From assembly GCA_033065855.1 (NCBI GenBank), contig JAVXUO010000498.1, positions 1-64,000 of the forward strand: a stretch of DNA of 64,000 nucleotides, in the 5' to 3' direction. The notes beneath the pieces are model-generated. The model was not told the DNA's origin. It was given only the letters and a program-made list of their open reading frames with translations, and did not search any database. Every line of letters starts with the position of its first letter. Position 1 is the stretch's first letter. This document shows, piece by piece, positions 1 to 64,000 of the stretch. Both the position numbers and the translations under genes were made by a program. Source of the DNA: Escallonia rubra (taxonomy: Eukaryota; Streptophyta; Magnoliopsida; Escalloniales; Escalloniaceae).

Positions 1-617
1 TAAATTCTGCGAAGATAACGGACCAAGTAAAACTCAAGCTTACTGAACTACACTTGATAAGGCAATAATTATATGAAAAACCAAGCTGCTACTGCTTGGA
101 CATGTTTGACATTATCATTCAAACTTATGGACCAAAAAGACTATCTTTTAATTGAAGAGTGAGATGCAACGGCGTTGTCCCTGAGCTTCCAAGTAGTATC
201 GTATACAGAAGTGCATTTATCCCCATTTAATTGTTTTTTTTTTTAACTCGAACTTTTTATTGCGTGCTTAGTCAGTTCTAAGAGAAGGTTTCTATAGGTC
301 TGGCAACGACAATTACAAGGGCTTGAAGTGTAGCATACTTCTGATATCTTCAAGAATTATCTTTAGACTAGCTATGCACATAAACTAAAGCTGGGCATGA
401 ACTATATGTCCAAAATCACAAAATTGCATTGAGCTACATGGGGTCTGCATATCTCTAGATGTGTAAAGCAATGGTTATTTGCTTTGTGAGGACACGTCAA
501 GGGTCACAGGACCCGCATCAAATAGAACACTCAGGTTTCATCATAAACATGACCAAGTCCAAATCAAGCGCCGACAAGGGTGCTCGCCTACATAATGTTT
601 CTATTGCCTTAAAGTCG
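1..617. other. Unassigned intergenic DNA
   Basis: AT-rich sequence with a poly-T run near 235-245. I see no convincing coding frame, terminal repeat or RNA gene. The short open frames here lack any recognisable family motif. Confidence 0.5.
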
Positions 618-1082
618 TCAAATTTTAGGCAGGAGATCGACCATGGCTTCACGAGGCTTGCACAGAGCAACCAAAGGCTCGGCTTTGGGTATGTTGAGAC
701 CTGACCCCTCCTTCATGTCGACCTCGTCTTTGCTCTCTCTCTCTCCCATTCAAAAGATTGAATCAAGTCCCCGAGTGCCAGCCCCCCCTACACGCCTGCC
801 CAAACTAGCCCCTGGACAAGCCCTCCTCCAGCACCAAATGGAATCAGCTTATACCCTTCACCTCCCACTCTTCCAAATCTCTCAGGCTTAAATTCTGACG
901 AGTCCCCACAGCTCAGGGTCCCTGTGAATCGCCCATGAATTGACCAGCAACATTGTGCCTCGTGGTACATCAATTCCACAAACTGTGCTATCTTGCAATG
1001 ATTCGTGTGGCAGTAGAAATGGGGCAGGAGGTTTAGTCTCAATGAATATCTGCGACATTCTAAAGGCTAAGTTTGATATCAT
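618..1082 (-). pseudogene. Cytochrome P450 C-terminal fragment, CYP81-like, broken
   Basis: Two overlapping minus-strand frames together resemble the last ~150 residues of a CYP81-type P450, a membrane-anchored monooxygenase of plant specialised metabolism. Visible in order are [30 protein letters not shown] (after the K helix), FKPERF, GEGYKLIPFG, then the tail FEWERESKDEVDM and PKAEPL, with a stop at 618-620. The frame changes between RDPELWG and FKPERF, and an in-frame stop follows the heme loop. The loop itself reads GAGGGLVQGL where the family has a Cys ligand (FxxGxRxCxG), so the heme-binding cysteine is lost. No upstream exon is seen to the right, where the CACTA element begins. The family call is firm; the subfamily is from recalled sequence pattern. 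Confidence 0.8.
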
Positions 1083-1221
1083 AAAAAGTTATATTCCTAA
1101 CTCTTTGAATGTATTTGAGAGAGTTTGATGAAGAGTTTTGTGTGCTCCTCGTGGCTGAGCTACTAATTAAGCCATAGTTTGATGAAGATTTTTAGCGACG
1201 GAATAGATTTTTAGCGACGGG

Positions 1222-1850
1222 TCTAATTGAACCCCTAATTAAACCCTAAATTGATTGCCCCAATCTAACTGAACCCTAATTGAACCCTAAATTGAATGCC
1301 CTAATCCAACCGAACCCTAAATTGAACTAATTGAACCCTAAATTGAATGCCTCAAATCAACCGAACCCTAAATTGAATCAATAGAACCCCCTAATTGAAC
1401 CCTAAATTGAAGTAATTGAATCCTAAATTGAATGACCTAATTGAATCGAATCCTAAATTAAACTAATTGAACCCCTAATTAAACCCTAAATTGATTGCCC
1501 CAATCTAACCGAACCCTAATTGAACCCCAAATTGAACCCCTTAATCCAACCGAACCCTAAATTGAACTAATTGAACCCTAAATTGAATGCCTCAAATCAA
1601 CCGAACCCTAAATTGAATCAATAGAACCCCCTAATTGAACCCTAAATTGAACTAATTGAATCCTAAATTTAATGCCTCAAATCAACCGAACCCTAAATTG
1701 AATCAATAGAACCCCCTAATTGTACCTAAATTGAAGTAATTGAACCCTAAATTGAATGCCCTAATCGAACCGAACCCTAAATGAAACTAATTGAACCCTA
1801 AATTGAATGCCCTAATACAATCGAACCCTAAATTGAAATAATTCAAGCGC
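1222..1850 (+). repeat. Degenerate tandem array of an ATTGAACCCTAAATTGAA-type unit
   Basis: About 20 irregular units of 18-40 bases share the core GAACCCTAAATTGAA with spacers such as TGCCCTAATCCAACC. Longer blocks are themselves repeated, for example 1322-1400 and 1562-1640. The core contains the plant telomere heptamer CCCTAAA, but the units are never the bare heptamer in tandem, so this is a satellite-like array within the CACTA element rather than telomeric DNA. Confidence 0.8.
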
Positions 1851-2073
1851 ATCGGATATGTGAATTTTGAACATTTTTTTCCCATTTGAACATTGATCAT
1901 TTGTTTGATAATTTTAGGTTGTTAATTGTGCGTTTTAGAATTGTGATTATTGATCGATGATTTTAGGTTATTAGCTGTGCATTTGAAGTAATTGCGATTA
2001 TGAATTGATGATTTTAGGTTGTTAATTGATGATTTTAGATTGTGCATTGAGCATTTGAGATATTGAGATTATT

Positions 2074-2290
2074 GACGGAGGATGGGACCCAATTGGATTG
2101 AATGTGTGATTTTTGTTAATTTTTATTGCATTGAGCATTTGAGATTTGAGAATTGAGATTGTTGACGGAGGATGGGACCCAATTGGATTGAATGTGTGAT
2201 TTTTGTTAATTTTTATTGCATTGAGCATTTGAGAATTGAGAATTGAGATTGTTGACGGAGGATGGGACCCAATTGGATTGAGATACCTGT
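2074..2290 (+). repeat. Three tandem copies of a 90-bp unit
   Basis: The phrase GACGGAGGATGGGACCC starts at 2074, 2164 and 2254, exactly 90 bases apart. The rest of the unit (AATTGGATTGAATGTGTG, then TTTTTGTTAATTTTTATTGC) follows in copies one and two; copy three diverges after GGATTGAG. The open frames across it are by-products of the repeat. Confidence 0.9.
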
Positions 2291-2395
2291 TAGTTAGCGC
2301 AGACACGGACACCACGTCTGATCGACGGTGTCCGACATTTAGAAAACAAATTAACGTATGCCGATGTGTCCGGAGGTGCGTGTCGCTGGGCATCG

Positions 2396-2489
2396 GACAC
2401 GTGTCCGGAGGTGTCGGACACGTGTCCAAAGGCGTCGGACACGTGTCGGTATGTGTCAGACACGTGTCGGTATGTGTCTGACACGTGTC
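2396..2489 (+). repeat. 21-bp periodic array of GACACGTGTC palindromes (five G-box cores)
   Basis: CACGTG cores begin at 2398, 2419, 2440, 2461 and 2482, exactly 21 bases apart, each within GACACGTGTC or GGACACGTGTCC. Weaker related copies flank the array (near 2360-2395 and 2500-2530). CACGTG is the binding core of plant bZIP and bHLH factors; whether anything binds here is inference. Confidence 0.9.
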
Positions 2490-2619
2490 CGGAGGTGTCA
2501 GAAACGTATCGGACACCATATCGACACCCTATATGAGGTGTCGGAATTGAGGTTGTTGAATGTGCATTAAATTTAGGTTAGTTAGGTTAATGCGACATTT
2601 TTAGCATGCACCCCCTGGA

Positions 2620-3645
2620 ATCTAATCGTGGCTCCAGCGCTGGCTATAATTAGCCCTAATTAGTCCTGATTAACAATATTTTAGTAAATCAATTAACCCT
2701 AATTAGCTCTAACGAGCCTAATTAGTTTTAATTAACCCTAAGAACCTGATAAAATTCAAATTAGCTGTAATTACCTCAAATTAGCCCAAATGAACCCAAT
2801 TATGCGCATATTGATTGTAGTTAGCCTAATTAGTCATAATTTGCACTAACATAACCCAATTACGCCTAATTAGCGCTAGTTAGGACTAATCAACACTACT
2901 CGGCACAATTAAACCCTAATTAGGACTAAATAACCCTAATTAGTCCTAATCAACCCTAATTAGCTATAATTATCCGAAACTAGCCCTCATTAACATTAAT
3001 TAGCCCTAACATAACCCAATTAAGCCTAATTAGCCCTAATTAGGACTAATCATCACTACTCGGCACAATTAAACCCTAATTAGGACTACATAACTCTAAT
3101 TAGTCCTAATCAACCCTAGTCAGCTATAATTATCCGAAACTATCCCTCATTAACATTAATTAGCCCTAACATAACCCAATTAAGCCTAATTAGCCCTAAT
3201 TAGGACTAATCATCACTACTCGGCACAATTAAACCCTAATTAGTCATAATCAACCCTAATTAGCTATAATTATCCGAAACTAGCCCTCATTAACATTAAT
3301 TAGCCCTAACATAACCCAATTAAGCCTAATTAGCCCTAATTAGGACTAATCATCACTACTCGGCACAATTAAACCCTAATTAGGACTACATAACTCTAAT
3401 TAGTCCTAATCAACCCTAGTCAGCTATAATCATCCGAAACTATCCCTCATTAACATTAATTAGCCCTAACATAACCCAATTAAGCCTAATTAGCCCTAAT
3501 TAGGACTAATCATCACTACTCGGCACAATTAAACCCTAATTAGTCATAAATAACCCTAATTAGCTATAATTATCCGAAACTAGCCCTCATTAACATTAAT
3601 TAGCCCTAACATAACCCAATTAAGCCTAATTAGCCCTAATCAGCC
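2620..3645 (+). repeat. Higher-order tandem array, ~160-bp unit made of CCTAATTAG-type subrepeats
   Basis: Short subrepeats of TTAGCCCTAATTAGGACTAAT type are organised into a longer unit. The marker CGGCACAATT occurs at 2901, 3061, 3221, 3361 and 3521, giving spacings of 160, 160, 140 and 160; the 140 unit lacks one internal ~20-base segment. The left part (2620-2820) is looser and more diverged. It lies inside the CACTA element, upstream of its transposase. Confidence 0.9.
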
Positions 3646-3959
3646 CTTGTACATCCCATAATTACTCCATGTTGCCCAGAGATGGTTCAATTACTCGTTC
3701 TTTACAAACCCTGCCTTCTTTATATTAATTGTTGTTTTGAGAAGTCCATTGGCAACGAGATGGTTCAACTCGTTGCCAACGAGTTCTATTTAATGTGGAA
3801 TTGATAACATATGCAACGATCATTCTGCAGTTTTGATATTTCGGAAAGATTCTTGCATATCTTATCAATTTCTGAACACATGCATGCATAAAAACCCTTA
3901 GTTCCCGTTCAAAGGTACTCATTACAAAGTAATGCCTTGTAATGAGCCTTTGGATGTCC

Positions 3960-4245
3960 AGTTTGGACAGTTTGGAAAAGCTAATTGTTTATAAAACAGT
4001 ATTTTGACTCATGCTTTATGTTCTATGTCGTGGATATTTGGTACACGTTCTCGTGTGTTTCTCCGGGTGCATACAGATCTGGTGTTCTAACATCCGTCAA
4101 ACCTTCCTGAGCAAGGTTAGATGAATGTTAGAACACCTAATCGATGTGGTGTACTTGGAGAAATGCGGGGAGGTGCTGCCGAATTTTCCACAGACATCGG
4201 ACTAAGCATGAGTTATTCACTGTTTTATAAACATGTGCTTTTCTG
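3960..4245 (+). repeat. Imperfect inverted repeat (~130-150-base arms) upstream of tnp2
   Basis: TTTATAAAACAGT followed by ACTCATGC (near 3990-4015) is mirrored by GCATGAGT and ACTGTTTTATAAA (near 4206-4231). Nearer the centre, GGTGTTCTAACAT (4081-4093) is mirrored by ATGTTAGAACACC (about 4125-4137). The two halves align loosely throughout, so the single strand could fold into a long hairpin. It ends about 145 bases before the transposase ATG, where a promoter or leader would lie. Confidence 0.75.
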
Positions 4246-4388
4246 AATGGGATAGGACCACTACCTGTTCAAGAGTGGAGGGGAAATATGTAGACGTGTT
4301 GTAACATTCATGCATTGATATTTACATCGGCAATGCTTAATCACTGGTCATTATTGAAGGTGGTATACAGTACGATAATTCAGTCGTC

Positions 4389-6306
4389 ATGTCAGTCGAT
4401 CGAAGTTGGATGAAAAGGAAGAATGCTGAAGATTTTGAGTGTCGCGTTGACGAATTTCTCGACTTCGCTTATGCGCATCCTGCACATGTTGACCTTGATA
4501 AGATAAGGTGCCCGTGCGGTAGATGTGAGTTGTTGCACTGGAGAAAAAGAATTGAAGTAAAATGGCATCTTCGTCGGTACGGTTTTATGGGTGGATACAC
4601 AAGGTGGACGCAGCACGGGGAAACGATAGTATTGTCGTCCAACCTGGCTAGTCAAACTGAAGTTAGGGAGGAGGCACGATATGATTTTCGAGATATGATT
4701 ATGGATGTTGGGCATGCTAATGTTGACTGGGGTAACGACAGGCCACAACCGCCGAACGAGGGGGCTCATCAGTTTTATGAGTTGTTGAGAGCTGCGGAAG
4801 AGCCGCTGTGGGATGGAGCTCCGAAACACACACGGCTGTCTGCGGTTAGTAGGTTATTACAGTTGAAATCAGACCACGGGCTGAGTGAGAAAGGTTTTAA
4901 CGAGTTTGTTACCTTCATCAAAGAAATACTGCCCGAAAGTGAAAAGCTACCGCCGTCGTACTATGACGCGAAGAAGATGATGAGGAAACTTGGGTTGAGC
5001 TACGACCGGATAGATGCGTGCAATAACGATTGTGTATTATTCTGGAAAGAGAATAAGGATTTGTCATTATGTCTAGTGTGATCATTCGAGGTACAAACCG
5101 GACAAAGGGAAGAAGAAAAACATTGCATGGAAGATATTGCGATATTTCCCGGTCACACCACGGCTTCAGAGAATGTACTACTCCTCCAGTACGGCTGAAC
5201 ATATGAGGGCTCACCGTGAGACTCGCAGCAACGATGCCGATGTGCTGACACACCCAGCTGATGGAGAGGCGTGGAAGGAGTTTGACCGCAGGCATCCAGT
5301 CTTTGCTCAGGAAGTTCGGAATGTTAGACTTGGTCTGGCAACCGATGGGTTCAACCCTTTCGGTCAGTCTACCACGCCTTACTCCTGTTGGCCTGTTATT
5401 ATTGTCCCTTACAACCTTCCACCAGGCATGTGCATGAAGAAGCCGTATATGTTCTTGTCGTTGCTTATTCCGGGGCCGAAGAGTCCCGGTAAGGACATAG
5501 ATGTGTATTTAAGGCCGTTGATTGATGAGTTAAAACAATTATGGAATCATGGAGTCGAAACATATGATGCATCCCTTAAACAAAATTTTCAGATGAGGGC
5601 TGCTTTGATGTGGACTATACATGATTTCCCCGCATTGGGAATGACGTGTGGCTGGAGCACACATGGGAAGCTAGCATGCCCTGCTTGTATGGGCGTGAAC
5701 CCCGGTCATACGTTAAAGCACGGCGGAAAGGCCTCGTGGTTCGGATGTCACCGTAAGCTTTTGCCACCGGGCCATCAGTTTCGTAGGCAGAAGGATAAAT
5801 TTGACGGGACAATCGAGCGTGAGGTTGTCACGCTGGACTACCCATCTGGTGAAGAAGTACTCTCACACCTGGAGGCACTTGATACTGACATACCACACGG
5901 TAAGGGTGTGCCAGATCAGAAGATTCCAGGGTTCGGGAAAGAGCACAACTGGAGAAAATTTTGTATCTTCTGGGAGTTAGCCTACTGGAGGACGCTCGTT
6001 ATCCGAAACAACATGGATGTGATGCATATTGAGAAGAACGTTTTTGATAATGTGTTCAACACAGTGATGAATTTCAAGGGCAAATCGAAAGATCACCTTA
6101 AAGCGAGAAGGGATCTACAACAGTTGGGTGTACGCCGTGAATTGCATCCTCGGACAGTCAGTGGGAGGACCATACTTCCGAAAGCACCTTACTGTCTAGA
6201 CAAGAAACAAGTAGAGAAGGTCTGTCAGTGGGAGGACCATACTTCCGGTGAAGTATTTTTTTCAGCGTTAGTAAATGTTAAATTACAGTTTGTTTTATGT
6301 TGTTAA
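4389..6306 (+). pseudogene. CACTA transposase Tnp2, N-terminal and central part (frameshifted, C-terminus missing)
   Basis: The protein that cuts and joins CACTA ends. Residues 1-75 of the first frame match the Transposase-associated domain, with CPCGRC. The frame breaks at about 5077-5081 and continues one base over, where the Transposase_21/Tnp2 core follows with SSSTAEHMR, GWSTHGKLACPACM and NMDVMHIEKNVFDN, all hallmarks of the family. The ATG at 4389 precedes the associated domain as usual. After CLDKKQVEKVCQW the homology stops. A 22-base stretch (CAGTGGGAGG then ACCATACTTCCG) is present twice, at about 6160 and 6225, which marks a probable deletion join. The remaining third of Tnp2, including the usual C-terminal domain, is absent. 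The next exon belongs to a different element protein. Confidence 0.88.
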
Positions 6307-6330
6307 TTTGTGTTATTGAATGCATTACAG

Positions 6331-7244
6331 GAGGGGTTCACGTTTGATACGCCTGAGCAGCAGGGACTGGGGCAGCAGGCTTTCTTTAATTACATCGGCA
6401 AGAATTACCGCCGATGGCTCCACGATGCACGGGACCGGGCGAAGAGGGCGCTGCCCGCGGGTGCCCCGATGACGGACATGACGAAATATCCCCCACATTG
6501 GATATCTCACCGTGTATGGGGGGAGATGATAGATCGGTGGGCTGCGGATCCAGGTTGGGACGCCAAGAGTAAGAGCGGGGCTCAGAACAGACAGAACAGA
6601 GATCCGACGCACACGGGGGGGTCGGTGCCACACGACATCGTCCGACATATGAACGCGGTCGAGCACCCGGATCTAGAGGAGGATGAGGTCATAGCTCTGA
6701 CCTATACTCAGACGCACGTGCGGAAGAAGGACAAGGACGAGACGCACCAGGCGGGCGACTATATTTCAGATATTGCCCGGCGGATCGATGTGAGTCAATT
6801 TATTTAAGTTAATATGTTTCTTTCTATCCTCGATGTCTGTTTCGTTAATTAATGCCATAACATATCGTTAAACCACTATTTTTGCAGGCCTCGTATGAAC
6901 AGCTAAGGGGGTCCGAGCAGCAGTCCGGAGAGCGATAAGTGTCCACTAGTACGGCTGCGAGTACTGGGGGGTTGAAGCGATGGCTAGATACGCCGGAGGT
7001 CGTGAATCGGCCGAAAGGCCGCATACGCGGCCTGCCTAGCACGACTCCTCGTGCCGTGATAGGAGCGTCCTCACCCCCTGCTGCCCCTCCACAGACACCG
7101 GCTCCTCGGCCTCATTTGCACGAGGAGGATATCCAGCGCATTGCTACAGTGGTGTGCCGGATGATGAGGGAGCAGGGCACTGATGGACCAGCCGCCCCGG
7201 CCCCGGTTCAGCAGGATCCAGATCCGGGACTCGGGAACCCCTGA
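6331..7244 (+). pseudogene. Second CACTA gene, Transposase_24 (Ptta/En/Spm) type, partial
   Basis: An exon opens after a clear acceptor (GCATTACAG, ending at 6330) and encodes FNYIGKNYRRWLHDARDRAK, PPHWISHRVW, SGAQNRQNR and VPHDIVRHMNAV, typical of the accessory protein of plant CACTA elements. A donor after ARRID (GATGTGAGT, near 6790) and an acceptor TTTTTGCAG (ending about 6888) join it to SYEQLRGSEQQSGER. An in-frame TAA follows at 6936-6938, then the same frame runs on to a Pro-rich tail ending at 7244. The gene's first part is missing, replaced by the Tnp2 remnant upstream, so the two genes have been brought together by deletion. A poly-C run at about 7277-7287 lies just past the end. 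Confidence 0.75.
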
Positions 7245-7499
7245 TGAGCCCCTTCCTGTGCCCGTTCCTAGCTTCCCCCCCCCCCCCCGCGCCCGGGTTG
7301 TACTCTTCTCCCCTCTCCTAACCGGCTATCTCCGGTTGTCGGCTTGTACATGTATTCGGTTCTTTTATAAGAAATATTTTTTCTAATTGATTATATATTT
7401 TTTATCTGTATTTCGCTTATTGCGCGTTGTTGTTGAGAATTGTATTTCTGTACAGGTTTAGGTAATTGAAAAATAAAAAAAAAAAATTTAAAAATATTG

Positions 7500-7879
7500 A
7501 CTTTTGGCGACGGATTTATTCCGTCGCTAAAATATTCCTTTCAATTAAATATTTAGCGACGGAATATTAAATATTTAGCGACGGAATATTCCGTCGCTAA
7601 ATATTTAATCCGTCGCTAATTGGACGAAAAAGAAAATAAATTAAAATTTTAAAAATATAATTAGCGACGGACATTCCGTCGCTAATGAATAATAAATCCG
7701 TCGGTAAAAATCACATATTTAGCGACCGTTTTAAAAATTCCGTCGCTAAACTTTTAGTGACGGGCTTTTATACGAGGGATTTTTAGCGACGGTGAATCCG
7801 TCGCTAATTCCTTTAGCGACGGATTTTGGGCTTTTAGCGACGGATTTACCCGTCGCTAAAAGTCTGTTTTCTTGTAGTG
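7500..7879 (+). repeat. CACTA 3' subterminal repeats and right terminus
   Basis: At least a dozen direct and inverted copies of TTTAGCGACGG or CCGTCGCTAAA, several paired into palindromes (for example 7583-7615 and 7820-7860), end in CTTGTAGTG at 7871-7879. Such subterminal repeats are the binding sites of the CACTA accessory protein in characterised elements; binding here is inferred. Confidence 0.9.
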
Positions 7880-10630
7880 TGTTGATTGCTAAACTTAGGG
7901 ATCCTTTCTAAATTAGATCATTTGACTTACCTAAATTAGATAAGTTGACCTGCCTAAAATAACATAAGTTGACTTTGTACATAATGACACAATATTCGAT
8001 TTCCCATGAATCATGGACTAGAATATATGGTCCATGACTCATGGAGTCTGTTTGTCATCCATTACTCCCCCTCAAGTTGGTGCATGAAGAGTGCAAATGC
8101 CTAACTTGCGAAGTAGCGCATGAAAACAATATCGACTGAGTGCTTTAGTGAAGATGTTCGCCAATTGCAGCGGAGAAGAAATGGATATGGGAATGAAGAC
8201 ATGTGACTGAATGTGTTGGCGGATGAAGTGACAATCGATCTCGATGTGTTTGGTTTTTTCATAAAATACGGGATTGGCGGCAATGTGGAGAGCTGCCTGA
8301 TTATCACAAAAAAGGGGAACTGGTTTATTGCAAGGGACTCAGAGATCACGTAAAAAATGAGTGTGCCAGATGATTTCACTAGATATTGTGGCCACAGCGC
8401 GATACTCAGCTTCAGCAAAAGAGCGAGAGACCACAAATTGTTTCTTGGAACGCCATGAAATAGGAGATGACCCGAGAATCACAATGTAGCCGGTGGTGGA
8501 TCGGCGTATTGTGGGACAACTAGCCCAATCGACAATACCAATATGCTCGCAGAGATAAATATCCAGCGGAAGGGAAGAAAAGGCCTTGACCAGGATAGCC
8601 TTTCAAATGGTGTAAAACACGATAAGCAGCATCAAGATGCAGTTGTCATGGAGACTGCATAAATTGGCTGAGAATATAGACCGCATAGCTGATGTCAGGT
8701 CGTGTGATGGTGAGATATAGCAGTCGGCCCACTAAGCACCTATAACGACCTGGGTCCGAGCATAAGGGGCCGATGCCAATCTGAAGTTTATGTTTAGAAT
8801 CCATGGGAAAAAGAGAGGGCTTTGCACCCAAAAGCCTACTTTCTTCAAGAATATCCAGGGTGTATTTTCTTCGCCAAATAACAATACCAGAGCAGGAGCG
8901 TGCCACCTCGATGCCAAGAAAATACATAAGTTTACCAATGTCCTTAACGTGAAATTTCTGATCCAGATAACCTTTGAGTCCGCAAATACGCGCGGTATCA
9001 TTACCAGTAATAATAACATCATCCACATAAATTAAAACAGCAAAAAAAGATTATCCATTGCTAGAAGTAAAGAGAGAATGGTCAACATGAGACTCATGAA
9101 AACCAATGGTAAGCAAATCTGCAGTGAACTTTGGTACTAATTACTAGAAGCTTGGCGGAGTCCAGAAATGGACTTTTGCAACTTGCAAACACGCATTACC
9201 CCTGTTTGGCAAAATCCTGTGGGATTTTCATGTAGACTTCCTCATCGAGGTCACCATGGAGGAATGCGTTATTAACATCCAATTGATGAAGTTGTCATTG
9301 GCAAATTGAAGCTTCAGCAAGCAAACAATGTACTGTAACAAGTTTGGCAACAGGTGCGAATGTCTCATGAAAGTCAACCCCTTCAATTTGTGTGCAGCCC
9401 TTAGCAATGAGGCGGGCTTTAAATCTCTCAATGCTTCCATCAAGATTTTTTTCAACCTTGTAAACCCATTTGGAATCAATAGCACGTTTACCAAGCGGTA
9501 GCCGTGTGAGGGTCCAAGTTTGATTTGCCTCTAAAGCGATAATTTCTTTGGCCATGGCATCTCTCCAATGTTGGTGTTTCACTGCCTGAGAGAAGGACTT
9601 GGGCTCATCCATGGAAGAAATGGCCACTAACAAATATGATGAGCAGAGGAAAACTTCAAATATGATATAGTGTTAGAGAGAGAATGTACCGTCGAATTAA
9701 CCGATGAATTGGGTGAGTGCAATGGCAAGCTTGGAAGAGTAAGAGAAAGGGGCAAGTTTACATCAAAACCACGGAGCTTCTGTGACATATTGTGGTGCCG
9801 CTAAGGACAAGTGCTAGCTATTTCAATAGAAATTGATGCAACAATAGTAGAGTCAACAAGAGAAGCTACATCATTCAGTAGATGAGGTGATTCGGCAATA
9901 TTGGACCTCATGGGATTGGGCAAAATGTCAGTGTGTGTACCATCAACTTGATTAGGAACTGTTTGCGCCTCAAGCTGGTCAGCTATTGGAGTAACATGTG
10001 CATCTTCAAGTGGTCCAAGCATGGGAATTGGGGCCATGTTAGGTTGGGCTTGTACAGCTTGGCTGTGATTCGAGTCATCCAAATTAGATGTCGACCCAAG
10101 AGGACTAAGGGGGGTTTTCTCTGTTCCATGTGGCGTCACACTGTCCACAAAACTCGAAATTGAGTCAATGGGGTTTGCAGCCATATCAGTACTAAAGGGA
10201 AAAGTTTCTTCAAAAAATCAACCTGTCCACAAAACTCGAAATCGAGACACATAAATGTTCTTGCTGGCAAGATCAAAAACCTTATAGCCTTTTTGTCCAT
10301 GTGGATAACCAAGGAAAATACCAGGTTATGAACGGGTGCGAATTTATCAAGAGGTTTATTATTGACATGGCCGTAGCATAAACACCTAAAAGTACGAAAT
10401 GAGCATAAGTCGATGATTTGCCAAATAACATCTAAAATAGTGTTTTGTTACCTAGGACTGAAAGTGGCATCCGATTGATCAAATAGGCTGCCGTGAGTAC
10501 ATACTCTCCCCAAAATTTGACGGGTAGGTTGGCCTGAAATCGTAAAGCACGTGCTACCTCCAATAAATGCCGATGTTTACGCTCAATAATCCCATTTTGT
10601 TGTGGTGTCTGAGAACAACTAGACTGTCTT
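7880..10630 (-). mobile_element. Copia LTR retrotransposon fossil (partial, minus strand)
   Basis: Minus-strand pieces show Copia pol in order from right to left: C-terminal integrase (10200-10630), a linker, reverse transcriptase (about 8640-9700) and RNase H (about 8080-8640). A purine-rich tract at about 8070 leads into a probable LTR start (7880-8065). The copy is old and broken in several places. LTR-like copy A begins at 10631 within the integrase, and CACTA DNA adjoins the left side. Confidence 0.85.
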
Positions 10631-11935
10631 TGTAACGCCCCGAATTTATTTACGGAGCGTTAATGCCGAATACACAGAGATCAAATAAAATCCTATAATT
10701 TTATTAAGAACTCCAAAATGGTAAATCAGAGCATATACTAATAATTCCCAAAATACATCAATGTCTAACAAAATGACCCCAATGTTTTTATACAAATCAT
10801 GTTCTCCGACACGTAGTTTCCAAAAATATACTTAAGTAGCGTCAGAACTAACATCTGAGACAAAACAACTAACTCTTGAACGCTTAGCTAGCCCTCCAAT
10901 CCAAGATCCCACCTACTGGTCTCCTGAAAGGAACAACAATAAGGGGATGAGCAAAATGCCCAGTAAGGTCGCTCAAAGGACCAATAAAACGGAAACGAAA
11001 ATTTCGGAAACACAAAGGGTCTCAACAGAACGGACAATCAAACTAGATTTCGAATGTCAAAACATATCTGAATAAAGAAACAGACACTAGAGAGCCATTC
11101 AGAAAGTGGTCACATACGTCATCGCTGACATATGAGGCCGGTTCGAAAAGTAAGATCGCGATCTCTAGCTCAACTCTCCTCAGCTAGCCCACGTTTCAAT
11201 CCACGTGGGCAAGTCAGACATAAATCACATACACTGTGATATGGCTCATAGAGTTATCAAAATAAAGAATTCAATTTAACAAAATCAAATATCGGACATG
11301 TCAAACAATATACGGAGTTTATGAAATAATGATAATCTCTAAAACGAACGATATCAACATCGCAAATTCTAAGATCGAACAAATTCGACAGAAATTGAAT
11401 TTCACAAGTCATAGCATTTAGAACAAGTTATTCATAGTAAAGCTCAAAGCAAAGAGGAGAAGAAGAATCACTTAACTCAATTCGAAGAAATTCGGATTTA
11501 AAAAAGAAACTAAGGACTTACAAGAGCGATTGGTTCTTCGCTGATTTGAATTTCGAAAATAACTCTTACCTTAGCCAAGCCTTTGAGAAAAGCAAATCCT
11601 TAAGCTTCACCTTAGAACTTCCAAAGCCTTCTCTCCCTCTCTTTCTTTCGCGCGCAAAGGAGGAAGAAATAGAGAAACCCCGAAAAAGCAAGAGAATGAA
11701 ATAAGACATTTGGAGGGACAAAATTAAGTTTGCATTCGACCGAAAAGGAGTTTTAATTCGACTTAAAACATTTAAGTCGAATGAAAACACTTTGAGTCTA
11801 CTAAAAACCCTTTCTAGTTGAAATTGTTTTTTTTAAGTCGACTGAAACACTTTTAGTCAACTAAAAACTTTTTAATTCGACTAAAAACTTCAGAAAATAA
11901 TTTTACACAAATTAATTACTTTTTTAAAAAATCCG
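10631..11935 (+). mobile_element. LTR-like repeat, copy A of the TGTAACGCC family
   Basis: Begins TGTAACGCCCCGAATTT at 10631 and shares long blocks with 48800-50728 and with 33179-34961 on the other strand. Shared phrases include GGGATGAGCAAAATGCCCAG, AAGATCGCGATCTCTAGCTC and CAATCCACGTGGG. No element coding is seen, so it is read as a solo LTR or a non-autonomous LTR relative. The right end is not clear; 11935 marks where unrelated GC-rich DNA starts. Old. Confidence 0.65.
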
Positions 11936-12083
11936 CAGCGGGTCAGGGTTGGGTATGGTATTCACCATAATCCGCCCCACCCCGCCTCGGTATAGTTACC
12001 CTAATACTTTAGTTGATCTTAGCCGTCCTCTAATACTTTTGTTGATCTCAGCCGTCCATCGTATATATATATATATATATATA
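11936..12083. repeat. GC-rich hAT-like scrap, a ~40-bp duplication and a TA microsatellite
   Basis: AAAATCCGCAGCGGGTCAGG and the following GC-rich bases resemble part of the small hAT-type element at 22098. Then TAATACTTTAGTTGATCT with GCCGTCC is present twice (about 12002-12060), followed by (TA)n at 12062-12083, the Helitron target. Confidence 0.4.
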
Positions 12084-12530
12084 CTAGTTGGGAGCACGTG
12101 CGATGCACGTGGGTATTCACGTTAGATATTTAGAAAATGAAATAAGAATTTTGTTACCTACCATGTGAGTTTATCTACGAACATGTGCTCAACTGTGACG
12201 ACGAACGTGAACGCCTTTCTAATGCATAATTCCAGCATTCTCAAGATTTTACAGTTTATGCCATTCTGCAAGTGTTTTTTTTTTCTTTTAAGTTAGGTGC
12301 TCTATATTTCAAAAGAACACAACTTGTAAATAATGGATTGTCTCGTACCTCTTTTCTGGATAGTTTGAAATTTGCCACGCAATAACCAGTTAATGTTTCT
12401 ACTGCATCAAATAGAGTACGGATTGTACTTTATCCTTCATCAACTATGACAATCTTAAGTATGTACTTGGTTCAGCAAACAAGTAATTTAACAAATAATC
12501 TGCATAAGTTTTTTTTTATAGAGCCTAAAT

Positions 12531-12695
12531 TTATCTTGGCTCGTAAGCTATTTCCTGATCGATTGGACAAGATGCACAGGTTACTTGTTCTTCAACGATG
12601 GTAACTCTCTTACCGCATTTGTTGCAAGCATCAAACCAAGGGTAACTTCCATTCTTTATTTTCAGATTTTCTGCCTTACATGAGCAATATAATTT
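12531..12695 (-). pseudogene. RPA1-like C-terminal zinc-finger exon inside the Helitron
   Basis: After a plausible acceptor (CTATTTACAG on the minus strand) the frame reads KLYCSCKAENLKI, GSYPWFDACNKCGKRV and EEQVTCASCP, and stops at 12531-12533. The spacing of the two Cys pairs (CNKC, then CASC) and the preceding aromatic patch match the zinc-ribbon OB fold of replication protein A subunit 1, a single-strand DNA binding protein. Plant Helitrons commonly carry RPA-like genes, which supports both calls. Only this exon is recognised; earlier OB-fold exons would lie to the right, up to about 13900, but I could not confirm them. Confidence 0.65.
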
Positions 12696-14808
12696 CTGTA
12701 AATAGTGACTATTAATGTATACATCACTAAAAGGAGGGAGTAGAGACGTTAGCTTTACACATCAAATTTTCTTTGTTTAGAGCATGGTCATTACTATTTG
12801 ATCTAATGAAAAATGATATATCAGTTTCTAACTGCGTTGAGGATATATAAGAAAGTGATAGTTGTGAAACCCCTATATGCATAGTAGTTAGTATTAGATA
12901 AAATATGTCGCCTTTAGTAGTAGTGTTAGGAATTAAACAATACATTCATATGTAGTTCGTCTTATCAACATTCTTTTTGACATCAAAGTTATTCTTTATT
13001 TTGATAATTGTGGGTATCATTTTATTCATATAATTATGCTACCAAAGTAAATATTCTCCAGAGAAGTACTATTCTTTGGCAATTCTGCTAGCATTAACTA
13101 AGACTCCTCACTTGTCGGTCAAAAGCCAATATCCAACATGGCTACTATTTATTAAACATCACTCAATCTCAAAATAAAGTCGAAAAGCATTAAGTCATTA
13201 TTTGTAGCCAAAGAACATTTTTATTTACACTTCATTGACGTGATTTCTCGCCGTATTTGACATGATTGTATCTTTTTTTTATTATTTTACTATCAGTCTC
13301 CATAGGCTCTTTTATCTTGTTTTATCATCCATCTTCTTAGTGATTATTAGTGAAAGTAAGTCTTCCTTGTGCATAACACTACCCTTTGAAGCCTTTGCGT
13401 TTGATGTCATTCTTGGATATAGTCAAGTGTCGTATCAAAGCTTTCTTTGGCATATCAAGCATTCTCCTTCTCTTGGAATCACAAAAGAACCTCAAGATAC
13501 TTCTTGTGCCGAGAAGTTGATAACAAATTTCAATATAAGCGATGATCTCAAACAAAAAAAGAAACTTGATAGTTCCCTACAAGGTAATGCTTAGAATTTA
13601 TCATAACTCCATCTAGCAAGGGACACCAAGGAAGGAGCATAGCCATTTAAGATAGACTTCTCAATCAATATATACAGTAGCATCAAGGAAATGGATAGAG
13701 TGCGGTATACAAAATTATGTCTCACTCTCAACACGGGCCTCGACCAGTTTCTCCTGGAGCCAATTTGTTGTTTATATTTTTGAGTACTTTTCCTGCTCGA
13801 CATTGCACGCGAATGTTGAATTCTATACCTGAAACTATCAAAGAGAGGGGAAGAGCGTTAGACTATTACCCTTCTTTTCTCAAAATATGGACATTGCTTT
13901 TTTAGTTTCTAGCAGGTTTCCCCAAGTATCTCCAACAAAACCTTGTACATTCTCTGGATTTTTCATTTCCAGTTACCTTTTCTACGCTTCTTATTAATAG
14001 CCCCTTGGGCTGTTGAGTTAAAAAGAAAACACATACTTTAAAGAAAGGCAAAAAAATGTTCCAGCAAATTTGTTGCAAAGGTAATTATTTTGTTTTTAAT
14101 AATCAACTGTAAGAGACGTTCAAAGAAAGTCCCACGACCTTCACAAGATTCTAAAGACTTCTGCATATTCCTAATATGTCATTTCATAGAATGAAATGGT
14201 TCTATTCTCTGGCTACAATGTGTACCTGATAACAGATCTTTTAATTCTTGTTATCATCTCTTAGTTGGTTTGAGCTTGAAGGTTATAATACTTTAATATT
14301 TTTTTGGTAGACAAAGTGATTGGGGAGAGCGATACCATGAAAATGAAGTCTCTTTAGGACACAGACACACATGAACAAAAAAAATAAAAATTTATGACTT
14401 TAAAAAGTGTCAAAACCATATCACACTTATACACTCAATAACTCCATGAACACCTAAACTCAAGCTCAAGTTGTAGCGAGTATATGCTATCTCAGATCTA
14501 TATTTGTTTTCTCGTTATACTCCAGTAATCTACAACCATAAATGAAATCACTTATTGAAAGAAAAAACAAAACTAAACTTATCACCATCTAGTAATGGTA
14601 TAATAAACACAAACTTCTCAATCTTGTGGTGCATATGCAATCTTCTTAATCAGGTTAGTACAAGGAATGAAATGAGGGCAAACTGAAATGACTTTGTATT
14701 GCACTTACAGACTTTGTCAAATTCCGAAGTTCAGATGGCTGAGGGCCTGTAGAAAAAATTGATTTTGTAGCTAAAAGGGACTCTTGAGGAGTCCGCTACG
14801 ATGCCTCT

Positions 14809-15022
14809 CTAGGTGAACTTCTTCTCTTTCGCTTCAACACGAAGAGCAACATCTGCCAATGCCAATCCCAATATTCCGAATTGGGCTGATTCAGTCATAT
14901 CAGGATAACGAATGTGTAAGTTAAACCTTAAAGACATATGAAAGAAGAACTTACATTGACCGCATGTTTGTAAGCTTCCCAAAGTCCGAGCACACCTAAT
15001 ACTGAATTAGTCCCAAGGCTCC
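14809..15022 (-). pseudogene. Possible captured two-exon gene piece within the Helitron
   Basis: On the minus strand, ALGTNSVLGVLGLWEAYKHA ends at a donor-like AATGTAAGTTC (about 14950). A second stretch, YPDMTESAQFGILGLALADV followed by ALRVEAKEKKFT, ends in a stop at 14809-14811. The two are protein-like in composition and spaced as exons, but I do not recognise the family. It could be host coding sequence picked up by the Helitron or chance open frame. Confidence 0.35.
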
Positions 15023-15366
15023 TAATGACAATAATCAGAATATCAGAATGCTAAGATTTATTAAATACAGAGGAAGGTATAAAAGAGACCAAAACGTGAG
15101 CTACATAATTGAAGCAAAAGGATGGGCTTACCAGAACTGCACGCGAGCTAGATTGATGATGGATGGGGCGAAGTACCTCTCAAGTAGTTTGGGCTGTAGC
15201 ATCTATATGCTGTTCATGGTCAACACTTGGCAGTAAAGCTATAGTGTACGGCTAAGAAGTGGATCCTAATAAGTCGTGAACAAATTACAACAAAAAAAAT
15301 AAATCTGTAAATCCATCTTAAATTGAAAATACATAGAGCATGAATTTACCTCCAATTTACAGGAAC

Positions 15367-15490
15367 GGGGAGTTGTTCATTCAACCAATTGCTGGGAAGC
15401 CTCTCTTATCATCCATTTATATGGTGGGAAGCCTCTCTTATCATCCATGTGCACTGTGGAAATGGGGAGTTGTTCATTCAACCAATTGCT
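15367..15490 (+). repeat. Nested direct repeats, order A-B-B-A
   Basis: A 27-base segment (GGGGAGTTGTTCATTCAACC plus ATTGCT) lies at 15367-15393 and again at 15464-15490. Between them a 23-base segment starting GGGAAGCCTCTCTTATC is present at 15394-15416 and 15426-15448. All four are direct. Confidence 0.85.
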
Positions 15491-16044
15491 GTACTTAATT
15501 CATAGAAGATGCATGGAGTTGTTTGGCATAAATAGCACCATAGGAGAGAGATCTTGAAGCGGAGGGGTTTGTAATACTTCATGCTATGGAGGTGGACAGT
15601 CATCGGTTTAAAGAACTCTGCCAATTATATTCGGGAAGATGATGGAATGAAGAATTATGGCCATTAAATGGAGGAAGATGGAAAATAGGATGAACCGAGG
15701 AGAAACAATGAATGGGGAGAAAGTGGAAGGACGCCAGAGAAGAGGCAAAGGGCATTTGCGTTATAACAGACTTATGAATAAGGGTATCTTTTACCACAAA
15801 ATAGTTTATAAAGATGGGTTTCAAGGACATTTATGGTATAACTAATTTATGTAAGGGCATTCTTGACTAAAAAATAATTTACAAAGATTGAGACTTTTAG
15901 AAGTAGTAATGTAGATAGATACTTATATATATGACCTAATGTTTATTAAACGCATTACAAAAATATTCACGAAAATTTTTATTTTTATACAAAAAATAAT
16001 TACGAAAAATTTTTCTTTTTATTTCTTAGCTTTGTATTTCTCTT

Positions 16045-16047
<3 letters not shown>

Positions 16048-16133
<86 letters not shown>
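16048..16133 (+). repeat. Compound microsatellite (AC)n(AT)n
   Basis: An uninterrupted AC run of about 45 bases passes directly into an AT run of about 40 bases. Confidence 0.95.
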
Positions 16134-16135
<2 letters not shown>

Positions 16136-16137
<2 letters not shown>

Positions 16138-16328
16138 TTACCAAAAAATAATTAGGGAAGGGTAAGGTAGTAATTGGAATAATGAACTAAGGGCAAAATT
16201 GGAATCAATTACAAAATTCGTAATTAATAGTAGTATTGATGGAAGGGTATGATTGTTATTAGAGTGATTAACGAAGGTCAAAACAGGAATAAAAAGATTT
16301 ACAACATTGGTACTTTTATAGGTAGTAT

Positions 16329-16331
<3 letters not shown>
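16136..16331 (-). mobile_element. Helitron 5'-terminal fragment
   Basis: Read on the minus strand it begins TCTATACTACCTATAAAAGT at 16331, closely like the 5' tip of the Helitron at 15919. Only about 196 bases are present before the microsatellite at 16133. No 3' hairpin is seen. Confidence 0.55.
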
Positions 16332-16362
<31 letters not shown>

Positions 16363-16364
<2 letters not shown>

Positions 16365-18066
16365 AGCTGATCCGTTGAGAGCGCTAGCAAAATAGGAGAT
16401 CTTGCAAACGCGATCTGACCGTCCATCCTGAAAAATGGACAGCCCAGATCGTGCCTTTTTCGAATACTGTCAATCGTCCGCGACACTATGTCGCGGATTG
16501 ACTTTTTTACCTTTTTGCCCCTCCGCCCCTTCCGCTACAGTGTTTCCCGGATAGCATTCAAGTCCGCTACACTGTATCGCGGAGGTCCAAATCTTTTTTT
16601 TACGTTTTTTTTAAGTACATCCGCTGCATAATGTAGCGGACAATTTTTTGACAAAAATACCCTCTAGCTTCCGTCCGCTACATTATGTAGCGGACAAGTA
16701 GGCAATGCCTTTTTCCCCTTTCTCTCTCATTTCTCACATTATTTGTCTGACATGTTTCTATTTCTCTCTCTCTTCCCTCATCAATGCTCGTGTCTCTTTC
16801 TCTTTCTCATGAATATTCTCTCTCCTTTCTCTTTCTTTCACCACTTTTTATTTTCTCTCTCATCTCACCCCCCTCTCTCTCTATCTTTCGTGTTTATCCT
16901 GCTTCAGTTCACACACAGATTAGAAAGAAAGAGTGTGTCCGGCCACCTACAGCTCCGTCGGACAGAACCCGTTCAAGTCCATCAGCAAGAAGTCGTACTA
17001 TATTTGTTGCCGATCTTGTATTTCTTCCTGTATTTTTGTTTTTGTTTTGGGCAATGCGTTGTTGATTTTTCGTGAGTTGGATTAGGGCTCTTTACTGGGC
17101 TCTTTTTTGGTCAAGTGATGATAAGCACTGAAGAAGGAAGCTGTATCACCAAAAATTCCTTACAAGAAAACCAGAAACTCATATGAACCCACAACCACAA
17201 CAAAAATTAAACTCAAATGAACCCACAACCACCACCATTTGGCCACTGCCACTGAACCCATCGCCACCGCCACTGAACCTTTGCCTCCCCGAACCACCAC
17301 CATTCAAACCTCCACCATCCCAAATCCCTATGCAAGATAAATAACTAATCTAAACAGAGAGAGGTAGAGAGCAGATGAAGAATTAAGTCTCAAATTTTCA
17401 ATTGGGTCTCAAAATTCTAAAAATTTCAATTGGGTCTCAGTTTTACCACCCAAAATGGGGTTGCCACAGCAGGTGGATTGCTTCTTTCCTTTGTCGTCGC
17501 CGGAAGCGGAGCTGCCTTCCTCCGTCGTCGCCGGAAGCGGAGCTGCCTTCCTCTGTCGTTGCGCGCCAAGAGGCTTCTTCTTCCCTTCGATTTTTGGCAT
17601 GGACGAGAGAGAGAGAGTTAGAGAGTTAATTAGAGAAAGAGAAAACGATGATGAGGGAGAGGAGAGAGAAAGGAAAAATGTCAGAACATTAAATAAGGAA
17701 AATGAGAGAGAAAGAGGAAAAAGTCAGAAGATACGTCCGCTACATAATGTAGCGGACGGAAGCTAGAGGGTATTTTTGTCAAAAAATCCTTCGCTACATT
17801 ATGTAGCGGACGTACTTAAAAAAAACGTAAAAAAAAGATTTGGACCTCCGCGATACAGTGTAGCGGACTTGAATGCTGTCCGGGAAACAATGTAGCGGAA
17901 GGGGCGGAGGGGCAAAAAGGTAAAAAAGTCCATCCGCGACATAGTGCCGCGGACGACTGACAGTATTCGAAAAAGGCACGATCTGGGCCGTCCATCTTTC
18001 AGGATGGATGACCAGATCGCGTTTGCAAGATCTCCTATTTTGCTAGCGCTCTCAACGGATCAGCTC

Positions 18067-18067
<1 letters not shown>
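16363..18067. mobile_element. Long-inverted-repeat element E1, set between TA microsatellites
   Basis: The tips are GGAGCTGATCCGTTGAGAG (16363) and its inverse CTCTCAACGGATCAGCTCC (ending 18067). The inverted repeat is about 350 bases long and continues loosely into CT/GA-rich flanks. It contains several short palindromes of the form GTCCGCTACAT then ATGTAGCGGAC. (TA)n tracts lie directly outside both tips, so the target duplication cannot be read. The core (16720-17730) has CT-rich tracts, a Pro/Ala-coding-like stretch and a 30-base duplication near 17490-17560; no transposase is recognisable. It is probably a non-autonomous long-TIR element; superfamily unknown, Mutator-like possible. Confidence 0.85.
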
Positions 18068-18100
<33 letters not shown>

Positions 18101-18102
<2 letters not shown>

Positions 18103-19777
18103 AGTTGATCCCTTGACAGCGCTGGCAAAATATGACATTTTGCCAGCGCGATCTGGCCATCCATCCTGAAAGATAGACGGCCCAGATCGCGCCTTTTTCG
18201 AATACTGTCAGTCGTCCGCGACATAGTGTCGCAGACGAACTTTTTTACCTTTTTGCCCATCCGCTATACTATATCGCGGACGGTCCAAATCTTTTTTTTA
18301 CGTTTTTTTTAAGTACGTCGCTACATAATGTAGCGGACGTTTTTTTGACAATAATATCCTCATGTTCCATCCGCTACATTATGTAGCGGACGAGTAGACA
18401 GACACTCCTTTTTTTTCTCTTTCTTTGTCCTTTCTCTCATTGTCCTTATGACACCTCTCTCTCTTTTTTCTCACTGTCCTTTCTCTTTCTCTCCCCCCTC
18501 TCTCTCTCTCTCTTTCGTTTCTCTCACTGTCCTCATTTTCCTGTTCTTCCTCAACCACAACAACAGAGGATGAAGAAGAAGTGGAGGGTTCAATGAGAGA
18601 CTCTCCTCTCGGCGCAGAAAACCTCTGGATCTGATCTTTCTACCAGATCCGTCGGCTTCCTCGTCGGAGAAGACGAAGATTTGACTGCTCCGGCGCTGCT
18701 CTTCGACGTCTCTTCTGAAAATTTACCTGTTGTTGCGCTGAAAATTTACCTGTTGTTTCAGTCACGTATGTCTGTTCATTACAGACTGGCCATCTCTTGA
18801 ATCTTCTTGAGGAAGGCAGTGGGCACAATCTACAAGAATGCTGTTTGCCCCTGAATTGGTGGTCTTTGATGGCATCATCACTCTGCCAGTGGGGAACCTT
18901 GGCTATTGTTGGGCTGTATGTAAGGATGTTTATTAATGAGAAGTTTGGACGATGATTGGCTTGAGCCTTGATATGAGTATAACAGTTTGGAAGCTATTTC
19001 GTCTGACTAAAGACCACCAATTCAGGGGCTTTTTTTTCATTTTGGTTGTTCTGCTTTGGGACTAGTAATGCTTTCTTTTCATTTTGGCCAGGAAGGACAT
19101 GCGTTCCCCAATTCATGTGTGTAAAGCAAGCTGCTTGCTTCTGTTTTGTCGAGTGAAACTCCGCTTCTTAAGAGCTTCTTTGGACAGACTCACTCCCTTA
19201 CTCGTTGGGTTGGTCTAAGGTTGAAGATCAGTCTATTGCAACTCGAAGACTGACTTCCCTTCCAAGTAGTTAGTGCTGTAGTGAAGTCTTCTCCTGTAAA
19301 AGAAATCATGGTGAGAGAAAAGAGAGAGAAAGTGTCATAAATTGATGAGAGATAGAGAGAGAGAGAGGAAAGAGAGTGTGTCAGAAATTGACGAGAGAAA
19401 TGAGAGAGAGAGAGAGAGAAACATGTCAGAATTTTAATGAGAGAAAGGACAGGAAAAAAAATAGTGGCTGCCTACTCGTCCGCTACATAATGTAGCGGAC
19501 GAAAGCTAGAGGGTATTTTTTGTCAAAAAATCGTCTGCTACATTATGTAGCGGACGTACTTAAAAAACGTTAAAAAAAAGATTTGGACCGTCCGCGATAC
19601 AGTATAGCGGACTGGGCGGAGGGCAAAAAGGTAAAAAGTCCGTCCGCGACACTATTTCGCGGTCGACTGACAGTATTCGAAAAGGCGCGATCTGGGCCGT
19701 CTATCTTTCACGATGGACGGCCAGATTGCGCTGGCAAAATGTCCTATTTTGCCAGCGCTGTCAGTCTGATCAGCTCC
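18101..19777. mobile_element. Long-inverted-repeat element E2, same family as E1
   Basis: The tips are GGAGTTGATCCCTTGACAGC (18101) and GCTGTCAGTCTGATCAGCTCC (ending 19777), with inverted arms of about 300 bases carrying the same palindromes as E1. It lies 33 bases from E1, separated by a pure TA tract, and another TA tract follows at 19778-19800. Its core (18540-19310) differs from the E1 core and looks like mixed genic DNA. One stretch near 19130-19300 resembles organelle-type spacer, unproven. No transposase gene is visible. Confidence 0.85.
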
Positions 19778-19800
19778 CATATATATATATATATATATAT

Positions 19801-22097
19801 TTAATTTTTTTTTTTTCCTGGCAAACCCTAATTTGTCCAATCTCAGTTCTCCCTTCTCATTCTTGGCTCTTTGCCTCAGTGCCTTTCCACTACAGTACGC
19901 ATGGCGCACGGCCACTCTACCGTGCGGCCACGAATTGAAGCCCGCAGTACTGCGGGCGCACGACCACTCCATTTTCTAGCAAACTCTATTCCAGTTGAAG
20001 ATATGGGTTCCGTTTCTCTCCATTGTCGCGAAACAACAGTACCACACCTTCATCTTTTGAAGAAGAAGCGGCAGTTCAACACCTTCCAGGTATGTACTAT
20101 TCCCATAATCTAAATACAAGTAAGAGATACCTTTTTTCCTGCCTTACTTTGCTGAACAGTAAGGATCGACAGAACGCCATAACCACAGAAGCTAGCTTCT
20201 TACTTATGAAGCTTCTCTCACTAAAGACACCGGTTAATCGTAAGCTCTTAATAAGCCATCCTATTTTCTGTGAATTTTCAATTGATCAACGAAGAAAGCT
20301 GCCTTCTTCGCACCTTCAAATTGCCTAAGGCCTAAATAAGAATACCGAAATGAAAGCCAGATCTAGCTATCTGTTTATCTGCCTATCTATCTTCTGGGAA
20401 TTGTAGTTCTTCTTTCACCTGCAAACTAAGATACTTGCCTAAGTCAAGTACATTACCTATCGAATTTCCAAGAAATGAAGTAGCGGCAGTAGAGGATGTC
20501 AAAGCTGACTAGTTGCTGATTAGAGGAGGTGCTCTTATTGACTGGATTGAAAGATATAAACAATTGAAGCAGTCTTTTATTGAGGCTTTTAAGCCGTCTA
20601 AGGATTATTAGGTAGATCCACGAGGTTGCACTGTATTGTGTAGTCTTGTTCTGCTGTTTAGTTTATTCTTTGGGCACGTTTTAGTTTTTTCTTTTCTTTG
20701 ATTCTTTGGGCACGTTTGAAACTTGGTATTCTTAGATTCAAGGTAGGTGATTGGCTGGCCCCTCGCTGCATAAACCAGAAATGCCGTACTCAGTCTCTTC
20801 GTCCTAGAATATGTCTCCCTATGGCGGAAACTTCTATATGGATAATATCTTTTCTGCTTCCATAATTTATCCTTGCTCAATTATAATTTGAACTTGTAGC
20901 GTTTTATGGTTATTTGCCCCTCTTTATGCTAAGCTCGAATATCATGAACTCTTTCCAGAAGTGCACTGTTTTTATGAGATGTAACAACAATAACGAACTA
21001 GTGATCCTAGGCAAAATGCTGTTTGGTTTTAGAAACTATAGAGAGAATTTAAACCCCACGACCACCTTGTTAAGACGATAGATATAAAGAGAGAGTAAAA
21101 AGAATACCCTGGCTACAGAAAGATGCGGTTTGAATACAAATAGCAGATCATGTACTTGAGTCGAGTACTGATGCTTCCACACAAGTTGGTAGTGTTTTAG
21201 TTGTAAAGTAGCAGCCAAGGAAAGGACTAACAATATTGATAAGACTTTGGATTTATAAACAATATGTTAGTGAAAAACTTAAGAAGGTGTCGATTAGCTG
21301 ATGATGTATCACCATCACTACTCACTAGGGCATCGGCATGCTGCATTACTGCATTTTTTGCATCATCCATAGAACATCATGTAAGACTTATCAGGGACTA
21401 GGAAGCAACCTTCCTTTAAGAACTAGATATTGATACTGATTGTGCAATGATCACAGACGCACACCTTTTACTTTTTTCTTGATCAGCCCTTTTTCCCTGT
21501 AAAGAAATTCCTTCTATTTTCCAAAGACCAAGGAAAGCAAGGCAGGAATGTAATGAGTGCTTTTGATTCAATTAATGGGGATATGGTGTAGATGATGTGT
21601 AAATAGTTTTCTAGATGCAAATACCACAATGTATATTTTAATGATGACAAAGACGGTGACAACTCATGTGTTACGGGTGTATGATTTCTTATGCAAATTG
21701 TATTTTAATTTAATTTAACTTTTTTTTGTATCCATTTATTTTAATGTCATTTTTTCTATTATTTTTTCAGTGAACAGTGACTACAGTTGTATTTGGAGCT
21801 GGAATGCAGACCGGCTGAACGAGCTTGATCTCTCGTATTTGCTACTTTCAAGTGATTGAACGTTAATGTGGTGTAATCTATTTGAACTATTAACTCTGGT
21901 GTAGTCTATTTGAACATTAATTTGAACTATGTTGTAATTTACTAATGTCTTCTTTAGGATTTTTAGACACTAATATATGATATGTTTGTGACACAGGTGC
22001 AAGTTTTGGTGTAATACATGTTTAAAAAGTGTGAAATATTTGCTAAACCAAGCATAACATGTCGAGTCGGGTTGGTTTCGGGTTTTTTTGCGTGCTA
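19801..22097. other. Unassigned DNA with coding-like scraps
   Basis: I see no complete gene. Plus-strand scraps look protein-like: 20004-20090 (MGSVSLHCRETT, ending at a GTATGT donor), 20459-20611 (IEFPRNEVAAVEDVKAD, a stop, then LLIRGGALIDWIERYKQLK) and 21771-21860 after a TTTTTTCAG acceptor (DYSCIWSWNADRLNELDL, then a stop). They may be remains of one gene or unrelated. I do not recognise the family. The base style of 20100-20450 is unlike its neighbours and recalls plant mitochondrial spacer DNA. Confidence 0.3.
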
Positions 22098-22262
22098 TAG
22101 GGGTGGCGGGGCGGGTTCGGGGTTCCTAAATCCACATAGGATCGGTTATGGTATTTTATATACATAACCCGGTCCGGAGCGGGCAGGGCAAAGTTCATTG
22201 ACTAGCGGGGCGGGTTCGGATTTTAGAAAATCCGCAACCGACCCGCCCTACTGCCATCCCTA
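22098..22262. mobile_element. Small hAT-type MITE (165 bp)
   Basis: The ends TAGGGGTGGCGGGGCGGG and, inverted, TAGGGATGGCAGTAGGGCGGG form terminal inverted repeats of the kind seen in plant hAT-derived MITEs. The interior is GC-rich with a second GGGGCGGGTTCGG copy. No clear 8-bp target duplication is visible. Confidence 0.6.
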
Positions 22263-23652
22263 GTCAAATGGAACAAGATCAGAGAGAAAACATTAATGGA
22301 TTAGAATAGCAGCAATGAACTAGCATGGAGTGATCAATAGAGAAGGAAATTGGCTTAGGAAAGTGAGGCGCGTGAAGAAGAAGAATAGAGAATAAAAGGG
22401 AGTGCGTTGGTGCGTGACAGTGGTTAACTAAGCACCATTATGGCGCGTGACAGTAGCTGACTAAGTACCATTATGGTGCGTGATCAACACTCCAAGTACT
22501 AACAACCGTGTTGATCTCCCTCATTAGACTGTTAATGGCACATGCTTAATGGTTAGTAATGCTTAAATATGTGTCCTTGTATTAGCTAATTTTTTTCTTT
22601 CACTTAATTTCTCTTTTTATTTCTATTACTTAGTTAGCATAAAATAACCTCCCCATGTAAAGGAGATAGACACGTTACTTTTGTGGATGAGAATTTTGAT
22701 GCATCTTCGTTCTTCTTCCCCTGGCCAAAACTCTGCTTTTCTTGGTAAATACTCCATAGCAGAATTCAACCAAAATTCTCAGGAAATACTTCAATAAACA
22801 CCTCAAGCTATGGGTTCACCACAATTGGTATCAGAGCCAAAAGTCACACCAAGCTCACCAATCACAAATTTAGGCACAACAGTGACTCAAATGGAACATG
22901 CTTGGAAACTCAATAAACAGCAACTAGATAAACATGTCAGCCTTATGGAAGCACAATTTTAAGATTATTTTGGGGCCATTGATGATCAACTTGCAGACAT
23001 GAAAGAGACTATATCGGATATTCCTGACCTCAAATCTTCCATAGATCAACTCAACGTTGAACTGCCCTCTATGAAACAAACTGTGGCTAAACTGCAGTCA
23101 ATGATGTAGCAATTAGTGGCAACTAAAGGGGGTGATGGAGGGGAAAGCTCTAGTTCGAAACACTACAGGCAGTGTAGGGAAGGTGAAAGCAGCCACGGGG
23201 ACTATCATCAGGCCAGCTAATGGTAATCTCTATACTAAACTGCCTAAAATTGAGTTTCAAAAGTTTTCAGGGAAGGATTCGTATGGATGGGTTAGCAAGG
23301 CCGAAAGGTATTCTGAGTTCAGTCCTATGGAAGAAAATCTTAAGGTTACATTTGCTTCAGTTCAGTTTGAAGGGTAGGTTGAATACCGCTTCAGTATTTA
23401 CATAAGACCTAGGGGTAAGGTATATTGGCCAGATTTTGTGAGCGACTTACATGTCTGGTTGGCCAAATTGTTTACGGAGAGTGTACTAGGTGAATTTCAT
23501 CAACTGAGACAAAATAGTATTGAGGAGCAGTACTATAATGAATTTGAAATACTGAGATCAATATTGGTGAATGAAATGGGAATATTTGATGAGTCTCACA
23601 GCTTTGTGAATGAACTAGGGTATGAAATTAGGTTGGAAACTAAGACTGGATA
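22263..23652 (+). mobile_element. Gypsy-like LTR retrotransposon fossil (LTR end, PBS and gag region)
   Basis: TTGGTATCAGAGCC at 22827-22840 is a primer-binding site for initiator Met tRNA, following a probable LTR end. After it come pieces of a Gypsy-type gag, including a coiled-coil-like N-terminal part and the LPKIEFQKFSGKD motif near 23240-23275. The rest of the element is absent. Old and broken in several places. Within the left part a 33-bp unit is tandemly repeated at 22411-22486. Confidence 0.65.
22411..22486 (+). repeat. 33-bp tandem repeat, 2.3 copies
   Basis: TGCGTGACAGTGGTTAACTA with AGCACCATTATGG is followed by a near copy at 22444-22476 and the first ten bases of a third. Confidence 0.85.
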
Positions 23653-24480
23653 GAGCAAGGTACATGATATCCGCGTGTTAACTTGAATATCGACCTGACC
23701 TTCACGTACTGACCAGAGTTGAGGGTTAACTACCTCGGGCATAGACTTGATTAGATATTGCTGCACCCAACAAAGGTTGCCTACATACCCTCATTCGGAA
23801 GGGATCAAGCAGAATATAGTCTAAACTGGATTTGTAAGAAGAATATATGACCTTACACATAATGACCTAGATTGGGGTCAAATACCCTCGGACTGAAAGA
23901 ATGACATATGAAGGTGTTGAGATGATAAGTTGACTCTTCTACTAGAGTCACGAAGGATAAGAAGTGTGACCGAAAAGTCACAGCAAGCATCAGTTTTAAT
24001 TTTTTTTTGTCTTTTGATTTTTTTAATATATATATATTCTATTTTTTTTTTAAAAAAAATCTTTTGAAGATTAAGGTCAAAAAGTAGACTTTTAAGACAT
24101 AGACTTAGACGAGACAAAGAATTGACCCTGAGTGTCGGGATAAGGGAATCTCATGGAGCCCTAGACAAAATGCATATAGAAGGAATTGCTCGTGCAATGG
24201 ACTGGCTAAACAAGGATAGTCATTATCCTGACTGTCTATAGAAGGGAATCACAAAGAGGCCTTAGAATAAATGTGTATAGGCAAAGCTGACAAATGCAAT
24301 GTAGATTGGCCTCAAGTTTCAATCTAAACATACTAAAGAGCCATAAGCAGAAGTAGGAATTTCTCTAGGGTAGATAGTGCTATCGAATTGATTCGCTCTT
24401 CATTGTCATATATCCAAGCAAGAAAACTTTGTTATCTTAACTCCAAAAGTTCGTCCATCTAAGCTGAAACTGACCTTCCA
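23653..24480. other. Unassigned repeat-like DNA
   Basis: Contains phrases such as AGAGCCATAAGCAG and short A/T tracts (24000-24060). It has no coding frame of note and no terminal repeat that I can define. Probably decayed retroelement non-coding sequence, given its neighbours on both sides. Confidence 0.35.
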
Positions 24481-24985
24481 AAATTTGCTCTCTTGCATAT
24501 TCAAGCACAACTGTACTCTCCATCTGCTTTTAAGGGTAAAGGTATTTCCTCTCATTCATTTTTCTTATCGTCCTTTGTTCTTTTTTCACGCAAACACGCA
24601 CAACTAATACTACACACATTAAACCCACACACACCCGCACATTTACACCCTCACGGCAGCCACCATGGCTTCTCTCACACTCACACATGGCTGCCCCCTC
24701 ATGTACACTCACTTACACTCTCGGCAGATCCCAAAACACACACATAATACACACTTATACAATCTTAAACACACAGAAAGTTACCATAACACTGTAAGAG
24801 GGCTTACCGAAAAATCTTGTTCCGTCTCTTTCTCTCTCTTTACCGTATATCTAAAAAAATAAGAATTGTGAAAAGAGTTTGAACGGTTTCTCCTATATTA
24901 GCTGTATATATAAAAACCCTAGACTGAAAAATTGTCAAAACCCCCAAGACTTTAGGTGGCTTACCGAAAAATCTCACCGGAAAAT

Positions 24986-25023
<38 letters not shown>

Positions 25024-25378
25024 CCTCTCTCCCGTATATCTGAAAAAAGAAGAATTGGGGAATAGAGTTTGAACGGTTTCTCCTATATTAGCTATATATA
25101 TAAAAACCCTAGACTGAAAAATTGTCAAAACCCCAAGACTTTAGGTATTGTTTTCAAAGATTCCTTAAAACTTTCTAATATCACGAAAAAGCCCAAAGCA
25201 ACTATTTACGATACATTAATGTACTAGAAAAATTTACCGGGTTGTTACATAACTCCGTTTCACTAATCATCGCTAAAAGTTGCTAAATAAAATATCGATG
25301 TTAAGTAGAATAAAAAATCGTCGCTAAAAGTTTTAAATTAACCCGTAAAAAAAATATATCGGGATTTGGGGTATTACA
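24481..25378 (-). mobile_element. LTR-like fossil DNA, minus strand
   Basis: On the minus strand TGTAATACCCCAAATCCCG starts at 25378 and TGTAACAACCCGG at 25249; both are starts common to plant LTRs, suggesting one LTR-like piece beside or inside another. No coding. The left boundary is approximate. It holds the tandem duplication listed separately. Confidence 0.4.
24801..25146 (+). repeat. Tandem duplication, two units of ~157 and ~189 bp
   Basis: Both units start GGCTTACCGAAAAATCT, contain a CT microsatellite of differing length, then CCGTATATCTGAAAAA-like sequence, GTTTGAACGGTTTCTCC and AAAAACCCTAGACTG, and end in CAAGACTTTAGGT. The difference in length is mostly in the CT tract. Confidence 0.9.
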
Positions 25379-25697
25379 TTAAGAGAGCATGCATAGTAGT
25401 CAAAGGTGGTTTTATAGGATTTTTTTCTTTTTTCTTTTTTGGTGAAAGTCAAAACAACCCTTTAACTCTAATAAAAGCTTATAGTCCGGTAAGGGTATTT
25501 TTTTTTCTCTTTTCTTTAGTAAAAGTCAAAACTACCATTTATTCTAATAAAATAATATATTCTAATAATGGTATTTAAGGAAATAAGCTTGATATCCTAT
25601 GAGAAGTAAAAAACACCCCTATTTTTTAAATAACACTCTAACCCAAAAAATGTATTTTATGGAAAGAAATCTTATAAGTCAAACATACCCTTGATCA

Positions 25698-26872
25698 CAT
25701 AGGCGGAACTATGTGGTGACAAGGGGGTTTGAAGCACCCCCTCAACTTTTGAATTTTTTTTTTCGGGAATTGCACCCGGTCTTGAGATCCAGTTCTCCGA
25801 GACCCCGTTCCCCGAGACCCCACACCAGTCGGCCCTCGGCAGTTACCTCTCTCTCTCTCTCTTACCGTGACTGTGAGGACCATGACCGCCGGTGACTGTG
25901 ACCGTTGACGGCGACGACCATATGATGAACTCCGCGACGAGGCTACGACCGTGACGAACTCTGACCAGATCTGACGCCGACCGGCGACCGCGACTGAAGG
26001 AAGGCTCAGCCGCTCAGGCGACGCCGCGATGAGGCTCTTCGACTGCTAGTCTGCTACTATGGTCTCACAGTTGGAAGAAAGCAAAGGAAGGGAACTAAAG
26101 GTATAGTAGATGATATTATTCGGTTGTAAAGAAAGCGTACGCAAGTGCGCCTTGGGCCTTTTCGAATGACAATCAAAACTGTGTGATTTGATCCTTAAAC
26201 CGTTAGTGGCATATGTGTTTTTGTGTTCTTCCCTCGATATTTAAATCCTTTTACCTTAGTCGTGTAGTTATAATTTCTGTGAAACTTTATGTGAGATTAT
26301 TTGAGAATTGTTGCGGTGAATTATAAGATATATAAGTATATATTAAAAGTCAAGGTTAAACCTATTCAGACAATTAAACATCAATACAATATCCTAGTAA
26401 ATTTTCTAAGAAACTTAAACCCAGAATGCAAATCTATTTAGCGTCATTCAAGGTAAATCTCAACCAAAGAAGTTAGCCAATTTGACTGATACTTCGTGAA
26501 CTGTAGGAGGTTAATTGACCATGCATGATTTACTGAGAAATTGTTCGTTGACATGGTAAATCTCAACCAAAGAAGTTAGCCAATTTGACTGAGAAAAAAT
26601 GTCAAAACTATTAGGAACGAGGCTATTATCAAGTGCTGCCAATCTTCGGGGCCTCATCGAATATTAATTTAGTAATTTCGTTTGTAAACACTTGGAGTAT
26701 AATTTGTATTTTTTTTTTGTGGTGTACTTGTAAAGAGTCTTTAATAGCTGTCGTGAAACTTAATAATACTTTTTGTATGCTTTTGAAGTGTAATCTTTTT
26801 TTAATTAAAAAATTTTGGTGTATTCGATATAATTTTTGCATTCCCTGAAAAAAATTTATGGTTCCGCCCCTA
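25698..26872 (+). mobile_element. hAT-like non-autonomous element, CAGGGGCGGAAC family, copy 1
   Basis: The left tip is CATAGGCGGAACTATG and the right tip, inverted, is TAGGGGCGGAACCATAAATT. Flanks CTTGATCA (25690-25697) and CCTGATCA (26873-26880) match in 7 of 8 bases, the 8-bp duplication expected of hAT. The left interior shares GCACCCCCT and TCGGGAATTGCACC with the copy at 52263-53077. The core is GC-rich on the left (25780-26100) and AT-rich on the right. A 34-base phrase (GGTAAATCTCAACCAAAGAA and on) occurs at about 26451 and 26554. No transposase domain is recognised. Confidence 0.75.
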
Positions 26873-26880
26873 CCTGATCA

Positions 26881-27038
26881 CCCTTAATCTTATATTAAGA
26901 CTTAATTCAAAAAGGGTATTTCGTGGGAAAAAAAGATTAGCCATTTAAGCCCATTACATATTTTTATATATGCATAGATATAGATATGTATATGGGGAAA
27001 GTGCGTGTGTGCGCGCGCGCGCGCCCCTCTGAGAGTTG
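26881..27038. other. Short unassigned spacer with GC microsatellite
   Basis: Holds a GTGTGTGCGCGCGC alternating tract at about 27002-27023. No gene. Confidence 0.6.
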
Positions 27039-27839
27039 CAGGCATGGGTGGACCTACATGGTGACTGGGGGTGCTCAAGCACTCCTGAACTTTTGAAAAA
27101 AAATATTTTTTTTCAAAACCTACACGAAGCTTTCTCTGACAAGAATATGATTTTTGATACTTGCAGGGGTTTTCATTTGGAAGCCAAGATGGCTGATTGG
27201 CACCAGCATCCAACTGTCATTCAGAAGGTAGCGAGCCAGCGACATGTGAGTTCCAACCTCTCCCAAGACGTTCGCGCGTGCTATGGCGTCTTTTAGGGCC
27301 CTTCTGCACACACCAGCCGCTCTGCGTATGGGAATTATTCTAATACAGGATTACGGTATCTGGTGAATACCTCATTCATTGCTGCCAATCCTTCCCCAGT
27401 TTTCATTCAGGCTCCCTCAGAGAAAGGTGATGTCGGCTTTGCTATTGATGTTCTTATGGGTGCCGTTTCAGTTGCTGTGTCCAAATCAGCTGCTGCTCCA
27501 ATTAAGCGTGTGAAACTTTTGATCCAAAACCAAGATGAGATGATCAAGTCTGGTCGGCTTTCTAAACCCTACAAGGGTATTGGAGATTGTTTTGGGAGGA
27601 CAATCAAGGATAAAGGATTTGTGTCATTGTGGAGAGGAAACACAGTTAATGTCATCCGTCCTTTAGTTTAATATATTGATATGGTAATTTTAGTTTAATA
27701 TATTAATTTGAGTTTAACTTCAGTTTAATCAGTGATTATATAGAGATTTAAAAAATATGTTTGGTTAATTTGCTTGTCGATTCTTAAATTTTAGTTTAAT
27801 TTTTGCACCCTCTGAAAAAAATTTCTGCTTTCGCCCCTG
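27039..27839 (+). mobile_element. hAT-like non-autonomous element, copy 2, carrying a host gene piece
   Basis: The left tip is CAGGCATGGGTGGACCTACA and the right tip, inverted, is CAGGGGCGAAAGCAGAAATT; beside them lie the family's typical inner sequences (GGGGGTGCTCAAGCACTCC at left, TTTTTGCACCCTCTG at right). The 8 bases outside the tips do not form a clear duplication. The interior is almost entirely a segment of an ADP/ATP carrier gene, oriented plus. The right end directly abuts receptor-like coding sequence at 27840. Confidence 0.65.
27189..27665 (+). pseudogene. Mitochondrial ADP/ATP carrier N-terminal fragment captured by the hAT-like element
   Basis: Resembles the plant adenine nucleotide translocator, which swaps ADP and ATP across the mitochondrial inner membrane. 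It starts MADWHQHPTVIQKVAS (the presequence), passes one in-frame TAG after ACYGVF, keeps frame through [11 protein letters not shown] and [11 protein letters not shown], then [31 protein letters not shown] and [12 protein letters not shown]. Only the presequence and the first half of the first carrier repeat are present, about 160 of ~385 residues. The carrier signature PxExxK reads PIKRVK, so the acidic residue is changed. No intron is seen in this part. It is a non-functional copy of a gene whose parent lies elsewhere. Confidence 0.88.
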
Positions 27840-30800
27840 ATGCACACAAAAGTATTTGTTATGCATATGTCACCTTCCCTGGCATCTCGCTTCTTCGTAA
27901 ATGCAAACAGATTAGGGATGATGCATGAAGTCTGCTTGGCTCATAACTGATCAAACTGTTAACGTCATGGATACTATGAATTCCGAAGTCATTGAATCAC
28001 TGCAAGGGGCATTGGGGATTAAATCATACATTCCGCCATCTGCGGAGCTCCGCGACTTCACTCTGAGATGGCAAAAAAATTGTCGTACAAAAACCCAGTA
28101 TGGTGCACCGAGGAAATTGAATGTCTTGGGAATTCAGGCATATGACGCAACATGTGGACTAGCAATGGCAATTGAGAGGGTTAGAGGCAAAATCCTGCAA
28201 GCCAGAAAACAAAATGTTGGATTGAATTTGACAGACTTGGCAGGCATTGGCGCCTTCTCAAGTGGCACATCACTTCTACGCCAAATGTTAGAGATTAGAT
28301 TTTCAGGTTTAGGTGGTGACTTCCAACTGATGAATGAGAAACAAATATGGAACGCATTCGAGATAGTGAACATGATTTACAAAGGTGACAGAAGGGTTGG
28401 ACATTGGACTACCACAGGTGGATTGACGAAAGAAATTCAGTCTGGAAAGTTACACCCATCTTCCAGCAATGCCCTCGAAGAAATTATCTGGCCAGGAGGG
28501 TGCAAAGCTACTCCAAAAGGTTGGATGATGCCAATGAATGGTGAAAAACTACGCTTTGGCGTGCCTGTGACTGTGGGGTTCCATAACGTCTTGCATGTAT
28601 CACTTAATCATCAAACCAATAAGGTAGAAGTCACTGGGTTTTGTGTAGATGTATTCGGTGCTGCCATTAAAGCCTTGCCTTATGAAGTACCTTATGAATT
28701 CATCCCTTTTGCGACCCCTACGGGAGAGAGTGCAGGAAGTTATACCGATCTCATTAATGAAGTCTTTCTTCAGGTATGCTTGTCTTTCCGTACAAAGTTC
28801 CAAAGTACTGGTACGAGCTCACACATCTATATACCATTATTAAAAAACTTTTCGGATGGTGCATTGTGAATGAACCAGAATTTTGATGCAGCCGTGGGGG
28901 ATATAACGATCACTTCGAATCAAAGTCTTTATGTTGGCTTTCACGGACATTGGTGTCGGAACAGTAGCACCACTTTCCAATAGCATGTGGATCTTCTTAG
29001 AGCCACTTAAAAGAAGTATATGGGTAACAACTGCTTGTTTCTTCATCCTGACAGGCTTTGTCATTTGGGTGGTTGAACATGCAGTAAATGAAAATTTTCA
29101 AGGCTCACCAGCTCAGCAGATTGGAACAGTGCTATGGTTCTCATTTTCGACCCTCGTTTATGCTCATAGTAAGTTCTTTATCTCATCTCACTTGAATCGG
29201 GATGTTTGGCATTTCTAGTTCCACTTGGATGTGCAGATTGAGAAGTTAACAGATCATAAAAACTTTTACTGTGCTGCATTGCAGGACAAAAGTTGCTAAC
29301 TAACCTGTCAAGATTTGTCATAACCATTTGGATGTTCGTAGTGCTTATAATAACTTCCCCCAAATTTGAGTTCACTCATGGCGGTTCAACTGATCAGATT
29401 AGCTTCAGAGGGACTTTCTATCGGTTATCGGCCTGGTCCTTTTTTGCAAGGAATTATTTTTAGGACAAATTACACTTATATCCCCGAGGTTAGAGTATAA
29501 TTACAGACAAGGACAATAGTTTGGACAAATTACACTTGTGTCCATTGACCAAACGGAACCCTAAAAATCCTAACGGTTTTAACAAAATGACTTTATAGCC
29601 CTCAAGTTACAAATCTATTTATTTCAATTTCCATTATCTTAAATTCTCCCTTAAATTCTCTCTCTACACTTCTCTTTCCCACGCCGGCAGCCCCACACCG
29701 GGAGCCCCCTCCCCTCTCCCCACGCCGACAGGCAGCCCCCTCCCTCGCCCCACCGCCGATCGACCCACCCACACCACCACTATATACAAATCAAAGCTAG
29801 TCCAACCATAACCCAGCTGTAAAATGCTCCGGATCTAAGGACCCACTGTCAGCAGACCATTTTTTCCGGCGTGCGTGTTTGCAGGTGTATGGTCAACCGC
29901 AGGTTAGCTCGATCTGGTCAGTGACGGGTGGATCTGATTGGTTGGGCCACGATGGGGGCTGCGATGGCAGGGGGAGGTGTGAAATGGGTTGACGAGGGGA
30001 TGGGTGGAGGTGACTGGGGACTGTGACGGGGCTGGGAGGATGGGGGCAGGGGGATGGTGATCGACAGGGTAGGGGCAGCGACGACAGGTTGGAGCAACTG
30101 TAGGGGCGGCGACAGGTTGGTGGGGACGGTAGGGGCGGCGGTGGGGGGGGTGGTGGTCCAAGGATAGGTGCAATTCCATTAATTTATTGAATGGTTTTTG
30201 GTGATGAAATTGAATTGATACTTGGACAATAGTGATGGAATTGAATTGATACTTGGATAATAGTGATGGAATTGAATTGATACTTGGACAATAGTGATAG
30301 AATGAAATTCACAGTGAATTTCAGATTCTAGGGTTTTGGAACCCTAATTTTCAAATTAGGGTTTTGAAACCCTAATGCAATAAAAGGCAGTATTGCCATT
30401 TTGAAAATACATAACGATGACATCATAAAAAAAATACACTTTTTGGACGGAACCCTAACGGATGGACACAAGTGTTACAAAATTAGGATTTTTTGGTTAC
30501 GAATGTTATATTTTGAAACTCAGTGTCCTTGAGTATAATTACACCCTAACCTCAAGGATATAAGTGTAATTTGCCCTTATTTCTAACAACTCAAAATTTT
30601 TGGACAACAGGCTTCATCCACATGCTTCTGCTCAAGACTAAGCTGGTGCTTTATCGAGATGAAGTAAACATGGTGGTGTTGATGCTATTATTGATGAAAT
30701 CCCTTGCGTGAAGGCATTCCTCTCTAATTATTCTGGCTATGCTATGATTGATTCTAAACCAACTAGTAATGGCTTTACTTTTGTGAGTATTATTTTTCCC

Positions 30801-31464
30801 CCGAAAACATGACTGACTATCCATTATAGGTTGACAATGAATATGGATGTTCTCGGCACCTTCTAGCGTACAGCCATTACATGTGTACAGGTGGGACAAA
30901 TTAGCCCCAAGTCCTGGATTTTGCACTTCTTATGGCAGACTAGGTTTTATCTGCTAACCCTAGCAGAGGAAGTCAACCTCTTCTCATGTAAACTGCCACA
31001 GACTAAATTCAACTGCAATGTTTTGGCCCTAAAAGGAGCCAAATCCTTTGCCACATGCATGTGTTATTTAGTTTCTTATGCAACGCTTATTTTACAGGCA
31101 TTCAGAAAAAGGCTCACCGTTGGTCATTGAGATGTCAAGGGAAATTGCCAAACTAAGAGATGAGGGAAAACTTTTGAAGCTGGAGAAGAAGTGGTTTATA
31201 AGCAAATCAACATTATCACCCCAAGAGGGCGGCTCAGTGACGAAACCTAAAATTCTTGACCTTCATAGTTTCGGTGGCCTATTTCTGATCAGTGGGATCT
31301 CTTCAGCATTGGCCCTTCTCATATGCTTGCTCTACTTGGTCAAAGAAAAGCTGCATGCCAAATATTTTATCATTAGATTCTTGGGCGGAGGAAAGCTAGC
31401 AACCATGATAAGTTACCTTTTCCGCAGAAACGCCAATGCCATTGGAGAAGTTAATGCTAGATGA
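27840..31464 (+). pseudogene. Glutamate receptor-like channel (GLR2-like) pseudogene
   Basis: Plant GLRs are ligand-gated cation channels. From left to right: ligand-binding (ANF-type) end with MHMSPSLASRFF, a frame change near 27925, then LGIQAYDATCGLAMAIERV and GLGGDFQL; S1 with GFCVDVFGAAIK; donor at about 28774; second exon with GDITITSNQSLYV, a frame change, PLKRSIWVTTACFF (M1) and GTVLWFSFSTLVYAH (pore side); intron; then LTNLSRFVITIWMFVVLIIT (start of M3). The conserved SYTA-type M3 end is lost. S2 survives as SFFARNYF, interrupted by a Mutator-like element, then DAIIDEIPCVKAF and SGYAMIDSKP with stops before them. The last exon has KGSPLVIEMS, a final membrane helix and a stop at 31464. 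No 5' part lies left of 27840. Several stops, frame changes and the insertion make it inactive. Confidence 0.9.
29463..30576. mobile_element. Mutator-like non-autonomous element in the GLR pseudogene
   Basis: The ends are GGACAAATTACACTTATATC (29463) and, inverted, GGGCAAATTACACTTATATC (from 30576). The flanks TTATTTTTA (29454-29462) and TTATTTCTA (30577-30585) agree in 8 of 9 bases, the 9-bp duplication of Mutator-like elements. A further inverted block (GACAAATTACACTTGTGTCC near 29523; matching TTTTGTAACACTTGTGTCC inverted near 30470) extends the terminal repeats past 100 bases. The core is GC-rich (29690-30160) with no transposase. It splits the S2-coding exon of the receptor pseudogene. 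Confidence 0.85.
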
Positions 31465-31810
31465 ACATCTAATCTCTAATGTTTTAGCTCAGTACAAACG
31501 TACATGTGTTAGTACTAAAATTTTCGTAGTACAATCCTTGTAAACCTTCATAGGGGTGCTACTTTTGTTGAATCACATTGTTGGCTCTGCCTGCCCATCA
31601 TGCCAATATATATACTTGAGTCTGTTTTATCTTTTGACAATAGGTAACCTTTCTTCTTGACTTTCGAGAATGAGATGCAAAATTATGAATGGTAATAGTG
31701 AAAATGGGCAAGTTAAGGGAAGTCTTAATGTTAAAGTTTATGTAAACTTTTTATATAGCCGAAGGATTATTTATGTACTTGCGCCCCTGGTCATTTTCCT
31801 TTCGTATATT
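31465..31810. other. 3' flank of the GLR pseudogene
   Basis: AT-rich DNA between the receptor stop codon and the Copia target duplication. It would be 3' untranslated sequence of the old gene. No other feature seen. Confidence 0.5.
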
Positions 31811-31815
31811 TTATA

Positions 31816-32273
31816 TGTTAATAAATTGGGTCAGTGGACCCATTTTCTGCCTACTAACAGAGAATGTGTATTTGTTAGTCTGAATTATTACAGTTAATTA
31901 GAAAATATTTATCTCCTAAGTGTTTGAGATATCTCATAAGTGTTTGAGATAAATATAGTATTTATCTTCCAAGTGTTTGAAGTAAAGCTAGTTTCTAATA
32001 CTAGATATCCCAAGAAATAATAAGTCACAGACAATAAGTCAAAAGACAATCTCTCTCTTTGTTGCACTCTCTATAGAGCATCACCGAGCTCTAAGATTTG
32101 GTTCGTGTACGAAAAACTCGACTCTAGTAACCGTTTTCGTACCTGCGATAAAGATCAAACGTGTTGGAGGCTCGTAACAACAAAGATCCTTCGTCAGAAT
32201 TTTTGGGAACTTCGTAAGGTATATTTTCGAACCCACTACGTGTTACGTGGTAGGCGCATTATTTGTTTCAACA
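31816..32273 (+). repeat. 5' LTR of the Copia fossil
   Basis: Starts TGTTAATAAATTGGGTCAG and ends GTTTCAACA. It pairs with 40674-41129. Confidence 0.93.
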
Positions 32274-33178
32274 TTGGTATCCGAGATTTATTACTTATTG
32301 ATTCACCTTTAACATGCTAGTATAAATTATGTCCATGTTACACTTTTTTCCAAATACATGAATGAGTCCCACCAAGAAAAATTCAAAATTTTTTAGCCTG
32401 TTATTTTAAAAATAATTATATGTTTTTGTTCTCCTATGGTAGAGGATGAACTTCAAAAAATTTCGTAATTATTGGATGCATGGTTTGTGAGAAATCACGA
32501 TTTTACTTTTCAAGAGAGCCTTTTTTTTTTTTTTAGTTTTGGGGCTCAAATTCGAAGCATGATATTTAATTTATGTCATGATCGATTAGCACATAGTTAA
32601 TATGTGTCGCATAACCTTTCCAATGATATATGGCACGCATTATTTGGCTTAAAAAGGAGAGAGATATGGCCTTCGAAAGTTGGCCTTGCAGCATGGCGGT
32701 GGCCGGAAAAATTAGGGTTTTTCTATGAAGAAGATGAATAGTGCAAACGCGCGCCACGTGCGAGAAGCCAAGCTTTCCACGCGCCCCAAGCCGAGTTGGT
32801 TCCACGCGCCTCACGCGCGCGCGAACACACGAGCTTGCTCCAAGAAGCCCTAGACGCTGCCCTACGTGGAAGCGTGTGACGGCTATTTTTTGGCCTGTGT
32901 TTGTCACCGCCTGCGAGTGGAACTCCATCATGGCCCGCTGATTTTTTCTATGGTGTTTAAAATACCTTTGTACCCCCTATGTGTATTTTGTTTAATTTTT
33001 AAACGACTTTTTCTAAAATATTAGTTTTTAAAAGTTTTTTTTATACACACATAATTTTTTCTTTAAACCCAAACGGTATATTATGGTTAAATTTACTGTT
33101 TGTAAGTTTTAAAGAATTTATCTCTCATTTTTTGCCATTTTTTTAGTATTTTTTGTGGTACTTTTGTGGTCCCAAAAA

Positions 33179-33281
33179 TGTTAGACTCCGCATATTTAAT
33201 TACTTATTTAAAAAAAGAAAAGAAATTTAGAGAGTTTTGGGACGTAATGCGTATTTTGGAATTGTAATTATTTTATAAATA

Positions 33282-33343
<62 letters not shown>

Positions 33344-34961
33344 CTTTTAAGACTTCTTATGGCTTACCTACAATATATTCTTAGGAAGACACCAAAGTTC
33401 TGAAAAGACTCTAGAGAATCCCTAAGAAGAGACCTTTGGAAATTTTGATCATCACTTTGAGGTAAACTTATTTTTGTTGTGAAATTGAGGTTTGTGGTAA
33501 GAATCACAAAAATATTATCATTTATAGAGTTTTAATTAAAAATTTGGGTATTTTACATTAGGCTTTTGATACAATTCGTTTGAGAGGATCAAGACTTTGA
33601 GTAAAATTGTGCGATCAAATATAAGGGTTTATTTTTTTTTTAAATCTGAATCAGTGTTGGACTAATCATTCGTATAAGAGTTTACTTTTGAAATTCGAAT
33701 TATTGTAGCCATATTATTTGCATTTGATTATAATATTCATCATGAATTTATTTTGTTGTTAGTCTTGATTGACATTGTCAGAATTCCTTCCTCTATCAGC
33801 CTTGGTTTCTGTGTCTTACCGCTACATAAATTGATCTGACCACTTTGCATTCACTGCCAACACGTCACTCGGTTAACATATGTTTTCTTCTCCTATTCGA
33901 TTCAATTAATTGCTGATATCTTATTCAATGTCAGGTTGGAGTGTTCATAAGTTTGATCTTGTTACTCGTGTCACTTGATTTCCTTGTATCCTTCTGTGGC
34001 TTTATTCTTTTTACTCCTTATGTGTAAGCTTTTGTATCCGAATTTTTTTCTAGGTAGTCATGAGGCACTCATGTTCCAGCGATTTAAATTTTGTTGAGTC
34101 CGTCGTATTATCCTCTTCGATTTGGGTCCAATATTGAGCTAGGTCTGAAGTCGTTTGAAATGTTGTGCCTGAATTAGTTGTAAATATTTATTTATCTTTG
34201 CACCGTATCACTTTACGTAAATTAGAAAAGACACCCATTAGCTTACATTGTCTAGACAACTTGTTTGTATCGCAGTAAATTGTTGGATCTAAGTGTTAAA
34301 AGTTCATTGAGCCATGTCACAGTGTATGTAACTTTTTTGTTTCTGACTTACCCACATGGATTGGAACGTGGGCTAGCTCAGTGGGATGAGTTAGAGATCG
34401 CGATCTTATTTTCTAAATCTTGTCTCACATGTCAGTGATGGTATGCATGACCTTATTTTGAATAGCTCTCTAGTGTCTGTCTCTGTACAAAAATATATTT
34501 TGACATTTAATTTCGAAATTCTTTTGTGTATCTGTTCTGTTAGAATTCCGTATGTCTGCAATTTCGTTTCATCGGACATTTTTGTATCCGTTTGTTTGAT
34601 CCATTGAGCGACCTTACTGGACATTTGGCTCACTCCCTTATTATTTTTCTTTAAGGTGATCAGTATGTGGGATTGAATTACAGGGCTAGTTGTGTGACTA
34701 AGAGCTACCGGTTTTATCTCAAAGTCAGTATTAACATTTTTAGATGTAATAATTAAGACAAATTGAATTTGTTTAGATTTTATTATGGAACTCCGTGTTG
34801 GAGTAATTTGGGTTATATAAATGCTTTAGGCCGCTATGGATGTATCTTTGGGATTGGTTAATAGATGCTCTGAATAACCACTTGGAAGACTTTTTGACAT
34901 TTTAAAGTTTTTTTTACTTCGTTCATTTGATATTAACACTCTGAAAATTCAGGGCGTTAGA
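33179..34961 (-). mobile_element. LTR-like repeat, copy C of the TGTAACGCC family, nested in the Copia
   Basis: On the minus strand it aligns with copies A and B across long blocks (AAGATCGCGATCTCTAAC, CAATCCATGTGGG, ACTGATCACC-type phrases). On the plus strand it begins TGTTAGACTCC at 33179 and ends GGGCGTTAGA at 34961, with AAAAA on both sides (33174-33178 and 34962-34966). It carries no coding and is read as a solo LTR or non-autonomous relative. A (TA)n(CA)n microsatellite lies at 33286-33345. Confidence 0.75.
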
Positions 34962-37900
34962 AAAAAAATACGAATAATATTAATTTTTGCACTTCGTGGG
35001 CAGAAATAAATATTTTGGAGAGCTATATAACATAGATGAATTCTGTTTTTATTTGTTCGCCTTGATTAGTGTTATGGTTTAAATATGCTTTTATTGAATA
35101 ATATTTGTTGGGCTTTGATAAGCCCACATTTTTTAAACCAAATTTCAAGGCAGTCGCCCCCGTTTTCCTTAGAAGGAGGATGTGGCGTATTCATCCATTT
35201 AATTGCCTTTAACTTGTTATTTGAGCATGCTAGTTTTAGGTTAAATGGATGGATATTATATTGGCACTCCAAATGAACTTATGGTTATGTGTTTACTTTT
35301 TTTTTTTTTTTGAGTTATTAGAATGCTAATAGGGCTCAATGGAGTCCTTGCACACGTTGTTGTGTGGTACAACTTTTTATATTATTCTAAATTATCATGT
35401 GTATGATTTATTATATTGTGGGTTATATGATGAAATTTATTGCGAAAATTTACTTGAAAAATGTTTTTCCTAACTCACATACATGGGAGATGATTACGAG
35501 CTTAACAAATTTTCGATTTCATGATGTGATTGGATAATGTTTTTCATTTGAATTTTTTTGAAATAAGTAGAAGCATATATAATTAATGTCTTTTCTCTGT
35601 GCAAACTAATGTAGTGAATAGAATGGCCACCGAGAATGTCATAAATGATCTCGTTAAATGTGAGAAACTTAACGGAGATAATTATGACGTTTGGCACGAA
35701 AAGATGAAATTCATGTTGGTTGAACAAGAGCTCAAGGAACAGTTGACAAGGAGATGGTCATGCCAACTGAGGGAAACCCCTAAGAGACCATGCTGCCTAC
35801 CAAAAATAGAATGAGAAAGATCGTAGTGCGCGCTACACCTTGTTGAGCAGCTTGCAAAATGATCTAATTAGGCAGTTTGATGAACTTCCAACTTGCAAAG
35901 CTTTATGAGATCAGCTCAAGTTCTCTTTTGGAGGAACCTCAACTACGCGGCTTCGTAGCCTTGTGATCAAGTTTGAGGAGTACACAAAAGACCCTAAGCA
36001 TACCATGAATGAACATCTAAGGATGATGTCCAATATGATTGGTAAGCTAAGGGATGTTGGCCATGCACTCACAGATGAGCAGCAAGTCAGAGCTGTCATA
36101 AGGTTCCTTCCTGCCTCATGGGCCAATATGAAAAAATTTGACCCATAGTCTTGAGGCTGAGACTGGAGACGCTGATAAGACCCTCACTTATGTCGCCTAA
36201 GAGGGATCGCGCAATGCAAATGTCAAGCGCGAAAGACAAAGTAAGAAAGGCAAGAAAGGCAAGGCTAGCACTTCTGTGCCAAAGGAAGGTAAAATAAAGA
36301 AACGCAAGAGAGGAAAATGTGGTGGGAAAAAGGATTTGTCTAAAGTCAAATGCTTCAACTGTCAACATAAAGGACAATTCGCTCGTGATTGCACTGAGCC
36401 AAAGAAGGTACCTTCTGAATCAATCTCTCAGTTATATGTTTCCTCACATGTGATGGTTGCTCATTCCCAACCTGTGTGGTTTGTGGATACAGGTACAACA
36501 AAACATGTAGCACGTGATCGAGAGGGGTTCATAGATTACCACCAGATTCCAGTGGGAAGTAAACATATCTTCATCGGAAACAATAGCTCTGAAGAGGTGC
36601 TAGGGGGTTGGTTCTTACCAGCACAAACATTCGCGTCATCAATCATTGTGAAGAGTTTGTAAACTCTTCTCTTTCTGATTCTCAACCTCTGCTCCAAAGT
36701 GTTTGAAACAGTTCAAAGCTTCATAGCGGTGAGATATCATATACACGTAACCATATCGCGTATAATCGTCAATCAGTGTAAGGAAATAAGAGGCGCCATG
36801 GCGTACCTTTATACTCATAGGTCCACATATGTCAGAATGAACTAGCTCAAGTGTGAGTTGTTCTTAAAGCCTTTCCAAAGGGCTTCCTGCATGCTTTACT
36901 GGCCAAACAAGCCTCACAAGTTTGTAGATTGACTTTTACGAGTGGGCTCAAAAGGCCTTCTCTAGCCAAATGAGTCATTCTATCTTAGCCTATGTGGCCC
37001 AGTCTTGCATGCCAGGTGACAAAATCATTCACAATATTATCATTCACCACATAAGAATAAGAGGACTGAGAATCAATTAAATCCAATTAAAAAAGACTAT
37101 CCATGCGAAAACCATGTCCGAACAAAACATAATCCAATAAGATGTCCAACTTATACCCCTAAAAATAAAAGAAAAACCAATGTCTAATAAAGCAATAACT
37201 GAAAGGAGATTAAGCTGAACAATGGGTGCATATCGTACATCCTCAAGAATCAATGTGCGCCCAGTGCACTTCAAAAAGTTTTGAGAAGAAAAAGAGATAC
37301 GCATGCAACTTACTATTCCTAACACTCCACAACAAAATGGTGTTGCGGAAATAAGGAATAGAACATTGTTAGATATGGTTAGGTCTATGATGGTGCAAGC
37401 AAACCGTCCAATATCCTTTTGGGGGATGCTCTTTTGACTGCAACCTATATACGTAATCGTGTACCTTCATAATCAGTCAAATCCACCCCATACGAGCTTT
37501 GGAATGGCCAAAAGCCGATTTTGGATAACTTGCACCCATGGGGCTCAGCATGTTATGTTCACCGTACTTGTCATAAGTATAGGAAACTAGGGCCTATAGC
37601 TAAAAAGAGTATCTTCTTAAGGTATTCTGAAAACTCTAAAGGCTATGTGATGTATGGTGAACATCCAAATGGTGGAAGGACTGAAATAGAGTCTCGTGAT
37701 GTCGATTTCATAGAGAGTGATTTTTCTAGCATTGGAGACACGAGTAAGAATCTTGACCTCTATGAGTTAGAGGAGGTTGATGCCACTTAACCATCTTCAT
37801 GCGAAGGTAGGGAATTAGTTCCTCATCTGATTGTCACTGAAGATAGTATAAGTGACCTTCAACCTAGTGGGAGCATCCCAGATAGTGGAGCACACCACCA

Positions 37901-40673
37901 CGACCATCAGGTCAACAAGATTCTCAACTGCAGAGAAGTGCACGGGCAAGAGTTCCACATCGTCATTTTCAGATTGACGGAGAAATTCTTATGTGCACTC
38001 CAACTGATGAATATGAGCCCACTTCTATGGAAAAAGCCTTATCTTCACCTGCTAGTAATGAGTGGATGACTGCAATGAAGGATGAGTTGAGCTCGATGGA
38101 GAAGAATCAGGTCTGGGAGTTGGTTGACCTTCCGCCAGGGTGCAAGACTATTGGAAACAAGTGGGTTTTAAAAGTCAAGCGCAAGGCAGATGGGTCAATT
38201 GAGAAGTATAAGGCATGTCTTGTGGCGAAAGGCTATACCTAACAGCGGGGTGTAGATTATGAAGACACATTCTCCCCGATGGTGAGATTTACTTCAATTC
38301 GCCTGATCCTAGCTATTGTCTCCCAGTAGGATTTATAACTTTTTCATATGGATGTTAAGACTGCGTTTCTCAATGGAGAACTAGACGAATAGATTTATAT
38401 GGCTCAACCTGAGGGTTTTGAAGTCAGAGGACATGAACGCAACGTTTGCCTGCTCAAACGTTCTATATATGGTCTCGAACAATCATCTAGGCAGTGGTAC
38501 TTTAGGTTTCATCGTGTCATTACCTCTATAGGTTTTGAAATGACTGAACAAAACCATTGCGTTTACGTAAAATGATCCAAGAAAAATTTTATGATCCTTT
38601 CTTTGTATGTGGATGACATTCTTTTAGCTGGAAATGACATGAGTTCCATTGTCGCCACTAAGCAGTGGATGTCCTCAACTTTTGAGATGAAAGACATGGG
38701 AGAAGCTAATTATGTGCTCGGGATTAAAATCATACGTGATCGTCCAAAGAGACTTCTCAGTTTGTCTCAAGACACATATATCAAGAAAGTCATTGAACGA
38801 TTCTGTATGCATAATTCAAAACCCATAGACACTCCAATGGACAAGATGTGTACTTTAAACACAGACCAATGCCCAAAGACTGATGAGGAAAAGAATCAGA
38901 TGTTTAAAGTGCCTTACGTGGCAGCAGTAGGGAGTTTGATGTACGTTATGCTGTGTACGTGTCCAGACATCTGCTATGTCGTTGGAATGTTGAGTCATTA
39001 TCAGAGTAATCCTGGACCCTCTCATTGGAATGCGGTGAAGAGGATTCTTCGATACCTACGTGGAACCGCTGATCTCGTCCTGTGTTATCATGGTGGAGAC
39101 TTAAGACTGAGAGGATACAACGATGTTAATTGGGGCAGTGATAGAGATGAGCACAGATCCACTTCAGGTTATGCATTCATACTAGAAGGTGGAGCTATCT
39201 CTTGGTGCAACAAGAAACATACTTGCATCACCCTATCAACGATGGAGTCGGAGTATGTTGCTTGTTCAGCAACAGTCCAGGAAGCTCTTTGGTTGAGGTC
39301 ATTCATACAGGCTCTAGGGATTACAGCACATGCAGACGAGGTTGTCACTGTTCATTGTGACAATACAGCTGTCCTAGATTTTGTAAAGGACCCCAAATAT
39401 CATAGGAAGGCCAAACACATAGGCCTTCGTTATCACTTCACTAGAACTTTAGTTGCGCAAGAAGAGGTGACCACGAAGCATATACCTACTGGCAGAATGG
39501 TGGCTGATCCTTTGACCAAGCCTATTGCTAGAGATGTTTTCCTTTCTCACATTACGGGTATGGGACTACGTATTGTTTAATATGTTTATCGCATCTTATG
39601 TACTTGATATTATTCATTATATTAAATTTTCATTCCTTGATTTGAGTTTATTTTGGAATGAATGGACAATCTTTGTGATTACATATACATCCTTATTGAG
39701 ATTGTCACCAGGCTTGAATTGACCCACTCACATGGGTAATTCACATTGGCGCTAAGATAGCGAGCAAGATAAGACATTATTGTCTTAGGTGCCAAGAGGG
39801 CGAATAAGATGATACAGCTTATTAAGCAAACATGTCACCTTAGTTGGAGCTAAGATGAGACCTAAAAAGGTAGGTCGATCATAGAGTATCTCCACAACTC
39901 TATGTAGCCTGTTTACAGCCGAATGTGAGATTTCAGGCAGGCACTATGAGGGTGACTGGGCTAAAAAACTCAGGTTAGGTGCTTGTACAACGACTAGACT
40001 CAGATTCGTATGGCGTATTTTATTATACATTTATGTGACACGCCCTTGTGGGTTACGCCATAACATGCAAATCATACTACATGTGATAACTGCAAACCGA
40101 CAGTGGGAGTGATGAATGAATCCCTGCTTCGTCACTGTGTGAGCCACTTGGATCGAAATATTTTTTGATCCTATGTAGTACCCTTCTCACCTTCGACTAT
40201 ATCATGAAGAGGATACTCAATGTCGCTACTTTAGCATGTACCCTTGGATCATGGATGATGCAGTCTCGCGGGACATGTCTAGGAAAGTGGTTGGGTCTAA
40301 TTGGAATGACATGAGGGCTTTGGGAAGAAAGTTCAATATTACACCATGTTATGTGATTCATAGCCCGGGCGACTTTGTCGATTTTTGTTTCGATATGAGT
40401 CATGAATACATAACATATGAGAGGTTTAACATTGCTCACTATGAGGGATTTGAGAGTGTTTAATATGGTATAGTTGAACTATCTGGGGTACATACGAGAT
40501 TTTTTTTGGAGTGATGTATTATGTTAGTTTGGTGATAACTTAATACAATACTCCTCAACTGGACATCCTTTCTCGTAGGTCACACGTTCCATTTCCTGTA
40601 TGAGAAGATGAGTGAACAAGAGATAAAGAGGTACTGCACAATTTATTTGCACTGTGTGTGGGTGAGTGAGAGC

Positions 40674-41129
40674 TATTAATAAATTGGGTCAGTGGACCCA
40701 TTATTTGCCCACTAACAGATAATGTGTATTTGTTAGTCTGAATTATTACAGTTAATTAGAGAATATATATCTCCTAAGTGTTTGAGATAAATAAAGTCTT
40801 TATCTCCTAAGTGTTTGAGGTAAAACTAGTTTTTGATACTATCTCTATATAAAGGCTAGAGATATCCTAAGAAATAATAAATCACAGACAATAAGTCAAA
40901 AGAAAATACATCTCTCTGTTGCACTCTCTCTAGAGCATCACCGAGCTCTAGGATTTGGTTCGTGGATGAAGAACTCGATTCTAGTAGCCGTTTTCGTACC
41001 TGCGATAAAGATCAAGCATGTTGGAGGCTCGTAACAAGAAGGATCCTTTGTCAGAATATTTAGGGACTTCGTAAGGTATGTTTCCGAACCCACTACGTGT
41101 TCGTGGAAGGCGCATTATTTGTTTCAACA
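40674..41129 (+). repeat. 3' LTR of the Copia fossil
   Basis: Starts TATTAATAAATTGGGTCAG and ends GTTTCAACA, followed by TTATA. It pairs with 31816-32273. Confidence 0.93.
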
Positions 41130-41134
41130 TTATA

Positions 41135-42309
41135 TTTATTCAATGACTTGTAGAATAGTACATTCAGGCCTGTACAAAACTTCAATCATAAAAAGCTTAT
41201 TGGCTTAAGTGGCAAAACAACCATCAGAGACGAAGACAAGATTGACATTTCCTCCTTTTAAGCATATTTTTGTGGGAAAAATCATCCCTAAGACAATCGG
41301 TGTTATCTGACGCGTTGACATGAGTGATTCTTTTGCTACATTTAGCAAACTGACATTAGATTATTTTCATAGGAAAATACTTCCATTTTGGAGGGTAAAC
41401 AGCACACACGTGCCTTGCACATGGTTACTTGGTATAAATAGATGTGTGTGTGTGTGTGTGTGTGTGTGTGAGTGAGTGAGTGAGTGAGAGAGAGAGAGTG
41501 AGTGAGTTAAAGGGTTAGTAAACCCTAGATCAAAGCTTGGGTTTTGAACGGGAAAAAAATAGGGTTTCCATGCCCCTTTGTCCAATCAATTGAGGCTGCA
41601 AATCAGTTTGTATTGCACTAAAAGTTGAGGGCTATTAGGTGATTCTATGGGACGAAGCATTGGGATGAGAATGACATGCACTTCCTCAGTACCATAAGTA
41701 CAAAATCCTACCTAAAAATGGTATGTCGAAACGTGGAATATTCAATGGTCCCTCATTTTCGTGAACCAATTGAGCGTCCTGTTCATTGGGACTCCTCTAC
41801 GGGTGTGCAAAGGTAGAAATTCAAGATGACTTGGATGCCACTTAGAGAAGCGGACGCCACTTGGACTCCTAGGGTTCACCTGGAAATATTACCCATAACC
41901 ATGATTTAGGAATGATCATTCTTTTTGACTTCTCACGCACCCCTAGTTTTCAAATGCACTGCCTATTGTCCCTGGTGGTTTAACATTGCAGTACGAAACT
42001 AAATGGCTTTGATACCATTTGTACCCAAGGGCATTCTCATGCAGATATAGCTGAGTATATCTTAATGAGGCCCCAAGAAAATTTTCTAATAGATTTCCTT
42101 ACTATCTGGGTGATGTTAGGGTTGGTGCGAAACCCAGTACAATATTAGGTTGTGGCATTACATGCCAGGCCGTTCTTTGATCCAATGCTTATAAGTCCGT
42201 GCGCACTCTGCGCTAGACACTTACACAATGAGTCTGTGACAAAATACTTTAGTAAATATATGTATGTTTCTTTTGCTGTTACCCTAAAAACATTTTTCAA
42301 AAGAATAAT
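41135..42309. other. Unassigned intergenic DNA with (TG)n/(GA)n microsatellite
   Basis: A TG run at about 41443-41470 passes into GTGA and GA repeats to about 41510. Elsewhere I see no gene, terminal repeat or RNA. Confidence 0.5.
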
Positions 42310-43420
42310 GGGATAACTACAGCAAGTTTCAAAATGTAACAGATCGTGACCAATAATTTTAAAAACACGTTAGCTGTGTCTATCCATCGTTAACCCGTTA
42401 GAAAAGTGTCTTTTTGCTTATGTCATCAACATGTATTTCAAATTGACAATACTGCCCTTATACGATATACAAATGTTATATTTTATATTTTTTTAATTAC
42501 AAAATATTTTAAATTTTCTAGAAAGAAACCCTAATTTTCATTCTCCCCTAACCCCTAACCCACGTTGTCGTCACCACCCCCTCCCTCTAACCCACGTTGC
42601 CGTCATCCCCTCCCCTTAACTTACGCTGTCGTTGCCACTCTCCCTATCCCACTCCACTGCAGTTGCCCCCTCGCCTTAACCTATGCCGTCGCTGCCTCCT
42701 TGCCCTAACCCACGCTGCCACTGCCCCTTCCTGATTCCACCCACCCTTGCTACTGCCACCACCCCAACCAACACTCTCACCGCACCCCTACCGCCGCCCG
42801 TAACCAGATCTCCCATCAAAGAAAAATCTTATTTTCTCAAATTTCATTGTTCCATCTCGCATTTCTCAATAGCCAAACATGTCAGACACAAATGGTCAGT
42901 GTGGATCGATGCCCATATACCTTAATGTATATGATCTTACCTCCATGAATGAGTATGCTTACTGTCTTGGCCTTGGGGTTTATCATTCTGGTGTTCAACG
43001 TTAGAGAACTTAATCTTTGCCTTCTTCTGAATTTCTTCATATGCATTTGATCTCCCACCCATGGTTGTGTGTGTGTGTGATGGTGCGATTGGCCTCTAGT
43101 GTCACTGAGCAAAGGTAGGAACACTGAGAGGTGGTAAACCTAAACCCAAAAGAAAGAAGCACGAAAATTTCACTTTGGCGGCACGGTGGAGGTGGTGCCG
43201 ACGCCAAACCGGTGGCGCTGTGTGGTGGAAGGTTATGAAGAGGAAGACCATGGGAAAATCAGGAATTTCAAGTTTATTTAGGGGCAATCAAGTCTTTTTT
43301 GTCAAAACCGTCATGTATTTCCGTATTCCATTTAGTCAACAGACATCAGTGTAATTTGTCTAAACTAATGGACACGCTTGTAATTTCACCCTAACCTCAG
43401 GGACATTACTGTAATTAGTC
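42310..43420 (-). mobile_element. Mutator-like non-autonomous element, second copy of the family at 29463
   Basis: Read on the minus strand from 43420 it begins GACTAATTACAGTAATGTCC, then GAGGTTAGGGTGAAATTACA and TTTAGACAAATTACACTG, matching the 29463 copy block for block. The other end has GTTTCAAAATGTAACAG and GACAATACTGCCCTTAT, matching that copy's right end. The core (42540-42800) is C-rich with ACCCACGYTGCCGTC-type repeats. No transposase and no clear 9-bp duplication. The left limit is approximate. Confidence 0.7.
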
Positions 43421-44615
43421 ACTACTCGAGTTATAGGAAGATTCTTACAATGCCTTTATAACAATAAATAATGTTCGTTATACCTTTTAAAAGCATTTGT
43501 TTAGTCAAACTGAGAATAAATTGTTGAGAATGTTCACTGAAGGTATCAACGAAAATGTCACTATGCATATTCAGCGATCATTTATTATTGCCATATGTGA
43601 AGTTATAGTCATCTTCCTGGATAGCAGTCAAAACTGTTGCTTTTCAATATGTTTGACAAATGAATGAGAAAAATTGGGCCCAACAACAAATTAAGTGAAT
43701 AATTGGATTAACTAAATGCTTTCCGGTTAAAAACTTGAAGGTATTGTTCGAAATAAAGTGACGAACAAAAAAAAAAGGGAAACGGATGAAAGACCATTAT
43801 AGAAACCGTTACAGGTACAAGTCTATGAAAAAACCAGATAAGAAGAAGTGAAATTCGTTTTCTGAATGCACCAGACAACTTGAAAGGTTCTCCCTTCAGA
43901 TTGTCTGGAGAATTAATCTCGACTGATATGTAAGTGGAGCCGAGAATACCCTTTACCGTCCAAACATGAAAAAGCAAGTGATAGTTCCTCCTAACAAGTC
44001 GCCCTTCCTTTTGTATAGTCTCCACTAAGTGCTTGATAGCCCGTTATTCATATCTTAGTAAATGTCTATAAATGGTAAGTATGTATTGATTTACATTTCC
44101 ATTGGTTCCTATTAGTGATACAAACTTTGTTTCACGGTATGTAATGGCCGACGTTCTTCAAACAAGCAGCTCCTGAGTTTGAACATAAATTCTCGAGAAA
44201 GACTGTTTCACCACCCTTTTCGACTAAATTTGCACCCCTCACAAGTTCAACGTTGAATTCTCCATTATGCCCTCTTTTTTTCTTTCTCCTTCCTCTTTCC
44301 CTTCCCTATTCTAGAACTACTCAATCTCTGATCCAAACATCACCGAAGAGTTGGAAACATTTTAAAAAATCAAGGGTACTCATACCCATGGTCCATTTGC
44401 AATTCGACAGTTAGGGACATAGAACCACCTTGTCACCATCTTGAACCCACTCCAACATCCATTGATTTTTCTACAAATAACATCACCAATAATTTTTGCA
44501 GGCTGATTACGGATTGAACCCTAACGTTTGCCCGCATTAATCACTTAAACTTGATCATATTCTATTGGCCAATTAAACTAACCAATAATTAATCGTCAAT
44601 TGCACCCTACCGTTC
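43421..44615. other. Unassigned intergenic DNA
   Basis: No gene recognised. Near 44500-44615 two related phrases (TTGAACCCTAACGTTTGCCC and TTGCACCCTACCGTTCACC) suggest a decayed duplication just before the LINE. Confidence 0.45.
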
Positions 44616-47325
44616 ACCGGCATTCTTTTTTTGGAAGAAGATAGAAATATATACCAAATTAAAGGAGGTAAGGTTTTACAACAAGTTAGCAACCAAATCG
44701 AGCATCAGCCAAGGATGACAACCCCATCCATAGGTAAAAGGAAACTATAAAACGCCACAGGAGTCTCTGTTTGACCAATTCTCAATCTCGGTAAAGGGAC
44801 CACAGGTTGTACACCAGCAAACCATTCCTGTTGACGGCTCAAACAGGAACTGAGAGCAAAAGAGGCCAACAAGAAGGACAAGGACAACACACATAGCTTC
44901 CCATGGGCGATGTGCAACGAATGCAATTTCCTGCAGTAGAAAGGTATTGTACATAAAAGTCGTCCAACCCTGTCTCCGACTGCCTAAAGGTGATCTACAA
45001 CAAGAGTTTACAGTAAGGAGTCAAGATAACAGTATGGAGACACTAAATTCGGCTAAGCCAATCCAAGGCGATGCACAAAGCCTGTTGAAATGCAATACAT
45101 TCATCAGACTGATCAATGGCAGTAATAAGAACACCCACTGGTACCCAAAGAGGATTAAATAAAGCCATGCCAATCCTGAATTCCGAGGTGTTAGGTTTGC
45201 CCGCAACTGAAATAGCACAGAATACCGGAGGGGAGAAGATTGGGCAAACACAAGTAGCGAGAAAATGTAAGAGGCGAAGGGGGGGGGGAATAAGGAACAT
45301 GGTCAGGACATTGTAAAATAGAAGGGTGGTTGAGGCTAATAGAACGACGGAGGTAATTGAGAAAAGGCCTAGTATCACAAATTTGGGCGTATAAGGAGCG
45401 ACTGTTATGTAGGATAAGACCTGGGGAGAATTTGAGTCCTTTAAAAATTGAAGCGTTCCTACCCAGCCAGATAGACCAAAGAGTAACCGCAATGAACACT
45501 AGCTCACTGAGGGGGAACATCGATGAGTCATCATTTTGGCGAGCCAGTGAGAAAACCAATGGCTTGCAGAAGTGAAAGGGAAGGAAAATAAAGGTCGACT
45601 TCCAAAGAGATTTCGCCAAATAGGTCGGATACTAGGACAAGCTAGAAAAAGGTGTTCATGTGTTTCTAAATCAAGGGAACAAAGTGGGCAACTGCCTGTG
45701 GCCGGACAGTGGCGTTTGAGAAGTTCAGAACCCAGGGGAAGGCGACCGTGGATAAACTGCCATAAGAACATTTTGATTTTTTCAGGGATGGGAAGCTTCC
45801 ATAATCTCAACCACAACAATGGGGTCATGAAAGGAATACGAGGAGGTTAAGAGTTTGGTGGGGACAACAACGTCTCGTAAACTGAGGTAACGGCGAAACA
45901 AGTATGCTTTATGAAGGGCCAGAATGACTGGTCTTGCCTGCCAGCCGGCAGAAGTTGGAGCTGCAAAACTTGACAAACTATATCGGCTGGGAACGATGTC
46001 ATGAGCACCCCGACATCCCAAAGAACAGTATTAGAAATAAAGAGATCGGAAATTATCCAATGAGCATTGCGATCAGTACGATAAGCACCTAGTGTTGTGG
46101 GCAACACACTAGGTAGCCACCAGTCCATCCATACTGATATCGATCGAACGTCCCATATGTGCCACTGTAAACCTTGCTTAAGGATACGCTGACCCACCAA
46201 GATACTACGCCAGATCCAAGAAGAAGACTGTGAAGAATGCGCTTGTAACGACGGACAAAATATCGACCTCTTAAGACTTGAGAAAGCAAACTATCAGGAT
46301 TAGTCCAAATTTTCCAAGCTTGTTTGGCGAGTAAGGCTTGATTAAAGCGACAGAAGTCATGAAAGCCTAACCCACCATATTTTTTGGGGAGACACAGTGA
46401 AGGCCAGGCTAACCAGCCAGTGAATTGATTTGTGAGAGGCCTCGCCAGACCACCAAAATCGGGCTAAGATTTGGTCTAACTGCCAACAAATGGAGACAGG
46501 GAATTTATAAACTGACATGTAGTTCACGAGAAGGGAGGAGAGTACTGATTGGATCATAGTAGCTTGACAAGCCTTATTTAGAAGCAGACCTAGCCAATGC
46601 GCGCATCGATCTTGCACTCGTTGGATCAAGTCTTGGAAGATTACTTTACGGTTGCAAACAATGTCCAACTGGACTCCTAAGTATGTCCCAAACCTCAGAG
46701 CAGCGGAGAATTCAAATTCAACCTCTATCAACTGTCGGCTTTCATATGAGGCATTGGGGCTAATCACTAGGCTAGACTTGCCCCAATTGATGCATTGATC
46801 GGAAAACTGGCAGTAGTCCCGGAGAACTGTTTTAAATTCCGAGATCTTTGACTGTGTCGTCTTACCAATCCTCAAGAAAAGGAAGGTATCGTCAGCATAC
46901 ATTAGGTGCGAGATCGGAGGGGAATGCCGCCCAACTTTGATGCCATGGAATTTCCCCATATCCTCCACATGACGCAAGCCAGCAGAGTATTTCTGAAAAA
47001 GGTGAGAAAGGATCCCCTTGTCTAATTCCACAGGTTGGAAGGAAGGATGGCGAGGGAGACCCATTGATGAGAATAGAGTACGAGACTGTGGAGATACACT
47101 GGTGAATAAGTAAAAACCAGGCTGAAGGGAAGCCTAAAGCAACAAGGACTGCCATGATGAAGTCACACCGTAAATGGTCGAACGCCTTGCTCATATCCAA
47201 CTTTAGGGCCACCAATACAGCCTGCAAGAGAGATATCTCTTGTGCAAGTTGAAATAAAGATGCTAGAATTTTTTTGATGATGTAACCAATTATGTTTCCG
47301 TCGTTTGAAATAAATACCGCTCGTC
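44616..47325 (-). mobile_element. L1-type LINE, 5'-truncated, minus strand
   Basis: Minus-strand frames give, from right to left, reverse transcriptase with KLDMSKAFD, SYSILING and GIRQGDPFSP, a frame change, then HLMYADDTFLFLR (catalytic YADD), WLGLLLNKACQ and ARFWWSG; next the zf-RVT segment with WQFIHGRLPLGSELLKR and CPLCSLDLETHEHLF; then ELVFIAVTLWSIWLGRNASI leading toward an RNase H-like region that is poorly kept. A T-run at about 44624-44630 on the plus strand is the reverse of a 3' poly(A). The endonuclease part is absent: the element stops at a Tourist-like MITE on the right. Several frame changes, no active copy. I found no target duplication. Confidence 0.88.
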
Positions 47326-47518
47326 GCCCACCGCCGGCCACTGCCACCATCGCCACCGCAACTACCACCAAAGAAAAAACTCAAAATAAAAACTGGGTAA
47401 TCAAACACCTATTTATTTTTGTAAAAAATAAAAACTAAACTAAACTGATTTTGAGTTTTGTTTTTGATTTTTGTTTTTAAATAGAAAACAAAAACTGAAA
47501 GTGATTTCAAACAGACCC
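47320..47518. mobile_element. Tourist-like MITE fragment
   Basis: The right end, inverted, reads GGGTCTGTTTGAAATCA, followed outside by TAA (47519-47521). Inside it shares CAAAATAAAAACTGGGTAAT and CAAACACC with the MITE at 54586-54981. The left end is cut where the LINE begins. GGGTCTGTTTG tips with TAA targets are typical of PIF/Harbinger Tourist MITEs. Confidence 0.65.
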
Positions 47519-47521
47519 TAA

Positions 47522-48799
47522 ATGTACTGTCGAAAACTAATCAATAACCTTTCGGTCACTAAAGTACCATCAAATAGGTAATCAACTGCGTAACCTCGAA
47601 GGCCAAAGATCGACTGTTGGTTCTTGTCTTCAACTCTGATTGGGACACAGTTATAAATACCGTACCGGAAATACAGTCCGGTAGGTCAGTTTTTTGTTTT
47701 ATGCCAGTACGAGGACACCCAAATTTCATACCAGTTGAAATACTGGTCGATACCGACTGTATCGTCAATTACAAGACATGTCTGGAGAAACTTTGTATCA
47801 AAAAGAAAAATAGAAAGACCCCAAGTTCGATAAAATTAAATCTGTCGCCGCTCACCACATCCTCAGATCTGCCACGAAACAAATCCCCCTTCTCCTCTCC
47901 TGTATATCATTAAACTTCACTGTAACATCTTTTTTATCCCAACCCACCGCCACAAACCTAAACAAATTCTCCAACAAAACTCACCCGACCACCATTGTTA
48001 TGGCGACATTCCTTTTCATCGCCGTTGTCTGAAAAAAAAAATGCTTTAAATCAGAATCTTATATCTGGTTGGAAGGAAAAAAATGAGATGATGACATGGT
48101 GGTGGTAAGGTGGTCAATTTCTAAATTGAAGGGAAGGTGGCAGGACTTGCAGATGGGATTTGCAGGTGGTATGAAATTTTTTCCGTCAAAAGATGTAGAG
48201 ACAAAATATGTGGTGAGTTGTGGGACCCCACATTTGGTAAGTTTGATTTTTGAAAAATGAAATATAAGTATAAATTACCTACACAATACTACTAGCTTTA
48301 AAGGGAAAATGCCAATGTTTTTACTTAAAGAAGAACAGTGGTATTTGGTGCCTGAAATTTGTTGACCATGTAATCAAACAATACATACATTAAATCATAT
48401 AATTGCTCTAAAATTTGAGACGGTATCATACATACCATTATAAGAAGAAAATCGTATTCACTCTGGTATATTGAAAGGAAATGTCAGATCAAATTTCAAA
48501 ATCAGTTTTAAGGTATTTTTACATGATGGGCTTTAAGTTTTGGAGGATAGTTTGAAAAACAATTACTAAAAGAAGTTTCAACATGATAAAATGACCAAAT
48601 ATTAGTGGTTGAATAAAAGGTACTAATGGTGGAATATTGTGATACTTTAATTGATCAAATATTAAATAATAATTTATTTAATCTTCATTTTCTTAGATTA
48701 TAATTTGACCAGCTTTTTTGGTTTCTTAAAGTTGATTTAATCAGTTTTGTATGTTTGTGAGACACCTACCAACCTAATTTTAATAGGAAATAACTAAAC
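47522..48799. other. Unassigned intergenic DNA
   Basis: AT-rich. The 47630-47780 stretch has paired phrases built on GGTCGATACCG and CGGTATTTATAAC type sequence, perhaps retroelement non-coding DNA. No gene recognised. Confidence 0.4.
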
Positions 48800-50599
48800 T
48801 GTAACGCCCCGAATTTTGGGAGCATTAATATCAAATAAATAAAGTCAGAAAACCTCAAAATTTCAAAAGTCTCCCAAACAGGTTATTCAGAGCATCTAAA
48901 ATAAAAATCTCCAGTTACATAATTAAATGTCAAAATAGGCCAGCAGTAATCGAATCCCCAATTTACTCCTAGAAGGAGTTCCAAGTTAAACATCCAAATC
49001 CAAACATTTCCTCTAATTATAATTTCTAAAAATAATTGAAACAACTATGGAAGTAAACCGCTAGCTCTCAGTCACACAGCTAGCCCTGTAATCCAATCTC
49101 ACATATTGATCACCTAAAAGGAAAACATTAAGGGAATGAGTCAAATGCCCAGTAAGATCGCTCAACGGACCAACCAAAAAGGATACAAAATGTCTGAGAA
49201 AACGAAATTGCGGACATACATAATTTTTAACGCAAAACAGATACAACGAAGAATTTCAAAATGTCAAAATATATTTTTGTACAGAGACAGACACTAAAGA
49301 GTCATTCAGAATAAGGTCACACATGCCATCACTGACACGTGAAATCAGGTTCAGAAAATAAGATCGCGATCTCTAGCTCATCCCATTGAGTTAGCCCACG
49401 TTCCAATCCACGTGGGTAAGTCAGAAACTGAAAAGTCACATAAACTGTGACATGGCTCATAGAATTAGTCACACACATATTCAATAATTTACCGCGATAC
49501 CAACAAATTATCTGGACAAAGTAAACTAATGGGTGTCTTTTCTATGATACACAATGTGATACGATACAAAAACAAACATATATTCACAATCACTTTATGA
49601 ACTATATTCCAAACGATTTCATAACTACCTCAACATTGGGCTCGAATCGAAGAGGACGAAACGACGGACTCAACAAAATTTATATTGCTGAAATATGAGG
49701 GCAAGATGACTAACAAAATAATCAAACACAAAAATATCCACATAAACTAGAGTAAAGGATTCAAGATCAAGCTACAATGAAAAGGTAGATGTGAGCCTAG
49801 TCAAAACAAGGCCTGTACGGTCATCTGACCAAAGAATATTGGATAGTGGGTTAATGTAGCAAAGCTGGTTGATGTTCCAAGTACCATGAAATGAGAAAGG
49901 GTGAACACTAAAACATGTTATACACTCATGCTTCCAGGTGTTCATAGCCCAACTACAGGTTAAACACAAAGATGACACTGGCACCAAAACCAACGTATGA
50001 GTTGGGTTAGAAAAAAAACCGGCGCATGGCATTGGGCAAAGCAGTGAGTTAACACATAATTCGGTTCACGACGTCGAATTACGTAAACTAAAAGCAATGA
50101 CAGGACACGAGAAAAGGAACTGCAGCTTTGCAATAACAACAGTACTCATAAACAGTTTCGAACAAGTTATTGTTAACGAGTTCTGTCACAAACAGTCGGA
50201 TGCCGGCCACTGTTAATAGAAACAGAACGCAATATATACAACTTTGACAACATAGATCAAACGAGTCCAATGGCAATTCAGATTTGAAAGAGTGAATCCT
50301 CGTAACATAAAGAATTGATCGGTCCAACGCTGATTCGAATATCAAAAACAGTAAATTCTTACCTTCAATTGTGCAAATCAACCCAAAACTTTGATGTTCT
50401 AAATCAAAATTCCTAAAAATCAATATACCCAAAAGTTATAATTAAGGTTCCAACAATAACAAATTTTTTTAAGGATTCCAATTACAAACTTCAATTCGAT
50501 ACCCGAAAATAAATTCTTACCTCGAAGAATGATAGGGATTCTCTTGAGATTTTTCTGAACTTTAGTGTACTCCTATGAATGTACGTAACTATTAGACAC

Positions 50600-50644
<45 letters not shown>

Positions 50645-50728
50645 CTAAAACAATTAGAATTTCAAAATAACCACTACGTCCTAATTTCTCTAATTTTTTT
50701 TAAGCATTTAAATATGAAGGGTCTAACA
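48800..50728 (+). mobile_element. LTR-like repeat, copy B of the TGTAACGCC family
   Basis: Begins TGTAACGCCCCGAATTTTGG and ends GGGTCTAACA, a TG...CA element of 1929 bases. It aligns with copy A in its first 900 bases and with copy C (other strand) along most of its length, including AGGGATTCTCTTGAGA near 50528. A TA microsatellite lies at 50597-50642. No coding. No 5-base duplication is seen. Old; a solo LTR is the simplest reading. Confidence 0.7.
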
Positions 50729-51799
50729 TCTGACCATCGTTTGGCTCTTCATTAGCATCTCTCCGTTACTAAGCCTTTTCTTTCATAATAAGATATATGT
50801 TATGTCGGTTTATTCTTTAAGCAACCATGATTGATTTATGTAGCCGTAGCTAAGAAATAACAACAAAAATATAAACACATAATCCACTTTATAACCTAGG
50901 TTTATTTTGTATTTTTCTTTGGAATATTAATCTTGATATTGATATGTGAGACTTGATTGTTGTTTGGTTACACGGTCCAACTTCGTGATTGATGAATATG
51001 TTAGGTTCAACCAAGATATGTATGAAACGAAAAATCATTTTCTGAAATACCTGTAAAAGTTGTAGACACTAGCTAATTCGCTGACACTAATTATCTTAGC
51101 AGTATCAAATTAGTAGCATCTATATTAAACTAGTAACATGTGTGTGTGTGTGTCTTGAAATTATTCATTTATTAAAGATAAATGAAAAATAAAAAACTGA
51201 GATTGCAATGGTTATATATTCATTTTAGTGTGGCTGGTTAATACTCATATATTGCTAATTAGAAATTTACAGATACTAATTGGTTTAGATTACCAATGAG
51301 GAGAGAGGTTTTTTAGCTTCATCAATTCAATTGGTGCTTAATATGTGTTCTCGAGACACATGCTAGTATTTGTCGTAAAATATTTTTAGCGCCAAGTACA
51401 TGAAATCTGAATCTAGATATGTCGTTTTCATAGTCAAAGTTCCTTTTTGTGTGACAAATATAAACCATCTTGACGAACGCATGATCCCTACAAGGCTAGA
51501 GCGAGACGGAAACAAAACTTTTTCTTTTTAACCATATTTACATGTTTTTCTCACACGAAAAATTATTAAATGTTACTCAAAATCATTACGATTATCTCTT
51601 TAATTAATTTTCTCGATAAACAATGGTGACGAGTAACGCAGGACTTGGCCTGTGCTGATGGCTTTGATCAAGTAAATATCTCGAACCGAGAGATCCATGA
51701 ATCGGGATCACTTGCCACCCCTTAGCCCCACGTGAGGTTGGTCGTATACGCGCCAATGATTGATTGAATTCCTGAATGAGAGTGAAAGAAAAACATTCT
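50729..51799. other. Unassigned intergenic DNA
   Basis: AT-rich with a short TG run near 51138. No gene or terminal repeat recognised. Confidence 0.5.
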
Positions 51800-51950
51800 C
51801 TTTTTTTTTTTATGAACAGATAAACTTTGTATTAAAATCAGGAAATTACAACCATGTTCTGTCTTCTTCCACAGATGCAAACAAGGTGGAAGAAGGTGAA
51901 ACAAAACAAAAAATGTTTATAGTTCGAGTTAATGATTCAAAGATCTAAGC
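51800..51950 (-). mobile_element. LINE 3'-end scrap
   Basis: A T-run at 51801-51810 followed by GATAAACTTTGTATTAAAATC is the reverse of a LINE tail (AATACAAAGTTTATC then poly(A)), common to plant L1 elements. No coding remains. Confidence 0.45.
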
Positions 51951-52254
51951 CTGTGGCTCAGGACCCAAGTAAATAGCTTTGGTAGCCCCATTTAAGTTAG
52001 TTATCATGGAAAGGGGTGTCTGGTTTAGTACCAGGATCAAGACTCAATCAAGGAGGGCCATGCATGCATATCAACATGTGGGCTTCTTCAGTTTCAGATT
52101 ACGATTGCACGTTACAAAGCTTTCATTAATGGTTCAACTACGTACGTACCACCATACCGTGTGCCATTAATGAATCCACGGCCTACTTCATTTCTGTTCA
52201 TTGCATGGATGCATAAGAACGGAAATTCTATCAAAAAATTGAAGCATCTGATGG
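51951..52254. other. Unassigned intergenic DNA
   Basis: No gene or terminal repeat recognised between the LINE scrap and the hAT-like element's target duplication. Confidence 0.5.
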
Positions 52255-52262
52255 CCTGCACT

Positions 52263-53077
52263 CAGGGCGAAATCAATAAATTTTTTTTTTCTTACGGGAG
52301 TGTAAAAATTATATTGAATTCATCAAAAAGTTTTGTTAATAAAATAATATTAAAAAGCATAGTGCACTTAAAAAGTATATACCAATATTTTTTGTAATAT
52401 AATCAAGGCATACTCTTCCAACAACTAATTAAGAATTAGTAAGCAAATTAATCAAACATATTTTTTAAATATCTATACAATTACTGAAATTAAACTAAAA
52501 TTAACATATTACCTCACAGAGTCACAGTCAGTAGAAGCAGTAGTGAGTATTGCAGCCTCGTCGGATGACGTCAGTTCGGCAGTTCCAGATTTGGTCGGAG
52601 TGAGCCACGGTCGTCGCCTCGTCGGTCAGCGTCACGGCGTCTCGATGAGTCGGTGGCCGGTGCTCACTGCTCGATGAGGTCGACTGTCAAACAGGCCGTC
52701 TTAGTCAATCGTCACTCGTCAGTCTCGGCAGTCATCGTCTTCAAGCTGTCAACGGTCAACGTCGCGGTCGGAGTGAGTCGGTCGTCGTCACGCCGGTCAC
52801 GGTCCAGATCTGGTCACAGCCCACAGGCTCACCGTCGCGGTCGTCGGTCGGAGACTCGAAGTGAGTGTAAATCACTAGTCGGCGGTCATGGCCTAAGTCT
52901 CAGTCCTCACCGGCAGTCACGGTCCTCATGGTCACGGAGAAAGAGAGAGAGAGAGAGAGAGAGAGGTGACTGCCGACTGGTGTGAGGTCTCGGGGACAGT
53001 GGTGCAATTCCCGGAAAAAAAATTCAAATTTTCAGGGGGTGCACTAGCCCCCTAGTCCCAATGTAGTTTCGCCCCTG
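52263..53077 (-). mobile_element. hAT-like non-autonomous element, CAGGGGCGGAAC family, copy 3
   Basis: Read on the minus strand it begins CAGGGGCGAAACTACATTGG at 53077 with GTGCACCCCCTG and TTCCGGGAATTGCACC inside, as in copy 1. It ends at 52263 with the inverse of CAGGGCGAAATCAATAAATT. The flanks CCTGCACT (52255-52262) and CCTACACA (53078-53085) agree in 6 of 8 bases. The middle is GC-rich with many GTCGTCG and CGGTC stretches, parallel to copy 1. The long open frame across it has no family motif. Confidence 0.75.
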
Positions 53078-53091
53078 CCTACACAACTTTA

Positions 53092-53200
53092 AAGTAGAAA
53101 TCGTTATTTGAAACAACGATTTCTACCTTAAAATCGCTGTTTGAAACAGCGATTTCTATTTTAAAGTCGTGATTTTAAATAGCGATTTTCAAAATTGTGG
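53092..53200. repeat. Cluster of three adjacent short palindromes
   Basis: AGAAATCGTTATTT/AAACAACGATTTCT, then AAATCGCTGTTT/AAACAGCGATTT, then a decayed AAGTCGTGATTTTAAATAGCG form occur one after another, each a near-perfect inverted repeat of 25-30 bases. It may be an end of an otherwise unrecognised inverted-repeat element. Confidence 0.75.
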
Positions 53201-53365
53201 TATACGGATAAATAAGTTTTAAAATAAAATACATTGGTAATTAAGTTTGAAAACAGTATTATTTAGTGAAAAACTCACAATACAATAAACCAAAAATCCC
53301 TTTCTCACCAAAAAGGAGAATATAAATATAAAATACTACAATATAAAAAAGCTACTACAAGTTTA

Positions 53366-53799
53366 GAGTACGTTTGACGCAGTTTTTTTTTCCTCTTTTT
53401 TTTTTCAGTTTTGAAAATTGAAAAAAAAAAGTGTATTTGGTAATCAAATTTTTTTCTTTCTCCAATTTAAAAGACCCGTTTTTAAACTAAAAGTAAAAAA
53501 AAAAGTTCAAAAAACGGTTTTTTTTTTTTGAAACCACCACCACCACCCTCCCACCGTCGGCAGCCATCTCAGGCGACCACCGCCGGAGACTGCTGGCAGC
53601 CACCTCTGGCCACCACCACCACCACCACCGTCGACCACCGCTACGCCCCACCACCGGCACCGCAAACCAAAAAAAAAAAAGAGGTTACCAAACACAAAAA
53701 AAAAAAAGTTATCAAACATCCACTTGTTTTTGAAAAAAAATTAAATTAAATTGCTCTTTAAAAACTAAAAGAAAAAAAAAAATTTGTCAAACGAAGCTC
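53366..53799. mobile_element. MITE related to the Tourist-like family
   Basis: The ends GAGTACGTTTGACGCAG and, inverted, GAGCTTCGTTTGACAAA flank A/T-rich arms with poly-A and poly-T runs and a core of CCACC repeats with CCACCGCCGG, the same layout as 54586-54981. No TAA duplication is visible, so the placement is weaker. Confidence 0.5.
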
Positions 53800-53905
53800 A
53801 GTATCGGACATACCGAACTGCCACCTTAACCCATCAATCACTACATTAAATTGCCACCGTCCACCTGCTTCCATGGCCCCCTAGAAATTTAATGCCACTC
53901 CTGCT

Positions 53906-53914
53906 TTTTTATAC
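53906..53914 (+). promoter_or_regulatory. Possible TATA box of the BAHD gene
   Basis: TTTTTATAC lies about 90 bases before the ATG at 54005, in the range for a plant core promoter with a short leader. Position alone supports it. Confidence 0.3.
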
Positions 53915-54004
53915 ACAACATGAGCGTCCATAGCATAAACGGGTTTGCCCTTTCAAGGACTCACCACCGCCTTCCCGTTTTCTCTTGGAAAATTCTGGTG
54001 AAAA

Positions 54005-55587
54005 ATGTCGGAGAACAGGAGGCGGGTCACGGTGCACTCGAAGCTGACATGGGTATCCAGCAAGCCGCTCGGGGGTAAGCCCCACGAGCTCTCAGCACTG
54101 GACCATGCCATGGCCCTGCACACGGTTCACGTCATCTTTTATTACCGGGCCAACCCGTTTGAGCGCGGCCTGTTTGACTCGGACTTCTCGCTGTCGGATC
54201 TCTTGTGCATGTACCCGCCGGTTATGGGTCGGTTGGCCCGAGGGGATGGCGGTAACTGGGTGGTGAGGTGCAATGACGCTGGGGTTCGGACGCTGAGGGC
54301 TAGCGTGGGGACCACGCTAGATGAATGGCTGAGATCGGCTGATGTGTCTGAAGAGCGTGATCTTACGGTCTGGGAGGATATGCCCGATGATCCTAGTATA
54401 TGGTCACCATTTCGTATCCAGGTACATTTTTCTTTCTTTTTTTAGTGTTTTTTGATTGAAAAAAAAAAACAAGTATCAACTTTTGGTCTATCACAACTAG
54501 GGGTCAATCTGGTGTTGGCGAGAACTTACAAGCTTGAACTAGTTGACACTAACAATAAGCATATACATGAATCACTTGACCCTAAGGGTCTGCTAAAAAA
54601 CTATTTGGGTTTTCAGTTTTTTTTTTCCAATTTTATAAACGGGTGAAAAAAAATGCGTTTTTTTTTCCTTCAGTTTTTAAAACAAGATTGTTTTTGAAAA
54701 CTCTCATTTTGGACTTTTGGGTTTTTATTTTGAGACCACCACCACCACCACCCCCCGTCGGCCGCCGCCGGCCACCGTCACGCCTCACCACCGCCACCGC
54801 AACCACAAGAAAATTTTCAAAATAAAAAACTGGGTAATCAAACACCTAAAAGAAAAAACTCAAAATAAAAACTGGGAATCAAACACTCATTTGTTTTTGT
54901 AAAAATAAAAATTAAACTGATTTTGATTTTTGTTTTCTTGGAAACAGAAAACTAAAACTGTAAATGATTTCAAATGCTACCTAAGTTTATAGATGTTAGT
55001 TGCTTTAAACTCTATTCCGAGGGAACCGCCAACCTGGTCCTACTTCTTAATGACGTGTGGATTTGAACACGACAAATTAACTAGAGATTACATATTAATA
55101 TCCAGGCAAATCAGTGACAATTAAAAACTAATACAAGATGAAATGCTGAGATTGAGTAGTAAAATGGTTGGATCGTGCGATCTCCACGCAAGGTTACTCC
55201 CAAAGAAGAAGTTCTGCCGGCTTCTTTCATCATGAAAAGTGGAAAGCCAAATTTTGTAAAAAATTTTGTTGCTAAACTTTAAACCTATGTACCGACTTCC
55301 TCTGATGTCGGATTGCGTTGATCAAATATCTTTGGACTCATCAGCGTTCATGAGGAAAAAAAAAAGACGGGCTAGAGCCGGACTGGGTTAGGTTGGATTT
55401 GAATTATGGCTAGCTAGATTTGGCTTGGGTCGATCAACCCCGGGATGGGGTGCGCTTTTAAGCTATTACTCTCTTTCATCATATGTTATTTCTATAGGTC
55501 TTTTTACACTTTTCTTATTCTATTATTTCTCTACATTTTATTATTCATCAACCCATTTTCTTTCTTTTGGCTCAATTTCTTTTCCCC

Positions 55588-55620
<33 letters not shown>

Positions 55621-57682
55621 GGGATAGAATGAAAAATTAATAACATATGCTTCATATCCTAAATGAGCGTGAAAGTGAAACCTCATCAAATAATTTGGGA
55701 TAGAGGTTTATATCCATTTTATCTAAACCCTCGGACTAACCCGCCCAACGGGACCCGTTGTCAACCAACACTGCTCAACAACAACTTTGTTAGTGTGGTA
55801 TGCCATTTTGTGCATGTGATTCTCTCCATATAAGACTAGTAATTAATCATTTTTGGGTAGTCGGATTAATATAGTGGACCTACTAAATTTCATCATTTTT
55901 AAGTAGATCACGTGGACCATCCTCGCATTATTTGTTTTGTAAATTTTGCAGCTCAATCGTAGTGACACAAAAACTAGTGATCATGATCTATCTTACATGA
56001 ATTTTTTAAAATGCGTGAAATATACGTATCGGGCACTCGACACTTGGACAAGACTATGAAATTTGTATCGGTCACATCGCATACATCTCATAGGATATGT
56101 CACTAAGAACACTATCTTAACGTGTTTCTTTTCATTTGTTAGAGCTTTGATTTGTTAGAGCTTTGAGATGAAATGAGATTTCAATTAAAACAATTTGCAT
56201 AATAGAAAACATCGTGTCACCTAAGGAATATATAAAAGAAAGTAATATGTAGAAATATTTTGCCGTATTCCCGCGTCTTGGATATTAAAAATTAGACGAA
56301 TCTGACACTTGAGAAAGCATATCCGACTCGGATATTTGTACCGAGTTCATGTAACATAGATTATGATGTCTAAGAAGCCATTGACGCATACGTGATGCAC
56401 TAAATGATCTTAGCTTCTAAAGTGAAAAAATACGTTGTGGAGTTAATTCTTGAATACTAGAGATTTTAGCATACGAAATGCCCAAAATTTGATGCTTACG
56501 AAGTTGTTTTCGAGTCTTCAAATTTATGACGTTGTCTCACCACGAAAAAAAGCTTTTAAAAAGCTTCCTCTCCTATGTTTGTACACGTCTTGTTACATGG
56601 CTACACCTTTTGAGTCTGTTTTGTGATACTAGATTGACCTAGTCTGTTTTATGATACAAAATCCACTTTAATGTACAATCTGTATGGAAGATTAAAATTC
56701 AATGGAGGACATTTTTAATACTAATAACAAAATGTCCTTGATTTTGCAGTTAAATGAGTTTGAAGGAGGTGGCCTGGCAATCGGATTGAGCTGCCCTCAC
56801 ATGCTTGCAGACCCAACTTGCGCAACCCTATTTTTCAAGTCGTGGACCGAGACCAACCGGGGTGAACCTGTTCGTCACCCTCCTATCTATCATTTGCCAG
56901 CACTCAATAGCTCGGGCATCAACTTAACAAAGTACCTTGGAACGAAGTCCAAATCGGCAGAAATTCCATCCGGGAAAATGGCCGCTGCTACCTTCAGGCT
57001 TTCTCACTCAATTATCAAGCAATGCCTTGCTCAAATTCATGAAAAGTGCCCAGATGCCACCCCATTTGACTTGCTAGCTGCACTGTTTTGGGTACGAATT
57101 ATGCGATTGAAGATGCCAAGACATGATCAGAAACACTCCCTTTCAATTTGTGTAGACGTTAGAAAACCAATTCATGGGCCAATTCCTTATGGATACTTTG
57201 GAAATGCTTTACATTTCTCACTACTATCAATGGATGCTGAGCTACTGGACACTGCCGGGCTGGGACACGTAGCAGGGGCGGTGCATCGCCATGTGGCTGA
57301 TTTGCATGAAAAAGAGCTTTTGTCAGCTAAGAACTGGTTTGAATCGCGCAAGGGTGAGAACGGACAGTATGCACAACCCTTCAGGATGTATGGTCCTGAA
57401 CTGACATGCATTAGCATGGAACACATGATCACCCCAAAAGGAAGCACTTGTGAATCGTCCATGTATGAAGCAGCATTTGAGAAGGGTGAGAAACCTGTGC
57501 ACGTGGCCTATCGTGTCGGAAATGTAGAAGGTGAAGGGTTGATCACGGTGATGCCTTCTCCGGAGGCGGGGCTCGCACGAACAGTGACGGTAACGCTACC
57601 GGAGGAACAGCTTGCTGAGCTATGCGAAGACCAAGCTATAATGGACTTGCAGCCAACCATGCTCCTCAGCGGGAAAACCTAA
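54005..57682 (+). CDS. BAHD acyltransferase family protein, CER2/CER26-like
   Basis: Two exons, 54005-54421 and 56750-57682, joined by a GT-AG intron (CAG/GTACAT; TTTTGCAG/TTAAAT), give 449 residues, normal for BAHD proteins. Exon 1 carries the N-terminal half of domain one (SALDHAMALHTVHVIFYYR, YPPVMGRLARG). Exon 2 has the HxxxD motif as HMLAD at residues 156-160, the C-terminal YGYFGNAL block near 300 and YRVGNVEGEGLITV. The usual DFGWG loop is not visible, as in CER2-type proteins, which help the fatty acid elongase make chains beyond C28 for cuticular wax in the ER. The reading frame is clean across both exons. The ATG is the first in frame and sits in AAAAATGTCG. I am sure of the family and less sure of the CER2-like branch; another acyl-CoA-dependent BAHD role is possible. 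Confidence 0.9.
54586..54981. mobile_element. Tourist-like MITE in the BAHD intron
   Basis: The left tip is GGGTCTGCTAAAAAACT and the right tip, inverted, is GGTAGCATTTGAAATCA. TAA stands on both sides (54583-54585 and 54982-54984), the 3-bp target of PIF/Harbinger MITEs. The core carries CCACC repeats and CCGCCGGCCACCG, like the copies at 47320 and 53366. It makes up about a sixth of the 2.3-kb intron. Confidence 0.75.
54982..56749 (+). other. Rest of the BAHD intron
   Basis: AT-rich, with a CT microsatellite at about 55588-55620 and a GTTAGAGCTTTGA phrase present twice near 56140-56165. It ends in the acceptor TTTTGCAG at 56742-56749. No other gene seen. Confidence 0.6.
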
Positions 57683-58079
57683 TGCATTTGTTGCTAACCT
57701 ATAAGGAAGTTGTGATCGATGTTGGTCAAGCTTTGGAGCGGACGTGCATTGCTTATGGAGAAAGCAACAAAAGGAAAATGCTATTTCCGTTCAGCTTGTA
57801 GTTTGATATGTACAGTTACTCGTTTAAAATGACTACTTTTCTTGCTACTACAACCTGTACGGCTAATCTATCTACTTATAATGAGAACACAACTTTTGGT
57901 GTAACACTCTTTTGGAGTGATTCTGGCACTAACGTGTCCATTTTAAAGATGCTGGCCACCTCCCTCCCTCCCTCCACTACATTATTTGCCTTCTCTTCGC
58001 TGCATTTTCTCCATGTTGAAGCATTGACCTCAAAACTAATTGGTAATGAGAGGGGGAGGTCTACAATGCATATATATTG
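57683..58079 (+). other. 3' flank of the BAHD gene
   Basis: Probable 3' untranslated region and spacer. The open frame at 57808-58080 has no family motif and I do not call it. Confidence 0.5.
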
Positions 58080-58376
58080 AAGTATTGTTTATTATTTACT
58101 TGATGTGAGATTGATACTCAATGTGGAGTTTATATCTCTCAACACGCCCCCTCACGTGTGACTCGACTAATTTTTGGAGTGGGCCTAGCACGTGGAGAAA
58201 TTGACTGGATAACGGCGATGACCTAATTATGAATTGTCTGTTGGGCCTCGATCAACCAACTCTGATACCATGTTAAACCTAGTGTCTAACCCAAAAGTAT
58301 GCTCAAGAGTAGGAGAAGTCCACTAGGTATAAGAACTAATCCCGAATTTCATGTATTGTCGATGTGGAACTTGACA
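58080..58376 (-). mobile_element. TRIM-like miniature LTR element, minus strand
   Basis: On the minus strand TGTCAAGTTCCACATCG starts at 58376, a ~106-base LTR ends TTTAACA at 58271, and TGGTATCAGAG (58260-58270) is the primer-binding site directly after. A purine run GAGGGGGCG (about 58145-58153) precedes a second LTR-like stretch starting TGTTGAGAGATATAAAC. It is about 300 bases with no coding and is diverged. Confidence 0.5.
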
Positions 58377-58896
58377 CTCCAATATGTCACCTGCATTAGG
58401 GAGACAGTGGGCGGCTGCCAGATTGCAACGTGGGCGTGGCGGTGGATGGGCGCCTGGTGGCTTGGATGTGAGGGACGGTGGTAAATCGACAGTAGTCATG
58501 CGATTGGTGTTCGTTCGCAGCCGTGGTTTTGTGATGGTCGAAGGCGGTGGTCGTGGGTGTGCGATTGATGGGCAATTCATTGCCGGTTGTAGACGTGGAA
58601 GGTGGTTGTGTTTGTGGAGAGGTGGTTGTCGGCAGTGCTGGGTCGTGGTGATGGCGAACAATGGTTGCTGAGGTGGTGGGACAACGTATGACGGTTTCAA
58701 AAAATTGGGTGGCCATTTCCTTAATTGTCTTGACGGTTTTTGTGAGCTGGGTTGAGGTTAGATTTGTGGTGGAGAGAGCAGCATAGCGTTTGCAATTGGG
58801 AACTTTGGAGTTCCTGATTATGGAGGATAAATGTTAGGTCTTATTGTTAATAGTGTCTGCTGGTGGGTGGGTGTTTGTGTTTATGAAAATTACAGT
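58377..58896. other. Unassigned GC-rich DNA
   Basis: GGTGG-rich sequence (58400-58680) with long open frames on both strands and no recognisable protein motif, typical of GC-rich non-coding DNA. Confidence 0.45.
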
Positions 58897-59457
58897 TAGA
58901 GGTGTCAATGGGCCAGCCCAGTGGACCAGAAGTGAAAACGGGCCGAGGACGGGGCCAGGTCAGGCCAGAGAAGAGGGGTATCTAGGCTCAGTCCAAGCCC
59001 TGGCCCTAGGCCCAATATTTAGGGCTGGGGTTGGACCGGGCAAACTTTTTTTTTTAAAACAATTTCTTGTTATTCAAGTAAAGACTTTAATTGCGGTAAT
59101 TTCTTGTTATTATGTAAACAAATTATAATGTAATAGTGTGTTTATACATATTACCACATATAGTAATATGTGTCTATACATATTACCACATATATGTGTA
59201 GGTAAGCAAGTAAAGCAACTAAAGATGCCTAGACACACACATATATGTAGTAATATGTGTGTATACAATAATATTTTTAACATTCAAATATTCAAATTGA
59301 TGGAATTAAATTGAAGATAAATTTATTCATAAGCCCTCCTTCTTTTATCCGGGCTTGGGACCGGCTGCTTGTAAACAAACAGGCGAAGTTACCAACAATA
59401 TTGTTTTATATATATATGAAAAAATATCTATCTTTATTGTAAAAACTTATATATATA

Positions 59458-60655
59458 GGGAATAACGAATATATTGCTAGTCTTAGACAAGTTGCTTAAG
59501 GCTAGTGAATTAAACTACGTAATTTTGAATGAAATCACCTAATATTTCTTTTATGTATTTTCTTTCTCCCATCAATTTACCAAATATATATCTCTCTCTC
59601 ATCAGACTACACTACCATCCATCGCCGCCATTAGCCTCCACATAGTCGTCCACCGCAAAAACACCATTGTCGCCCTTTTTTCTCCCACCACAACACTGAG
59701 TGGTCTTTCAATAATAAATTACTATTACTATTTATCTGATCAGAGAGCTAATTGCCTTTTTAATGTTGTTTGTTTGATTCAGATGCCTTTGAACTTGTTG
59801 GGTCTTGGTGCAGGTATAACCTTTAAACCGCCTTTACCTGAAGTGCTGTTAGCACATAGGTACAAGAAACCACACACACCTCACAACATCGTTTATTTTA
59901 AACTTTACGAGTGATCCATTGGCACTTGAATTCTCAAGTGGAGGATGTGGAGTGGGACTGCTTGGATGGGGATTTGGCACAGCATTTGGTAGTCAGTATC
60001 GAAATTCCAAAAGGAGTCACGTTTGAGGGAACTGATGTACAAACAAAAATTCCAAAAGCTCGCGCATCTCAATAGCTTTTACTTGGGCAAGGTGGGCAAT
60101 AGCTTTTCTAAACAATAACCACTGCCGATGGTAAGTTTGTAATGACAGAGGTGGTGGGTGGTCTGCTGGAAGCGGTGTTGTCCCCGACGAAGAAGGATGG
60201 CCGGCGACAGAGCAGTGGTGGCGAGAGGAGAGAGGGCGGGCAGTGATGGGTCTCGGCCGTTATGTTGCTGGTTCTTTATGGTGTTAATTTGGTGCTGGAA
60301 ATTGAGTGTCGCCGGTGATGGGGCGGCAACGGGTTGAAGATCAGATTTGGGGCTACGAAAGGTCTCACTTGATTAGGGCTTCCATGGTGACGGCGATGAC
60401 GGATGAGAGGACAGATCACGACGGAGGCGGCAGATGGAAGTGGCCGGTATGGAGGCTGGTCAACGACGAGGTTGCCGGCGATGGGGCTATTCTTGGTGTG
60501 TGCAGGTCTGACGAATGAGAGGAAGAAAGAGAATGGTTAACAGGGAGAGAGAAGAAATATTAAAAAAAGAATTATAAAAAATGGCCAAAACGACGTAGTT
60601 TTTGTCGCTAGCCTTAGACAAGTTGCCTAAGGCTAGCAACATATCCGCTTTCCCC
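59458..60655. mobile_element. Inverted-repeat element E4, set between TA tracts
   Basis: The ends are GGGAATAACGAATATATTGC (59458) and, inverted, GGGGAAAGCGGATATGTTGC. Next comes an inner hairpin on each side, CTAGTCTTAGACAAGTTGC with CTTAAGGCTAG at left and its mirror at right. TATATATA lies outside both tips. The core holds protein-like stretches, such as 59781-59820 and about 59910-60000 ([20 protein letters not shown]), that look like pieces of a host gene. No transposase is seen. Confidence 0.7.
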
Positions 60656-60683
60656 ATATATATATATATATATATATATATAT

Positions 60684-60904
60684 GGGTCGTGATCCATTGC
60701 TAGCATTAGCAAGTTGCTAGCGCGATTTGGCCGTCTGCAACATAATGTAGCGGACGATAATTTACCGTCTACTACGTTATTTTGCGGACGGTGAAAAAAA
60801 TTGTTGTTGTGGCGCACGATCTGGCCGTCCATTCTCGCCTGTGGACGGCGAGATCGCGCTAACAACTTGGGTTAAGTTTCTAGCACTAGCAATGGATCAG
60901 CTCC
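60684..60904. mobile_element. Short inverted-repeat element E3 (221 bp), relative of E1 and E2
   Basis: The ends are GGGTCGTGATCCATTGCTAGC and, inverted, GGAGCTGATCCATTGCTAG. It shares with E1 and E2 the GATCTGGCCGTCCAT phrase and a CAACATAATGTAGCGGACG-type palindrome. (TA)n lies on both sides (60656-60683 and from 60905). Confidence 0.8.
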
Positions 60905-60989
60905 ATATATATATATATGAAAAAAATATCTATATTTTGTGAAAAAAATTATTCTAAAAACTTGAGAAAAGGAAAATAAAAAAAAATAC

Positions 60990-62510
60990 CTAATCATCCG
61001 AAAGTATTTCAATGTCCGAGTCACTGTTCCTTCTATCATCAATCGGTTTATCTTGCTCGCGGTATTTTGCATCAAGATAATCCTTCAAACATACACATAA
61101 CTCGAGCGACTTGGGGTTAAGACGACTCCTCCTATCATCCAAAACCCTCCCACTCAAAGAAAAAGCCGACTCTGAAGCAACCGTGGAGGATTGCACCGGC
61201 AGTACATCCCGTGCAATTTGGGATAAAGTTATATACATGTTTTGATTTTGTTTCAAAAAATTTAACAAATTAAAATTAACATGTTCTTGCATTGATAAAG
61301 CAGAATAATGATCAGAATTGGAATATAAACCAATCTCATTAAAATAGGAAAAAGTAGACGAACCTGCCGTATTAGAAGTACCTTCACCTGGTAGTTGTCT
61401 TGCTACTAGATGTTTAAGACCCTTAAGGTATGGCGCATAATACATCTCACCAGTCGATGATGAAGCTCGCCCGCGCACGTCAGTGGAATTTTGATAGATG
61501 TTGACCAGATCCTCAAATGTCTTGCTCACTTTCGCTATGAGTCTGGTTGTGTCCGCTTCTGTGTAGGTCATTAGTCTTGCAATCTCTTGTATCGGCACGT
61601 TCACGCCATGCAACTTTAACCTAGGATCTAAACAAGTAGCCACAGCAAAAATAACAGACAGTTTCTTCCAATATTTATTAAACTTTTTATCCATCTTTTT
61701 TACTATTTCTTGAAAGGGTCCTATATATCTCAATTTTGTTAACATTGTAGCTATCTTAAGAATTTCTATTACAGCGATAGAAGAGGTGGGATAGTACGTA
61801 CCAGACAATAAATTGGTAGACTTGTAAAATACCTCCAAAAATTCAGATAGGTATGTAGCCATCTGCCATTCCATGGGAGTTGGCAAGCCGTCTGGGAACG
61901 AGGTTAGTAGAAAATGCGTATAGACTTCTTTGTATGCCAGAATATGTAAAAGCATTTGGTATGTAGAGTTTCACATATGGACCACATCTGTAAGTGGTCT
62001 CCTGCGAGGCATATTATATTGAACACACAACGCTTTAAATTGTTGTGTTCTAGGACCTGAACTATTAACAAATGCTGCCATACCCCTCATTTTGAGAAGA
62101 ATATCTCCTACATCAGCTAAATCATCTTGAACAATTAAATTAATAATGTGACAAATATGAGGGACAAGAAATAATTCACCATCAAGTACAGGTTGAAGGC
62201 TCTCCTTTAAAGCTGCAACAACAGCTTTATTGTTACTAGCATTATCAAAACTAATACTCATAATCTTATTCTTTAATTTAAACTTGGTACATGCATTAAT
62301 TATAAGAGTAGCAACGTTAATTGCATCATGCGGAAAAGGAAAGAGTTCAAAAATAATGGTTCTCTTATTCATAGTCTAATCAACATTAATTCAATGGGCC
62401 GTCACACAAGCATAACTAACAAAAGTAAACGGAGATTGTCAAATATCAGAAGTAAGACTAACTCTACCGTCAAAATTATCGAAATAATCAATCAAGCGTG
62501 CTTTAACAGC
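60990..62510 (-). pseudogene. hAT transposase, RICESLEEPER/ZBED type, broken
   Basis: Minus-strand frames give, in order, LIDYFDNFDGRVSLTSDI (near 62500-62455), a run with stops, NKRTIIFELFPFPHD, ISFDNASNNKAV, VPHICHIINLIVQDDLADVG and RTQQFKAL; a stop at 61971; then LLHILAYKEVYTHF, YKSTNLLSGTYYPTS, FAVATCLDPRLKLHG (hAT core), SYFNEIGLYS and the dimerisation domain with SSTVASESAFSLSGRVLDD and LELCVCLKDYL. The BED zinc finger and N-terminal third are missing, cut by the Gypsy LTR at 62511. At least four stops or frame changes lie before residue ~60 of this piece. It cannot encode an active transposase. Confidence 0.92.
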
Positions 62511-64000
62511 TGATATAGTTAAAAATACCCCTTTAATCTACGGATAACACGTGGCAGTTATGACACTTAGTCCATGTTGGCTTATTTGGCACTTGCCATA
62601 CCAATCACCAGGCAGATTCCTAAACGGGCTCTAACTCTATCAGCTAAGATTCACACGAGATCCTCTAGGAATGCTAATTAGAACTGGTCAAAGCCCAGTC
62701 CTACTAGGGCTCCTCCTTCTATCACTATATAAAGGGGTCAAGTCCCCTCAGGTAAAAAAAAGAGATCGCACACACATATAAAGTGTGTCTTACTGCTTTT
62801 TCAGAGTTCTACATTATTAGCCATCTTTGAATTAAGCATTGGAGCGTTCCCCCGCCGGAACCCCACCTAGCGGTCACTCCGTGTTCTCTTTTGCAGGCCT
62901 ATTTTCTGGTATGGTTCCCGATCCAGTTTTTGCTGCAACAGATTGGCGCCATCCGTGGGAGCACGACAGGGAACATGGCCAATCATTCTTCTTCTAATGA
63001 CTCTTCACACAGTCATTCCCAAAATCGTCTCGCACAAACTAACAACTCCCATCAACCTGATAGTTTTCATGACCAACGCTCGACCCCTTTGTGCCGCTGT
63101 CTCGCCAGTTCTTCTGAAGATGTATACGTTAACGTAACATCTGCTACTCCTGAATCAGAAACAAGACCTCAGAGAAACCAATCTCCAACGTCTACTCTGA
63201 AGAACGGTGACCTTCGTCATTGCCTGAACTGTTAGCTACTCGGAGCGTTCCCCCGCCGGAACCCCACCCGGCGGTCACTCTGTATTCTTTTTTGCAGGCC
63301 TATTTTCGAGTGTGGTTCCCGATCCAATGTTTAGCTGCAATAGATTGGCGCCATCCATGGGACCACGACAGGGAACATGGCCAATCATTCTTCTTCTAAC
63401 GACTCTTCACACAGTCATTCCCAGAACCGTCACTCACGGACTAACAGCTCTCATCAATCTGGTCGTTCTCATGACCAATGCTCGACCCCTTTGTGCCGCC
63501 GTCACGCCAGTTCTTCTGAAGATGTATACATTAACGCAACATCTGCTAGTCCCCAATGAGAAACAAGACCTCGGAGAAACCGATCTCTAACGTCTACTCT
63601 GAAGAACGGTGACCTTCGTCATCGCCTGAACTGTTAGCTATTCAAAACACCCCATGCCGACCTTATAAAAGAAATCCACAAACTGAAAGATGTCGTGAAC
63701 ACTCTTTAACGAAAGCTCGACGTGGCAGTGGCTCCACCATATACTCATCATTCTCATCTGGACCCAAGCGACCTTCGTCTCCGTCTCACCTCCAGATCAA
63801 GCTACGGCCGCAAATACAGGTCAGCGGCCGATCCGACTTTCAATCCCAAAGAGAAAAGCAAAGAGCACATGACCAGGAGTGGATCATGTTATCGTCGCGA
63901 TCCATCATTCGAAGACAGTACCAACTCCTCTCTTGAACAGGTCGCCAGAGCTGAGACCCCTTAGAGATCTATCCACAGAAAGGGGACGTCTGAGTTTCGT
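62511..64000 (+). mobile_element. Gypsy LTR retrotransposon fossil, 5' end, runs off the window
   Basis: A probable LTR spans 62511-62940 (TGATATAG ... CTGCAACA) with a TATA-type box at about 62724. TTGGCGCCATCCGTGGGA directly follows, the leader typical of Tat/Retand-type plant Gypsy elements. A gag-like start (MANHSSSNDSSHSHSQNR) comes next. A 401-base block that includes the LTR end, this leader and the gag start is present twice in tandem (62841-63241 and 63242-63642). It is broken and the window ends within it. Confidence 0.75.
62841..63642 (+). repeat. 401-bp tandem duplication at the Gypsy 5' end
   Basis: GGAGCGTTCCCCCGCCGGAA starts at 62841 and again at 63242, and the rest of the unit follows in both, including GGCGCCATCC and GACAGGGAACATGGCC. 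The two copies are close in sequence, so the duplication is fairly recent. Confidence 0.92.

Follow-up and report, generated by a model that had tools for sequence, protein, structure and literature searches.

Three palindrome-rich elements of Escallonia rubra, here called E1, E2 and E3, stand with all six of their tips against runs of TA repeats in the window, i.e., the whole 64,000-nucleotide stretch of DNA that was analysed. The locus raises the question of whether such elements insert into TA repeats that are already in place or whether their ends seed the repeats, both of which an earlier note on this DNA had put forward, and of which transposase moves them.

Tips, arms and borders in the window

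E1 (16363..18068, 1706 bp) and E2 (18100..19778, 1679 bp) are non-autonomous TA-bordered elements, and E3 (60684..60904, 221 bp) is a short element of the E1 tip family; features given without a strand are unstranded. Counting the outer G/C produced these ends of E1 and E2, which are small shifts from the coordinates proposed before, and those proposed for E3 hold. All three have tips of the GGGAGC...GCTCCC type, and E3 matches E1 with an E value of 6e-6. TA tracts lie outside the left tip of E1 (16331..16362, 32 nt by coordinates), between the right tip of E1 and the left tip of E2 (18069..18099, 31 nt), outside the right tip of E2 (19779..19800), at the left tip of E3 (60656..60683, 28 nt, common to the right tip of a fourth element, E4) and outside the right tip of E3 (60905..60918). 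The six tips of E1-E3 adjoin TA runs of 14-32 nt, with one 31-nt run counting for two tips, and TA tracts of at least 10 nt cover 0.5% of the window.

The left arm of E1 (16363..16706, + strand) consists of the tip GGAGCTGATCC and a chain of palindromes, and the right arm (17730..18068, - strand) is 95% complementary to it over 333 nt. The E2 arms are complementary at 271 of 297 aligned positions, and both elements have long terminal inverted repeats. The arm palindromes are made of a half-site near GTCCGCTACAY. When up to three mismatches are allowed, the palindrome GTCCGCTACATWATGTAGCGGAC has nine matches in the window, every one within E1-E3, and none in 100 shuffles; one of the nine is the perfect half-site palindrome GTCCGCTACATTATGTAGCGGAC at 16673..16695. 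These counts bear out the earlier description of the arms as chains of short palindromes, and the common tips, palindromic arms and TA borders of E1-E3 are confirmed. Likewise, the cores of E1 and E2 show no significant similarity (best E 0.07) while their arms are similar, as had been claimed.

Single-strand folding gives z values of -8.7 for the whole of E3, -7.8 for the left arm of E1 and -10.0 for the left arm of E2. We infer that the arm palindromes are putative transposase binding sites. Conservation between the E1 and E2 arms is 0.858-0.877 in the palindromes and 0.885-0.903 in the spacers; selection on the palindromes as binding sites is therefore not supported, since they are no better conserved than the spacers. 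Homogenisation of an element's own two arms was also considered. It appeared strong in E1/E2 (22 element-specific columns vs 3 and 3, and 13 vs 1 and 0 with shorter arms) and was dropped, as across elements the own arm beats all other left arms in only 8 of 23.

Pfam matches of the ten core frames of E1 and E2 all fall below the curated cut-off, and no host-gene fragment was found in these two elements. The palindrome has no match in IMG/VR or in bacterial and archaeal genome contigs (0 in each), neither the window nor any of three MULE stretches has an Rfam match, and a tRNA search of the window found none. Among the matches listed for the tip and half-site strings in the literature, none concerns plant transposons by title.

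E4 (59458..60655, 1198 bp), which is absent from the earlier list of elements, has a different tip type with GGGGAAAGCGG at its right end, and its arms match best over approximately the outer 70 nt. Its likeness to E3 is confined to a short TTGCTAGC-type module with 22 identical letters in a 25-column alignment; E4 is treated as a separate type that is possibly related. The eight core frames of E4 have no Pfam match. The core may resemble a glycine-rich TGD5-type protein, and a literature search for this likeness found none. As E1-E2 and E4-E3 are each joined by a common TA tract, the window holds two arrays of two elements. A 45-bp direct repeat that flanks E4-E3 was rejected as an odd target duplication. 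It is also carried by element-free hAT paralogues and is therefore older than the E4-E3 insertion.

TA borders, empty sites and the phase of the bordering bases

Borders were sampled in the window's own assembly (566 Mb, 3222 contigs), in which the window is part of contig 68. With the first 138 bases of E1 as query, the best 40 of 2771 first-look candidates were scored and contained 46 matches; with E3, the best 40 of 1679 were scored and contained 93 matches including partial ones. The sampled copies are thus the best-scoring ones, and young copies may be favoured. The E1-type set contains 77 tip matches in 32 regions, two of which were unusable (one without flank, one spurious). For 73 of the 75 usable tips (best 40 of 2771 candidates), a run of TA repeats measuring 8 nt or more ends no more than 4 nt from the tip; the two exceptions have (GT)n beside (TA)n and an interrupted TA tract. 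By the stricter rule of direct contact with TA, the count is 62 of 77 among the same best 40 of 2771. The E3-type set comprises 37 of the 39 other scored copies, with five second matches at the same loci excluded. TA is found at both ends in 34 of these 37, at one end in three and at neither end in none (best 40 of 1679), and in the three one-sided copies the other border is (CA)n, (GT)n or degenerate TA. The genome check that had been suggested with E1 and E3 queries hence yields the expected majority, and most sampled copies are (TA)n-bordered, as is characteristic of TA-microsatellite-targeting MITE/MULE elements. Tip-to-tip junctions number 14 in the 32 regions, or 13 without the L018 junction, which rests on the spurious tip. 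The flanks of E3-type copies have 14-mers in common, which resemble adjacent elements of the family or (CA)n.

The right flank of E3 is part of a multicopy hAT element, and its paralogues display the E4/E3 target place with and without insertions. The hAT flank search gave 1140 candidates; the best 40 were scored, and 20 paralogues were examined around the E4/E3 site. By the anchor rule, both flanks lie no more than 120 nt apart in 18 of the 20, and the longest TA runs in those 18 measure 3, 6, 8, 9 (nine times), 10, 10, 12, 13, 37 and 42 nt. L120, in which the site is deleted and the left anchor is a mis-hit, was left out, as were the inverted rearrangements L137 and L138. The flanks are joined with no element in 15 of the 20 paralogues, and in 12 of those the flanks meet across a simple TA run measuring 6-10 nt. 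The other element-free paralogues are L122 and L134, in which (GT)n accompanies TA of 9 and 12 nt, respectively, and L129, with a 37-nt run. L119 has a long TA run where the left anchor would be and no element. At the corresponding position L136 holds another element resembling the family (73% to part of E3), likewise within a TA tract, and this is apparently a second insertion at the target place. Empty sites at E4/E3 are accordingly short TA runs, as in the TA-microsatellite-targeting kind, and the set represents one target site and not 15 targets, with several paralogues near-identical and not independent. Two paralogues of the right flank of E2 are likewise element-free, with 10 nt of TA; they were rejected as empty sites, as the left flank has no match.

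Inside TA repeats the length of a target duplication is unreadable and its parity is readable. An odd duplication places the same base beside both ends, an even one places complementary bases, and slippage by whole TA units leaves this phase unchanged. The phase set contains 67 copies (29 long and 38 E3-type including E3), 53 of which are flanked on each side by at least 8 nt of TA. Where both tips are canonical, the same base borders the two ends in 11 of 13 long copies and 12 of 12 E3-type copies, i.e., in 23 of 25. Allowing for bases lost from eroded tips brings the number consistent with an odd duplication to 47 of 53, and the exceptions are L009, L013b, L038, E4, L096 and L098; this erosion rule was framed after the rows were seen, and the 25 intact-tip copies are the cleaner test. 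Without tip correction the phase is odd in 13 of 21 and 19 of 32, which is not significant. None of the sampled copies shows a 9-bp duplication that can be read outside simple repeats.

These data bear on two alternatives to transposase insertion into TA. Homologous recombination of extrachromosomal circles through TA tracts, which the available part of the guayule SaTar paper proposes for that family (PMC5907723), might explain the arrays joined by TA tracts and the borders of (CA)n or (GT)n instead of TA in L024, L094 and L102, and the uncorrected phase of the 53 copies is near even. However, such recombination predicts no fixed odd phase, while both the intact-tip copies (23/25) and the corrected copies (47/53) fit an odd one, and we consider this mode of spread improbable. 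It is very improbable that the element itself produces the TA tracts, with ends that carry or seed TA repeats at a target that need not be TA. The occupied E4/E3 site has TA of 10, 28 and 14 nt against the 6-10 nt of the 12 simple empty paralogues, as expected from tracts made by the element, but symmetrical TA-bearing ends predict complementary bordering bases and those of 23 of the 25 intact-tip copies are identical. Moreover, short TA runs are present even in the empty paralogues, and the 37-nt run of L129 and the longer run of L119 are element-free.

The bordering bases, mostly identical and not complementary in the intact-tip copies, speak against TA as part of the ends. TA runs seem to lengthen at some sites, and the long runs in the element-free L129 and L119 indicate that this takes place without a resident element, unless one has left. 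Collectively, the sampled borders across the genome, the element-free paralogues with short TA and the odd flank phase support the suggestion that insertion selects TA repeats, while the identical bordering bases in most intact-tip copies disfavour the suggestion that the ends seed them.

Transposase, superfamily and cores

A search for the MULE transposase domain (PF10551) gave 3309 candidates; 150 were scored, all above the cut-off, and 30 loci were examined. At each of 20 of 20 loci with a transposase at least 89% identical to that of the long element M1, the M1 locus included, 2-10 half-sites occur within 1.5 kb (30 of the 150 scored being examined). Half-sites are found at 0 of 10 more distant transposase loci (48-69% identical to M1), and the background is 0 in the 58,800 bp of the window outside the elements. 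Of four loci that were extended, the one from the distant group (5.4 kb) has no family tip and no 10-nt TA tract, with one loose half-site match. The three transposase frames that were scanned for domains all contain FAR1 and MULE, and two of the three contain SWIM.

M1 (C2418:123775-132776, 9.0 kb) has a TA tract on either side and contains a 779-residue frame. The 97% identity of its arms to each other over 232 nt shows it to be one element; the right tip matches the E2 tip, and the left tip is without the outermost bases. M2 starts with TA|GGGAGCTGATCCCTTGACAGCGCTGGC and has 91% identity to E2 over the outer 67 nt, and its right side ends in an assembly gap. M3 has 83% identity to E1 over 204 nt at a TA-bordered tip, and its far end lies beyond the extended stretch. 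Among the extended loci, no copy with a transposase and two intact tips was found. The arms of 28 long elements have best arm matches of 70.6-99.2% over 163-355 nt. A MULE transposase is thus present in elements with matching ends, and long terminal inverted repeats are present as well. As judged from sequence, the common tips and the half-site palindromes around the MULE transposase show that E1-E3 are assignable to the Mutator (MULE) superfamily. The long copy with a transposase frame that the earlier note asked for is M1, albeit with an incomplete left tip, and the superfamily that the note could not recognise is Mutator.

A rival view, that E1-E3 represent miniature members of a different superfamily (Stowaway/Tc1-mariner, hAT, CACTA or PIF/Harbinger) and are TA-bordered in appearance only, is scarcely credible: a TA duplication would always put TA beside the tip, and hAT and CACTA transposases are present in the window, but the tips are GGGAGC and not CTCCCT (Stowaway), CACTA or CAGGG, the hAT element of the window is the host of E4/E3 according to paralogues without E4/E3, and matching arms flank a MULE transposase. 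Stowaway (Tc1/mariner) membership in particular was rejected, as the tips are GGGAGC...GCTCCC where CTCCCT tips and a TA duplication would be expected.

Very likely, E1, E2 and E3 are non-autonomous members of the Mutator-like elements, as E4 probably is too, and would be mobilised by a FAR1-type MULE transposase of long elements elsewhere in the genome. The transposase would bind GTCCGCTACAY half-sites, palindromically arranged, in both arms, make a cut staggered by 9 bp in a TA run and paste the element in, whereby each end would receive a copy of the duplicated TATATATAT. The TA tracts would afterwards grow by slippage, and later elements may insert into the same tract and give rise to tip-to-tip arrays such as E1-E2 and E4-E3. 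MULE target duplications are 8-11 bp, usually 9 bp, and from the oddness of the phase together with the MULE assignment we infer a length of 9 bp. No element was observed in movement.

The 29 long elements, including E1, E2 and E4, fall into 17 core groups, and no core group matches M1-M3 at E 1e-5. The E1 core group has 11 members including E1, and the E2 core has 346 nt at 87% in common with L030 and shorter pieces in common with three elements. In E1, a pyrimidine-rich tract lies at the junction of left arm and core (16755..16910, + strand) and a purine-rich tract at the junction of core and right arm (17596..17735, + strand). The corresponding tracts of E2 are at 18401..18564 and 19339..19426 (both + strand). 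A pyrimidine-rich 60-nt stretch inside the left arm combined with a purine-rich one inside the right arm is found in 21 of the 29 long elements, where elements with a common core group do not count as independent. As a control, 1000 pairs of segments drawn at random from elsewhere in the window satisfied the left rule 9 times, the right rule 3 times and both 0 times.

Ten long core frames from eight other elements were searched for gene fragments, and two were well above the cut-off. L032 (element 581-2597) contains a DYW_deaminase domain (E 5e-37) and an E+ motif, and L020 (element 531-2556) contains LEA_3a (E 3e-18). These relatives therefore carry host-gene fragments between MULE ends, as Pack-MULEs do. 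We tentatively raise the possibility, which we do not favour, that the family follows two simple-repeat rules, with TA runs outside serving insertion with an odd 9-bp stagger and pyrimidine/purine tracts inside serving core exchange and the pickup of host genes. If true, Pack-MULE capture would follow a sequence rule at the arm/core boundary.

Relation to known TA-targeting elements

TA-targeting MULEs are already known and include Micron, TAFT of maize, MuTAnT and SaTar (PMC4486113, PMC5907723, PMC8449440). The E1 family belongs to this kind, and its relation to the named families is one of description, not of sequence comparison. The earlier note had named a catalogued family with a known target rule as a refutation of its proposal; this applies to the kind, which is in print for other plants. 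The comparisons below follow the available parts of the cited papers.

MuTAnT of Medicago truncatula is Mutator-like, with long modular foldback arms, (TA)n borders, an outer G run of variable length and a Jittery-like autonomous element of 4.9 kb. Its 218 copies, 90% of which are 200-300 bp, include 14 non-TA copies with 9-bp duplications, empty sites have fewer TA repeats, and the TA tract is reported to hide the target duplication (PMC4486113). The E1 family is similar in its Mutator-like character, long foldback arms, (TA)n borders, outer G run of varying length and empty sites with short TA. However, the MuTAnT tip mask GGGGTTTGCTAGAACA differs from the E1-family tips, and the E1 family has copies of 1.2-2.2 kb, many different cores and GTCCGCTACAY palindromes. 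In the available text of PMC4486113, no mention of gene capture in MuTAnT was found.

The SaTar elements of guayule, rice, sorghum and citrus, including Micron (rSaTar2), are non-autonomous and MULE-type, about 230-1900 bp long, with microsatellite borders of which some are non-TA and with non-nested arrays joined by microsatellites. The authors suggest circle recombination and term three rice families non-Pack-MULE (PMC5907723). While the E1 family shares the non-autonomous MULE type, the microsatellite borders including some non-TA ones and the non-nested arrays, its phase supports transposase insertion, and the cores of two relatives contain gene fragments. Ac-mMITE of pineapple has (TA)n borders, TA-joined non-nested clusters, duplications of 9/10 bp in non-TA copies and a Mutator assignment; it measures 210-570 bp, and the authors did not find an autonomous partner (PMC8449440). 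The borders, the TA-joined clusters and the Mutator assignment are like those of the E1 family, whereas the shorter length and the missing partner differ. Micron and MiM elements in plant surveys are MITEs in TA repeats that are thought to be Mutator-derived (PMC12550479, PMC8227079), and they resemble the E1 family, compared by description only, in TA-repeat habitat and Mutator origin.

Outside plants, Muta1 of Aedes aegypti resembles the E1 family as a long-TIR MULE, termed type 2 Foldback, with repeated subterminal motifs, a palindromic terminal motif and non-autonomous copies with heterogeneous cores; its duplications are 8-9 bp (PMC5225508). Unlike in the E1 family, its subterminal repeats are tandem 12-mers and not palindromes, and the terms 'microsatellite' and 'TA-rich' are absent from the available text.

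Among the literature matches listed, as far as their text was available, neither a phase test nor Pack-MULE type cores were found for TA-targeting elements. The phase of the bordering bases bypasses the hidden duplication, and distinguishes insertion by a transposase from recombination and from repeats seeded by the ends. Collectively, our results could be read as one genome yielding the likely transposase, the empty target sites and the insertion rule of a TA-targeting family. With a likely transposase group, a related group lacking these arms, empty sites and captured genes in one genome, the microsatellite preference of a transposon becomes testable.

Long TA runs with and without family elements

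The host of E4 and E3, two elements that sit side by side, is a hAT transposon whose transposase frame (60990-61955, minus strand) carries Dimer_Tnp_hAT and hAT-like RNase-H domains; the following frame, up to 62372, was without a domain match in the search of the window. Many copies of this hAT are found in the genome, and in three paralogues (L119, L129 and L137) the target site lacks a family element and holds a long TA run. The run measures 37 nt in L129 and 42 nt in the rearranged L137, and is longer in L119. These runs reflect either expansion without insertion or the trace of an excision.

At the left end of M1, the 9.0 kb Mutator-like element that carries a transposase, the TA tract forms the middle of an inverted repeat that reads GGGTGAAGT(TA)nACTTCACCC, and the outermost tip bases usual for the family are absent (L071:833-886). 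Past the right TA tract there is more family arm sequence (L071, L075 and L115). Because this restarts within about 150 nt of the tract, the long element also seems to be part of an array.

The core of E4 (59780-60026) contains frames reading MPLNLLGLGA and a further 20 residues, for which a Pfam match was absent. This part of E4 resembles fragments of exons and introns from a putative glycine-rich gene.

Other genes and repeats of the window

A CACTA-type transposon is recognized by its Transpos_assoc and tnp2 transposase domains at 4389-6306 (Transposase_21, E 2e-86; domain search in the window) and by a CACTACAAGAAAA end at 7879. Tandem repeats of the palindromic GACACGTGTCC (2379-2507) may belong to it. 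Degenerate AACCCTAA-like repeats form long arrays at 1222-3640, and a 402-bp tandem unit is present in two copies with 89% matches at 62841-63640. The domain search also identified an ANF_receptor ligand-binding region like that of plant glutamate receptors (27925-28869) and two Transferase-family (BAHD-like) frames (54005-57682).

A Helitron-like end beside a TA tract

At 12062-12125, a (TA)11 tract has GATCTCAGCCGTCC-like repeats on one side, which adjoin TA runs at two further loci (L117 and L118) as well. On its opposite side, the tract adjoins CTAG and a hairpin on the minus strand, which we take to resemble a Helitron 3' end.
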